Assembly: GCA_951800145.1 (NCBI GenBank)
Contig: CATOJE010000023.1
Coordinates: 1-48,022 of the forward strand
Reading direction: 5' to 3'
Source: an uncultured Lachnospiraceae bacterium
GTDB lineage: Bacteria; Bacillota; Clostridia; Lachnospirales; Lachnospiraceae
DNA: 48,022 nucleotides
Shown: piece by piece, positions 1-48,022 of the stretch
How positions within the stretch are numbered: the first letter of the stretch is position 1
How the letters are laid out: the number at the start of each line of letters is the position of its first letter
The notes under the pieces: model-generated
Told to the model about the DNA's origin: nothing
What the model saw: the letters and a program-made list of their open reading frames with translations, nothing else
The model's database searches: none
Made by a program: the position numbers and the translations under genes

Positions 1-35
1 ATATTTTCATAATCAAGCCCTTTCAGTTAAATATA

Positions 36-896
36 TTATAATTTTATCCAGCCATCACACCATACATCATGTCCATCCATTCCCTTTATCCATACTTTAG
101 GAGCAACAACAATCTTACCTGGATTATTATTCAGCCATGCCCCCCACCAGCTAAAAGTGCTATTAGAAATAATATTTCCTTTACATAATGTCATTAGATA
201 CATGTCATACCAATCTTGATATGAATTGAAAAGTTTCTCATTACATACTAATATATTTTTTCCACCAAAAAATTTTTTTACCCAGTCCACATCATCAGAA
301 AAAAATATAAGTTTGCTATCTGGATATACTGTACTCATATACTCTATCGCGTTTATATAGTACTCCAATGAGCAAACCTTGTATTGTTCAAGGGATAGAA
401 AATCCCCTCTTCTAATATGAACTCCGATATAATTACATTTTATTTCTTCCCCAAGCTGTCTTAATTTGGGCTCAGAGATATCAAAGGAAAAACAATCCAA
501 AATTTTTTTCTTAATATCAGCAAAGTACTTTTCTGTTTGCCAGTAACCCACAAATACACAATTTTGTGTTTGAAATATATCATTTTCACAACAGAAATAA
601 TTTTCTTCTACATAGAAAAATCTTTCTTTTATATTTTTCTTGAACTGTGTTAATAAGTCCGATTTCTTTTTTATTTCTTTCCACCTTTCATCTATTTCTA
701 TAAATCTATTTTCATCAACTACATTTAAATCAATATTTTTAAATATTTTGTCTAATACAAATGGTCTCGTTCCCGGATGATTGTCATAATACCCCAAACT
801 ACTTCCAACTATCCGTCCTCTGCTTCTTAGCGCTTCAACTAAAGCATATTGAAACATTTGGTTTCCCAATCCGCCCTTAAATCTTACAATATCCAT
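36..896 (-). CDS. Alpha-1,2-fucosyltransferase-like glycosyltransferase (GT11)
   Basis: This 286-residue protein is a family GT11 enzyme, which transfers fucose from GDP-fucose onto a surface glycan in the cytoplasm. The GT11 hallmarks are visible: GGLGNQMFQYA near residue 10 and the donor-binding HIRRGDF motif near residue 160. A later NSTFSWWGAWL motif is also typical. The length is normal for the family and an AAGGA ribosome site stands before the ATG. It is the last gene of a minus-strand group after the WcbI-like gene, with 14 bases between them. The DNA is strongly AT-rich compared with the rest of the window, which fits transfer of a glycan cassette. The family call is firm. The acceptor and the fucose linkage are inferred from the family only. 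Confidence 0.88.
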   Translation of the reverse strand: MDIVRFKGGLGNQMFQYALVEALRSRGRIVGSSLGYYDNHPGTRPFVLDKIFKNIDLNVVDENRFIEIDERWKEIKKKSDLLTQFKKNIKERFFYVEENYFCCENDIFQTQNCVFVGYWQTEKYFADIKKKILDCFSFDISEPKLRQLGEEIKCNYIGVHIRRGDFLSLEQYKVCSLEYYINAIEYMSTVYPDSKLIFFSDDVDWVKKFFGGKNILVCNEKLFNSYQDWYDMYLMTLCKGNIISNSTFSWWGAWLNNNPGKIVVAPKVWIKGMDGHDVWCDGWIKL

Positions 897-910
897 AATA
901 TTCCTTATTT

Positions 911-2110
911 TTATTTTGTATCAAGTAATTTAGTTTCTTTACCAATCATATTCCATAGTACATATTCTTCTATGTATTCACATAAATTCAAAGGATGTTT
1001 ATGCAATGTAAATTCGTATTGGCAACATTTGATATACTCTTGCTTGTATTCCAATTTCAACGCCTTTCGAACACATCCGTAAATAAATATTTCACCTTGA
1101 TCCATTTCATCATCATACATTTTTCCTTTTTTTCTATTAAGTTCAAGAATCTCCATTATTTGTCTGCCCTTTTCATATATCACTTCATTTGAAGGGTGGT
1201 TTGGATCATAAAATAACAGTTTTGTTTTATAATTTTTTTCTATATAATCTGATATTTTTATATCGCATACATTCTCCCGTTTTCGTAACTTCTCGATTTG
1301 CTTTTGAAAATTCCGAATGATCTCTTCTTTACAATAAATCTCTGCATTTTCAATCATATTCTGAATATCATTTATTCCACCACAATTTTTGTTAATATTT
1401 TCATCTTCCCATCTCATTACCCAGCAAACTGCACTTTCTACTTGAGATCTCCTTAATGGATTATTATTTATATCAATTGCATTTTTATTTATATGATAAT
1501 TAAATACAGCTTTATCAAATTCCTTAATCTGAGGAAATAAAAAATTGAATCCATACAAATTAGGAATTCTAATACACTTACAATGACTCAATATTTTTTT
1601 CTCTAATTCTTCTACTCCGGGTACAAAAAAAGAATTATTCTTTTGGATATCCTGTGAGATCAATAGTTTACAAAATCTCAATTCGTTTTCTTTTGGAAAT
1701 CTTTTATTTTCATCCAAATCAGCAACGTAGTATCTTCGAATATAGTATATCCGACTAAACTCAGGTTGATTTAGTAAATAGTTTTCTAGCTTTATCATAT
1801 GACAATTTCCGTATAGAATTGCTAATTTTCTATTGATCACCCCCCCAGGAATGTAATTTTCAAATTCTATCAAACCTAAGTTTTCCAACTGTTTAGCAAT
1901 TTCAAAATAAACATCTGTGGTTTCCGTAGCAACTATAATAAGATGGTTTTTAAGATCTGCTTCTTTTTCTTTCAAACTATAAACACAGATCCCATGAAAG
2001 CACCGATTAGAATTGCGATCAAGAACATATTTAATTTCAAATCTTTTCCTATACAGGCAATAAAATTTTTCACCGGCTAACCCCGCACCATATAGCACAA
2101 TTTCTTCCAT
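911..2110 (-). CDS. WcbI-like polysaccharide biosynthesis protein
   Basis: A 399-residue cytoplasmic protein. The N-terminus reads IVLYGAGLAGEKF, a nucleotide-binding-like loop common in sugar-modifying proteins that carry an extra Rossmann segment. From about residue 130 the text AILYGNCHMIKLENYLL matches the start of the WcbI domain, a family found in capsule gene clusters and proposed to act as an acetyltransferase or lyase on polysaccharide. The later segment FYDPNHPSNEVIYEKG also fits that family. It lies directly upstream of the GT11 gene and probably shares its transcript. Like its neighbour it is AT-rich. The exact reaction is unknown, because WcbI biochemistry is poorly settled, so only a role in surface-glycan decoration is inferred. 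Confidence 0.7.
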   Translation of the reverse strand: MEEIVLYGAGLAGEKFYCLYRKRFEIKYVLDRNSNRCFHGICVYSLKEKEADLKNHLIIVATETTDVYFEIAKQLENLGLIEFENYIPGGVINRKLAILYGNCHMIKLENYLLNQPEFSRIYYIRRYYVADLDENKRFPKENELRFCKLLISQDIQKNNSFFVPGVEELEKKILSHCKCIRIPNLYGFNFLFPQIKEFDKAVFNYHINKNAIDINNNPLRRSQVESAVCWVMRWEDENINKNCGGINDIQNMIENAEIYCKEEIIRNFQKQIEKLRKRENVCDIKISDYIEKNYKTKLLFYDPNHPSNEVIYEKGRQIMEILELNRKKGKMYDDEMDQGEIFIYGCVRKALKLEYKQEYIKCCQYEFTLHKHPLNLCEYIEEYVLWNMIGKETKLLDTK

Positions 2111-2197
2111 TATTTCCCTCTATATAAAAACATGCACAATTATATACTATTCATCATACACATTTGCATTCCTTGTAACAATGCACTCTATATCTAT

Positions 2198-3313
2198 TTA
2201 AATCGCTTTCCATATTAAAGCGCCCTGACTTTTATTCTCGTTTTTCTCTATCAACGTAGCTGATGCTTCTTTGATATATCTTGTTAAATCTCTCAGCGTA
2301 TATCTCCCTTCTCCAATGCTTTTTTCAGTAAATAAATTCCTATATGCTCTTTGATAACTGCTGGAATTTTTTATATCTTTTACTATTTTTTCTATCGATA
2401 ATTTTATAATATCACCTTTGTCACAAGCTACAATTTCATTTTTAGAAGCATTAAACAAAATGCCATTTCCAATATAAATGTCCGACTGAGCAAATTCATA
2501 AGTTCTTTCACAAGAATTCGGACACCCGTTTTTTAATTTTAAAATCCGATCTTTAAAGCAGCCTTGAAGATGATATAAATCTCCAAATATGTCCTCTTCC
2601 GCCTTAGTTGGAAAATCTATTATAAAGCTTTTCCGTTCATCAGACTCAAGATTAATCAATACAATTTCTGTCTTACTAGAAAATATTCTTCGAAATATAA
2701 CTATATCAGAATATTTGTATACCCCTTTAATTATAATGTCTTCTGAGTTATAAATGATGTTGCATAAATGTTCTTTATTATTCAATTCATATTTGCACAG
2801 ATAATTTTGATTTTTATAAATTAAGGAGAAAAACAATTCTCCTTTTACAATACAGGCGCTATCGGCCCGAATATTTCCACACAAATTTCCATTGCAATTA
2901 CATTCTCTGTCTATGAAAGAGCACCATATGTTATCTTTCGATATTAATTTTCCAGTTATTCCATACCTTCTTATCGTTTCCCCTTTAAATGGGAGAATGA
3001 CAAATTCATCTTGATCGATTAATACATTCGAACAGTAAAATCCTGCTTCATCGGCTTCGATTCCCTGCAATTCTATCGTTCTTATCTGCTGTTCTAAACG
3101 ATCATAGACAAGAAAATGATCTTCTGTGAATGAATATATAAGAATCCCTCGTTCAAGCGGCAGCATTCTTATTTTTTTTCCTGTACACTCCCATGGCAAA
3201 TGGGCTTCTATCTTTGCTTTTCCAGAGGGAGTATGTATTGATATTAAGCTTCTCGATATGCTTTCAATTAAATAGATAAACTTTTCCACTTTCAGCTCTG
3301 TGTTAAAATACAT
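2198..3313 (-). CDS. Conserved-looking protein of unknown function, beta-rich
   Basis: I do not recognise this 371-residue protein. It has no signal peptide and no membrane segment. The sequence is a succession of short beta-strand-like stretches separated by charged loops (for example RGILIYSF, DEFVILPFKG, GELFFSLIY), as in beta-propeller proteins. It carries a cysteine cluster (residues CNCNGNLC) in its middle and a helical C-terminus. A strong ribosome site (AAGGAGAG) precedes the ATG. It lies between the Thr-rich secreted protein and the WcbI-like and fucosyltransferase genes and shares their low G+C content, so a role linked to the surface glycan or secreted protein is possible but not shown. 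Confidence 0.6.
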   Translation of the reverse strand: MYFNTELKVEKFIYLIESISRSLISIHTPSGKAKIEAHLPWECTGKKIRMLPLERGILIYSFTEDHFLVYDRLEQQIRTIELQGIEADEAGFYCSNVLIDQDEFVILPFKGETIRRYGITGKLISKDNIWCSFIDRECNCNGNLCGNIRADSACIVKGELFFSLIYKNQNYLCKYELNNKEHLCNIIYNSEDIIIKGVYKYSDIVIFRRIFSSKTEIVLINLESDERKSFIIDFPTKAEEDIFGDLYHLQGCFKDRILKLKNGCPNSCERTYEFAQSDIYIGNGILFNASKNEIVACDKGDIIKLSIEKIVKDIKNSSSYQRAYRNLFTEKSIGEGRYTLRDLTRYIKEASATLIEKNENKSQGALIWKAI

Positions 3314-3326
3314 ATTCTCTCCTTAC

Positions 3327-3359
3327 ATAGGATGCAGGCGTTTATCGCCTGCATCCTAT
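3327..3359 (-). other. Perfect 14-bp stem-loop between two operon genes
   Basis: ATAGGATGCAGGCG pairs perfectly with CGCCTGCATCCTAT around a 5-base loop. On the minus strand the hairpin follows the secreted-protein gene and ends just before the ribosome site of the next gene. No T-run follows it, so it is more likely an mRNA-stabilising or processing hairpin than a classical terminator. Confidence 0.6.
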
Positions 3360-3417
3360 AACTAACTTCTTATAGATATTTTAGGGATACAGCCGTTTAA
3401 ACTTCTCAATTTAAACA

Positions 3418-4497
3418 CTAATTCGTTGCTGCTGTTACTGTAATTGTAACCTCTGTTTTCGCTGTATCATCAAATATTATATTAAGTTTCAAACCATTCG
3501 CAGAATTAACGGCCGTCATATTATTTGTAATGAAAGCGGCATCAATCGTTAACGTATTTCCATTAAGCGAATATCTCACTGCCGGAACATCAGTATTGGC
3601 GTTCAAATTTCTGATTTTGGAAATGCCTTCAGCAGCCTTCTCGCCTGCACCAAGATTAACCGTTATATCTAAAGGGCTACCTGATGTTGCGGTATAAGTA
3701 GTTGTTGTAATACTAGGAGCCGCATCAGCTACAGCATTAGCGTCAAGCAATGTAGCACTGCTATCATCAGCACGAACAGCATAGCTCCAGGTCACAGTTA
3801 CATTAGAACCTGCAAGGCCGGTGGCAGAATAATCTCCGTTCGGATTGCAAGCCCCTGTCATACCGAACTCAAAACTATTCCATGCCGTATCTGGAACACC
3901 GGCTTTCGCTGTATAGCCGTATCCGCCGCCATCAACCGATGTAATCTCGTAATTATCGCTATTACCTTTAAGTCCAACGGTAACCTTGCCTGCTGTCTCT
4001 GTAGTATCAACTGCTACCTCTGTCTGATTTGCTACCTGCAATCCCAAATACAATTTCGCTTGCGTATCAGTAGTCTCAAATGTCTTTGTAGTAGACATTG
4101 CAACATTAGTATTTGCATCTGTTTTAGCAGCAATAGTTACATCAACATCCACTGTTCCCTTATTCATTACTTTTAATTTCGCGCTGTCTTTCGTCCAGGT
4201 ATTCTCCGCTGACTGGAAGTATACATTTGCTCCCGCCTCAAAGCTTTGCCCTGAATATTTTGCACTGTTTGTTTCTGCGATCAAGCCCTCCGGATCCATC
4301 TTATAAGCAAATGTTGTTGTGTTATTGTCTGTAGGCAAGGTTACTGCTACAACATCCTTGTCAACGTGCCCCTCAAATGCTCCTGTTCCTGTTCCGCTTC
4401 CTGAGCCTGTGGTTGTTCCTGTCACCGCATAAGCTGTCATACTCATTCCCAACACCATGGTTGCTGCCAGCGTTCCAGCCAGCGCTTTTCTCATCAT
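3418..4497 (-). CDS. Secreted Thr/Ser-rich surface protein, unknown family
   Basis: A 359-residue exported protein. Residues 1-25 form a clear signal peptide (MMRKALAG, then a hydrophobic core, cleavage after AYA). The mature part begins with a Thr-Gly-Ser linker (TGTTTGSGSGTGTG). It continues with beta-rich domains full of Thr, Ala, Asn and Asp and with only one cysteine in the mature chain. No LPXTG, SLH or lipobox anchor is visible. The composition resembles fibre or coat proteins of the TasA/WxL-like kind, but I see no diagnostic motif. The next upstream gene encodes a small single-pass membrane protein, and glycosyltransferase genes lie on both sides. A glycosylated surface fibre or coat component is my inference. 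Two adjacent ATGs follow AAGGAGGAAGGAAG, and the first was used. Confidence 0.75.
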   Translation of the reverse strand: MMRKALAGTLAATMVLGMSMTAYAVTGTTTGSGSGTGTGAFEGHVDKDVVAVTLPTDNNTTTFAYKMDPEGLIAETNSAKYSGQSFEAGANVYFQSAENTWTKDSAKLKVMNKGTVDVDVTIAAKTDANTNVAMSTTKTFETTDTQAKLYLGLQVANQTEVAVDTTETAGKVTVGLKGNSDNYEITSVDGGGYGYTAKAGVPDTAWNSFEFGMTGACNPNGDYSATGLAGSNVTVTWSYAVRADDSSATLLDANAVADAAPSITTTTYTATSGSPLDITVNLGAGEKAAEGISKIRNLNANTDVPAVRYSLNGNTLTIDAAFITNNMTAVNSANGLKLNIIFDDTAKTEVTITVTAATN

Positions 4498-4566
4498 CTT
4501 CCTTCCTCCTTAAAATAATTTATTTTCTATTTGTTAATAAGCCTTTCGGCATTTAACCTTATGAAT

Positions 4567-5100
4567 CTACGAATCCACAGTAATGGTAAACGCCACCCGC
4601 AATGTACTGATGGTTTCTTGTTCTTCATCTACCAGATGATACACAATCACACAATCATAGGTACCTTTATCTAATGGTTTATCCAGCTCAATATTTTCCA
4701 GATGGCTTCCTCTGGGAATAACCGGGGACTGGTAAATCGCTTCCTCTTCATTATCCGCCAAAAGAACATCAAAATAGACATCATTTGTATTTTCAATCAG
4801 ATTATCCACCCAGGCATCGTCGGATACGGCGTCTCCTTTACTGAAATGCCAGTCTGTATCCATACTGACGGTATAATAACCCGGCTCGACAAATTCCTGT
4901 GCTTCTTCAACCATATCCGCCGCTACACTTTCCGCATTACTTTCATTGACAATAACATTTCGCTTTTCCTGTGTTTCTTCCTCATCCTGTTTTCCAGAAC
5001 CAAGAAGAAAAATAATAATGCCAAGCAGTGCAATAATCACGATTGCACCTACAATAATAATTATTTTCCCGTTTTTTCCTTCCTTGCCATTCCCGGACAT
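4567..5100 (-). CDS. Small single-pass membrane protein with extracellular beta domain
   Basis: A 177-residue protein with a short basic cytoplasmic N-terminus (MSGNGKEGKNGK), one hydrophobic helix at about residues 13-35 and an acidic linker (KQDEEETQEKR). The rest is an extracytoplasmic domain rich in beta strands, ending in TLRVAFTITVDS. The ATG at 5100 was chosen over a TTG further upstream because GGAGG lies eight bases before it. It sits between the GT-B glycosyltransferase and the secreted Thr-rich protein. It may anchor, present or sense that protein. Small proteins of this type occur in other Lachnospiraceae, but I know of no assigned function. Confidence 0.7.
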   Translation of the reverse strand: MSGNGKEGKNGKIIIIVGAIVIIALLGIIIFLLGSGKQDEEETQEKRNVIVNESNAESVAADMVEEAQEFVEPGYYTVSMDTDWHFSKGDAVSDDAWVDNLIENTNDVYFDVLLADNEEEAIYQSPVIPRGSHLENIELDKPLDKGTYDCVIVYHLVDEEQETISTLRVAFTITVDS

Positions 5101-5122
5101 TATCCAAACCTCCAAACATTTC

Positions 5123-6481
5123 TTATCCTGCTATGATCTCCACATCCTGCAACATCACCGGCATCCCCCTCTCCTGACACAACTGCACCACCGAGCTCCC
5201 ATCCCCATAATAAGCATCACTAATCGCAATAGCCCGGTCCAAATCCGCCGTATCATCATAGATCCCCCACCCCTCTTCCCGGTAGGTATCCACTATCTCC
5301 TTATACTCTTCCCACAGTCTAGTCCTCACCGACTTAATCGTCGCCTCAATAAGCGGATGCGGCCTCCAAAGCAGCGCCACCTCTTCCCGATTCTCCTTAA
5401 AAACGTTCAATGCATCTCGGATCTTCCGGTTCATCTTCTCATTATGGTTCAGCAGCGCCTGGACGCTGGTATTATAAAGAATGATCTTCTTCCAGCTCCC
5501 ATCGGGCTTTTCAATCACCTTCCGCCACTCCTCCGGCACCTCCACATCTTCCTTCCGGGTATTTACCACCTTATCCATCTTGGGTGAACCCAGTCCCAGG
5601 ATCTTCTTTTCCCAGTACTCCCTGGTATCCTCCCCGGACTGCTCCTTCATAAACCTGGTCAGCACCTTGACATATGCTTTTTTCATGTTCTCCGACTGGA
5701 CGATGACTTTATCTGCATTGAAGACACCGGTGGTGATGCAAAAATGCTGCATCCCCTCTAACGCCTCTTCATTCTCCACATCCGGCTCTCCCAGCACGAA
5801 GTAGGGGATATAGACCAGCTCATCGGTGAAGTTTTTTAAGTTTCCCGAATAAAAAAACGGGTGCACGCTGGTGACATAGTTTGAATTGTCGTATGGATTA
5901 TGTATGAAGATCATGTCTGGCCTGCGGTTTTCAAAATCGTATTCGTCATATCTGGTAATGGGAACATCCTGGGGATATAAGTCCCCCTCATAATGCTCCT
6001 CCCGGAAGGTTCCGTCTGGGTTTTTATCGTAGTAGGGAATGGGGATCACATAGGCGTCGGTATCTCCATCCTCCTCTGCCGCCCTCCAGACGCTCTCCAA
6101 AGAATCCCACATGGAGGCCTTGTACGGCAGGAATACCACTTCCTTTCGATCCTCCGGCAGCTGGATTTGTATGCTGTTCTGCAGCTGGGTTAGCTGTTTT
6201 CGGAGCTTTTTTCCTATTTTCCGGCATACTGGTTCATTGGATGTGACCATGCTCATCTGATATATTTTCTCGCAATAGTCTTCCAGATTTTCTACGAGCC
6301 CCCGGTATTGTTCCCCGAAGGCTTCTAAATGCGTGCCGATTTCCATAGCAGCGTCCTGACACTGGATGAATACCTGAGTCAGTGCTTCCGGATCTGCAGG
6401 AAGTGCTTTTACCACGGAGTCATTGGCCTCCATCATGGTGTGGATTAAGTTTAAAATGTCTTTCTTTTTATACCGCTCCAA
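5123..6481 (-). CDS. CDP-glycerol glycerophosphotransferase-like GT-B protein
   Basis: A 452-residue cytoplasmic protein. The first 130 residues are helical. A GT-B fold follows, with VVFLPYKASMWDSLESVW at the N-lobe and the C-lobe signature VALLWRPHPLIEATI followed by SDAYYGDGSSVVQLC. The RPHP and GDxSS elements are those of TagB/TagF-type transferases, which use CDP-activated polyols. Many clostridial members sit beside surface glycoproteins. The start is taken as TTG at 6481, because GGGAGG lies nine bases upstream and the reading frame further upstream (to 6712) has no family-like residues. It is the first gene of the surface block, 22 bases from the membrane protein. The donor and acceptor are unknown. 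Confidence 0.75.
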   Translation of the reverse strand: MERYKKKDILNLIHTMMEANDSVVKALPADPEALTQVFIQCQDAAMEIGTHLEAFGEQYRGLVENLEDYCEKIYQMSMVTSNEPVCRKIGKKLRKQLTQLQNSIQIQLPEDRKEVVFLPYKASMWDSLESVWRAAEEDGDTDAYVIPIPYYDKNPDGTFREEHYEGDLYPQDVPITRYDEYDFENRRPDMIFIHNPYDNSNYVTSVHPFFYSGNLKNFTDELVYIPYFVLGEPDVENEEALEGMQHFCITTGVFNADKVIVQSENMKKAYVKVLTRFMKEQSGEDTREYWEKKILGLGSPKMDKVVNTRKEDVEVPEEWRKVIEKPDGSWKKIILYNTSVQALLNHNEKMNRKIRDALNVFKENREEVALLWRPHPLIEATIKSVRTRLWEEYKEIVDTYREEGWGIYDDTADLDRAIAISDAYYGDGSSVVQLCQERGMPVMLQDVEIIAG

Positions 6482-6739
6482 TCTCACTGCCTCCCTGGGG
6501 ATCCTTTGCAAAACTGTTGTTTTTGTGTTTTGCTTTTTATTATCATACGAATTAGCCGGGCATCTCTGCCTGCAATGGGGGATTTTCAAATCCTTCCTTC
6601 CCTCTTTGCTTCGCTCCGTGCTGGCCACGGTCCTGGCATATCGGAAAGCCGTGATAACACGGCCTGGGTAATGCCGTTGGAATGCTTCTTTGAAATCCCG
6701 GCGCCCCTGCACTGCTGGGCGTGTGATGGTTTCGTCAGC

Positions 6740-7015
6740 ATTTCCTGCCTGCCATTTTCATGGCATTGTGCTGTCATCAGCCCTTTCGGGATGAGCGGCA
6801 GCGTTTATGTTTCACATACCTTCCTGCGATCCTTATCGGTAAAACCCTTTGCCCGAAAATCCTGCCTCTGCTTCCCCACTTTTTTGCGTCCTCCGGCTTC
6901 GCTTTAAAATCTGCTAAAGGTATGCATGGTAGCGATTTAGATTCTACTAAACGCTGTGCTGGAGCAGCACAGGCAGGATATCCTGGTGCAGGTTCATTCC
7001 CAGGATGGTATGGAA
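6740..7015 (-). ncRNA. Candidate guide RNA / omega-RNA scaffold downstream of the dead TnpB
   Basis: The stretch 6482-7015 holds no convincing gene. On the minus strand directly after the TnpB stop it is dense in hairpins. An 8-bp stem CTGTGCTG/CAGCACAG lies at 6954-6972, a TTTAG/CTAAA stem at 6936-6951 and CTTTA/TAAAG at 6902-6919. Two hairpins are capped by GAAA tetraloops on the minus strand, at 6774-6794 and 6750-6765 (stem TGCCAT/ATGGCA). TnpB proteins use an RNA made from the 3' end of their gene and the adjacent element end, so position and strand fit. The ends and any guide segment (expected below about 6740) cannot be fixed by eye. The region 6482-6740 should also hold the promoter of the downstream glycosyltransferase gene. 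Confidence 0.4.
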
Positions 7016-8395
7016 TCATCCAATGGTTTGTGCTTGTGATTCTTTGTATTTTTTCTCGATATTCCTTGCCCCATTGAGGGCGATGGTGCTCTGGTAGCCG
7101 CAGCTTTCGCATAAAAAAAACTCTGCCAGCCGCTTTCCCTGGGCCCCGCAGTTGGAGCAAATATTCCCGGTTCCCTTGGAATGGATCTCCACAAGCTGGA
7201 TGCCGTTTATCATGCATTTCTGTGCCAGCCGTTTCCTCACGTAGCTCTGAGGGCCCTGGGTGATTTTACGGTTGGCGGCTTTGATATTTTTCCTTGTTTT
7301 GTGAAGGGTTTTATTCAGGGTAACTGGCTTGGGAATGATGATTTTCCCGGGCTTTTCGGTTTCCAGCATTTGGTTTAGCTGGGTGTTGATATAGGTTTCC
7401 AGCCTTGCCTGTTCTCTTTTTTTCTGGCGGCTGTATTTCTGACGGCCCAGGTTATTTGCCTGAAGCTTTTCTGCCTTTTTTTCGTCTCCCAGTGCAAGAC
7501 TTTCCCGGTACTGGGCCCGCACCTTGCTGCGCTCCCGGTTTTTCTCGGTCAGGCGCTCTGTCTTTGCCGTGGACCGCTCTCCCAGCTCTTCCCCATAGAC
7601 ATTTCCGGAGGACAGGGTGCACATGCTCCGGTAGCCCAGGTGAAGATAAATGGTGTTCTGATAGTCTTCATGCTTCCGCCTCTTTATTTCTGAAGGAATG
7701 GCGATCCGGGCGCCGTCTTTTTCAATGCATATCCGCAGCTGTCTTGTGCTTGTTTTATCGTCCTTTAATGGAAGGCTGACCCTTCTTCTGGGGATTCTGG
7801 ATACCAGGCAGAGGGTATGGTCCTTATAGGAATAGCCGCCTGGAGATACGCAGAAGCTGTCTGCCCTGCCTGCCGCAGGCCGGATCCAGTGGCGTCTGGT
7901 AAGCCTTCGGAGAAGGTTATTTAAGCGGCTGGTATCAATGTCCAGGCCTTTTACCTTTTCCGGCATGGGGTAAGCTTCATGGTTCAGGATGGCGGCATAG
8001 ACCTTGTCAAGCTTTAAGACGGTCCTCAGATACATACGGTCATCGCCATTTAAGTTTTCATTGGCTGTAATTAATGTCCGTATTTTATTCTTCAGCATCC
8101 CCCACATGCCCTTGATATCCCGAACTCCATCCCGCACTGCCAGCTCATAATATACGGATGGCAGCTCCAGCTGCTCCCGCAGCCCGCAGTGGCGCATCTC
8201 TGTCATGATATCGTAGATCGAGGCAAGTCTTCCCAGGCTTCCGATCCCGGAATACCGTTCGTAGACGCTGGCCTTTACCTTGGCATAGTCGGAAGCGATC
8301 CCCTTGAGGAATTCCATTGTTTCATCGGGAAGGCTCTCAGTGTGCTGCCAAAGTGTCTTTGTAATCTCTGCTTCCTTTTCCATATCATGCATCAC
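7016..8395 (-). CDS. Nuclease-dead TnpB-family protein (TldR-like)
   Basis: A 459-residue IS605 OrfB/TnpB homologue of full family length. The C-terminal zinc ribbon is intact (C413-x2-C416, C429-x2-C432). The three RuvC acids are gone. The GIDLG position reads YLHLG with His252 for Asp. The second motif reads IIIPKP (Pro355-Lys356) where an IEDL-type Glu belongs. The third motif reads TIALNGARNI with Thr437-Ile-Ala439 instead of DRD. The frame is otherwise open and the family text preserved, which argues for selection on RNA/DNA binding without cutting. No TnpA transposase is nearby. The start is uncertain: GTG 8395, the next ATG, or ATG 8383, each with a weak ribosome site. It ends beside a hairpin-rich stretch (candidate guide RNA) and the promoter side of a surface/glycan operon. 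It may be an RNA-guided repressor, or alternatively a decayed transposon gene. Confidence 0.85.
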   Translation of the reverse strand: MMHDMEKEAEITKTLWQHTESLPDETMEFLKGIASDYAKVKASVYERYSGIGSLGRLASIYDIMTEMRHCGLREQLELPSVYYELAVRDGVRDIKGMWGMLKNKIRTLITANENLNGDDRMYLRTVLKLDKVYAAILNHEAYPMPEKVKGLDIDTSRLNNLLRRLTRRHWIRPAAGRADSFCVSPGGYSYKDHTLCLVSRIPRRRVSLPLKDDKTSTRQLRICIEKDGARIAIPSEIKRRKHEDYQNTIYLHLGYRSMCTLSSGNVYGEELGERSTAKTERLTEKNRERSKVRAQYRESLALGDEKKAEKLQANNLGRQKYSRQKKREQARLETYINTQLNQMLETEKPGKIIIPKPVTLNKTLHKTRKNIKAANRKITQGPQSYVRKRLAQKCMINGIQLVEIHSKGTGNICSNCGAQGKRLAEFFLCESCGYQSTIALNGARNIEKKYKESQAQTIG

Positions 8396-8560
8396 CCTGG
8401 CCTGAAGGCTTATGGCTCACGGAGCGTCAGGCTCTCGCTGACAATCAGGCTAAGTCTCTTGAATCACTTTGTGTTCGAGACCATGAATCACTCTTCAGCG
8501 AAAAATTCTCTTACTATTTCTCTGATATTTCGATATAATAATGGAATCGTGCTTGTGAGG

Positions 8561-8585
8561 TTCGCAGATTAAGCCCTTCTGCGAA
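8561..8585. repeat. Left 25-bp inverted repeat flanking the recombinase gene
   Basis: The site reads TTCGCAG, an 11-base spacer ATTAAGCCCTT, then CTGCGAA. Its inverted copy is at 10026-10050 with 23 of 25 positions equal. Short inverted arms around an asymmetric spacer are the usual layout of a tyrosine-recombinase core site. Confidence 0.75.
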
Positions 8586-8620
8586 AATCTCTTAAAATGC
8601 CTGATAATTGCAGCGTTTTT

Positions 8621-9772
8621 TCACGCCGCCTGACCACAAATCTGACCATAAAAATCCAGGAGCATTTCTATCTGCTTCCGCTTGGAATCCATGGTGGGGT
8701 GAACATAGCGGTTCAGCGTAAGCTTCACATCTGCATGTCCCAGAATCTCGCTCAATGCCTTTACGTCCATATTGTTTTCCACACAGTTTGTGGCAAAGGT
8801 ATGGCGCAGGATATGGAAATTGCGGCTGTCGATCTTTGCCTCTCTTAAAAACTTTTGGAAACGATACTGCATAGTCCTGGGATCCAGCGGCTTTTCCCTG
8901 CCAAATATATAGGGCTGTGACTCCTTAAGCTGCATGAGAAGACAAAGCATCTCCGCTGTAATGGGTATGCTTCTCTTGGAGCTCTCACTTTTCGGCTCTG
9001 TCTCTAAAAGGACCGTTTTTGTGCTTCCCTCCGCCACGGCGATTCTCTGTACAGTTCGATTCACTGTTATCGTCATACTCTTTATATCCAGATCCTCCCA
9101 CTGAAGGGCACATAACTCTCCAAGTCGCAGCCCGGTACACAGACACAGCAAAACTGCAATTTTGGACCTGTCTGTCACTTGATAAATATGGGAAAGAAGC
9201 CTTGCCTGTTCTGCCTTAGTCAGGGTTTTTACATTTCCCTTCTTAAGTTTTACAGAAGGCCTCTCCAGCAAAGGCACCCCCGCGGAATAGTTCCTGTTTG
9301 CAAAGCTTAATATCTGGTTGGCTACGCATCCAATGCTTTTCTTCAGGCTTTCCGACAGGTTTTCTTCGGATAAGTGGTCAAAAATCTTTGTACTCAGCTG
9401 AAAAAAGCCAGTGCCGGAAATCTGGCACTGGCCTGCCGCTTTAGCAAGGTGCGTCTGATAAACCGTACGGTATTTCACATAGGTGGAATACTTCCTCCTC
9501 TCTGCCACCTCCCCCAGCCATTCTTCTGCTGCCTGTGCAAATAAGAGCGTAATATGACTGTCAGCTGCCTTCAGCGCCTCCTTTGCATCTTTTACTTCCT
9601 TTTCACAGGTAAGCTCAAATTTGGCTTTAGAAAGCTTTTCCTTTACTGCCTCGTAGGACCGGCTGTAAACAGAGCGATAAATCGATCTGCCCTTATTTTC
9701 GTCAAATACCTTATAGCGCCCTTCCCATCTTCCATCGCTTCTCTTTCGTATATTCTCTCCATGCCTTCCCAT
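8621..9772 (-). CDS. Tyrosine recombinase / integrase
   Basis: A 383-residue site-specific recombinase of the Tn916/phage integrase type. The N-terminal 60 residues are a basic AP2-like arm-binding domain (RWEGRYKVFDENKGR). A helical core-binding domain spans about 70-170 and the catalytic domain runs from 180. All catalytic residues are present: Arg216 in TGLRLGEL, a Lys near 261, His320 and Arg323 in HILRHT, His346 in LGHAD, and nucleophile Tyr356 in LNRYVHP. The start has AAGGAG eight bases upstream. No excisionase, phage or conjugation gene is near. Instead the gene lies between 25-bp inverted repeats and is itself overlapped at its 3' end by a 17-bp direct repeat. It probably acts on those repeats, inverting its own segment, though it could be the remnant of a lost element. 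Confidence 0.93.
   Translation of the reverse strand: MGRHGENIRKRSDGRWEGRYKVFDENKGRSIYRSVYSRSYEAVKEKLSKAKFELTCEKEVKDAKEALKAADSHITLLFAQAAEEWLGEVAERRKYSTYVKYRTVYQTHLAKAAGQCQISGTGFFQLSTKIFDHLSEENLSESLKKSIGCVANQILSFANRNYSAGVPLLERPSVKLKKGNVKTLTKAEQARLLSHIYQVTDRSKIAVLLCLCTGLRLGELCALQWEDLDIKSMTITVNRTVQRIAVAEGSTKTVLLETEPKSESSKRSIPITAEMLCLLMQLKESQPYIFGREKPLDPRTMQYRFQKFLREAKIDSRNFHILRHTFATNCVENNMDVKALSEILGHADVKLTLNRYVHPTMDSKRKQIEMLLDFYGQICGQAA
8631..8647. repeat. Direct repeat copy 1 (possible recombinase arm site)
   Basis: TGACCACAAATCTGACC overlaps the last codons of the recombinase gene. A copy differing at one base lies in the same orientation at 9819-9835, just upstream of the gene. Tyrosine integrases with AP2-like N-termini bind short direct arm repeats, so a binding role is possible. 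Confidence 0.5.
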
Positions 9773-9818
9773 AGTTCTGCTCCTTCCGCTAGAGGATACC
9801 GGATCCCATCCAGGATTT

Positions 9819-9835
9819 TGACCACAAAACTGACC
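9819..9835. repeat. Direct repeat copy 2 (possible recombinase arm site)
   Basis: TGACCACAAAACTGACC differs by one base from the copy at 8631-8647. It lies about 50 bases upstream of the recombinase start codon, where binding could also autoregulate the gene. Confidence 0.5.
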
Positions 9836-9948
9836 CTGAAGTGATGGTTTTCCTCCCTTTTCTTTGGTTCACTGGCTAATTATCACAGCTTGCCGCCTGG
9901 TTAATTTCTCCAAATTGTTGTCAAATTGTTGAAAATTTTTTTAATCTA

Positions 9949-9977
9949 TTGCAAATTTCTCTTAAATCGTGTAAAAT
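9949..9977 (+). promoter_or_regulatory. Outward-facing promoter inside the putative invertible segment
   Basis: TTGCAA and TAAAAT are separated by exactly 17 bases. A second -10-like TATAAT is at 9986-9991. The promoter reads rightward across the inverted repeat at 10026-10050 into the terminator at 10057. If the segment between the repeats inverted, it would lie at about 8634-8662 and read leftward into the dead TnpB gene. The rest of 9773-10026 is AT-rich and holds no gene. Confidence 0.55.
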
Positions 9978-10025
9978 AACGCCGATATAATTTATGTGGA
10001 AATGAAAAAGTTTGATATTTTTTAT

Positions 10026-10050
10026 TTCGCAGAAGGGCTTAATCTATGAA
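10026..10050. repeat. Right 25-bp inverted repeat flanking the recombinase gene
   Basis: TTCGCAGAAGGGCTTAATCT, followed by ATGAA, is the inverted copy of 8561-8585. The spacer is fully conserved and the two mismatches are in the outer right arm. Confidence 0.75.
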
Positions 10051-10056
10051 TTTTTT

Positions 10057-10086
10057 AACAGGCTATTTTTTGACAGCCTGTTTTTT
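10057..10086 (+). terminator. Rho-independent terminator facing the invertible promoter
   Basis: The stem AACAGGCT/AGCCTGTT (10 bases of loop) is followed by a run of T. It lies directly after the right inverted repeat and would end transcripts from the promoter at 9949-9977 after roughly 100 bases. Confidence 0.7.
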
Positions 10087-10102
10087 GTGCTGCTGTGGGA
10101 GC

Positions 10103-10141
10103 CTAGTGTCTTGTCTGGATTATATTCAGCCAAGACACTAG
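10103..10141. repeat. Dispersed palindrome, copy 1
   Basis: CTAGTGTCTTG and CAAGACACTAG form an 11-bp stem, with an inner CTG/CAG pair and an AT-rich core containing ATTATATT. Related copies are at 14350-14376 (half) and 14793-14827 (complete). Such units resemble REP/MITE-like repeats. Confidence 0.7.
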
Positions 10142-10167
10142 TGTACTAGTCCGTCCTCGATTGCCAT

Positions 10168-10230
10168 GAAAAAAGCTCCATAAGTATCCCATGCATTTAT
10201 TTCAGCACAAGATCCTTATGGAGCTTTTTC
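10168..10230. terminator. Long bidirectional terminator hairpin
   Basis: The arms AAAAAGCTCCATAAG and CTTATGGAGCTTTTT pair over 15 bases around a 31-base loop. A/T runs flank the GC-containing stem on both strands. On the minus strand it follows the Rpn remnant and would end its transcript. Confidence 0.7.
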
Positions 10231-10260
10231 ACTTTTTCATATTTTCTACGCCATACTTTC

Positions 10261-11006
10261 TTACCTGCCAAGCGGCTCACCATCTTCCAGTACCTGGCAC
10301 TTTAGTTTCTGATATTGCTCTTTTGTCAACTCCCCATCGCGAAGCATTTTCTCAAGAAGCGCCTCCTGTCCTTTTTTCCAGCCTTCAGCTTTTCCTTCAG
10401 CTCTCCCTTCAGCTTTTCCCTCAGCTTTTCCTTCAATTTTTCCTTCAGCTTTTCCTTCAATTTTTCCTTCAGCTCTCCCCTTTGCTATCCCTTCCTCCCG
10501 CACATAATTCTCCCTGGCAATCTCATCTCTGCGCTTTTTCTGATATCCCTCATACAATACCCGTATCGGATTGCTCAGGCTCATCCTCCTCAGCTCGCGT
10601 ATCGCTTCCTGGATTCCTATATTTTCTGTCTTTATCATCTCCAAATCCTCCTCTGTCTTCGCATTAAAAAATCGGATCCAATCATCTACCGCTCCCTTTC
10701 CGGACAGCTGCTTTTTTAACTCCATTACATGATGCCAGGGGTCTAAAGGTCTAAAATCCGATGTAAGCTTGCTTGCAAGAGGATTTTTGAACTTGAGACC
10801 CGCCAAAAACATGAAAAAGCAGCCCGATAGGGCGGATTTTGAATGTTTTTAGGATTGCGGGAGCATGAAATGCGGAGCAATCCGCGGCATCAAATGGATC
10901 AAAATACCTTTTGACCCCAACATCATTGCATGGGTTTCCAGCACATCGGTGAATTCGTTTCCGTGCTGATCCTTCAGACGGTAAATGCTGTGGTACGCCA
11001 GGCAAT
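10261..11006 (-). pseudogene. Rpn / PD-(D/E)XK nuclease-family remnant
   Basis: The C-terminal part (10261 to about 10797) encodes the typical tail of Rpn-type proteins, from LKFKNPLASK and DPWHHVMELKK through VLYEGYQKKRRDE to a run of repeated EGKAEGK/EGRAEGK units. Upstream, in another frame, about 10918-11006 encodes IYRLKDQHGNEFTDVLETH, which fits the family's core strand before that tail. About 110 bases of unrelated sequence (10802-10912) separate the pieces, and the N-terminal catalytic third is missing. The gene is therefore broken and not a nuclease. The lysine-glutamate-alanine repeats are variable in the family. Rpn proteins promote recombination or phage defence, but this copy is presumed inactive. 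Confidence 0.7.
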
Positions 11007-11285
11007 TTACTGCTGATAATTCTCTTCATAGGCCTGATTCAGCCAGCGGATCCCCTCTAAGATCCCTGCCTCGTCAAAGGAGGTGTCCATCCAGGACTTG
11101 TCCTCCTCCTTAGTGGCGTCAAATCCATAAGGCTCCGGCCAGTGGTAGACGCGAAGGATGATCCGCTCCTCCTCCCCCTCCCCGGCAGCAGCCTTTACCA
11201 TCTTATACCGCATTCCCTGGAAGCTCCCAGTATAGCTTTCCTTTTTCAGATAATTAATGGGCATAAAGCCGCTCCGCTCCAGCAT
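11007..11285 (-). CDS. Small conserved protein of unknown function
   Basis: A 92-residue soluble protein starting MLERSGFMPINYLKKE and containing YTGSFQGMRYKM, LRVYHWPEPYGFDAT and a C-terminal ILEGIRWLNQAYEENY helix. I recall similar small proteins in Lachnospiraceae, but no function is known to me. The pattern (short beta strands, then a helix, acidic overall) suggests a compact single domain. A weak AGGG ribosome site precedes the ATG. It lies 98 bases downstream of polA on the same strand and its stop abuts the Rpn remnant. Confidence 0.65.
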   Translation of the reverse strand: MLERSGFMPINYLKKESYTGSFQGMRYKMVKAAAGEGEEERIILRVYHWPEPYGFDATKEEDKSWMDTSFDEAGILEGIRWLNQAYEENYQQ

Positions 11286-11311
11286 AGTTCCCTGCCCTTT
11301 CCACAGCCTGT

Positions 11312-11392
11312 TGCAAACCTCCCGCAGTCCGGCCTCACTGCAAATCTCCCACAGTCCCGCCTCACTGCAAACCTTCTACCGCCCTACTTCGC
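11312..11392. repeat. 27-bp tandem repeat at the 3' end of polA
   Basis: Three degenerate 27-base units each begin TGCAAA or TGCAAACC and end CCTCAC or TTCGC, at 11312, 11339 and 11366. The third runs into the polA stop and last codons. The repeat may come from slippage copying of the gene end. Confidence 0.55.
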
Positions 11393-14308
11393 CGCAAACC
11401 AGGAGTTTCCCTCCTTAGCCTCCACCTCGAGGGCAACCTTTAAACAGGCGGCATGCTTCATCTTGTCCACCAGGATCTCCTTCACCAGCCCTTCCTCTTC
11501 TTTCCAGGCCTCGATCAAAAGCTCATCGTGAACCTGAAGCACGATCCGGGATTTTAGCCCGCGGCCCCGAAGCTCCTGATCCACGGCAATCATGGCAATC
11601 TTCATAATGTCCGCCGCTGTTCCCTGAATCGGTGAATTCATGGCCACCCGCTCCCCAAAGGAGCGCTGCATGAAGTTAGAGGATTTCAGCTCCGGAATAG
11701 GCCGCCTTCTGCCGTACAGGGTGGACACATATCCCTTCTCCTTCCCCTCTGCCACCAGCCGATCCAGGTACTCCTTTACTCCGGGATAGGTGTGGAAGTA
11801 TTGGTTGATATAATCCTGGGCTTCCTTTCTGGAAACACTTAAGTCCTCCCCCAGCCCAAAGGCGCTGATCCCATAGACGATGCCAAAGTTCACTGCCTTG
11901 GCATTCCTCCGCTGGAGGGGCGTCACCTCTTCTAAGGGAATGTGAAATACCTGGGAGGCTGTGATGGCATGGATATCCTGCGCTGAGCCATAGGCCTGGA
12001 TGAGCCGTTCATCCTCAGACAGAGAGGCCAGGATCCGCAGCTCGATCTGGGAATAGTCCGCATCCACGAATACATACCCTTCCTCCGGCACAAATACCTT
12101 CCGTATCTCCCTTCCCAGCTCCATCCGCACCGGGATATTCTGCAGGTTAGGCTCTGTGCTGCTGATACGCCCGGTGGCAGTGATAGTCTGGTTAAAGGTG
12201 CCGTGAATCCGGCCGTCCGGGCCGATAAATCCGGCCAGGCCCTCCGCGTAGGTGGAATTTAGCTTTGTCAGCTGGCGGTAATCCAGGATCTTCCTCACTG
12301 CCGGCACATCCGGCGCCAGCTTCTCCAGCACATCGGCGGCAGTGGAATACCCGGTCTTGGTCTTCTTCCCACCCTTTAGCTTCATCTTGTCAAAAAGAAT
12401 TTCCCCCAGCTGTTTCGGCGAATTAATGTTAAACCGCTCTCCGCAGTCATCATAGATCTGCTGCTCCAGCTCTCCGATCCGCACCTTCAGCTTATCCCCA
12501 TATTCCTTAAGAGTCTCCTTCTGCACCTTGATTCCCGCTGCTTCCATATGATACAAGCTGTAGATCAGAGGCATCTCGATGGTAAGGAACAGCTCCCACA
12601 TCCCGGTGCGCTCCAACCTTTCCTGCACCTGCCCTGCTATGCGCTGGGTCACATAAGCCATGTAGCAGGCACAGGCAGCCGCCTTCTCCTCCCCCTGAAG
12701 AAGGGCCTGTCCAGGCAAAGCCTTGCCTAAAAGCTCCTTCTGGGATGGCAGGGTTAAGCCGAGGTAATCCCTGGCAAGGCTGTCATACTCATAGCTGCTC
12801 TCCAAAGGATTCAGCAGATAGGCCCCCACCCCGACGTCCATCACCGGAGAGCCATAGTCCAGCTTCAGCAGTGGAAGCAGCTTTTTCAAATCCGGCGCCC
12901 ACACAGAGCCCGGCTCCGCCCTGCTGATAAGCTGGCGGGCCTCCTGCAACAGCCAGGCTCCGGAAATCTCCCCGCCTGCCCGGATGCACACCGTCCATTC
13001 CCCGGAGGACAATGCCAGCCCTGCCGCCTGAAGGGATTTTCCGCCGGTTCCTTCTGCCAAAGAGCCCTTCCCGACCGTTCCTTCTGCCGAAACAGCCCTT
13101 CCTCCAGAGCCTTCTGCCAGAGAGCCCTTCCCGACCGTTCCTTCTGCCAAAGAGCCCTTCCCGGCAGCTCCTTCGCCAGAGCCCTCTGCCGAAGGAAGCA
13201 CCAGGCCGCCATCCTCGCCAAAGGAGAAGGAGAGCTGGCCGCCGGTCCCTCCGTCCGCCTCTGCCCCTTCTTCCGGCGTCTCCTCCAGGCTCTCTTCCCC
13301 GCCTTCCGCCTCTGCGGCCAGAAGCTGCAGGCCCAGAACCACGCCAGCGGGAAGCTTCGCCGCCCGCCTCAGCCACATCTCCCCATCCTTCCGGCTCTCC
13401 ACTACGGTGAAATGCTCCTCTGCCCGTTCCGGATCCAGCTCCTTCTTCTGGAACCGGCCAAGGATGGATCGGAAGCCCATCCGCTTCATAAACTGGTAAG
13501 CCTCCTGGGTATAAAGGTCTGTAATCCTCCCATCCTCATAAGAGAATTCAATCCCGCAGTCAATGCAGATCCGGGCTAAATCCTTGCTCATCTGAGCCAT
13601 ATCATAATGCTCCTCCAGGGCCTTCTTCGCCCTAGGAGGCCGAATCTCCTCCAGGTGGGCATGGGCATTCTCGATGCTTCCATAGGCGGTAATGATGGCT
13701 GTGGCCGTCTTCTCCCCGATAGAGGGAACACCGGGGATATTATCCGAGGCATCCCCCATCAGGGCCTTCACATCGATAAATTCCTCTGGGGTCACCTGAT
13801 ATTCCCGCTTCACATCCTCAGGATAATAGTCGTGAACCTCGGTCACACCCCGGCTTGTTTTGGGAATACGGATCTTAATCCGCTCATCCGCCAGCTGCAA
13901 AAGATCCCGGTCCCCGGAGAGCACTGACACCTCTAACCCCTTCGCCTGCCCCCTTTTCGCCACGGTACCCAGGATATCATCCGCCTCATATCCGGCCATG
14001 GTAAGCACCGGAATCTTCATAGCCCCAAGGGCCTCCTTGATAAGGGGAACCTGCTCTAAAAGCTCCCCGGGCATGGGCTTCCTGGTACCCTTGTACCCTT
14101 CATACATCTTATGGCGGAAGGTTGGCTCCTTTAAGTCAAAGGCCACCGCCAGATACTCCGGCTTCTCCTCATCCAGAATCTTAAACATAATATTCAAAAA
14201 ACCATAAACCGCGTTTGTATGAAGCCCCTCCGAATTAGTCAAATCCGGCACTCCATAAAAAGCGCGGTTTAAAATGCTGTGTCCATCAATTAATACCAGT
14301 TTTTCCAT
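11384..14308 (-). CDS. polA: DNA polymerase I
   Basis: A 974-residue DNA polymerase I, used for Okazaki-fragment processing and repair. The N-terminal 5' nuclease domain shows GYEADDILG, GDRDLLQLAD and GDASDNIPGVPSIGEKTA (residues 1-290). The middle 3'-5' exonuclease domain lacks the acidic Exo motifs, so proofreading is probably absent, as in other Firmicutes. The polymerase domain has motif A DYSQIELRILA, motif B RRNAKAVNFGIVYG and motif C QVHDELLIE. Between the nuclease and the degenerate exonuclease region lies an unusual Gly/Ala/Ser/Glu linker with 10-residue repeats (about residues 377-420). The start is ATG 14308 (AAAGGA before it). The preceding in-frame codons up to 14347 are not family-like. 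Confidence 0.97.
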   Translation of the reverse strand: MEKLVLIDGHSILNRAFYGVPDLTNSEGLHTNAVYGFLNIMFKILDEEKPEYLAVAFDLKEPTFRHKMYEGYKGTRKPMPGELLEQVPLIKEALGAMKIPVLTMAGYEADDILGTVAKRGQAKGLEVSVLSGDRDLLQLADERIKIRIPKTSRGVTEVHDYYPEDVKREYQVTPEEFIDVKALMGDASDNIPGVPSIGEKTATAIITAYGSIENAHAHLEEIRPPRAKKALEEHYDMAQMSKDLARICIDCGIEFSYEDGRITDLYTQEAYQFMKRMGFRSILGRFQKKELDPERAEEHFTVVESRKDGEMWLRRAAKLPAGVVLGLQLLAAEAEGGEESLEETPEEGAEADGGTGGQLSFSFGEDGGLVLPSAEGSGEGAAGKGSLAEGTVGKGSLAEGSGGRAVSAEGTVGKGSLAEGTGGKSLQAAGLALSSGEWTVCIRAGGEISGAWLLQEARQLISRAEPGSVWAPDLKKLLPLLKLDYGSPVMDVGVGAYLLNPLESSYEYDSLARDYLGLTLPSQKELLGKALPGQALLQGEEKAAACACYMAYVTQRIAGQVQERLERTGMWELFLTIEMPLIYSLYHMEAAGIKVQKETLKEYGDKLKVRIGELEQQIYDDCGERFNINSPKQLGEILFDKMKLKGGKKTKTGYSTAADVLEKLAPDVPAVRKILDYRQLTKLNSTYAEGLAGFIGPDGRIHGTFNQTITATGRISSTEPNLQNIPVRMELGREIRKVFVPEEGYVFVDADYSQIELRILASLSEDERLIQAYGSAQDIHAITASQVFHIPLEEVTPLQRRNAKAVNFGIVYGISAFGLGEDLSVSRKEAQDYINQYFHTYPGVKEYLDRLVAEGKEKGYVSTLYGRRRPIPELKSSNFMQRSFGERVAMNSPIQGTAADIMKIAMIAVDQELRGRGLKSRIVLQVHDELLIEAWKEEEGLVKEILVDKMKHAACLKVALEVEAKEGNSWFAAK
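13051..13180. repeat. 30-bp in-frame tandem repeat within polA
   Basis: Units beginning CTTCTGCC recur at 13051, 13081, 13111 and 13141, with a partial unit at 13171. On the coding strand they give decapeptides of the type EGTVGKGSLA. The period is a multiple of three, so copy-number changes would keep the frame. Confidence 0.85.
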
Positions 14309-14349
14309 AGACTGTCCTTTCTTAGAAGATCTGCCGTTACTATTCACAG

Positions 14350-14376
14350 CTAGTGTCTTGGCTGAATATAATACAG
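14350..14376. repeat. Dispersed palindrome, copy 2 (one arm and core)
   Basis: CTAGTGTCTTGGCTGAATAT, continuing AATACAG, matches the reverse complement of copy 1 through the core. The second arm is missing. It lies between polA and the zinc-finger gene. Confidence 0.65.
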
Positions 14377-14379
14377 ACT

Positions 14380-14718
14380 TCAGGGGCGGATCCAGATACG
14401 AAGCTGCAGCAGTATCGTGGACAAAAGCCCCATACCTGCCAATGTATTCACTGCATAATAAATAATTTTCATCAGCCGGTACATGTGCACCTGCTGGTAG
14501 GAAGCCTCCAGAACCTGCTCCAGCTCTCCTTTTATATTATAATTGCCTGTCTCCTCCTCCAGGTGCCGCAGTCCGGCTGCCACCGTAAAGTAAATCTCCA
14601 GCTCCTCCTGGCAGCCAGGGCAGGACTCCACATGCTCCAGAAACTCCTCCAGCACCGGCTCCGGCAGTTCATCTTCAATGTAAGGCGTGACCAGACGTTC
14701 GGCATCACGGCAGTTCAT
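14380..14718 (-). CDS. Orphan zinc-finger (zf-HC2) membrane protein, anti-sigma-like
   Basis: A 112-residue protein. Residues 1-45 hold the zf-HC2 pattern MNCRDAERLVTPYIEDELP with HVESCPGC (H-x3-C-x2-C), the zinc-binding anti-sigma domain of the ZAS family. A short linker follows and then one hydrophobic segment near the C-terminus (YAVNTLAGMGLLSTILLQL). The start is ATG 14718, with a perfect AAAGGAGG seven bases upstream. Anti-sigma factors normally sit next to an ECF sigma gene, and none is visible within several kilobases on either side. It is enclosed by two copies of a dispersed palindrome. It may regulate a distant sigma factor or have another zinc-sensing role. Confidence 0.75.
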   Translation of the reverse strand: MNCRDAERLVTPYIEDELPEPVLEEFLEHVESCPGCQEELEIYFTVAAGLRHLEEETGNYNIKGELEQVLEASYQQVHMYRLMKIIYYAVNTLAGMGLLSTILLQLRIWIRP

Positions 14719-14792
14719 TCCAGCACCTCCTTTGGATTTAAAACCATTCCTGTTCACAACCCCGCTAGGCTATGAACCGTCACTTACATGCG

Positions 14793-14827
14793 AGTGTCTT
14801 GACTGAATATAATCCAGTCAAGACACT
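14793..14827. repeat. Dispersed palindrome, copy 3 (complete)
   Basis: AGTGTCTTGACTG pairs perfectly with CAGTCAAGACACT around the core AATATAATC. It is the most perfect of the three copies and lies in the gap between the zinc-finger and nuclease genes. Confidence 0.75.
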
Positions 14828-14866
14828 AACTCGATCATACACGAAGCAGACAGCTAATACATCTCC

Positions 14867-15751
14867 CTACTCCGCCACCAGCCAGCTCTCCCCCGTCTCA
14901 TAATCGATCCCGATCCCCGGTTGTACATTATAGGCATAGATGAAGAAGCAAACCCCTTCCCCCTCATCCTCCACCGACCTCCCTTCCATGAAAACGCCGT
15001 CCGCCACCAGGTTATCCCCGGTAAATACCGGGGTCACCCGGTACATTACATGATTCCCGGTTTCCTTCACATACTCTGCCACCAGATTTTCGAAGGGAAG
15101 CATCCCGTCTACATTCAGATAGCGGGTGCCGGTGATAAGATTTTTCTCATTGGCATTCTCCCCGGTAAGCTGGAAGCCGATCAGGTGGCACCGGTTATAC
15201 AGCTGATTCCCGTCCACGATATCATACTTGGCTGTCTGCCAGCCAGTGGGCTTTACCGAGCTGATGGAGCCCCGCTTTTCTGTGGGCATCAGATCCTGAC
15301 CCACGCTGGCAAAGGCCGGGCCGCATCGGCCCAGGGCGTCCAGAGGACTGTAGTACTCAAAGGACTGGGCTGTTATCTCCTCCTCTGTAAATAAGGGCTG
15401 ATTCCCGTTCACCAGGACTGCAGCCTCCCCGGAATATTCCGGGATGTTTTCTATATCCGGCCAGCTCTCCAGCCCTGCAAGGGGGCTGCCGGCCTCTCCA
15501 TTCCCCAGGCTTTTCCCAGCCTCCTGCCCCCAGCCGGCTCCGCCCTGTCCTTCTCCCCCGTCTTCCAGATATCCCTGGAAGGCTTCTCCGGTCAGCTGCT
15601 CCATCACAGGTATCAGCTGATCCAGAAGGGGGGAATGGATCACCGACTGGATCCCGATTAAAACCGCCAGAATCACACCGAGGATCACCGGGGTGCGCTT
15701 TTTATTTTTATGGTTTATGCGCTTGTGATTGGAATCTGTCTTCTTTGGCAT
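14867..15751 (-). CDS. Secreted DNA/RNA non-specific endonuclease
   Basis: A 294-residue exported nuclease. The N-terminus is basic (MPKKTDSNHKRINHKNKKR), then a hydrophobic helix at about 22-38 acts as signal anchor. A low-complexity Gly/Glu linker follows, and the nuclease domain starts near residue 130. The catalytic region YNRCHLIGFQLTGENANEKN matches the beta-beta-alpha-metal NucA/EndA family, with His in CHLIG and the metal-binding Asn in GENANEKN. The usual DRGH is NRCH here, as in many Firmicute members. GGAGGC before the ATG at 15751 supports the start over an upstream frame extension. The family degrades external DNA or takes part in DNA uptake. Competence genes are not visible here, so scavenging is equally likely. 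Confidence 0.85.
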   Translation of the reverse strand: MPKKTDSNHKRINHKNKKRTPVILGVILAVLIGIQSVIHSPLLDQLIPVMEQLTGEAFQGYLEDGGEGQGGAGWGQEAGKSLGNGEAGSPLAGLESWPDIENIPEYSGEAAVLVNGNQPLFTEEEITAQSFEYYSPLDALGRCGPAFASVGQDLMPTEKRGSISSVKPTGWQTAKYDIVDGNQLYNRCHLIGFQLTGENANEKNLITGTRYLNVDGMLPFENLVAEYVKETGNHVMYRVTPVFTGDNLVADGVFMEGRSVEDEGEGVCFFIYAYNVQPGIGIDYETGESWLVAE

Positions 15752-15815
15752 AAAAGCCTCCTCTGTGCTTGTCCTATCCAAAAAGGACAAGCTTTATTTC
15801 TGTCCGCAATCTGAC

Positions 15816-16047
15816 GACTGCGGATAGGTGTTCCACAGCCGCCAGACTGCGGATAAGTGTTCCACAGCCGCCAGACTGCGGATAAGCGTTCCACAGCCGC
15901 CAGACTGCGGATAAGCGTTCCACAGCCGCCAGACTGCGGATAGGTGTTCCACAGCCGTCAGACTGCGGATAGGTGTTCCACAGCCACCAGACTGCGGATA
16001 AATGTTCCACAGCCGTCAGACTGCAGATAAGTGTTCCACAGCCGCCA
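15816..16047. repeat. Eight tandem 29-bp repeats with DnaA-box-like motifs
   Basis: Units begin with GACTGCGGATA at 15816, 15845, 15874, 15903, 15932, 15961, 15990 and 16019 (GACTGCAGATA in the last), exactly 29 bases apart. Each ends GTTCCACAGCCGCCA or a near variant. The complement of GCGGATAA gives TTATCCGCA or close variants, one base from the TTATCCACA DnaA box. TGTTCCACA on the plus strand is a second weak match. There are no spacers, so it is not a CRISPR array. The array lies between the nuclease gene and the tRNA terminator. Confidence 0.92.
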
Positions 16048-16066
16048 GTAATACGCAGGAAAAGAA

Positions 16067-16100
16067 AAAACCGTGGAATCTTTGCTTCTTCCACGGTTTT
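16067..16100 (-). terminator. Terminator of the tRNA-Leu transcript
   Basis: AAAACCGTGGAA pairs with TTCCACGGTTTT around a 10-base loop. On the minus strand a T run follows the stem directly. It lies about 17 bases after the tRNA 3' end. Confidence 0.85.
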
Positions 16101-16116
16101 CGCCCCTGCCAAGGAG

Positions 16117-16199
16117 TGCCGGCTGCGGGACTTGAACCCGCACGATGTTGCCATCAATGGATTTTGAGTCCACCTCGTCTGCCATTCCGACAAGCCGGC
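16117..16199 (-). tRNA. tRNA-Leu (anticodon CAA)
   Basis: The minus strand gives an 83-base tRNA with acceptor arms GCCGGCT and AGCCGGC, discriminator A and no encoded CCA. The T arm GCGGGTTCAAGTCCCGC is canonical. The anticodon stem TGGA/TCCA encloses CTCAAAA, so the anticodon is CAA and the codon is UUG. The long variable arm (TTGATGGCAACATC) is expected of a class II leucine tRNA. It is transcribed alone, from a promoter at 16271-16299 to a terminator at 16067-16100. Confidence 0.96.
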
Positions 16200-16270
16200 T
16201 GACTACTGTATGCAAGATCAGGCCTTCCATCCATGGAAAGCTGCTGCTTCACAGCAAATCGACAAGTAGT

Positions 16271-16299
16271 ATCATAGCATAAAATCACGGCTTTGGCAA
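16271..16299 (-). promoter_or_regulatory. Promoter of tRNA-Leu
   Basis: On the minus strand TTGCCA and TATGAT are separated by exactly 17 bases, about 70 bases upstream of the mature tRNA 5' end. Confidence 0.75.
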
Positions 16300-16306
16300 G
16301 TGTTTT

Positions 16307-16573
16307 TTATCCCCTCACCCGAAACCTTCTCTCCTCCGCCTCCGGGATCACCTCCTGCTCCATCTTCTCGATGGAGATAAACCGATCCTCTGAAAGCCTC
16401 TGGAGCATCCGGTCAATGCTTCCCGGATCCCCCTGGACCTCCATCTCCACTCTCCCATCCCAGAGATTCTCCACCCAGCCGGTCAGGGACAGATCCCTGG
16501 CCAGGAACATGGCTTTATAGCGGAAGCCCACTCCCTGCACCCTGCCTTCAAAATATATATGTTTTCGGATCAT
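16307..16573 (-). CDS. acyP: Acylphosphatase
   Basis: An 88-residue acylphosphatase that hydrolyses carboxyl-phosphate bonds of small acyl phosphates in the cytoplasm. The signature GRVQGVGFRYKA carries the phosphate-binding loop with catalytic Arg18, and WVENLWDGRVEME carries catalytic Asn36. The length is exactly that of the family. It follows the MBOAT gene by 14 bases on the same strand and probably shares its transcript. The link between an acylphosphatase and surface O-acylation is not established and may be only genomic convenience. The window also contains a phosphotransacylase and butyrate kinase that handle acyl phosphates, but they are 24 kb away. Confidence 0.95.
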   Translation of the reverse strand: MIRKHIYFEGRVQGVGFRYKAMFLARDLSLTGWVENLWDGRVEMEVQGDPGSIDRMLQRLSEDRFISIEKMEQEVIPEAEERRFRVRG

Positions 16574-16587
16574 ACCAGGCCTCCTTA

Positions 16588-18015
16588 TTAAAACCGGAAA
16601 TAGATAAATGGATTATAGGTATTATTCACCAGCAGCATAATGGACAGCCACATCACCGCCATATATCCGGCCATTCCCACAAAGGAAATCCTTCCCTGGG
16701 ACGCCAGGCGGATTCCCCTCCACTGCAGCACCCTTTGAAGGATTCCGCTTCCCAGGATCCCAAGCACCGTCAGCAGCCCCACCTTCAGATTCACAAAGCG
16801 CTCTGCCAAAAGCACTGCCTCATGGGGCATAAACAGATAGCGGATATACTCCATCCCATAGGTGAGAGTAGGCGCCCGGAACAGGATCCAGCCGATTAGC
16901 ACCACAAACAGAGTATAGATGTGCTCCGGGATGTTCCATTTGCCCCTTCCCATCCATTTTCCAAGGAAGCACCGCTCTAAAATATTAAAGAATCCGTGGT
17001 AAAGCCCCCACAGGATAAAGGTCCAGCCAGCTCCGTGCCAGATGCCGGTGAGAAAGAAGACGGTAACCAGATTTACATAGGTGCGGACGCTGCCCCTCCG
17101 GTTCCCTCCCAGAGGGATATAGACATACTCCCGGAACCAGCTGGACAGGGATATATGCCATCTCCGCCAGAAGTCCCGGATGGAAACCGCGGTGTAGGGC
17201 AGGTTGAAATTCTCCTGGAAGGTAAAGCCGAACATTTTCCCCAGGCCGATGGCCATATCCGAATAGCCGGAAAAGTCAAAGTAGATCTGCAGCATGTAGA
17301 GAATTGCCGTGATCCAGAGGAGGGGCCGGGATATATCCACCGGCTGATAGTCGAAAACACTGTCCACCACCTGGGCAAAGGTATTGGACAAAATCACCTT
17401 TTTCCCCAGGCCTGTGATAAAACGCTTGATGCCGTAGGAGAAATCCTGGATGGTAACACTCCGCTCCTGAATCTGCTGCTCAATATCATGATATTTCACA
17501 ATAGGCCCCGCGATCAGCTGGGGGAAAAAGGCGATGTAGAGCATCATGTAAAGGAGGTTCTTCTGGGCCCGGTTCTCCCCCCGGTAAACATCCGCCACAT
17601 AGGACAGGGCCTGGAAAGTGTAAAAGGAAATGCCGATGGGCAGGGCTACGGTTTTAACAGACAGCTGAAGGCCTGTATTCCCTGCCAGCTGGTTCCAGAT
17701 CTCCACAAGGAAATTAAAGTATTTAAAGTAGCCCAGAAGCAAAAGATTTGCTGCCACACAGACAGCCATCAAAAGCCCCTTTTTCCTTCCGCTCTCGATG
17801 AAAAGGCCGAAGCTGTAGTTCAGCACCACGGAAAGCAGCATGAGGAAAATGTATTTTGGCTCTCCCCATCCATAGAAAAACAGGCTGAACACCACCAGAA
17901 GGAAATTGCGGATATCCAGGTGCAGCCTGGCCGGCAGGCCGGGCATGGGAAGATAATAGCAGAAAAGAATCACTGGGAAAAGCACCCATAAAAATAAAAT
18001 TGAACTAAATACCAT
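16588..18015 (-). CDS. MBOAT-family membrane O-acyltransferase (AlgI/DltB-like)
   Basis: A 475-residue polytopic membrane protein with about ten hydrophobic segments. The MBOAT signatures are FWRRWHISLSSWFREYVYIPLGG and, further on, GIWHGAGWTFILWGLYHG with the conserved catalytic-type His. YFDFSGYSDMAIGLGKMFGF is also characteristic. AlgI-type proteins move acyl groups across the membrane to a partner that acylates extracellular polysaccharide. The partner here is the DHHW/AlgX-like gene directly upstream, 49 bases away. ATG 18015 was preferred, but a GTG at 18027 is equally possible because AAGGAGAGG overlaps both. The acceptor polymer is unknown. Confidence 0.93.
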   Translation of the reverse strand: MVFSSILFLWVLFPVILFCYYLPMPGLPARLHLDIRNFLLVVFSLFFYGWGEPKYIFLMLLSVVLNYSFGLFIESGRKKGLLMAVCVAANLLLLGYFKYFNFLVEIWNQLAGNTGLQLSVKTVALPIGISFYTFQALSYVADVYRGENRAQKNLLYMMLYIAFFPQLIAGPIVKYHDIEQQIQERSVTIQDFSYGIKRFITGLGKKVILSNTFAQVVDSVFDYQPVDISRPLLWITAILYMLQIYFDFSGYSDMAIGLGKMFGFTFQENFNLPYTAVSIRDFWRRWHISLSSWFREYVYIPLGGNRRGSVRTYVNLVTVFFLTGIWHGAGWTFILWGLYHGFFNILERCFLGKWMGRGKWNIPEHIYTLFVVLIGWILFRAPTLTYGMEYIRYLFMPHEAVLLAERFVNLKVGLLTVLGILGSGILQRVLQWRGIRLASQGRISFVGMAGYMAVMWLSIMLLVNNTYNPFIYFRF

Positions 18016-18064
18016 GGCGATTGTCACCTCTCCTTTATCCCTGAATGTCCTTCGGAAGCCTCCT

Positions 18065-19168
18065 TCATCCGGATCCCTTAAGGACCTCTGGAATATGCTC
18101 CAGATACCGCTGATTCCGCTCTACATTCAGATACACGAAATCATCCACCGGGTACTCCTCGAACAACTCCGGGGTATAGGCGTCAAAGGTCACAAATATG
18201 GTATTCCGGTACAGCTTGGGCAGGTAAGGCTTTAAGCCGTGAGTAAAGGAATCCCCCAGCACCAGAAGGGTCCGGTCATTGGGCGAGTCAGACTGGAACA
18301 CTTCAAAGCCGATGGTATCATCGGCCTCCACGCTCTCCACCGTAATCTCCGGCAGATATCCCTCGACCGTATAGGTTACATCATCCCCAAATTCATTTAC
18401 CATATTCAGCATTCCCGCCAGGTCTCCGGAGGCGGGCGGCCCCTGGATTAGCTCCACCTCCTCAAGGGGCACTTGGCTGCCCACCAGGGCTTTCCCTATC
18501 TGCTGGCTGGCAATATAAGCGCCCACTGGATTCCAGTGGGTGTCGTACTTATAGTAAACCTGGTAATCATGGGCGTAGCCGGTTAATGAATCCCTCAGAT
18601 CCTCCACTGGAAGCCCTGCCTCCTCCAGCTTGGGAAGCAGGGCCTCCAGGCGGGATTCCTCCCCGTACACCCGGATTTTTTCCGGCATATACTGGCCGTA
18701 GATGGTCTCCTTATTGGGAGCCTGGAAGAGGAAAAACCGGATCCCCTGCCGGTTTATCTCCTGAGAAACCGTCTGGATATCAGCGATGATTTCTTCCCGC
18801 TGGGCAGCGGTGTAGAGATTCACATGCTGATAATCCGCCAGGGCGTCCTCCCCCTCCACCTCCACTGTATAAAAGAGCCAGTTGTCCTTCCCGATGGTAA
18901 CCGGCCCCACCGAGGTGAGGCCGAAGAACCGGGTTTCCAGCTTGGTATTCAGCTTGACAAAGTAATTTTTAAATGGCGCGTGGTCATTAAAATACGCCTC
19001 GAACTCTGCCGGGATGCTGGTAAAGTTCTCCATGGACAGCTCCGGAAATGGAGCCAGCGTCCTGTTTTCATAATTCTCTGTATCAATGTAATCCTTCACC
19101 AGGGGATAAAGCAGGGCTGGCGCTGCCAGGCTCAGGATAAATAGTGTGATAAAGATTTTTTGCTTCAT
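18065..19168 (-). CDS. DHHW/AlgX-like exported O-acetylation protein
   Basis: A 367-residue protein with an N-terminal signal anchor (MKQKIFITLFILSLAAPALLY) and an extracytoplasmic SGNH-like domain. NRTLAPFPELSMENF after the anchor, YDTHWNPVGAYIASQQIG in the middle and LLVLGDSFTHGLKPYLP near the C-terminus are the family elements. GDS provides the nucleophile region and HWN the His motif. These proteins take the acyl group delivered by an MBOAT partner, encoded by the next gene, and place it on a surface polysaccharide. GGGTGG four bases before ATG 19168 decides the start against an in-frame extension to 19237. It starts the three-gene unit with the MBOAT and acylphosphatase genes. Confidence 0.88.
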   Translation of the reverse strand: MKQKIFITLFILSLAAPALLYPLVKDYIDTENYENRTLAPFPELSMENFTSIPAEFEAYFNDHAPFKNYFVKLNTKLETRFFGLTSVGPVTIGKDNWLFYTVEVEGEDALADYQHVNLYTAAQREEIIADIQTVSQEINRQGIRFFLFQAPNKETIYGQYMPEKIRVYGEESRLEALLPKLEEAGLPVEDLRDSLTGYAHDYQVYYKYDTHWNPVGAYIASQQIGKALVGSQVPLEEVELIQGPPASGDLAGMLNMVNEFGDDVTYTVEGYLPEITVESVEADDTIGFEVFQSDSPNDRTLLVLGDSFTHGLKPYLPKLYRNTIFVTFDAYTPELFEEYPVDDFVYLNVERNQRYLEHIPEVLKGSG

Positions 19169-19246
19169 ATTTCCACCCTTATGTGAATGGCAGATGCCAC
19201 TCCGGTTACTGTTTTTGTGTTCCTTCTCACCGGACACATAGGGAAA

Positions 19247-19432
19247 TTATAATTCATTACTATCAGAAATGCAACTATTATTACAAGGGCCGTGGCATCC
19301 GCTGCAGCCCCCGCAGGAGGCGCAGCTTTTTCCGGACTTTTTCGCCCTCCGGATACTTCTCGCTGCCAGAAATACCATCAGGCAGAGAAGCAATGCCGTC
19401 ACAATGGTCCCCAGATTCTGTATCAGCCACAT
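19247..19432 (-). CDS. FeoB-associated Cys-rich membrane protein
   Basis: A 61-residue protein with one hydrophobic helix (LGTIVTALLLCLMVFLAARSI), a basic stop (RRAKKSGK) and a cysteine-rich tail (CASCGGCSGCHGPC). This is the small protein that commonly follows feoB in Firmicutes, and the Cys cluster probably binds iron or a metal centre on the cytoplasmic side. The start is ATG 19432, because AAGGAG lies nine bases before it and the ATG at 19441 overlaps that site. It lies 58 bases after feoB. Its function in iron(II) uptake is inferred from conserved linkage only. Confidence 0.87.
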   Translation of the reverse strand: MWLIQNLGTIVTALLLCLMVFLAARSIRRAKKSGKSCASCGGCSGCHGPCNNSCISDSNEL

Positions 19433-19490
19433 CTGGCTCATCTCCTTTCTGTCATGGATTGCAGTCTGCTGCCCGCAGCGGCAGATTCTA

Positions 19491-21635
19491 TCATACAGGA
19501 TTTTTCACCTGCTGTCCATAGGGGATGGACGCCTTCTTTTTCGCCGGCCGGACAAGCAGATATATAAAGCCTGCTATCAGCGCTGCTGCCGCCACAACCC
19601 CCGGGCCGAAGGCTCCGGTCAGGATAAAGGTTCCCATCTGATAGATGCACAGGGAGACGGCATACGCCAGGGCCGTCTGGTAGCCGATGGCAAACCAGGT
19701 CCATTTCCCATGATTCATCTCCCGCTTGATGGCGCCGATGGCTGCAAAGCAGGGGGCGCAAAGCAGGTTAAAGGTGAGGAAGGAGTAGGCGGCGGCTGCG
19801 CTGTAGCTGCCTGCCAGGGTGCCCCAGATCTCCTGTCCGTCCTCCGCCACCTCTGCAAAGCCGAAGAGGATTCCCAGGGTTCCCACTACATTTTCCTTAG
19901 CCACCAGCCCGGTGATGGCTGCCACCGTCATCCTCCAGTCACCCCAGCCAAGGGGTGTAACGATCCAGGCAAGGAGGGAGCCCAGGCCGGCTAACAGCCC
20001 CTGGCTTAAGTCCTCCACCATGCCAAACCTCCCGTCCACAAAGCCGAAGGAGGAGGTAAACCACACAAAGATGGTGGACAAAAGAATTACGCTCCCCGCC
20101 TTTTTGATAAAGGACCAGCCTCTCTCCCACATGCTGCGGAGCACATTGGTTACCGTGGGCATGTGATAGGCCGGAAGCTCCATCACAAAGGGAGCCGGAT
20201 CTCCGGCAAACATGGCGGTTTTCTTTAAGATGATCCCGGAGCAGATAATGGCTGCGATTCCCACAAAATAGGCGCTGGGGGCCACCCAGGAGGCTCCCTG
20301 GAAAAGAGCGCCTGCAATCAGCGCGATGATGGGAAGCTTTGCCCCGCAGGGGATAAAGGTGGTGGTCATAATGGTCATCTTCCGGTCCCGGTCATTCTCA
20401 ATGGTGCGGGAGGCCATGATCCCCGGAACGCCGCATCCCGTTCCGATGAGCATAGGAATAAAGGATTTCCCGGACAGGCCGAACTTGCGGAAAATCCGAT
20501 CCATAATAAAGGCAATCCTGGCCATGTACCCGCAGGCCTCCAGAAAGGCCAGGAAGAGGAATAGCACCAGCATCTGGGGCACAAATCCCAGAACCGCGCC
20601 CACGCCGGCCACGATCCCGTCCAGAATCAGGCCCTGAAGCCAGTCTGCACAGCCAATCGCTGTGAGTGCGCCCTCGATGGCCGGGGGAAGGATCTCGCCG
20701 AACAGCACATCATTGGTCCAGTCGGTCACAAAAGTGCCCACCGTCGTAACGGAAACATAGTACACCAGCCACATCACAGCCGCGAAAATCGGCAGGGCGA
20801 GAATCCGGTTGGTAACCACCCGGTCGATCCGGTCTGAGATGGTCATCTGGTTCTCCCTGGCCCGGATGCAGCTGTCATGGATGATGGTTGAAATATAGCC
20901 ATACCGTTCATTCGTGATGATGCTCTCCCCGTCGTCCTCCATGGACTCCTCCAGCCCCTGCACCAGGGCTTCCACATCCGGCGCGGATGGCATGGCGCTG
21001 CGGATCCTCTCATCCCGCTCCAGCAGCTTGATTGCGTAAAACCGCTTCTGCTCCGGGGGAATGCTCCCGTCCAAAAGGTCCTCGATGGCCTTCAGGCAGT
21101 CCTCCACCTCCTGGGCGAAATGATGGACCGGAGGATGGGCGCGCCCCTCCTTTGCCGCTGTCACCGCTTTCTCTGCCGCCTGGGCGATCCCGGTGCCCTT
21201 TAAGGCGGAGATCTCCACCACCTCACAGCCTAAGTCCCGGCTCAGATTTTCGATGTGGATCTGATCCCCTCTCTTTTTCACCACATCCATCATATTCACC
21301 GCCATAACCACCGGGATCCCCAGCTCCATCAGCTGGGTGGACAGGTAAAGGTTCCGCTCCAGATTAGTACCGTCCACTATATTTAAGATAGCGTCCGGAC
21401 GCTGGGTAATCAGGTAATCCCTGGCTACCACCTCCTCCAGGGTATAGGGAGATAAGGAATAAATCCCCGGAAGGTCCATAATCACCACATCCTTGTGGCC
21501 TGAGAGCTTCCCTTCCTTTTTCTCCACCGTTACGCCAGGCCAGTTGCCCACAAACTGATTTGAACCGGTTAATGCATTAAACAGGGTGGTTTTCCCGCTG
21601 TTTGGATTTCCGGCTAATGCAATCTTCACTGACAT
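19491..21635 (-). CDS. feoB: Ferrous iron transporter FeoB
   Basis: A 714-residue Fe(II) uptake protein of the inner membrane. The N-terminal G domain has G1 GNPNSGKTT, G3 DLPGIYSLSPY, G4 NMMD and SALKG. A helical GDI-like region follows at about 170-270. The transmembrane part contains two Gate motifs around GTGCGVPGIMASRT and FIPCGAKLPI. The length is usual for Firmicutes. ATG 21635 has AGGAGG eight bases upstream, and a TTG two codons earlier is less well placed. It is preceded by two feoA genes and followed by the Cys-rich protein. A DtxR-type box overlaps a weak -10 (TATACT) at 21691-21709, so it may have its own iron-regulated promoter besides the one before feoA. Confidence 0.97.
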   Translation of the reverse strand: MSVKIALAGNPNSGKTTLFNALTGSNQFVGNWPGVTVEKKEGKLSGHKDVVIMDLPGIYSLSPYTLEEVVARDYLITQRPDAILNIVDGTNLERNLYLSTQLMELGIPVVMAVNMMDVVKKRGDQIHIENLSRDLGCEVVEISALKGTGIAQAAEKAVTAAKEGRAHPPVHHFAQEVEDCLKAIEDLLDGSIPPEQKRFYAIKLLERDERIRSAMPSAPDVEALVQGLEESMEDDGESIITNERYGYISTIIHDSCIRARENQMTISDRIDRVVTNRILALPIFAAVMWLVYYVSVTTVGTFVTDWTNDVLFGEILPPAIEGALTAIGCADWLQGLILDGIVAGVGAVLGFVPQMLVLFLFLAFLEACGYMARIAFIMDRIFRKFGLSGKSFIPMLIGTGCGVPGIMASRTIENDRDRKMTIMTTTFIPCGAKLPIIALIAGALFQGASWVAPSAYFVGIAAIICSGIILKKTAMFAGDPAPFVMELPAYHMPTVTNVLRSMWERGWSFIKKAGSVILLSTIFVWFTSSFGFVDGRFGMVEDLSQGLLAGLGSLLAWIVTPLGWGDWRMTVAAITGLVAKENVVGTLGILFGFAEVAEDGQEIWGTLAGSYSAAAAYSFLTFNLLCAPCFAAIGAIKREMNHGKWTWFAIGYQTALAYAVSLCIYQMGTFILTGAFGPGVVAAAALIAGFIYLLVRPAKKKASIPYGQQVKNPV

Positions 21636-21690
21636 TTCCAATTCCTCCTGCTTTTCATATATCCTGCTTACCGCCGCCCTTTCAGACAGT

Positions 21691-21709
21691 TTCAGTTAGT
21701 ATAACCTAA
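21691..21709 (-). promoter_or_regulatory. DtxR/IdeR-type iron box before feoB
   Basis: On the minus strand the site reads TTAGGTTATACTAACTGAA, close to the DtxR-family consensus TTAGGTTAGCCTAACCTAA. A -10-like TATACT lies inside it. It stands between the second feoA gene and feoB and suggests direct iron-dependent repression of feoB. Confidence 0.6.
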
Positions 21710-21726
21710 CCCCCATACAAAATAAA

Positions 21727-21948
21727 CTACTCTACCTCTACCATCTGTGCGTCCGCCTTGCGCAGGGACAGCTCATAGCCTCTTACCGTCACCTCCACCG
21801 GATCCCCTAAGGGAGCCACCTTCCGGACATACACATCCGTCCCTTTTGTAATGCCCATATCCATGATCCGGCGCCGCACTGCGCCCTCTCCGTGAAGCTT
21901 TACCACCTTCACTGATGTCCTGCAGCCTGCATCCTTTAATGTCTTCAT
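21727..21948 (-). CDS. feoA: FeoA-family protein (feoB-proximal)
   Basis: A 73-residue SH3-fold FeoA protein. LHGEGAVRRRIMDMGITKGTDVYVRKVAPLGDPVEVTVRGYELSLRK is the classical FeoA pattern, including the RRRxMDMG and GDPxEVxxRGYxLSLR elements. It assists FeoB in Fe(II) import from the cytoplasmic side. It is the second of two tandem feoA genes, 14 bases after the first, and lies upstream of feoB with a 91-base gap that holds an iron box. Confidence 0.95.
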   Translation of the reverse strand: MKTLKDAGCRTSVKVVKLHGEGAVRRRIMDMGITKGTDVYVRKVAPLGDPVEVTVRGYELSLRKADAQMVEVE

Positions 21949-21962
21949 AACAGCCTCTCCTT

Positions 21963-22175
21963 TTATATGTAGATTTTATTCGCCATCTCCCGGCTCACAG
22001 CCACCCTGGACTCCTTAATATTCACAATCAGGTTCCCGCTGATCTGGGAAACCACCGTCACAGCCGAGCCGGTCACAAATCCAAGGCTCTCCAGGAACCT
22101 GCGGGTCTCCTCTCTGCCTCCTATCCTTTTAATCTGATTCCTTTCCCCTGTCCTTGCCATAGTCAAAGGCATCAT
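21963..22175 (-). CDS. feoA: FeoA-family protein (promoter-proximal)
   Basis: A second FeoA-domain protein of about 70 residues, with RIGGREETRRFLESLGFVTGSAVTVVSQISGNLIVNIKESRVAVSREMANKI. The LGFxxGxxVxVxxxxxGNLIVxxKxSRxAxxxxxAxxI pattern is the variant FeoA that lacks the GDPxE stretch of its neighbour. Paired FeoA types before feoB are common in clostridia. Two adjacent ATGs follow AGAGGAG. The first (22175) is used, but the second or an upstream GTG cannot be excluded. The gene lies directly under the iron-box promoter at 22225-22257. Confidence 0.9.
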   Translation of the reverse strand: MMPLTMARTGERNQIKRIGGREETRRFLESLGFVTGSAVTVVSQISGNLIVNIKESRVAVSREMANKIYI

Positions 22176-22224
22176 CACCACTCCTCTCCTCTGGTTAGTT
22201 CTGTATAACTCTTACCCAGACAGA

Positions 22225-22257
22225 ATCATACCACACTTTTTAGTTAGTGTCAACTAA
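22225..22257 (-). promoter_or_regulatory. feo operon promoter with overlapping DtxR/IdeR-type operator
   Basis: On the minus strand TTGACA and TATGAT are separated by exactly 17 bases (22253 to 22225), a near-consensus sigma-A promoter. The palindrome TTAGTTGACACTAACTAA (22240-22257) covers the -35 box. Its arms TTAGTT/AACTAA match the DtxR-family pattern, so iron-loaded repressor would block RNA polymerase. Confidence 0.75.
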
Positions 22258-22394
22258 TCTTTTTGGAATTTTAAAACAGGAATTTTTAAAACAGGAATTT
22301 TAAAATTTTGTAAGCTTTTCTTCAAATCTTATCCATTATTTTCTGCTAGTATAAAGATATATTTTTTTGCTTCTGTAAACCTTCCTGCGCCAAA

Positions 22395-22437
22395 TTTTCC
22401 TGCGCCGCTGACGCGGCGCGCCACCGTTGCAGGAAAA
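22395..22437. repeat. GC-rich nested hairpin upstream of the lipoprotein gene (copy 1)
   Basis: An inner stem GCGCCGC/GCGGCGC with loop TGAC (22402-22419) sits inside an outer pair TTTTCCTGC/GCAGGAAAA. A related unit lies just after the lipoprotein gene at 23298-23332, with the same inner stem and loop TGGC. The rest of 22258-22470 is AT-rich and may carry the lipoprotein gene promoter. Confidence 0.65.
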
Positions 22438-22470
22438 CATACCTTTCAAAAAACAAAAGAGGAGAATACT

Positions 22471-23292
22471 ATGACAAACCGCAATATTATCATCGGAGCC
22501 GTCCTGTCTGGCGTGGTGATCCTGGGCGCTGTGGTGGCAGTGGCATGCTCCAGTATGGAAACCCCGGATAAGATCGACCTAACCTCCGCCCACACCACTG
22601 CCGCTGAAACTACAAAAGCCCCAGAGGATGAGACCTCTGAGGCTGAGCCCCAGCCCCCGCAGGAGACTGGCATTACCCTGATTACAGGGGAGAATCTTTC
22701 TTATGAGATTGCCACCTACACGAAGGATACCATTTCCATCCAGTACCCGGTTCTGTCGAATGCAGGCAGCCAGGAGGCGCAGATCAATCAGCTGTTAAAG
22801 GAGAACGCCCTCTCCCTCCTGAAGGCGTATGACACAGAGGGTGGGAATACCTCCATCACTGTCAAATGCCAGGTTCCCACGCTCACCAAAAAGCGGGCCA
22901 CTGCTATCTACACCGGGACCGTCTCCGTAAAGGGCGCAGCCCATCCGGTGAATCTTTTTTACACCAACACAGTGGATCTGAGCGCCTGTAAGGATCTGGG
23001 CCTTAAGGATTTTACCGATCCCTATACCATGGCCGGCTACGTGCTCAGCGATGATGTCCAGTTTGAAGGCATCTCAGGGAGCCAGCTGTCCGCTGTGCTA
23101 GAGGAGCGGAAGCAGATGGAGCTTTCCTACTACACCCAGATCTTTGAGGAGGCTGACTTCCCCTTCGATGCTTCCCAGACCTGGCCCTCCTCCTTCTGCT
23201 ATGAGAAGCAGGGCGAGATCTACTTCTCCATCCCTGTTTCCCACGCTGCAGGAGATTACGCCATCGTGAAATTCATCCCTGAGACAAAGTAA
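22471..23292 (+). CDS. Putative lipoprotein with DUF3298-like domain
   Basis: A 273-residue exported protein. The N-terminus MTNRNIIIGAVLSGVVILGAVVAVACSS carries a hydrophobic signal and a lipobox-like AVAC, so Cys26 may be lipidated. A Thr/Glu/Pro-rich linker runs to about residue 65. The following domain (ISIQYPVLSNAG through VNLFYTNTVDLSACKDLGLKDF to EIYFSIPVSHAAGDYAIVKF) has the DUF4163/DUF3298 arrangement seen in RsiV-like and PdaC-like surface proteins, which bind or process cell-wall polymers or lysozyme. No sigma factor gene is adjacent. It is the only plus-strand gene in this part of the window and is bracketed by two copies of a GC-rich hairpin. Confidence 0.75.
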   Translation: MTNRNIIIGAVLSGVVILGAVVAVACSSMETPDKIDLTSAHTTAAETTKAPEDETSEAEPQPPQETGITLITGENLSYEIATYTKDTISIQYPVLSNAGSQEAQINQLLKENALSLLKAYDTEGGNTSITVKCQVPTLTKKRATAIYTGTVSVKGAAHPVNLFYTNTVDLSACKDLGLKDFTDPYTMAGYVLSDDVQFEGISGSQLSAVLEERKQMELSYYTQIFEEADFPFDASQTWPSSFCYEKQGEIYFSIPVSHAAGDYAIVKFIPETK

Positions 23293-23297
23293 ACCTT

Positions 23298-23332
23298 TAT
23301 GCGCCGCTGGCGCGGCGCACCGCCAGGGCATA
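23298..23332. repeat. GC-rich nested hairpin after the lipoprotein gene (copy 2)
   Basis: TATGC and GCATA enclose the stem GCGCCGC/GCGGCGC with loop TGGC. It follows the lipoprotein stop by five bases and could serve as its terminator, although no T-run follows. It shares consensus GCGCCGCTGRCGCGGCGC with copy 1. Confidence 0.6.
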
Positions 23333-23345
23333 GAAGCCGATATGT

Positions 23346-24029
23346 TTACTCACGGGTTTCCTTTGCCGCCACTTCCCCCTGCTTCTTATAGATGGAGGAG
23401 GGGGCCACACAGCCCCGCACGCTGGATAATGGATAGATATTGCTGTTCTTTCCTATCACAGTGCCGGGATTCAGCACAGAGCCGCAGCCTACCTCTACCC
23501 CGTCGCCCAGGATGGCGCCTACCTTCTTCAGTCCGGTCTCGATATCTCCGTCCAGCGCATGGATCTTTACCAGGGTTTTATCGGATTTTACATTAGAGGT
23601 CACGGCGCCGGCGCCCATGTGGGACTTATAGCCCAGGATGGAGTCCCCCACATAGTTATAATGAGGCGTTTGAACCTTGTTAAAAAGAATCGCATTTTTC
23701 AGCTCGCAGGAATTTCCAACCACCGCGCCCTCTCCGATGATGGTATTCCCTCGCAGGAAGGCGCTGTGGCGGATGTCCGCCCCTGCGCAGATAATCGCCG
23801 GGCCGGTCATCAGAACCGTGCGGGCGATGGTTGCGCTTTTATGAATCCAGATATTTTCCCCCAGCTTCTCATACTCCTCCTCCGGCAGATGCTTCCCTAT
23901 GGAAAGAATGCATTTCTTAATGTAGGGAAGCACCTCCCAGGGATAGGTATACATCTGGAATAGCCTGGCCGCAATGGTCTGGGTTAAGTCAAATAGTTCT
24001 GTGTTCTTCATTTCTTCCTGTCTCATCAT
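23346..24029 (-). CDS. Left-handed beta-helix (GlmU C-domain-like) acyl/sugar transferase family protein
   Basis: A 227-residue cytoplasmic protein. A helical N-terminal segment (LFDLTQTIAARLFQMYTYPWEVLPYIKKCI) is followed by hexapeptide repeats from about residue 65 (IWIHKSATIARTVLMTGPAIICAGADIRHSAF and on to VGCGSVLNPGTVIGKNSNIYPLSSVRG). That pattern is the left-handed beta-helix of GlmU/UDP-GlcNAc pyrophosphorylase C-terminal domains and related stand-alone proteins. There is no nucleotidyltransferase domain, so it is not full GlmU. The start ATG 24029 has AAGGAG seven bases before it, and the upstream in-frame extension is topB 3'-end shadow. It lies 34 bases after topB. Confidence 0.82.
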   Translation of the reverse strand: MMRQEEMKNTELFDLTQTIAARLFQMYTYPWEVLPYIKKCILSIGKHLPEEEYEKLGENIWIHKSATIARTVLMTGPAIICAGADIRHSAFLRGNTIIGEGAVVGNSCELKNAILFNKVQTPHYNYVGDSILGYKSHMGAGAVTSNVKSDKTLVKIHALDGDIETGLKKVGAILGDGVEVGCGSVLNPGTVIGKNSNIYPLSSVRGCVAPSSIYKKQGEVAAKETRE

Positions 24030-24063
24030 GTCTTTTCTCCTTTTCCTTAACGTCCTGATATAC

Positions 24064-26145
24064 TTAAGCCTGCTCCTTCGGCCGCGTCTTCCCACTCCCT
24101 TTATAATGGATCGCCGCCGCATCAAAGCTTGGCCGGAGGGAATAGCCATTATTCAGGTTCTTCACTCCCAGAGTCCGGCCTGCCACAAAGCGGTTCAGCT
24201 TCTCCATATACTCCTCTGAGGTAATGGTTCCCTCTGCCACGTAGTTCAGCCCCTTTTCCCAGCTGGCGGTCAGCTCCGGATTCAGCAGCTGGCGGATGGA
24301 TGCATTCACCACCTCATAGATCATCTCCCCAAGCAGGGTGGGGGTGATCACCTGGGTCTTTTTATTTAACTCTAAATATTGAATGTTCACTAATTTCTTT
24401 AAAATCTCCGCCCGGGTGGCGCTGGTGCCGATGCCGCTTCCCTTGATCTGGGCCCGCAGCTCCTCATCCTCTATCAGCTGGCCTGCATTCTCCATGGCCA
24501 GAATCATGGAGCCGGAGGAATACCGCTTCGGCGGCGAGGTCTCCCCCTCCCGGATGGAAAATCCCAGCACTGGAAGGATGGCCTCCCTTTTCAGCTCCTT
24601 AAGAAGGGCCAGGAATGCCGGGTTATCGGAGTCCTTTTTATTTTCCCTGTCATTCTCGCCCCCATCGCCGCCCTCGCCTTCGGGAGGCTTAGCGCCCTCC
24701 TCCGGCTTTTCTTCCTTCTTACCATAGTTTATGTCAGCTACCTTTAAATATCCCGGCTCCAGCAAAATTTTAAAATTTGCGAAAAAGTGCTCCTTCTCCC
24801 GCTCTAAGTCCAGAGAATACTTCTGGTACACAGCCGCCGGGTAAAAAATACTTAAAAACCGCCGGCAGATCACCTGGTAAATCCTTTCCTGGAGAGGCTT
24901 CAGGCTGCGAAGAGCCCCAAGGCCCTGGCCCGTGGGAATGATAGCGTAATGGTCCGTGATCTGCTTATCATTCACATACCGGGTCTTCCCGATCCCCTTC
25001 CAGAGTCCCAAGCTCAAGGCCTCCTCCGCAAATCCGGCCATGGGGCCATAGCCCTTAAGCCCTCCCAGGTTCCTCCCGATCTCCTTAGCCACTGCCGAGG
25101 AAAGCACTCTGGCATCGGTCCTTGGATAGGTTACCAGCTTTTTCTCATAAAGCTCCTGAACCACCTTTAAGGTCTCGTCCGGGCTGATCTTAAACATCTT
25201 GGAGCAGTCGTTCTGAAGCTCCGCCAGATTATACAGAAGAGGCGGATTCTTGGTCTCCTTCTTGGTCTCCTTTTTCACCAGGCGGGCGGTGAGCGGCGGA
25301 TTCTCCTCCAGAAGCTGAATTAAATTCTCCGCATCCTTTCTTTCCTTAAATCCATTCTCCTTATACAAGGCCGGCGTCTGAAAATACCGGGAGCCCTCCA
25401 CTGCCTTCCATTCCCCGTGAAAGGAAAACTCTCCCAGCCCAAAGGATCCCACCACCCGGTAAAAGGGGGTTTTCACAAAATCCCGGATCTCCCGCTCCCG
25501 GCGCACTGCCATCCCCAGGACACAGGTCATCACCCGTCCCACGGAAACCACCGTGGAGCGGGTCTTCAGGTAGCTGGAAAGCACCGGGCCATACTTTAAG
25601 GTAAGGACGCGGGAAAAGTTAATTCCCATCAGATAGTCCTCCTTGGCCCTGAGATAGGCGGAATCGCTTAAGTTATCATAGGCAGACAAATCCTTTGCCT
25701 CCCGGATGCCTCTCAGAATCTCCTCCTCTGTCTGAGAATCAATCCATACTCTCTTCTGGGTCTTTCCCTTCACCCCTGCCATCTGGGCCACCAGACGGTA
25801 GATGTACTCTCCCTCCCGCCCGGAGTCTGTGCACACATAGATCACATCCACGTCCTCCCGGTTTAAGAGGCCGGATACAATCTCAAACTGCTTCTTCACC
25901 CCGTCGATCACCTGATACTTAAAATCCCTGGGGAGGAAAGGAATGGTTTCCATGCTCCACCGCTTCAGCGCCGGATCATAGGCATCCGGATAGCTCATGG
26001 TGATGAGATGCCCCACACACCAGGTCACAATCCCCTCCTCCGACTCCATAAAGCCCTCCCGCCGTCTTCCCCGGAGCTTCAAAGCCTCCGCAAACTGCTG
26101 GGCCACACTGGGCTTCTCTGCAATATATAATGCTTTCACATCCAT
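24064..26145 (-). CDS. topB: DNA topoisomerase III
   Basis: A 693-residue type IA topoisomerase. The TOPRIM domain opens with LYIAEKPSVAQQFAEALK and contains the metal-binding CTDSGREGEYIYR. The catalytic region reads LVTYPRTDARVLS, where the Tyr is the nucleophile. GSGIGTSATRAEILKKL and ITPTLLGEMIYEVV are characteristic of the TopB branch. A charged, low-complexity insert (EEKPEEGAKPPEGEGGDGGENDRENKKD) lies near residue 490. The C-terminus is short, with no zinc ribbon. AAAGGA precedes ATG 26145. It decatenates replication intermediates. Chromosomal copies and copies on mobile elements both exist, and nothing here indicates a mobile one. Confidence 0.95.
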   Translation of the reverse strand: MDVKALYIAEKPSVAQQFAEALKLRGRRREGFMESEEGIVTWCVGHLITMSYPDAYDPALKRWSMETIPFLPRDFKYQVIDGVKKQFEIVSGLLNREDVDVIYVCTDSGREGEYIYRLVAQMAGVKGKTQKRVWIDSQTEEEILRGIREAKDLSAYDNLSDSAYLRAKEDYLMGINFSRVLTLKYGPVLSSYLKTRSTVVSVGRVMTCVLGMAVRREREIRDFVKTPFYRVVGSFGLGEFSFHGEWKAVEGSRYFQTPALYKENGFKERKDAENLIQLLEENPPLTARLVKKETKKETKNPPLLYNLAELQNDCSKMFKISPDETLKVVQELYEKKLVTYPRTDARVLSSAVAKEIGRNLGGLKGYGPMAGFAEEALSLGLWKGIGKTRYVNDKQITDHYAIIPTGQGLGALRSLKPLQERIYQVICRRFLSIFYPAAVYQKYSLDLEREKEHFFANFKILLEPGYLKVADINYGKKEEKPEEGAKPPEGEGGDGGENDRENKKDSDNPAFLALLKELKREAILPVLGFSIREGETSPPKRYSSGSMILAMENAGQLIEDEELRAQIKGSGIGTSATRAEILKKLVNIQYLELNKKTQVITPTLLGEMIYEVVNASIRQLLNPELTASWEKGLNYVAEGTITSEEYMEKLNRFVAGRTLGVKNLNNGYSLRPSFDAAAIHYKGSGKTRPKEQA

Positions 26146-26203
26146 TCCTTTCTACATCTATGAGCGTAAGCCGGCGCGGCGCGCTTTCACAATAACGAAA
26201 GTC

Positions 26204-26241
26204 GGCCCTTCGGTCTGGCTGTGATCACCAACCGAAAGGCC
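26204..26241 (-). terminator. Hairpin after the aldose 1-epimerase gene
   Basis: GGCCCTTCGGT pairs with ACCGAAAGGCC with one mismatch, between galM and topB. The T content after the stem on the minus strand is modest, so termination is likely but may be leaky. Confidence 0.5.
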
Positions 26242-26248
26242 AAACAGA

Positions 26249-27316
26249 TCATTCCATGGATTCTCTCGTAAACCGGTATACGGTGGTTGTCTGATACTCC
26301 TCCCCGGCAGGAAGGATGGGGGACGGAAACTCCGGCCGATTCACCCCGTCCGGGTAATACTGGGTTTCAAAGCAGTACCCGTGGCGGGGGCCATAAACCG
26401 CGCCTTCCTTGCCTTTGGTGCCCTCCGTCAGGAAATTCGCCGTATAGAACTGAATGCCCGGAAGATCCGTATACACCTCCATCCTGCGGCCGGATTCCGG
26501 ATCATAAGCCCTGGCACACAAAGCCAGCTGTCCCTTTTCATGATTCAATACCCAGTTATGGTCGTAGCCGCCTCCTATCAGCAGCTGTGGAAAATCCTGT
26601 CCGATATCTCTGCCGATGGCTTTCATTTCCGTAAAGTCCATAGGCGTCCCCTTCACCGAAAGGACAGAGCCGTCTGGAATCTGTACCCCGTCCACTGGCG
26701 TGTATTGATCCGCGTCAATCCACACCTGCTGGCTCAGCGCCAAACCGCTGTTATGCCCTGCCAGGTTAAAATAGCTGTGGTTCGTAAAATTAGCCACTGT
26801 ATCCTGGTCCGAAACCATATGATATTCAATGGACACTGCGTCGTCATCAGTCAATGTGTAGCTGATGGTAATCTGCGCATTCCCAGGATACCCCTGATCC
26901 CCATCCGGGCTGGAAAGAGAAAAGGAAATCCGGCTTCCGATATCACCCTCGTCCAGCTCCACCTCCCAGATGCGGATCGCATAAAAGTTCGGTCCGCTGT
27001 GAAGATTATTGGGCCCGTTATTAGCAGATAGCTCATACTGCGTTCCATTCAGTGTAAACCTGGCGCCGCCGATCCGATTTGCATTTCTTCCCACAAGCTC
27101 GCCTAAGTGGGGCGTATTCGCCAGATACCCCTCTACAGTATCATACCCGAGAACAACATCCGCCAGCTCCCCATCCTGATCCGGAACCATCATGGAAACC
27201 CAGCTTCCTCCCAAATTGGTAAAGGAAGCGCTGATTCCATTTCTGTTGGTCAGGGTATATAAATCCACCTGTCTCCCATCCGGCATCTCGCCGAAGCGTT
27301 CTACTTTGATTGCCAT
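26249..27316 (-). CDS. galM: Aldose 1-epimerase (mutarotase)
   Basis: A 355-residue galactose mutarotase, which interconverts alpha and beta anomers of aldoses in the cytoplasm. The start of the fold FTNLGGSWVSMMVPDQDG and the motif LVGRNANRIGGARF are typical. The catalytic His lies in NHSYFNLAGH and the catalytic Glu in FETQYYPDGVNRPEFP. The length is normal. AGGAGG stands before ATG 27316. No other galactose gene is adjacent, so it is a stand-alone mutarotase. Confidence 0.96.
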   Translation of the reverse strand: MAIKVERFGEMPDGRQVDLYTLTNRNGISASFTNLGGSWVSMMVPDQDGELADVVLGYDTVEGYLANTPHLGELVGRNANRIGGARFTLNGTQYELSANNGPNNLHSGPNFYAIRIWEVELDEGDIGSRISFSLSSPDGDQGYPGNAQITISYTLTDDDAVSIEYHMVSDQDTVANFTNHSYFNLAGHNSGLALSQQVWIDADQYTPVDGVQIPDGSVLSVKGTPMDFTEMKAIGRDIGQDFPQLLIGGGYDHNWVLNHEKGQLALCARAYDPESGRRMEVYTDLPGIQFYTANFLTEGTKGKEGAVYGPRHGYCFETQYYPDGVNRPEFPSPILPAGEEYQTTTVYRFTRESME

Positions 27317-27498
27317 ATGTAATCCTCCTGCTTATTCCTCTGTTAACGCGCTTCTTCACCGATTATAACCCAATAGGAAGGTTCTGGCAACCTGAAAATT
27401 TTCTGCCTGTGCAGCTGCCATCCTATGATTTGCCTGCAGCAGGGGTTTTGATTGCAATGCAGAGGGCGTTTGGGTTAGGATCTGCACACGCGGAATAT

Positions 27499-28386
27499 TT
27501 ACGAGCTTTTCTTTATCCTCCAGCTGCGGTAGCAAAAGATAAGATAGCCCAGCTTACAGTTAAACAACAAACTGCAGGGATAGCCCTTCATAAAATTCGC
27601 CCGGAATCCATCCTTAGTGAGAAGGTTTTCCTTGTCAAACTCACATTCCGTCTCTACCCGGAACAGCCGGCTTACCCTCTGGAACAGCAGGTCAAAGATC
27701 TGGAGCGCTTCTTCATCCGACATATCCTTCCTGCTCTCCGGCTGGCCGCCGGTCTGCCGGTTGATCCCGCGAAACATCAGCGATTCCTCCATTCCTATAA
27801 GAATCTGTACCCGGGCGCTATTCTCCGTGTCATAGCACCGGTGGCAGTAAAATCCTTGCCCGATATTCTGCCCCTTATAGGCCTCGCTCACAAGCCTGGC
27901 CTCCGTCAGGAACAGCTCCTGGGTGGTTCGGTTCACCACCCTGGATATCACAGGGATCTGGGATGACAAATCCTGGCCCTTCCTCGCCCCTCTCCCCACA
28001 ATCGCCTGATCCTCCTGCAAAATGTGCTCCTTCAGCCAGCGGCTCATAATACCCAGAAAACGCTGCACCGCCATCATGGAATAGCCAGTTGACTCTAAAT
28101 CCTTTTTCATGGCAACCAGGGTTTTATCACGGAAATTATCGTGAAGCCGCTTATGCTCTGCATATCCCTTATAGCGGATGGAGCGCATATAGGCCTCCTC
28201 CTCAGAAAAATGTGTCATGGAATAGTTTTCCAAATATTTAATTCCTTCCTTGTAGGTATGCTGACTAATGCTGACATCCTCTGAAAGCTCAACCAGCTTC
28301 TGTATGATTCGAAAAAGCTTGGCATGAGCCTTATCCACAATCTCCACGCCAATATTCCACGATTCATCCCATACAATACCTTCCAT
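27499..28386 (-). CDS. Bacteriohemerythrin with extra C-terminal domain
   Basis: A 295-residue cytoplasmic protein. Residues 1-130 form a hemerythrin domain: WNIGVEIVDKAH with His21, then HFSEE (H-x3-E), HKRLH (H-x3-H) and HILQED (H-x4-D), a complete di-iron O2-binding set. The rest (about 140-295) is not typical of hemerythrins. It contains a Cys pair (YCHRCYD), then ARVQILIGMEESLMFRGIN and a final beta-rich stretch, perhaps a sensor or CheX/phosphatase-like domain. In anaerobes such proteins sense or scavenge oxygen. The gene stands alone, with 182 bases to galM and 230 to the surface-protein gene. Confidence 0.88.
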   Translation of the reverse strand: MEGIVWDESWNIGVEIVDKAHAKLFRIIQKLVELSEDVSISQHTYKEGIKYLENYSMTHFSEEEAYMRSIRYKGYAEHKRLHDNFRDKTLVAMKKDLESTGYSMMAVQRFLGIMSRWLKEHILQEDQAIVGRGARKGQDLSSQIPVISRVVNRTTQELFLTEARLVSEAYKGQNIGQGFYCHRCYDTENSARVQILIGMEESLMFRGINRQTGGQPESRKDMSDEEALQIFDLLFQRVSRLFRVETECEFDKENLLTKDGFRANFMKGYPCSLLFNCKLGYLIFCYRSWRIKKSS

Positions 28387-28564
28387 TTTTCGTCCTTCCT
28401 CCTAAAATTATTGTAATGTATCTCGGATTTATCCTATCTCTCATTATAAATATCATCTCTTCTTTTGTCTACTTGCAGGTTTAAATATTTTATAAGATAT
28501 TTTATAAGAAATGTGCATCCCCGGAGGGCTTTTATTCTATCGGACATACCTTCCGATAGCGCAG

Positions 28565-28592
28565 AAAAAGCCGCCTGCATTAAGCAGACGGC
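28565..28592 (-). terminator. Terminator of the surface amidase gene
   Basis: The stem GCCGCCTGC/GCAGACGGC has one mismatch and a 5-base loop. A T run follows it on the minus strand. It lies about 25 bases after the stop of the large surface-protein gene. Confidence 0.75.
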
Positions 28593-28616
28593 CGCTTTCT
28601 TCCTTACAGGCTTAAA

Positions 28617-31600
28617 TTACGGCCTGCATCTTTTAAGATTTAATAGCATTTGCGCTGCCTCCGCCCGCGTTAACGTCACTGGAAGCGCATCATAGAGCGT
28701 TATCCCAAAGTACTTCTCGTAAATCTTAATCAGATCGCTGGTGGCTGTACTCTCCGGATTCACCCCGGCGTCCATCACTCCGCTTGCCACGGCCCAGCTC
28801 ACACCTCTCTCATACCAGGTCGCCCCGCCTAAAGCATCCAAGCCCTCCAGCTGTGCTAATGCCGTCACCAATGTGGCACACGTCATGTGTGCAGCCGGAT
28901 TAAACGTCGCCTCCGTCACACCGTGGAATAAATCCCTGGCCGTCACATAGTCGACCGCTTCCTTATACCAGGCGTCTGCCGGCACATCTGCGAACGCCCT
29001 GCTCCGATCCACGATTTTCACAGTATCACCATTCAACACCGGCACCACCATTCCGCCTTCAATCAAGGTAGAATCTTCTATTATCTGCGTAGATCCGTCC
29101 GGCTTTACCAGGACCGCTACTGTGCCTGCACCCGTAGCCGTCACTGGAACCAATATTTTCACTGGATCCGTAATCGCTGCAGCCGGATTTGTGGTGTCCC
29201 GCGGCGTCTCCTTATCTGTATGAATTGTTATGGGCATGGCCTTCGTTATATCATTCGTCACCTGCACAGGAGCTATAGGCAGCATCGTCGCCTTATCTTC
29301 CCGCTGCGCCGCCTCTGGTGTCTGCTTCGGCAGCTCAACCTCCAGCCGCATCGCCCCCGCCCCATCTGTCGTGGTCACTACTACGGTTCCGTCCGACCAT
29401 TTGGCAGTCTCAACCTTCTCCCCCGCCTCATTCGTCATCGTATTCGTTGAAATTACCTTGTTAACACCTTCTCCTGTACTGCTTGAAGACTCTTGTGAGC
29501 TGCTTCCATGAGAACCGCCTCCCGAAGAGCTGCTTCCTGAGGAGCTGCCTCCTGAAGAACCGCTTCCATGGGAACCACCTCCTGAGGAACCGCTTCCTGA
29601 GGAGCCACTGGAGCCGCCTGAGCTGCCGCCGGTATTGCCTCCGGAGGTGCTTCCGTTATTCCCAGTATCTCCCGGCTTTTGGCCATCGTCAGGATTTACC
29701 GGATCCTTATCTCCATCCTCAGAGCCGCCTGGTTTACTTGGATCCGCCGACAATACTATGCCACAGATATCACAGCTCCCATCACCGTCTTTATCCACAT
29801 GGTCACAGGTCACAAACTCTCCCGGATCCCCCGGAATCTCTGCAAAAGGATCATCAAAGTCTACGTTGAAATTCACCTTCACCTGATCCTTCAAGCCAGC
29901 ATAGTTCAAGGCTGACAGTCCGCCATTGGTCCCCCATTCACCTGACGTTCCTCCAAAGTCTATGGTCTGCAATACGCTGCATCCCGCAAAGGGTGAACCG
30001 CTGTCGCCCATTCCATCCACTCGTACTCCCTTAGGAATATACAGATAGGTTAAGGCCGTATAGCAATTTGCAAACATACCCGAGCTTATCCTGTCTGCCT
30101 TCAACGGCAAGGTTACATCTGACAACTTCCAGCACTTGGAAAACAGATCATCTCCCAGCGATACGCTCTGCTCTCCCGGCGCAAATCGCACCTGCACTAA
30201 GTTCTTACACTCCATGAACGCGCCTGCACCCACAGAGGTGACGCTGGCCGGAAAATCAAGATACGCGATCCCGCAATTTCGGAAGGCGTTCACGCCAATG
30301 CTCTGCACGCCCTCATAGAATGTTGCTGACTTCAAATCCGGACAATTATAAAGCGCTTCCGCTCCAATTTCCTTTACACTTCCAGGCACCGTGATCCCTG
30401 TCAAGCCCGACTCTGCAAAGGCTGCCTCTCCGATGCCCGTAACTGTCTCCGGAATCTGCACACCCATGACCGGGCTCTGATAGAAAGCATAATTTCCTAC
30501 ATTTTCCACTCCATTCTCAATCACCACCTGGTTAATCTTGTCATCATACGGCTCCCAGGTTGGACGGTTGCTCTTGGTATAGTCTGGCATCACGCCATTC
30601 CCGGAGATCGTCAGCGTCCCTCCATTGGTCAGTGTCCAGCTTAGGCTGCCTTCCTTTCCGCTCTGGGAGACCTCCTCCGCGTCCTGCGCCTCCGAATACC
30701 CTGCCGGGTAGCGGGTCACAATAAAATTCGCATTCAAAACCTCCGGCTTGCTCATGGACCGTCCCCAATGCACGCTCTTATTGTAATTCCCCTCAGCAAC
30801 CGTCACTCCGCTGGAGCCTGCTCTAAGTACAATCACAAAGTGGTTGTTATTAACCCGCAGAATGTCTCCCACCTTCACGTCTTCATACTTGAAGCCTCCT
30901 CTGTCAATGGTCCTTGCCGGAAGATCCCCAAAGGCCTCATCGCTCAGCATGAAGACAAATGCCGCACAGCCCACTCCAAGGCTCGCTCCTTTTACCGGGC
31001 CGCCCTGAAAGCGGTAGTATTTCCCCCATTCTCCCTCATTCCCAAAGGGCTGAAAATTCGTCCAGGTCATCCCTTCATAAAGCTCTTCCTTCATGCCAGT
31101 CATGGCTTCATAGGCTCCATCATAGGTGGGGCAAATCCCGGACGCCCTTGACAGACCGAACAGCTGGTTTGTTAAGTCATCCCCTTCTTCGGCTTCCATC
31201 AAAACCGGCGCCTTGTCAGACCAAACCCAGACAAAGTTCTCTGGAGCCTCGCCCTGGAGAACGTCATCCAGATCCTCATCCTCAAGGTCGTCTTCCAGAT
31301 CCTCTCCCAGGTCTTCATCCTCAGAGCCGTCTTCCAGATCCTCTCCCAGGTCTTCATCCTCAAAGCCGTCTTCCAGATCCTCTCCCAGATCTTTATCCTC
31401 AAAACCGTCTTTCAGATCCTCTCCCAGATCTTTATCCTCAAAATCGTCTTCCAGATCCTCTCCCAGGTCTTTATCCTCAAAGCTGTCTTCCAGATCTCCA
31501 TCCCCAGCCCCTGGCTTCTGAGCATTGGAAGGTGTAGCAGCCTTCTCTACCTTCTCCAAAGCCATCTGATCCGGCAATTCAACCGCGGTAACCGGGCACA

Positions 31601-31670
31601 CATTCGAAAAGGTCACCGCAATCGTCAGCATCACCGCTAATATCCAGTTCCTTCGTTTTTTTCGTTCCAT
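28617..31670 (-). CDS. Modular cell-wall protein: amidase-like, leucine-rich repeat and SLH domains
   Basis: A 1017-residue exported protein. Residues 1-30 are a signal peptide (MERKKRRNW, hydrophobic core, CPVTAV). Then follows an acidic repeat of 13 residues (EDKDLGEDLEDGF type, five full copies, about 64-128). A cysteine-peptidase/NlpC-like domain comes next (GVGCAAFVFMLSDEAFG with Cys, NNHFVIVLR with His, about 190-330). BspA-type leucine-rich repeats (VGNYAFYQSPVMGVQIPETV and following, about 370-590) lead to a long Gly/Ser/His linker. A beta-rich segment follows. The C-terminus has S-layer-homology modules (FADVPADAWYKEAVDYVTARDLFHGV, TRAEAAQMLLNLKR) that anchor to secondary wall polymer. 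AGGAGG lies before the ATG. A cell-wall hydrolase or adhesin is likely, with substrate unknown. Confidence 0.85.
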   Translation of the reverse strand: MERKKRRNWILAVMLTIAVTFSNVCPVTAVELPDQMALEKVEKAATPSNAQKPGAGDGDLEDSFEDKDLGEDLEDDFEDKDLGEDLKDGFEDKDLGEDLEDGFEDEDLGEDLEDGSEDEDLGEDLEDDLEDEDLDDVLQGEAPENFVWVWSDKAPVLMEAEEGDDLTNQLFGLSRASGICPTYDGAYEAMTGMKEELYEGMTWTNFQPFGNEGEWGKYYRFQGGPVKGASLGVGCAAFVFMLSDEAFGDLPARTIDRGGFKYEDVKVGDILRVNNNHFVIVLRAGSSGVTVAEGNYNKSVHWGRSMSKPEVLNANFIVTRYPAGYSEAQDAEEVSQSGKEGSLSWTLTNGGTLTISGNGVMPDYTKSNRPTWEPYDDKINQVVIENGVENVGNYAFYQSPVMGVQIPETVTGIGEAAFAESGLTGITVPGSVKEIGAEALYNCPDLKSATFYEGVQSIGVNAFRNCGIAYLDFPASVTSVGAGAFMECKNLVQVRFAPGEQSVSLGDDLFSKCWKLSDVTLPLKADRISSGMFANCYTALTYLYIPKGVRVDGMGDSGSPFAGCSVLQTIDFGGTSGEWGTNGGLSALNYAGLKDQVKVNFNVDFDDPFAEIPGDPGEFVTCDHVDKDGDGSCDICGIVLSADPSKPGGSEDGDKDPVNPDDGQKPGDTGNNGSTSGGNTGGSSGGSSGSSGSGSSGGGSHGSGSSGGSSSGSSSSGGGSHGSSSQESSSSTGEGVNKVISTNTMTNEAGEKVETAKWSDGTVVVTTTDGAGAMRLEVELPKQTPEAAQREDKATMLPIAPVQVTNDITKAMPITIHTDKETPRDTTNPAAAITDPVKILVPVTATGAGTVAVLVKPDGSTQIIEDSTLIEGGMVVPVLNGDTVKIVDRSRAFADVPADAWYKEAVDYVTARDLFHGVTEATFNPAAHMTCATLVTALAQLEGLDALGGATWYERGVSWAVASGVMDAGVNPESTATSDLIKIYEKYFGITLYDALPVTLTRAEAAQMLLNLKRCRP
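31248..31481. repeat. 39-bp in-frame tandem repeat in the surface-protein gene
   Basis: Units of 39 bases encode a 13-residue acidic module beginning FEDKDLGED. There are five full copies and one degenerate sixth. Copy-number change by slippage would keep the frame. Confidence 0.85.
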
Positions 31671-31843
31671 TTCTTTAAACCTCCTGTTCTATATATAATA
31701 TATATCACAGCCATTGGTTGCAATCAATCTTCAAAAACAAGAAGATTCATCCCGCCCGCAGACGCGTCCCTGCTTAAGCATTTATAGGAACGATTGAATT
31801 TCATACTAAATAGCTCTGCCGCAAAAAAAGAAAGCATCGAAAT

Positions 31844-31886
31844 AAAGCCTGGCAGGCATCTCCTGAGAAATGCCCTGCCAGGCTTT
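31844..31886 (-). terminator. Terminator of the aspartate-semialdehyde dehydrogenase gene
   Basis: AAAGCCTGGCAGG pairs with CCTGCCAGGCTTT on a long stem extended by an AT/AT pair, 10 bases after the asd stop on the minus strand. A weak T run follows. Confidence 0.7.
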
Positions 31887-31895
31887 AACCATTTG

Positions 31896-32984
31896 TTACT
31901 GTTTATTTGTAATATATCCCTGAGCGGTGAGAAGCTCTGCGCAAAGCAGTGCACCACCGGCAGCGCCCCGTACCGTATTGTGGGAGAGGCCCACAAACTT
32001 CCAGTCAAAAAGGGTGTCCCTGCGGAGACGTCCCACAGAGATGCCCATCCCATACTCAAAGTCCACATCCAGGGAAACCTGAGGACGGTTATCCTCCTCC
32101 AGATACTGGATAAACTGCTTCGGGGCGCTGGGAAGCTTTAGCTCCTGGGGAAGGCCGGAGAATGCCCGAAGCTTCTCAATCAGCTCCTCCTTCTCCGGCT
32201 TTTTTCGGAAGTTTACAAACACAGCTGCCGTGTGGCCATTTAACACCGGAACCCGGATGCACTGACAGGTAATCTTCGGCTCAGATGCCTTAAGGATAAC
32301 CCCATCCTGGACCGTTCCCCAGATCCGCAGCGGCTCCTGCTCACTTTTCTCCTCCTCGCCGCCGATATAGGGAATGATATTCCCCTCCATCTCCGGCCAG
32401 TCTTTAAAGGTTTTCCCTGCTCCGGATATGGCCTGGTAGGTGGTTGCCACTACCTCATAAGGTTCAAATTCCTTCCAGGCAGTCAGCACAGGGGCATAGC
32501 TCTGGATGGAGCAATTCGGCTTAACCGCTACAAACCCCCTCTCGGTCCCCAGACGCTTCCTCTGTGAGGGAATCACCTGAAAATGCTCCGGATTCAGCTC
32601 CGGCACCACCATAGGCACATCCGGAGTCCAGCGGTGGGCGCTGTTATTAGAAACCACCGGAGTCTCTGTCTTAGCATAAGCCTCCTCGATGGCCTTGATC
32701 TCTTCCTTGCTCATATCCACTGCGCTAAACACAAAGTCCACGCTGGCAGCGACCTTTTCCACCTCATTTACATTCATAACAACCAGCTTCTTTACAGATT
32801 CCGGCATAGGAGTGGTCATCTTCCATCGGTCTCCCACTGCCTCCTCATAGGTCTTCCCTGCAGAGCGGGGACTTGCCGCAACTGTAACAACCTCATACCA
32901 GGGATGATTCTCCAGCAGGGAAAGGAATCTCTGTCCCACCATGCCGGTCGCGCCCAGTACACCGACCTTTAACTTTTTCTCCAT
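31896..32984 (-). CDS. asd: Aspartate-semialdehyde dehydrogenase
   Basis: A 362-residue enzyme that reduces beta-aspartyl phosphate to the semialdehyde for lysine/diaminopimelate, threonine and methionine synthesis. The NADP-binding loop is VGVLGATGMVGQRF. The catalytic Cys is in VAVKPNCSIQSYAPV and GHTAAVFVNF holds the conserved His. The pattern ASPRSAGKTYEEAVGDRW is that of the archaeal/fungal-type branch, which is common in Clostridia. AGGAGAG precedes the ATG. The gene stands alone and has its own terminator. Confidence 0.96.
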   Translation of the reverse strand: MEKKLKVGVLGATGMVGQRFLSLLENHPWYEVVTVAASPRSAGKTYEEAVGDRWKMTTPMPESVKKLVVMNVNEVEKVAASVDFVFSAVDMSKEEIKAIEEAYAKTETPVVSNNSAHRWTPDVPMVVPELNPEHFQVIPSQRKRLGTERGFVAVKPNCSIQSYAPVLTAWKEFEPYEVVATTYQAISGAGKTFKDWPEMEGNIIPYIGGEEEKSEQEPLRIWGTVQDGVILKASEPKITCQCIRVPVLNGHTAAVFVNFRKKPEKEELIEKLRAFSGLPQELKLPSAPKQFIQYLEEDNRPQVSLDVDFEYGMGISVGRLRRDTLFDWKFVGLSHNTVRGAAGGALLCAELLTAQGYITNKQ

Positions 32985-33114
32985 CGTTCCACTCTCCTAT
33001 CGAAAATAAATGGTATCCTTTGGCCGCCATGGATTATGGGGCGGCATGGAATTTATCCTATACCAAAAGCGGGGAAAATGCAATAGGTATTTGCGACAAA
33101 AATCGCTATTTACT

Positions 33115-34656
33115 TTACTGGACATGCAGTTCCATAAACTTCAGACTCAGGTGCAGGAGCAGACGTTCTTCCCCATCAGATAAATTTAGGGAAAATAGTT
33201 CCCGAATCTTTGCCATTCGATAAAACAAGGTATTTTTATGAATAAATAAACGCTTTGCTGCCAAGGCTGGATGATCCGGGTAAGTCAGATACTCTTTTAA
33301 TGTTTCGAGGAGGTGGGACTCATGCTCTTTGTCATATTCCCGGATTTTTTCCACAGCGGGATGGCAGAAATTCATGATATTGCCGTGCTGGGAGAGAATG
33401 CCTCCGATGTGCTGGCAAATATAGTCGGAATACACATGGAGACTGTGCTCTGGATGAAACTGCTGCCCAAGGCGGGAGGCGGTCAGCGCTTCGTCGTAGA
33501 ATCTGCGGGTATCCATCAGGCTGTGGAAGCAGCGGCTGATAGAAGCCGTCAGGTGGTTGGCGGTCAAAAAAGTTTCCAGCTGTTCATTCTCGCGGAAGAT
33601 ACGCAGGGACGGGTCATTGGTTCCAATTAAAAAGATCAGATGGCCTTCATAGATGACCCAGTGGCATACAGGAAACATCACGGTCATAAACTGGGAGATC
33701 AGCCGTGCTTTTTTGTCAAAGATCGCCATGCTGTGTTCATAGACAGTCATAATGCGCAGATAATCTGTCTGAACCCAGTTTAAGCTCTGGGCTCTCCGAT
33801 GAATGGTTTCCATATCGCAGAAATGGTTGTCCAGCAGTTCCGAGAGAAAAAAACTGTGCATCATGGATTTATTAGTCTGGTAAAAATCGCTTTTTTGCAG
33901 TTCCAGGGAGACAATCCGGCAGAGAAAATCAATAAATTCAAAATCCTCCTCGGAAAAGGGGTGATTGGTATCCGGTGCGGCAATATGTGCGGTTTCGATG
34001 CCATGAATGTAAACTAACGCGGTAATCCAGCCGTCCCGGGCGCCTTTATCCTTAGAATAATAAGGATAATGTGCTTCCCGGGCTTTTTCATATAATTGTG
34101 CTTTTTTCATGTCTGCAATATTCTTTTCCAACATATAACCGAGATCAATCTGGACATTTAAATCATCCCGCTCATAAATTACATTCTGGCAGGAGGCAAG
34201 GATCTTGTAGCTGGTATCCACCACTAACAGGGGATTCCCCAGAATATCATAAGCAGCGTCCACCAGAGCCTGCAGTCCCCGGTTGGCATGGAGAATCTGG
34301 ATGATCTGGTACATGTGGGCGGAAAGCCTGGTTTCGCAGGTCAAAATCGCTTCAATCCGGTTTTTCAGTTCCCTGTACGCCGATTCCTGGCGGATTTCCA
34401 GAATATTCATATCAGAAAAAGGATAAGGTGCGGGCGAAATGTCCTTCAGGCAGATAAACGAAGGGGTTATCCCTTCCATACTCTGGGGCGGAAGCTGCAT
34501 GAGCCTGCTGGCAGTGCAGAGGTAGAGGGTGTTGGGCTGAAGGAAACGTTCGCTTCCTAAAAAACGGCATTGATAAATTTCTTCCTCTTCCTGTCCGGAA
34601 GCGATCCAAAATATAGAAATGTCCTTTAATTTTCTTATCAGTGTTTTTAATTGCAT
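33115..34656 (-). CDS. PucR-family transcriptional regulator
   Basis: A 513-residue regulator. The N-terminal half is a sensor of the CdaR/PucR type (ILHANRGLQALVDAAYDILGNPLLVVDTSYKILAS). The C-terminal helix-turn-helix is the diagnostic PucR element: LKEYLTYPDHPALAAKRLFIHKNTLFYRMAKIRELF. ATG 34656 has AGGAGG five bases upstream. The gene is divergent from the ACP-hydrolase operon across a 227-base gap that contains inverted repeats, so it almost certainly controls that operon. PucR members respond to purine, amino-acid or sugar-acid substrates. The effector here is unknown and probably is the operon substrate or its product. Confidence 0.92.
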   Translation of the reverse strand: MQLKTLIRKLKDISIFWIASGQEEEEIYQCRFLGSERFLQPNTLYLCTASRLMQLPPQSMEGITPSFICLKDISPAPYPFSDMNILEIRQESAYRELKNRIEAILTCETRLSAHMYQIIQILHANRGLQALVDAAYDILGNPLLVVDTSYKILASCQNVIYERDDLNVQIDLGYMLEKNIADMKKAQLYEKAREAHYPYYSKDKGARDGWITALVYIHGIETAHIAAPDTNHPFSEEDFEFIDFLCRIVSLELQKSDFYQTNKSMMHSFFLSELLDNHFCDMETIHRRAQSLNWVQTDYLRIMTVYEHSMAIFDKKARLISQFMTVMFPVCHWVIYEGHLIFLIGTNDPSLRIFRENEQLETFLTANHLTASISRCFHSLMDTRRFYDEALTASRLGQQFHPEHSLHVYSDYICQHIGGILSQHGNIMNFCHPAVEKIREYDKEHESHLLETLKEYLTYPDHPALAAKRLFIHKNTLFYRMAKIRELFSLNLSDGEERLLLHLSLKFMELHVQ

Positions 34657-34883
34657 AAATCCTCCTGAAGTGATTGTGCTATAACCCAATAGAGTAAGCT
34701 AAAATGATAGATTGCTTAGTTTTTAACACATTGTATCTGGTGATTCCATTATATATAATTGACATAGAAAAAGCAAGAAACAAAACAATTATAGGATATT
34801 TACACAGAAATAGTTTCTTGCTTCAGGTAAGTTTATCACCGGCATTGGTGATTGTGCTGCAAAATAATTTAAGGAGGAAAATC
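34657..34883. promoter_or_regulatory. Divergent control region with several repeats
   Basis: AAGCAAGAAAC (34771-34781) and GTTTCTTGCTT (34813-34823) form a perfect 11-bp inverted repeat 31 bases apart. ATCACC and GGTGAT form a second palindrome at 34835-34852. GTGATTGTGCT occurs twice, at 34670-34680 and 34848-34858. TTGACA at 34759 may be a -35, but no well-spaced -10 follows. Such repeats suit a regulator that binds as a multimer, here the PucR protein. Confidence 0.6.
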
Positions 34884-37055
34884 ATGAGCATCCGACAGGA
34901 AATTTATGAAAAGCTGGTAGAGCGCGCCGCGCCGCTGTTCGGAAAGAAACCGGAAGAATTGACGGAAGCCACCCGTTTTGCCGAGGACTGCAGTGCCAAG
35001 TCGACCCACTACTCTCAAATTACAACCTATTTGGAGGATGAGTTTGACACGGAAATTCCCTATATGTCCTTCCGCCGACAGAAAACCATCGGCGAGGCCG
35101 TGGACTATGTATTAACAGAGTGCCTGGGAGAATCCCCAGAGGCGGAAGGAGAAGAGGCAGCGCCGGCAGATTCCCCGGTTATATCCGCCGCTCCCTCGCC
35201 TGTGCCAGCTTCGGTATCCGGGGATGCGGCAGCAGCAGAGGCCGCGGTAAGCGCAAAATCCGACCACGACGACGAGCTGGATGCGCGGGAGCGCTTTACC
35301 TTAAAGGAAACATTCTGTGGGGAAGAGCTGGAAGCGGTGTATATGGTGGCAAGAAAGCCGGTTTCCATTGACCCCAATGTGGACCTTTCTACAGCAGACG
35401 ATCCTATGGCGAGGATGGGACAGGGCTTCTGTCCGGCATTTCACCAGAGAGTATATGAAGCGGCTCCGGGAATTCTCTGTGAGCAGGATGTTCCGGTGAA
35501 GATGCGGGACGGGGCGACGATCTACGTGGATATTTTCCGTCCGAAGGATGAAAGCCAGAAGTATCCGGTTATCGTTTCCTGGTCCTGGTTTGGCAAACGT
35601 CCGGGCGAAGGCATGAGCGAGTGGCAGATTATGGGCGTCCCGCCCCACACAGTTTCCAAACTGGCAAAGTTTGAGTCGCCGGATCCCATGTACTGGTGCT
35701 ACCAGGGCTATGCGGTAGCGAATGTGGATGTGCGGGGGGCAGGGCATTCTGAGGGCAATGTTCACATGTTCACTCATCAAGACCGGGAGGATGGATATGA
35801 CTTTGTGGAATGGGTTGCTTTGCAGCACTGGTGCAATGGAAATGTAGGCATGTCCGGAAACTCTGGCGTAGCGATGCACCAATGGGGAATTGCCGCCATG
35901 CAGCCGCCTCATTTAAAATGTATTGCCCCCTGGGAATGCACAACCGATCTTTACCGTGAATCCTTCTATGAGGGCGGGGTTCCGGCATTGTCCTTTAATA
36001 AGTTTATCTCTGCTCAGGTTACCGGAACCGGCGGCGTGGACAGCCAGGTGGATATGGCGAAAAAATATCCTTTGATGAACGGTTACTGGGAAGATAAACG
36101 TCCGGATTTCTCCAAGGTAGATATTCCGGTATACCAGACCGCGGGCTTTTCCCACTTCCACCTGCGCGGCTCTTTCCAGGCCTTTCGGAAGGCAAAATCC
36201 AAGAGGAAATGGCTTCGCGCCCATCGTGATTTTGAGTGGCCGGATACCTACACCCCGGAGAATCTGGAAGATTTAAAGCGGTTTTATGACCGTTATCTGA
36301 AGGATATCCACAATGGCTGGGAAATGACGCCAAAGGTCCGCCTGGATATTATGGATGCGTATGACTGTGATTATCAGACCAGACGGGCAGAAAATGAGTT
36401 CCCCTTAAAGAGAACCCAGTATAAGAAGTTTTATCTGGATGCTTCGGATCCACAGAAGCTGACCATGTCTGAGAATCCGGTATCCGCTGAGGCTTCTGTG
36501 GTCTACGATGGCAATACGGAGCAGGTGGAATTCGATATGACCTTCCAGGAGGATACGGAGTTAACGGGGTATATGTATCTGCATCTGTATGTGGCGGCAG
36601 AAGCTTATCATGATATGGATATGTTTATTAATATTCAGAAGGCGGATGCTGACGGCAACTGGATTCCCTGGTACACCTTAAATGAGCCTCATCCGGGCGC
36701 GTGGGGGAAGTGCAGGATCTCCCACCGCGAGATCGACCCGAAGGAATCCCAGATGGTCAAGGGCCAGATGGTCCAGCCGGTGATGGCCCATAAGCGGGAG
36801 TTAAAGGTAGCGCCGGGAGAAATTGTTCCGGTAGATATTGAAATCGTTCCCTCTGCCAGAATCTGGCATAAGGGAGAAAAACTCCGCGTCCAGATCGCCG
36901 GACGCTATATCCGGGAAGGCTGGTTTGAGCCCCTGGCCTGGGATACGGACAACCACGGACGCCAGATTATCTATACCGGCGGACAGTATGAATCCTTTAT
37001 CCAGGTACCGGTGATTCCTCCGAAATACAGAGCCGGAGAATACGTTTACCGGTAA
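34884..37055 (+). CDS. Acyl-carrier-domain / CocE-NonD-type hydrolase fusion
   Basis: A 723-residue protein of two parts. Residues 1-82 look like an acyl carrier domain: helix 1 IYEKLVERAAPLF, then AEDCSAKSTHYSQITTYLEDEFDTEIPYMSF and TIGEAVDYVL. Ser40 aligns with the phosphopantetheinylated Ser of the usual DSL, which here reads AKST. An Ala/Pro linker follows to about 125. The rest is a CocE/NonD alpha/beta hydrolase: WSWFGKRPGEG, VDVRGAGHSEG and nucleophile Ser327 in GMSGNSGVAMHQWGIAA, plus the jelly-roll-like C-terminal domain. The family cleaves acyl esters and amides. AAGGAGG before ATG 34884 decides the start, although the frame opens at 34704. The next gene is a phosphopantetheinyl transferase, which supports a working carrier. 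Confidence 0.85.
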   Translation: MSIRQEIYEKLVERAAPLFGKKPEELTEATRFAEDCSAKSTHYSQITTYLEDEFDTEIPYMSFRRQKTIGEAVDYVLTECLGESPEAEGEEAAPADSPVISAAPSPVPASVSGDAAAAEAAVSAKSDHDDELDARERFTLKETFCGEELEAVYMVARKPVSIDPNVDLSTADDPMARMGQGFCPAFHQRVYEAAPGILCEQDVPVKMRDGATIYVDIFRPKDESQKYPVIVSWSWFGKRPGEGMSEWQIMGVPPHTVSKLAKFESPDPMYWCYQGYAVANVDVRGAGHSEGNVHMFTHQDREDGYDFVEWVALQHWCNGNVGMSGNSGVAMHQWGIAAMQPPHLKCIAPWECTTDLYRESFYEGGVPALSFNKFISAQVTGTGGVDSQVDMAKKYPLMNGYWEDKRPDFSKVDIPVYQTAGFSHFHLRGSFQAFRKAKSKRKWLRAHRDFEWPDTYTPENLEDLKRFYDRYLKDIHNGWEMTPKVRLDIMDAYDCDYQTRRAENEFPLKRTQYKKFYLDASDPQKLTMSENPVSAEASVVYDGNTEQVEFDMTFQEDTELTGYMYLHLYVAAEAYHDMDMFINIQKADADGNWIPWYTLNEPHPGAWGKCRISHREIDPKESQMVKGQMVQPVMAHKRELKVAPGEIVPVDIEIVPSARIWHKGEKLRVQIAGRYIREGWFEPLAWDTDNHGRQIIYTGGQYESFIQVPVIPPKYRAGEYVYR

Positions 37056-37067
37056 TCAGGCTGACAA

Positions 37068-37101
37068 AAAAAGAGCTGTTCTGTTCCGAATGGCTCTTTT
37101 T
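37068..37101 (+). terminator. Intra-operon terminator-like hairpin
   Basis: AAAAAGAGC pairs with GCTCTTTTT around a 16-base loop, with T's on the plus strand after the stem. It lies between the fusion gene and acpS, so it may reduce expression of the six downstream genes or act as an attenuator. Confidence 0.55.
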
Positions 37102-37148
37102 GTACCTTCTATACGTAAATGTTTAGGAAAAGAAAGCGGGGAAAAAGG

Positions 37149-37523
37149 ATGCTTTTAGGGATTGGCACAGATATTTTTAAGATCAGTCATCTGCGCAGGG
37201 AATATCTGCAGCTTTCTGACCCTTTTGTGCGGCAGACCTATACAAAACAGGAGGTGGAAGAAGCTGGCCGCCGGGATGTGCCGCTTTATTATTTTGCCAC
37301 AAGATTTGCGGGAAAGGAAGCGGTATTTAAAGCGCTGAACCGGGATGCCGAAAAAGTGAAGCTTAATGAAATCGAAATTTTAAATCACGCGTCTGGCCAG
37401 CCTTTTGTGATCCTCCATGGGAAGTTGAAGGAAGACGCCGAAAAAGCGGGGATTGAAACGATACTGATTTCCCTGTCTTACGATACGGAATATGCGGTTG
37501 CCTATGCGGCAGCCGTTGGCTGA
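37149..37523 (+). CDS. acpS: Holo-acyl carrier protein synthase (4'-phosphopantetheinyl transferase)
   Basis: A 124-residue AcpS-type enzyme, which moves the phosphopantetheine arm of CoA onto a carrier Ser. MLLGIGTDIFKISHL has the metal-binding Asp8 and FATRFAGKEAVFKAL has the conserved Glu57 (KE motif). AcpS enzymes are of this size and act as trimers. GGGG lies seven bases before ATG 37149, so the upstream in-frame ATG at 37119 was not chosen. A housekeeping acpS would usually sit with alanine racemase or fatty-acid genes. Its place directly after an ACP-hydrolase fusion suggests a dedicated enzyme. Confidence 0.93.
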   Translation: MLLGIGTDIFKISHLRREYLQLSDPFVRQTYTKQEVEEAGRRDVPLYYFATRFAGKEAVFKALNRDAEKVKLNEIEILNHASGQPFVILHGKLKEDAEKAGIETILISLSYDTEYAVAYAAAVG

Positions 37524-37542
37524 AAAGAAGGAGAATAAAGCG

Positions 37543-38910
37543 ATGAGGAAAGAAAACACGAAAACAAATACGAATGCCGTCAGTTTTGGGGCTTGGGGCT
37601 GGGTGTTAATTCTGATCTGTATTTTGTACCAGATGATGTACAGCGCCTTTGCTGTGGACGGAATTAATGGATACGGGCTGGGCCTTGCCGAGATGCTAAG
37701 CCAGCTTAGTGGAAGCGAGGTAACCAGCGACATGCTGACGGCAGTACTGACCCCGATCGGGATTATCTGCTGCCTTCTGGGGGTGCTCTTTACCACCCTG
37801 GTTTATCAAAAGGGAACGAAGCTTGTGGCCACCATTGCCTGTATCGGTATGGCGGCAGGAGTAGCTTTTATGGGCAATATTACAAACTTTACCATGTATG
37901 TGGCAGGGCTGTTTGTGACTCAGGCTTTTGGAACCTGTCTTGCCTTTGCGGTGCACCACGGCTTTGTCGGCGCGTGGTTTCCCACCAGAAAAGGGGTGGT
38001 CATGGGATGGACGACCATGGGGCTGCCGCTGACCAGCATGATTTTAGTCCCCTTTGTCACCTGGTGCATGGGCGGAAGTTTCGGATGGAAGGGGTTTTGC
38101 TATGTTCTGGCAGGCATCCTGGTTCTTCTGGCAGTCATTACCTTTACCCTGCTGACCAATACTCCGGAAGAAAAAGGGTGCTACCCGGATAATATGAAGC
38201 CGGAGAGTCAGACAGAGAACACAGATCAGGAAAAGACGGATATTCTCCGGTATTTTAAATCCCAATATACCTTACAGAGTCTGCTGAAAAATAAATCCGT
38301 ATGGATGATTTGCATTGGTTTTGGAATTCCCTGGGCCACCACTGCCGGGGTCATGAGCCAGCTGATTGCAAGGATGATGAGCACGGGGCATTTTGCCAAT
38401 GTGGGCGGACCGGTGGCGATCTTGGCCGGAGCCACCATTGTGGGTTTGATGGGAAGCTTCTGCTGGGGCTGGCTGGACACGCGGATTGGAACAAAGAAAG
38501 CCGGCGTTTTGTACAATATTGCTTACATCATTATTCTGGTTGTATTGATTTTCCTGCATAGACTCCCGGCCGCGGCCTGTACCGTAGTTACCTGCTGCCT
38601 GTGCTTCACCGCGGGAGGAATTCCGAATTTAATGCCCTCTATGGTGATTTCGAAATTTGGCCGTTATGAATTCCTTTCTGCAAACCGGGTGTGCACGCCA
38701 TTGGCAACCATTATACAAAGTATGGGCTTTGCCGTGCTTGCGGTAGGGAAGATGCTCACCGGGGGAAGCTGGGCAGGAGGCTACGGCGTGTTTATCGTGG
38801 CCTGCGCCATCGGGGCTTTAGTGATTATGAAGATTGATGATAAAAAAGAATCGGACGATCAGGAAATTGAAAAGCGCCTGATCGCCCTGGCAAAGGCAGA
38901 TCATAAATAA
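37543..38910 (+). CDS. MFS transporter, oxalate/formate antiporter (OFA) type
   Basis: A 455-residue polytopic protein with about twelve membrane helices (for example WGWVLILICILYQMMYSAF and LTAVLTPIGIICCLLGVLF). The loop PTRKGVVMGWTTMGLPL and helix patterns resemble the OFA family of the major facilitator superfamily, carriers of small organic acids. AAGGAG precedes ATG 37543. It is the only transporter in the operon, so it is the likely substrate importer or product exporter. Confidence 0.9.
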   Translation: MRKENTKTNTNAVSFGAWGWVLILICILYQMMYSAFAVDGINGYGLGLAEMLSQLSGSEVTSDMLTAVLTPIGIICCLLGVLFTTLVYQKGTKLVATIACIGMAAGVAFMGNITNFTMYVAGLFVTQAFGTCLAFAVHHGFVGAWFPTRKGVVMGWTTMGLPLTSMILVPFVTWCMGGSFGWKGFCYVLAGILVLLAVITFTLLTNTPEEKGCYPDNMKPESQTENTDQEKTDILRYFKSQYTLQSLLKNKSVWMICIGFGIPWATTAGVMSQLIARMMSTGHFANVGGPVAILAGATIVGLMGSFCWGWLDTRIGTKKAGVLYNIAYIIILVVLIFLHRLPAAACTVVTCCLCFTAGGIPNLMPSMVISKFGRYEFLSANRVCTPLATIIQSMGFAVLAVGKMLTGGSWAGGYGVFIVACAIGALVIMKIDDKKESDDQEIEKRLIALAKADHK

Positions 38911-38933
38911 TAAAAGAAAAGCGAGGAAGAACC

Positions 38934-39875
38934 ATGGGCGCGTATACAAGAAGCTTCCTGAAAATCCTGCCCTCCCTGCGGGAATATACCATGGAGGTTA
39001 TCCGTCAGCATCCCATCCTTGGGAAGTGCAGAAAAATACCAGTAAGGAGCGGCGAGATTGAACTTTACGTCCATCCGGCTGTCCGTGAGAAAGCTCCGGT
39101 ACTGTTTGAATTTCACGGAGGCGGCCTGGTGCTGGGCGATGCGGCAAAGGACGATCCGCTTTGTGAGAGGATTAAGGATGAGCTGGATATCACGGTAATC
39201 GGCGTCAACTACCGGAAGGCTCCGGAATTTCCTTATCCCACGGCGTGGCAGGATGCCTATGACGCGGTAAGCTATGTCCATAACCACAGTGCGGAGTTTG
39301 GGATTGAACCGGAAAAGATGGCGGTGATGGGCTTTAGCGGCGGCGGAACCCTGGCAACCATCGTTGCCATGAAAGCCGCGGAAACCAAAGAGTTTTCCTT
39401 AACCTGCCAGATTCTCCACTACCCTTATGTCGACGGAGCCAGTCGGCCTTCATCGAAAAAGCAGCATCCCGCTGACCTTCCCGTGGAGGTTATGGAGGCA
39501 TTTAACGAGCTGTATGGAAGGGGAGAAGACCCAAAGAAGGCGGATATTTCCCCTTTGTACGCGGCGAATGAAATTCTGCAGGGGTCAGCTCCCGCGGCGC
39601 TTTTCATGGCCGGGGAGGACGCCCTGCGGGAAGAAGGCTTTGCCTATGCCGCGCGGCTGATTCAGGCGGGGGTTACGGTGATTGCCCAGGAAGCGGTTCC
39701 TGAAATGCACCATGGCTATATGGAAGATTATTTTAACCAGCCCTGCTACCGCAGCCAGCCCGAGGACACCCTGGCCCTCCACAGCCCCAAAATGCCAGAG
39801 ATGGCGGAGGCCTCCCTGAAAAAGACGGAAGCTGTTCTGTACCAGTATCTTCTTTCTGGCCGCACAGGCAGATGA
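38934..39875 (+). CDS. Alpha/beta hydrolase of the hormone-sensitive-lipase family
   Basis: A 313-residue cytoplasmic esterase. The oxyanion motif FHGGGLVLGD and the nucleophile elbow GFSGGGTLAT (Ser) are those of the HSL/bacterial family IV. GEDALREEG supplies the Asp region and MHHGYMEDYF the catalytic His. It follows the MFS gene by 23 bases. With the CocE-type fusion it gives the operon two hydrolases, so the substrate may need two ester or amide cleavages. Confidence 0.92.
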   Translation: MGAYTRSFLKILPSLREYTMEVIRQHPILGKCRKIPVRSGEIELYVHPAVREKAPVLFEFHGGGLVLGDAAKDDPLCERIKDELDITVIGVNYRKAPEFPYPTAWQDAYDAVSYVHNHSAEFGIEPEKMAVMGFSGGGTLATIVAMKAAETKEFSLTCQILHYPYVDGASRPSSKKQHPADLPVEVMEAFNELYGRGEDPKKADISPLYAANEILQGSAPAALFMAGEDALREEGFAYAARLIQAGVTVIAQEAVPEMHHGYMEDYFNQPCYRSQPEDTLALHSPKMPEMAEASLKKTEAVLYQYLLSGRTGR

Positions 39876-39938
39876 CCCGTCTGAACAGTTCCTTACGTTT
39901 TTTCCAGGGGATAAACCAAACAGACAGGAGAGATAACC

Positions 39939-40469
39939 ATGAAAGGAAAAAACAATCAACGAGAGAAAACGCTTCATGTGCTGACCCTGGCCTTTGGCAT
40001 CGCCTTTATGCCGCCGCTGTGGGCCGTGCTGGCGCCTTACATGGGCGTCAGCACAGGCGCGGTTGCCTTAATCTGCGCCGGTCTCTTTGTCACCAATGGA
40101 AACCGCTATGGAGACGCGCCGAAAATCTGCATCGGCTTTCTGTGCGGGGATCTGTGGGCTGTGGCTGCTCTTTTTATCATGGACAGACTGCCTTTCAATC
40201 CGGATCTCGCGTTATACCTTACCCTGTTTATTCTGGGGGGACTGGCCGTGATCCTTGCTTCCTTGCTGGAACGCTGGATCTTTCTTCCGGCCTGGCTCTG
40301 CGGCTGGGCCATCGGCCTGACCATCATGGCTCCAGTGGGGATTTTTGCGGTGGGAAGCCTTCCGATACAAATCGGCGCGGCGATGATTGCAGGCGTTATC
40401 TATGTGGGGATTGGGGTAGATCTTTTACAGAAAGCCCTGATCCGAGTATTTGGTGCATCCAGACATTGA
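39939..40469 (+). CDS. DUF1097-family membrane protein
   Basis: A 176-residue protein with five or six hydrophobic helices and the DUF1097 pattern (FGIAFMPPLWAVLAPYMGVSTGAVALICAGLFVTNGN). Members occur next to organic-acid and ester metabolism genes, with no known biochemical role. GGAGAG precedes ATG 39939. It lies 63 bases after the hydrolase gene and 22 before the phosphotransacylase, clearly within the operon. It may help in export or in pH/ion balance, but this is a guess. Confidence 0.83.
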   Translation: MKGKNNQREKTLHVLTLAFGIAFMPPLWAVLAPYMGVSTGAVALICAGLFVTNGNRYGDAPKICIGFLCGDLWAVAALFIMDRLPFNPDLALYLTLFILGGLAVILASLLERWIFLPAWLCGWAIGLTIMAPVGIFAVGSLPIQIGAAMIAGVIYVGIGVDLLQKALIRVFGASRH

Positions 40470-40491
40470 AAATAGAAAGGAGTATATTCAA

Positions 40492-41490
40492 ATGACCCTG
40501 ATTGAAGAATTAATTGAGAAAGCAAAGCAAACCCCAAAACGGATTGCCCTGCCGGAATGTGAAGCCGAAAAAACCCTTCTTGCCGCAAGAAAAGTTTTGG
40601 ATTCCCATATCGGGATTCCTGTCCTAGTCAATGACCCGGCAGTGATCCGGGAGACTGCCGAAAAAGCCGGCGTATCCTTGAAGGGCATGGAGATGATTGA
40701 TACCACCGATGAGGCGCTGAGAGATTCCATCGTCTCCCGCTACATGAATTATCCCAAGCTCATACTTTCGGAAAAAGGCTCTAAACGGAAAATGAAAAAT
40801 CCCATGTACTATGCCATGATCCTGGAAGCGGTAGGGGATGTGGACGGAACCTTCTGCGGCCATATCAATACTACCGGGGATGTGCTTTTAGCCGCCCAGC
40901 AGACCATAGGGATGCAAGATGGCGTGGACGTCCCTTCGATTTTTGCCCTGACAGAAATTCCGGGCTTTCAAGGTTCAGAGGGAAACCGTATCGCGCTGGC
41001 GGACTGCGGCTTAAATCCGGAGCCTGCCGCGGATGAGCTGGCCTCCATCGCCATCGGCTCCTGTGACAATATCCGCGCATTAATGGGATGGGAACCGCGC
41101 TGCGCCTTTTTAAGCTTTTCAACCTGTGGTTCCGGCACGGCTTCCAGCGTGGAAAAGATTCAGGAAGCCATAAAAATTGCCCGCGGACGGCGTCCGGACT
41201 TAAAAATTGACGGCGAATTCCAGTTAGATGCCGCCATTGACCCGGCTGTGGCGGCAAAGAAGGTGGGCTGTCCCAGCGAGGTCGCAGGAAAGGCAAATAT
41301 CCTGATTTTCCCGGAATTAAACGCAGCCAATATCGGAATTAAGATGATTCAGATTTTTGCCGGAGGAAAGGGCTACGGCCACACCCTTTCTGGTTTTGCA
41401 AAGCCGGTGGCAGACTCTTCAAGAGGCTCCAGCGTAGAAGAAATGGTAGGCGATATTGCCATGGTTATTATTGCCGCCGCCCATGGATAA
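40492..41490 (+). CDS. Phosphate acetyl/butyryltransferase family enzyme
   Basis: A 332-residue PTA/PTB-family enzyme, which converts acyl-CoA (or another acyl thioester) and phosphate into acyl phosphate. RIALPECEAEKTLLAARKV at the N-terminus, GDVDGTFCGHINTTGDVLLAAQQTIG in the middle and DGEFQLDAAIDPAVAAKKVGCPSEVAGKANILIFPELNAANIGIKM at the C-terminus are the family core. ATG 40492 has AAAGGAG eight bases upstream. It is directly followed by butyrate kinase, so the likely pair is acyl thioester to acyl phosphate to acid plus ATP. Butyryl, acetyl or other chain specificity cannot be read from the sequence by eye. Confidence 0.93.
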   Translation: MTLIEELIEKAKQTPKRIALPECEAEKTLLAARKVLDSHIGIPVLVNDPAVIRETAEKAGVSLKGMEMIDTTDEALRDSIVSRYMNYPKLILSEKGSKRKMKNPMYYAMILEAVGDVDGTFCGHINTTGDVLLAAQQTIGMQDGVDVPSIFALTEIPGFQGSEGNRIALADCGLNPEPAADELASIAIGSCDNIRALMGWEPRCAFLSFSTCGSGTASSVEKIQEAIKIARGRRPDLKIDGEFQLDAAIDPAVAAKKVGCPSEVAGKANILIFPELNAANIGIKMIQIFAGGKGYGHTLSGFAKPVADSSRGSSVEEMVGDIAMVIIAAAHG

Positions 41491-41537
41491 AAACAAGAAC
41501 CGAAAATAACAAATATGTTCTCAATAAGGAGGAAACC

Positions 41538-42644
41538 ATGTCTTACCAGATTTTTACCTTAAGTCCCGGCTCTACGTCAACCAAGCTTGCCGTATTTGAC
41601 GGAGAGACCCTCCGCTTTAAAGCGAATGTTTTGCATGACCCGGAGAGATTAAAAGCCTTTTCGCGGGTAAGCGAGCAGAAGCCCTATCGGATCGAAACGA
41701 TTATGCACGAATTGGAAGCGAACCAGATTGAGTTAAAGGATATGGATGCATTTGCTGCTTATTCCGGCGGCCTGGTATCCACACCGGGAGGGATTTTTCC
41801 GGTGAATGATAAGATTCTTGACGACTGTACTTCCGGACGGCTGATGGAGCATCCGGCCATCCTGGGGGCCCAGATTATCCACGCCTTTGCTAAGGAAGGG
41901 AACAAGCCCGCATTTCTGGTTAACCCGCCGGATGTGGATGAATTTGAGGATGTGGCAAGGATCAGTGGAATCAAGGGCATCTACCGGGAATCCCACGTCC
42001 ATGTGCTGAACCAGAAGGAAGTGGCGATGCGTGCCGCAAAGGAACTGGGAAAATGCTATGATGAATGTAACTTTGTCGTATGTCATGTAGGCGGCGGACT
42101 TTCCATCACCGCGCAGAAGCAGGGGCGGATGGTGGATGGAAATGATGTATTGAACGGAGAAGGCCCCATGGCGCCTAACCGCTCCGGCTATGTGCCGCTA
42201 ATGCCGTTAGTGAAGATGTGTTATTCCGGAGATTACACCCTTCAGGAAATGAAGGAAAAAATCGGAAAAACAGGCGGCCTGCTGTCTCTTCTTGGCACGG
42301 ACAATATGCTGGAAATCAAGCAGAGGATTGACGGCGGCGACCGGTGGGCTGCCCTGGTCTATGAAAATTTCGCCTACCAGTTGGCAAAATACATCGGTTC
42401 CTATGCCTGCGTCCTGGAAGGGAAGGTGGATGCCGTGGTGATGACCGGCGGGGTTTCGAACGATGAAGAGTTTATCGCCAATGTAAAAAAGTGCGCAGGG
42501 TGGATCGCCCCCTTCATCGTTTATGGCGGCGATTTTGAGATGGAAGCCCTGGCCGCCGGCGCGGTCCGCGCCCTGGCCGGCGAGGAGGAAACGAAAGAAT
42601 ATACGGGAGTGCCGGTTTGGAGCGGGTTTGATTTTATAAAATAA
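41538..42644 (+). CDS. buk: Butyrate kinase family enzyme
   Basis: A 368-residue ASKHA-fold kinase that forms ATP from acyl phosphate and ADP. LSPGSTSTKLAVFDGE is the N-terminal phosphate-binding loop. AAYSGGLVSTPGG, CHVGGGLSITAQKQGRMVDGNDVLNGEGPMAPNRSG and VMTGGVSNDEEF are butyrate/branched-chain acid kinase patterns. The length is normal. AAGGAGG stands before the ATG. It is the last gene of the PucR-controlled operon and completes the energy-yielding step. Confidence 0.95.
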   Translation: MSYQIFTLSPGSTSTKLAVFDGETLRFKANVLHDPERLKAFSRVSEQKPYRIETIMHELEANQIELKDMDAFAAYSGGLVSTPGGIFPVNDKILDDCTSGRLMEHPAILGAQIIHAFAKEGNKPAFLVNPPDVDEFEDVARISGIKGIYRESHVHVLNQKEVAMRAAKELGKCYDECNFVVCHVGGGLSITAQKQGRMVDGNDVLNGEGPMAPNRSGYVPLMPLVKMCYSGDYTLQEMKEKIGKTGGLLSLLGTDNMLEIKQRIDGGDRWAALVYENFAYQLAKYIGSYACVLEGKVDAVVMTGGVSNDEEFIANVKKCAGWIAPFIVYGGDFEMEALAAGAVRALAGEEETKEYTGVPVWSGFDFIK

Positions 42645-42783
42645 AGATAAAACAGTAATTCACAAAGTGATTGATGGGCGGAGCGAGAGCGCGGTGACGT
42701 TGGGACCCGACCCGACCTGACGCGGGCGTAGCTTACTGGCGAATATGCGCCTGCACCTTCCCCCGCCCCTTGCCGCTCCTAAC

Positions 42784-42829
42784 GGGCTGTAAGGTTCAAC
42801 TGGCAGTTGAGCATTACTGCTCACAGCCC
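42784..42829 (-). other. Three-way-junction RNA-like structure between convergent genes
   Basis: GGGCTGT and ACAGCCC close a stem. On the minus strand two short hairpins lie inside: GAGC/GCTC around GTAATG-like bases and CAACTG/AGTTG. It follows the topoisomerase A-subunit stop by three bases and may be its terminator or a repeated structured element. The 42645-42783 stretch shows no gene. Confidence 0.45.
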
Positions 42830-42832
42830 TAT

Positions 42833-45067
42833 TTACCCCCTGACTTTACTCCCCTTCCCGTCCCGCTTGGAAAGCTTCAGGCGGTTTAGGTGGACTTCCT
42901 TTTCTTTGTAGCGGATCACCGGATTTTCCCCGATCAGGTAGAGGGCCTCCAGGCTCTCCCCTTCTGCCAGCTTGATTCCCCGCACGCCCTTGGAGGCTTT
43001 CTTGAGCAATGGGATTTCTTCTAATGGGAAGCGTAAGAATACCCCGCCTTCTGTCTGGAGCACCACGTCCTTCTGGCCCTCCAGCGGGGCCACCATAAGG
43101 AGGCTGTCCCCCTCCTGAAGCTTGGTTCCGGCGATGGTCCGGTTATTGGTCTCAAATTCCGCTGCCTGAACCTTTTTCACCGCTGCCTGCCTGGTGGCAA
43201 AGAGAAGTGTCTTTTCCCGCAGCTCCTCCCAGCCGGTTAAATACACGATCTGTTCCTTTGTCCCGTCGAAGCGGCTGATATTTTCCAGAGGCGTCCCCTT
43301 GTCCCGCAGCTTACCAAAGGGAACGTCTGAGAGCTTGATCTGATGGAGGTTCCCGATGTCGGTAAAGATGCACAGCTTGTCTGAGGTCATGGAGCGGAGG
43401 AGGTAGGGATACTCGCTGTCCACTGATTCCTGATTCCTCTCATAGGCTGCCTTGTCTAAAAGCTTGCTGTAGCCGAACCGGTCCATCACAAAGACGGCTT
43501 CCTGGACTGCCGGCTCCTCCTCCACAAAGACCGCTTCCTTTCCCTCCTCGATGCGGGTGCGGCGGGGCAGGGCAAATTCTGCCTTGATCTTCTCTAAATC
43601 GGTGATGATCACCTCATCCATGGTTTTCTGGCTTTTTAAAATTTTCTCATACTCCTTGATTTTCCGTAAGGTTTCCTTGTGCTCTTTTTCCAGGGCCAGG
43701 ATCTCTAAGCCGATGAGCTTGTAAAGGCGCATCTCCAGGATGGCCGTGGCCTGGCGCTGAGTGAAATGAAGGTGCTTTGCATCCTCTGCAAAGCCCGGGG
43801 TTTTAAACTTGATGTTGGTAATGTCCCCGTGCATCAGACAGGCCTTGGCGTCCTTCAGCTGTTTCGAGCCCCGCAGGATGGCGATGATCAGGTCGATGAC
43901 GTCGCAGGCGGCGATGAGGCCTTCCTGGACCTCCTTTTTCTCCAGCTCCTTCTCCAAAAGGGCCTGGTACTTTTTCCGGTTGTTCTCATACTGGAAATCC
44001 AGGAACTGACGGAAAATCCGGCGAAGGCTTAAGGTCTCCGGCCTTCCTCCTGCGATGGCCAGCATATTGACGCCGAAGGTGTCCTCCAGCTTTGTCTTCT
44101 TATACAGGGTATTGATAATCTTATCCACGTCTGCGTCCTTGCGCAGCTCCAAAACGATCCGGATTCCTTCTTTATTAGACTGGTTGGAGATGTCCACCAC
44201 ATCCGGCAGCTTCTTACTCTCCACCAGCTCCGCCACATCCACCAGGAATTTATTGATCCCGGCCCCGATCATGGTGTAGGGGATCTCTGTGATCACCAGC
44301 TTATCCTTGTCCGCTCTCCGCTTTCCCAGCTCCACCTCGAAGCTTCCCCGAAGCTTTAATTTCCCCACCCCGGTCTCGTAGATCTCCGGCAGGCTGCTCT
44401 GATTGGCGATGATCCCGCCGGTGGGAAAGTCCGGGCCGGGCATTACCTCTAAAAGCTCCCCAGTGGTGATCTCCGGATTCCGGATAAAGGCGATGGCCCC
44501 GTCGATGACCTCCCCCAGATTATGAGGGGGAATGCTGGTGCTCATGCCCACGGCGATGCCCTCAGAGCCATTTACCAGCAAATTGGGGACACGGACCGGC
44601 AGCACCTCCGGCTCCTTCTCTGTCTCATCGTAGTTGGGGACGAAATTTACCGTCTTGTCCAGATCCTTTAGGTAGACCTCCTCTGCAAATTTCTGAAGGC
44701 GGGCCTCGGTGTAACGCATGGCCGCCGCCCCATCCCCTTCGATGGAGCCAAAGTTCCCATGGCCGTCCACTAAGGGCATCCCCTTCTTAAAGTCCTGGGA
44801 CAGCACCACCAGGGTCTCATAGATGGAGCTGTCGCCGTGGGGGTGATATTTACCCATGGTGTCGCCTACGATTCGGGCGGATTTCCTGTGGGGCTTATCA
44901 TGGTTGATCCGCAGCTCGCTCATATCGTAAAGCACCCGGCGCTGCACTGGCTTTAACCCGTCCCGGGCGTCGGGGATGGCCCTGGCTGTAATCACGCTCA
45001 TGGAGTAATTCATGTAGCTCCGCTGCATTTCCTCCGAATATTCTGTCTTAATTATCTTCTCTGCCAT
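42833..45067 (-). CDS. parC: Type II topoisomerase subunit A (ParC/GyrA-like)
   Basis: A 744-residue cleavage subunit. The catalytic domain opens with [38 protein letters not shown]. The quinolone-determining region reads [17 protein letters not shown], with Ser and Glu at the usual target positions. [11 protein letters not shown] contains the active-site Tyr. The C-terminal domain is short and lacks a clear GyrA box (QRRGGKG), which favours topoisomerase IV, but the family boundary is fluid in Clostridia. It follows the B subunit by 65 bases. It decatenates daughter chromosomes, or supercoils DNA if it is a gyrase. Confidence 0.9.
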
Positions 45068-45132
45068 AATTTCTCTGCTCCTACCTCTGTCTTAATACAT
45101 CGTTTTGCAAATCAGGATGTTGCTGAACGATG

Positions 45133-47052
45133 CTAGGCATCTATCTCCGCCTCGTCCGCATGGTCATAGATGAACTGCCGCCTGGGCCCTACCTCGCTGC
45201 CCATAAGCATCTGGGTGATCTCCGAGGCCATCCGGCCGTCCTCGATCTCCACCTGCTTTAATACCCGCCGCTCCGGATCCAAGGTGGTCTCCCACAGCTG
45301 ATCCGCGTCCATCTCTCCAAGGCCCTTATAGCGCTGCAGAGTAAATTCCCCGGTATGGGTTTTCCGGTAGCGCTCCAGCTCCTTTTCGTCATAAAGATAT
45401 TGCTCATTCCCCTTTTTCGGGATCACCTTAAAGAGGGGCGGCATGGCGATGTACACATGCCCTTCTGTGATCAGCTCCGGCATAAACCGGTAGAGGAAGG
45501 TGAGCAGCAGCGTGTCGATGTGGCTCCCGTCCACATCTGCGTCCGTCATCAGAATAATCTTGTCATAGCGGAGCTTGGTGATATCAAAATCATTGCCATA
45601 GCCCTCGGAAAACCCGCAGCCGAAGGAATTAATCATGGTCTTGATCTCTGCATTCCCAAGGACCTTGTCCATGGAGGCCTTCTCCACATTTAAAATCTTT
45701 CCCCGGATAGGAAGGATGGCCTGGTACTGCCGGTTCCTGGCAGTCTTAGCCGAGCCCCCGGCGGAATCCCCCTCCACGATAAAGATCTCACACTTAGAGG
45801 CGTCACGGCTCTCGCAGTTGGCCAGCTTTCCATTGCTGTCAAAGGAGAAGCGGGACTTGGTCAGCATGTTTGTCTTGGCCTTCTCCTCCGCCTTCCGGAT
45901 CTTAGCTGATTTTTCTGCACAGCCGATGACACCCTTCAGCACCTCCAGATTCCGGTCAAAATACCGCTGGAGCTCATCGCCGATAACCGTGTTCACCGAC
46001 TTGGCGGCGTCCGCGCTGGCAAGCTTTGTTTTCGTCTGCCCCTCAAAGATGGGATCCGGGTGCTTCACCGCCACCACGGCTGTCATGCCGTTCCTGGTGT
46101 CCGCTCCGGTAAAATTCGCATCCTTTTCCTTTAATATCCCCAGCTCTCTGGCATAGCTGTTAATCATGGCTGTAAACCGGGTCTTAAAGCCTACTAAGTG
46201 GGTGCCCCCCTCCTGAGTGAAGATATTGTTGCAGAAGCCTAAAATATTTTCCTCAAAGGCGTCCACAAACTGGATGGCCGCCTCCACCTCCACCTGGTCG
46301 GCGCTTCCCTTAAAGTAAATCACATCGTGAACCGGGGTCTTCCCGCTGTTTAACTCCTTCACGTAGGCCCCGATCCCCTCCGGCTCGTGGTATTCCACCT
46401 GCTCCTCCTCCCCGGGCCTTAGATTCGCATAGTGGATGCGTAAAGCAGGGTTTAAGTAGGCGGTCTCATGGAGGCGGCTTTTCAGCCACTCCGCCTTAAA
46501 CCGGGTCTTTTCAAATATCTCCGGGTCTGGGGTGAAATTAATCTTTGTCCCGGTCTCCTTGGTCTTCCCTGTTACCGGCAGAAGGCCATTCACCAGCTCC
46601 ACCACCGGGATTCCCCGTGCATAGGCGTCCCTGTGGATGAATCCATTTTTGCAGATGGTAACCTCCATCCGCTCTGACAGGGCATTCACCACGGAAGAGC
46701 CCACCCCGTGGAGACCGCCGCTGGTCTTATACGCCTCATTATCAAACTTTCCTCCTGCATGAAGGGTGGAAAGCACCACTCGCTCTGCAGTCACGCCCTT
46801 TTTGTGCATCTCCACCGGGATTCCCCGGCCATTATCCTGAACCGTACAGGAATTATCCGCCTCCAGGGTTACCCAGATATCGCTGCAGTAGCCTGCTAAG
46901 TGCTCGTCCACAGAATTATCCACAATCTCGTAAATCAGATGGTTTAATCCCTTGGTCCCTACCCCTCCGATATACATACCCGGGCGCTTCCGCACCGCCT
47001 CCAGTCCTTCCAGAACCGTGATGCTGTCTGCATTGTATTGTGCTTTTGCCAT
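45133..47052 (-). CDS. parE: Type II topoisomerase subunit B (ParE/GyrB-like)
   Basis: A 639-residue ATPase subunit. The GHKL domain has EIVDNSVDEHLAGY, DNGRGIPVEMH and GGLHGVGSSVVNALS. The TOPRIM domain has VEGDSAGGSAKTARN and LMTDADVDGSHIDTLL. The C-terminal LQRYKGLGEMDADQLWETTLDPERR is universal. There is no large insertion. Some patterns (PIRGKILNVEKA) look like GyrB, others fit the second type II enzyme found away from the origin. GGAGG before ATG 47052 decides the start over the in-frame GTG/ATG extension to 47106. It forms a two-gene unit with the A subunit. Confidence 0.92.
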   Translation of the reverse strand: MAKAQYNADSITVLEGLEAVRKRPGMYIGGVGTKGLNHLIYEIVDNSVDEHLAGYCSDIWVTLEADNSCTVQDNGRGIPVEMHKKGVTAERVVLSTLHAGGKFDNEAYKTSGGLHGVGSSVVNALSERMEVTICKNGFIHRDAYARGIPVVELVNGLLPVTGKTKETGTKINFTPDPEIFEKTRFKAEWLKSRLHETAYLNPALRIHYANLRPGEEEQVEYHEPEGIGAYVKELNSGKTPVHDVIYFKGSADQVEVEAAIQFVDAFEENILGFCNNIFTQEGGTHLVGFKTRFTAMINSYARELGILKEKDANFTGADTRNGMTAVVAVKHPDPIFEGQTKTKLASADAAKSVNTVIGDELQRYFDRNLEVLKGVIGCAEKSAKIRKAEEKAKTNMLTKSRFSFDSNGKLANCESRDASKCEIFIVEGDSAGGSAKTARNRQYQAILPIRGKILNVEKASMDKVLGNAEIKTMINSFGCGFSEGYGNDFDITKLRYDKIILMTDADVDGSHIDTLLLTFLYRFMPELITEGHVYIAMPPLFKVIPKKGNEQYLYDEKELERYRKTHTGEFTLQRYKGLGEMDADQLWETTLDPERRVLKQVEIEDGRMASEITQMLMGSEVGPRRQFIYDHADEAEIDA

Positions 47053-47297
47053 CTTGATCCTCCATTTATTTCTGCTTCCTGCCAATATTTCTGCCACTGC
47101 ATTCACATGTGCTTCTCAGATATCAGATTCAAAGCTCCTCCTGCAGGCAGGCTTGTACCATATATTCGGCTCTGTTACCCTGGTATCATTTTATGAAGCC
47201 GCAGCGGCTATCTTTCCTATTTAATCATAAAAGTCAGAAGATTGCAAGAGGATTTCGGAAAAATCGAACATATGTTTTTATATATAAGTAACAGTTC

Positions 47298-47386
47298 AGA
47301 CGGGTATCTTCTTGCCCGTCTACGCCGGACAAGAAGATCTCCGTCGGACGCAAAGCAGGCACATCGTCTCATAGGGCGATGTGCCT
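47298..47386. other. Structured non-coding stretch with alternative hairpins
   Basis: AGACGGG/CCCGTCT (47298-47321) and ATCTTCTTG/CAAGAAGAT (47306-47338) overlap and cannot form together. A perfect 10-bp stem AGGCACATCG/CGATGTGCCT follows at 47357-47386. The 555-base gap 47053-47608 otherwise holds no convincing gene. Its left end should contain the promoter of the topoisomerase genes. Confidence 0.5.
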
Positions 47387-47515
47387 GGAATCCTATCGTG
47401 CGAAATTTACAAGCTGCTATGTAAGGACAGTTTTTGTGTGCATTTTGTTGCTGTAAACAGCAGGGCCGTGAACCATAACTTTTAAGATCTGGTCAGATAC
47501 ACGTAGTGCAAAAAA

Positions 47516-47579
47516 ATGAGGGAATTTTTCAACTATCACCACAAAAAATGAGGGAGTTTTATCAATATCAGCACAAAAA
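47516..47579. repeat. Two 32-bp direct repeats
   Basis: Two adjacent 32-base units start ATGAGGGA and end CACAAAAA, with several mismatches in the middle. No gene or clear hairpin is associated. Confidence 0.6.
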
Positions 47580-47608
47580 GCAGTAGATAAGTAAGATTTC
47601 CTCCTTCC

Positions 47609-47917
47609 CTACAAAAACAGCTCCAGCAAAAACACCACCCCGCAGGCTCCCACCGCCACCTGAAACAGGCTGGCCCCGAAGAAGGCCAGCACCAGGGCTG
47701 CCGCCAGTCCCGCGGCGCCGGAATACACGCTGGAGGTGGCGTTTAATATCCCCGGGAAGGTCATCACCGCCAGGGTTACATAGGGCACATAGTACAAAAA
47801 GGAACGGATGGTCCGGTTCCTTATGGGCTTCCGGATCAAGGTAAGGGGAAGCACCCGGATCAGATACGTCACACCTGCCATCACCAAAATATACAGATAA
47901 ACCTTATTTCCCTCCAT
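47609..47917 (-). CDS. azlD: AzlD-family branched-chain amino acid transport protein
   Basis: A 102-residue membrane protein with three to four helices. AGVTYLIRVLPLTLIRKPIRNRTIRSFLYYVPYVTLAVMTFPGIL is the AzlD pattern. It works with AzlC to export branched-chain amino acids. AGGAGG lies six bases before the ATG. The start overlaps the end of an upstream gene by 14 bases, which is expected for azlC and points to translational coupling. Confidence 0.93.
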   Translation of the reverse strand: MEGNKVYLYILVMAGVTYLIRVLPLTLIRKPIRNRTIRSFLYYVPYVTLAVMTFPGILNATSSVYSGAAGLAAALVLAFFGASLFQVAVGACGVVFLLELFL

Positions 47918-48022
47918 AGACAGCCTCCTCTTCCTGCTCCTTCTGATTCTCCATCTCCCGGTACAGAGCTTCCTTTTCCCCTTTTTCTTCTCCGCCCCCG
48001 GTCTCTTTGTTTTCTCTCTTTC
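47904..48022 (-). CDS. azlC: C-terminus of the gene upstream of azlD, probably azlC (partial)
   Basis: Only the last 38 residues are inside the window. They are a highly charged tail (ENKETGGGEEKGEKEALYR, then EMENQKEQEEE) and hold no AzlC domain. The assignment comes from the 14-base overlap with azlD, where azlC is expected. The charged tail would be a cytoplasmic extension longer than in typical AzlC proteins. The gene continues beyond the window end. Confidence 0.5.
   Translation of the reverse strand, partial: KRENKETGGGEEKGEKEALYREMENQKEQEEEAVYGGK

Follow-up and report, generated by a model that had tools for sequence, protein, structure and literature searches.

A conserved lineage of nuclease-dead TnpB proteins beside invertons and surface-glycan operons in Lachnospiraceae: candidate RNA-guided repressors

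A gene for a nuclease-dead homologue of TnpB (dTnpB) lies between an invertible DNA segment and a surface-glycan operon in an uncultured Lachnospiraceae bacterium; the DNA analyzed is a stretch of 48,022 nucleotides, referred to here as the window. Comparison with its relatives places dTnpB in a conserved chromosomal lineage that has lost all RuvC acids and evolves under purifying selection, and a conserved structured RNA lies directly downstream of the gene. The protein, the RNA and the parts of the switch are well supported, and the system is real, conserved and probably functional. On balance we think it likely that dTnpB, in the manner of TldR and under a phase switch, acts as an RNA-guided repressor of gly, the glycerophosphotransferase-like genes of such operons, and that the genes repressed are probably those of rival surface operons.

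A TnpB lineage without RuvC acids

7016..8395, minus strand: dTnpB (nuclease-dead TnpB), 459 aa, GTG start, first gene behind the inverton

The sole Pfam match of the predicted protein is PF07282, the TnpB/Cas12f zinc-ribbon family (40.3 bits, cut-off 26.3); the NCBIfam model guided_TnpB scores 43 bits, under its cut-off of 100. Further matches are to PADLOC Cas12f (best E 8.9e-13), to PHROG transposases and to 26 sequences of solved structures at E <=1 (best 9.3e-10), the last mostly over the C-terminal half. The homology to TnpB spans the RuvC/zinc-ribbon half, and the RuvC catalytic acids of active TnpB are missing from it.

A preliminary description of this DNA had claimed that all three RuvC acids are lost while the zinc ribbon and the full length are kept. 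Both points are borne out. A profile-profile alignment (hhalign probability 99.7, E 9.5e-26) sets the dTnpB family against six TnpB-like references, half of which carry the annotation RNA-guided endonuclease TnpB. In it His252 stands opposite the Asp of VGLDLG, which is present in 6/6 references, and Pro355 opposite the Glu of VLED, likewise present in 6/6, with Lys356 as the next residue. Ala439 stands opposite the last Asp, that of NADWVASVN, a residue found in 4/6 references, two being themselves without it. Nor does the alignment shift these acids to other parts of the protein. The zinc ribbon C413/C416/C429/C432 is intact and the frame of 459 codons is open along its whole length.

Relatives were collected by a pattern search of one genome per GTDB species, which gave 213 matches, 184 of them encoding a relative. 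The best 80 of these 184, the window protein and seven loci from the same or related genomes make up an alignment of 88 proteins from 87 distinct loci (L050 and L015 are the identical locus); the proteins of L034 and L035 stop 4-6 residues before the end of their matches. The residues found are A40 S31 H12 Y4 F1 at the first RuvC position, P45 V20 T14 A6 I2 G1 at the second and K49 R21 A14 S2 P1 G1 at the third. Asp or Glu stands at none of the three positions in any of the 88, a count that covers relatives sharing the N-terminus of the family: because the patterns were derived from the family's own N-terminal half, active relatives with another N-terminus were beyond reach. The four zinc-ribbon cysteines and the Asn are kept in 88/88. 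Active TnpB (IS200/IS605, IS607) and Cas12f share with dTnpB the RuvC/zinc-ribbon homology, the zinc ribbon itself and a structured RNA downstream, but they possess the RuvC acids that 0/88 of the dTnpB family retain.

Pairwise dN/dS lies between 0.045 and 0.134 in the 12 dTnpB pairs tried, six of which have dS >1.2, near saturation, and indicates purifying selection. The preliminary description had asked for orthologues in other Lachnospiraceae and for dN/dS, and had named active close relatives beside a decaying copy as the outcome that would count against it. What was found instead is a set of relatives without active residues, dead in 88/88, with their neighbors mostly kept (gly or surface genes, and the inverton) and with no frameshift in the window copy.

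The loss of the catalytic residues, together with the existence of broken copies (one in three frames, one with a single TAA and the truncated L178), could point to a functionless transposon remnant in decay. That 0/88 proteins keep the acids and 88/88 keep the cysteines, with dN/dS at 0.05-0.13, argues that dTnpB is not decaying, and the structure of the RNA and the neighbors are conserved as well; we give the remnant reading hardly any credence, and for the whole family it is very unlikely. Some copies do decay, since those at G065 C19:52190-53486, broken into three frames, and at G068 C1:1537766-1539082, with one internal TAA, are no longer intact. At G063 C23:288423-289880 (L182) the match is split into two parts of a single open frame of 526 aa, apparently an intact dTnpB with an insertion of about 40 residues.

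On contig C42 the genome of the window carries a second dTnpB, just as dead and 75% identical to the first; a recombinase precedes it, and gly, membrane and surface genes follow. Distribution of the family is patchy: it occurs in 6/61 genomes (own and relatives) and in 5/150 drawn from the window's own family, and by record title most relatives belong to Lachnospiraceae or to other Clostridia, a few being from rumen bins. Each of ten genomes holds between one and seven copies, Sporofaciens musculi (G061) having seven. Among 50,697 phage records the L016 protein met just distant TnpB-like matches in 24 records, none covering 80%; one relative was found in viral contigs. The window neighbors scanned include no IS200/605 or IS607 transposase.

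A structured RNA adjoins dTnpB

6551..6677, minus strand: guide-RNA-like scaffold core, from covariance model, covariation and motif conservation; 5' elements may extend to about 6850
6539..6550, minus strand: putative guide TCGTATGATAAT, preceded by CTAAT, the last bases of the scaffold

The RNA block sits between dTnpB and the next gene. A fuzzy motif for it, allowing <=4 substitutions, is present behind dTnpB in 85/88 rows (84 with <=2), against a background of 79 matches in 335,649 bases at <=4 substitutions. The misses are L048, L078 and L082, of which L078 offers merely 25 nt of sequence. For 30 clade-2 sequences RNAalifold predicts 26 pairs, and 19 of these show compensatory changes on both sides. 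The clade-2 covariance model, built without the window's clade and without any of the 29 sources that were searched with it, recovers the window RNA at 6542-6677(-) as the sole match in the window (25.3 bits, E 3.3e-4) and matches 27/29 sources, missing L048 and L082. No Rfam family matches the RNA at E <=1 in the stretches searched; such matches as Rfam gave were other ones or lay below threshold. Its layout resembles that of TnpB omega-RNA and of Cas12f tracrRNA.

Several loci depart from the common arrangement. In the variable loop of the RNA, L171 (= L094; GGAAGTGCGCGAATGCGCACGCAGGTCATCAACCTGCGGTTGGTGACAAATATAA), L175 and L093 have a hairpin module inserted as a tandem array, and L181 has a related insertion. 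In L030 a single dTnpB is followed by two copies of the guide RNA (1528-1663 and 2596-2739) and two gly stretches, arranged in tandem. In L036, L047, L057, L059, L081 and L084 a shared or closely related motif, AGCAATGAGCCGTGCAG, follows the guide and precedes the first operon gene; it is perhaps an antitermination or leader element.

The RNA tail appears to match conserved codons of gly

5123..6487, minus strand: gly, glycerophosphotransferase-like, first gene of the surface operon (PF04464 22.0 bits, cut-off 22.1)
4567..5115, minus strand: small membrane-anchored protein, TTG start as called, ATG at 5100
3418..4497, minus strand: surface protein whose start resembles, by eye, a signal peptide
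911..2110, minus strand: WcbI-like polysaccharide biosynthesis gene (PF18588, 84 bits)
36..896, minus strand: family 11 glycosyltransferase (PF01531, 95.5 bits)

The start of gly, a GTG behind GGGAGGC, was chosen by eye. Relatives of the small membrane-anchored protein and of the surface protein adjoin dTnpB in several loci, and a gly or a membrane or surface gene lies <=2.6 kb downstream of dTnpB in 62/72. The operon also encodes, at 2198-3313(-), a 371-aa protein for which neither Pfam nor NCBIfam gives a match at E 0.01.

The last bases of the scaffold are YAAT, or AAAT in a few loci of clade 2. The tail that comes next is conserved inside each of two clades and differs between them. In clade 1 the tail is mostly [TC]CNTATGAT (17 loci, the window included); in clade 2, the larger, it is RTRYCTTATT in most of 66 loci. 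Read as codons of gly, the clade-2 tail corresponds to IPYF and the clade-1 tail to PYDN after HN; the clade-1 tail was inspected after the clade-2 match had been noticed and is thus a semi-independent replicate. In order to evaluate these matches, the tails were expressed as position weights, the columns were permuted and the mean best match over 49 gly genes was recorded. The observed value was reached by 0/2000 permutations for clade 1 and by 1/2000 for clade 2. The best clade-1 site falls at HN-PYD in 36/49 gly genes, and the best clade-2 site at IPYF in 18/49 and at IPYY in 22/49. With dTnpB genes, recombinases and two flanks as controls, 15-266/300 permutations were at or above the observed value, the lowest figure (15/300, borderline) being that of one flank with clade 1. 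A further control, at other offsets, is uninformative, with lower information content and relative scores above that of the tail. The guide-target step is thus supported statistically: the 3' tail appears to match conserved gly codons, HN-PYDN in the window's clade and IPYF and IPYY in the larger one.

Variation within the tails is mostly C/T or A/G and would therefore be tolerable by G-U pairing. Where the codons are degenerate the guides mostly have U or G, and through G-U pairing a single guide may cover a gene family. Candidate target sites are preceded by CATAAT in clade 1 and mostly by TAT or CCN in clade 2, and no TAM common to the sites of both clades fits. The clade-2 target motif TATRTNCCTTATT, searched exactly in ten genomes, occurred 35 times versus 34 for the reversed pattern, and 4 of 30 occurrences inspected were within gly genes. 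In a top-40 list over all loci, 12-16 matches fell in gly, which makes up 2.2% of positions; such short motifs hence match many other places.

A tail that guides to a single exact site was considered and set aside: 16-nt tails at <=2 mismatches led to the RNA genes and to scattered matches, 9 versus 4 for a reversed control, and in another run the control matches were scattered too. Cis matches of 13 nt within loci showed nothing systematic. Also unlikely is a leader peptide encoded by ATGCCTTATT, for the start codon is missing there in 19/66 clade-2 guides. Loci L172-L175, L180 and L092 carry a second copy of the tail motif (e.g., AGTATATGTGCCTTATTT) about 40-135 nt past the RNA tail, and L180 also a third; the extra copies match gly codons over more bases than the first and are possibly additional guides or gly remnants.

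The position of the RNA, between dTnpB and the operon, also suits a regulator that needs no DNA target: dTnpB would bind the RNA in the 5' leader of the operon and act in cis on transcription or translation, with the tail as part of the scaffold. In several loci the tail ends near an apparent ribosome-binding site, and it is kept within each clade, its zero-mismatch copies in the genomes searched being the RNA genes themselves. Such a regulator would leave unexplained why the match to gly is significant in both clades and not in control genes, and why the tail varies mostly by C/T and A/G; moreover, the layout is that of TnpB and TldR guide RNAs. We consider it quite unlikely. The reading of dTnpB as a TldR-like repressor, raised in the preliminary description, gains support from the conserved dead lineage, and we hold it more firmly than was done there because a conserved structured RNA with a gly-matching tail adjoins dTnpB.

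Own or sister gly as the target

5885..5896, minus strand: candidate target site in the gly of the window, CATAAT followed by CCATACGACAAT; 8/12 exact, the other four G-U

If gly is the target, guides may act on the gene of their own operon or on sisters elsewhere in the genome. A search for gly in 22 genomes gave one to five matches each, pieces included, with a single gly in G008, S. musculi (G061) and G077. Own gly and best sister were compared over 12 nt for 23 of 27 guides (L022, L026, L027 and L042 have no own gly or no usable site) from 17 of the 22 genomes (G061, G063, G008, G077 and G081 left out, as were gly pieces without a locus). The own gene was the worse match for 14 guides, the better for 3 and tied for 6. 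Measured against a null free of the best-of-several effect, this bias has p 0.06 at 12 nt, 0.10 at 10 nt and 0.09 at 14 nt. Same-genome sisters were matched no better than gly genes of other genomes (p 0.31-0.54); in a smaller run of ten genomes the two tests gave 0.06 and 0.22.

The matching part of the guides is short (10-14 nt), and the best single pairs were picked from many. They include the L052 guide with the sister gly L231 (14/14 exact), the L055 guide with the L247/L256 gly (12 exact plus 2 G-U of 14) and the L088 guide with the L263 gly (12 exact plus 1 G-U of 14). The L013 guide pairs with the window gly with 0 mismatches and 3 G-U in 11, versus 3 mismatches with its own. In two genomes with one gly the fit is poor: S. 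musculi, with one gly at E 1e-30, has guides at 1-2 mismatches plus 1-4 G-U in 11 nt, and G008 two guides with 1 mismatch plus 2-4 G-U pairs. Four guides (L066, L100, L095 and L060) are poor at IPYF, with a penalty of 2.35-3.35 over 12 nt, and have 1 mismatch at best at IPYY.

These data bear on a feedback in cis, by which dTnpB and its RNA would bind the gly of their own operon and tune or limit it after a switch to ON, leaving sister loci alone. The window gly begins about 50 nt behind the guide and pairs with it over 12 nt if the four G-U pairs are counted, and the avoidance of the own locus is not significant. Against this stand the 14 guides for which own gly is worse than the best sister, as opposed to 3 for which it is better, the five guides (L013, L052, L055, L057, L088) that match a sister far better than their own gly, and the 12/72 loci where the 2.6 kb downstream hold a membrane or surface gene and lack gly. 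We regard feedback in cis as unlikely, though it deserves to be kept in view. Since the match to the family is significant and the own/sister and same-genome tests are not, we are fairly confident of gly as the target family, and we propose silencing of sister gly genes as the likelier direction, the latter as a trend.

An inverton precedes dTnpB

8561..8586: proximal inverted-repeat arm of the inverton, TTCGCAGATTAAGCCCTTCTGCGAAA, pairs with the distal arm
8621..9772, minus strand: tyrosine recombinase (Phage_integrase; Pfam/NCBIfam), inside the invertible segment 8561-10050
9949..9977, plus strand: promoter-like site TTGCAA-17-TAAAAT, inside the cassette, points away from dTnpB
10025..10050: distal inverted-repeat arm, TTTCGCAGAAGGGCTTAATCTATGAA; its 26 nt are 92% complementary to the proximal arm

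Inverted repeats (score >=14) are found just 5' of dTnpB in 53/79 rows versus 0/68 control regions. Two types are prominent among them: cassettes some 1.4 kb long that have TTCGCAGA-type arms and hold a tyrosine recombinase, as in the window, and short segments, near 100 bp, whose arms are of the CAAAAAGTGTACTTTTTG type. A recombinase lies upstream in 22/73 distinct loci with >=1.5 kb of upstream sequence, 16 oriented along dTnpB and 6 opposite. The promoter beside the recombinase start in these cassettes points outward, with a perfect TTGACA-17-TATAAT in 6/24 (L060, L066, L089, L096, L083 and L020), and the opposite orientation should consequently be the ON state. Promoter-like sites in the window cassette are no more frequent than by chance (2 found, 4.6 expected); the one at 9949..9977 recurs at the same place and in the same direction in L013, L028 and L021. 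Because this site is directed away from dTnpB, we take the window locus, and with it the sister on C42, to be in the OFF state.

Among the 45 rows with short inverted repeats, a promoter-like site faces dTnpB in 5, faces away in 19 (17 distinct loci, L094/L171 and L063/L179 being the same) and is seen in neither direction in 21; several of these promoter matches are weak, e.g., L044, L090, L065 and L072. In S. musculi the promoter is directed away from dTnpB in six of the seven intact loci. The sole promoter facing the operon there (by eye) is that of L178, whose dTnpB is a fragment with a match to query 18-60. Repeats thus flank the promoter, and both orientations are seen between loci and genomes, the pattern of a phase-variable promoter. 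Just past the window's inverton, at 10730-10892(+), is a Clostridiales-1 RNA (RF01699 in Rfam, 142 bits, E 1.2e-33); it overlaps a PD-(D/E)XK transposase-like ORF at 10261-10812 (PF12784, under its cut-off).

The frequent proximity of an inverton to dTnpB (the 53/79 rows above) might suggest that dTnpB serves the recombinase as an accessory factor, e.g., by biasing or blocking inversion. The recombinase itself, however, is adjacent in the 22/73 loci only, and a 13-nt match between the post-scaffold region and DNA 5' of the own dTnpB is confined to L056, where it begins 145 nt past the scaffold motif. We consider a role of this kind highly improbable.

Discussion

Our preferred reading, a domesticated TnpB that acts as a TldR-like repressor under the control of a switch, would operate as follows. 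The recombinase would turn the promoter toward dTnpB, so that dTnpB, the guide RNA and the surface operon are expressed together. The complex of dTnpB and RNA would then bind gly of other surface operons; the guide, identical to the coding strand, would pair with the template strand, and G-U pairing at degenerate codon positions may let one guide cover the gly family. Bound in this way, the complex may block transcription of gly, so that one surface coat is made and its rivals are damped. Silencing is the step that we infer from the parts.

Salmonella Hin/FljB-FljA is a familiar case in which inversion switches a surface antigen and, along with it, the gene that silences the alternative antigen. 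The proposed dTnpB system would be its RNA-guided counterpart, FljA not being RNA-guided.

The closest parallel is provided by the csrA-TldRs, as described in the main text of PMC13418256 (Nat Microbiol 2026), where the reading is backed by RIP-seq and ChIP-seq. In Oscillibacter these loci are chromosomal and have fliC ORFs as predicted cross-targets; in Flavonifractor they have upstream hin genes and inversions of about 120 bp (PMC13418256). Both systems comprise a chromosomal dead TnpB in gut Clostridia with a guide RNA (putative in the dTnpB system) downstream, several loci per genome, predicted cross-targeting inside ORFs, and a recombinase gene upstream with promoter inversion (PMC13418256). 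They differ in their parts: the serine invertase hin, csrA and fliC in the one case; a tyrosine recombinase or short invertons, surface-glycan operons and a putative gly target in the other (PMC13418256). They differ also in the kind of evidence, RIP-seq and ChIP-seq for the csrA-TldRs (PMC13418256) and computation for the dTnpB system. The window neighbors scanned, which are glycan and surface genes, include neither csrA nor a flagellin gene. The prophage fliC-TldR of Enterobacter likewise sets a dead TnpB and a guide RNA beside an alternative surface antigen, but is phage-borne and concerns flagellin, whereas dTnpB is chromosomal and concerns surface operons (PMC13418256).

The preliminary description had thought a Lachnospiraceae dead TnpB beside a recombinase switch to be new. 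The lineage is real and conserved, yet the novelty is smaller than supposed, because csrA-TldRs with hin genes and inversions of about 120 bp are already in print (PMC13418256). The main text of that paper contains none of the terms Lachnospiraceae, glycosyl, capsul or polysaccharide. A survey of the open-access literature on TnpB and TldR gave nothing recognizable as the dTnpB family. What appears new here is a TldR-like system tied to invertons, whether with a tyrosine recombinase or short, and to surface-glycan operons.

To our knowledge it is largely an open question by what means a bacterium that has many phase-variable coats keeps from making several of them simultaneously. If the proposal is correct, each switch would contain its own RNA-guided silencer, a direct and reprogrammable answer, and the reach of TldRs would extend from flagellin to surface glycans, to further gut species and to tyrosine-recombinase switches. 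It would also make available a guide RNA in its native form, together with candidate target genes and with switch states open to experiment now. More tentatively, we suggest that RNA-guided mutual exclusion of phase-variable surface glycans may be widespread in gut Lachnospiraceae, with a dead TnpB made by each inverton-controlled locus, several such loci per genome, and short guides directed at conserved amino-acid motifs of a gene family that, through G-U pairing, could silence many rival alleles.
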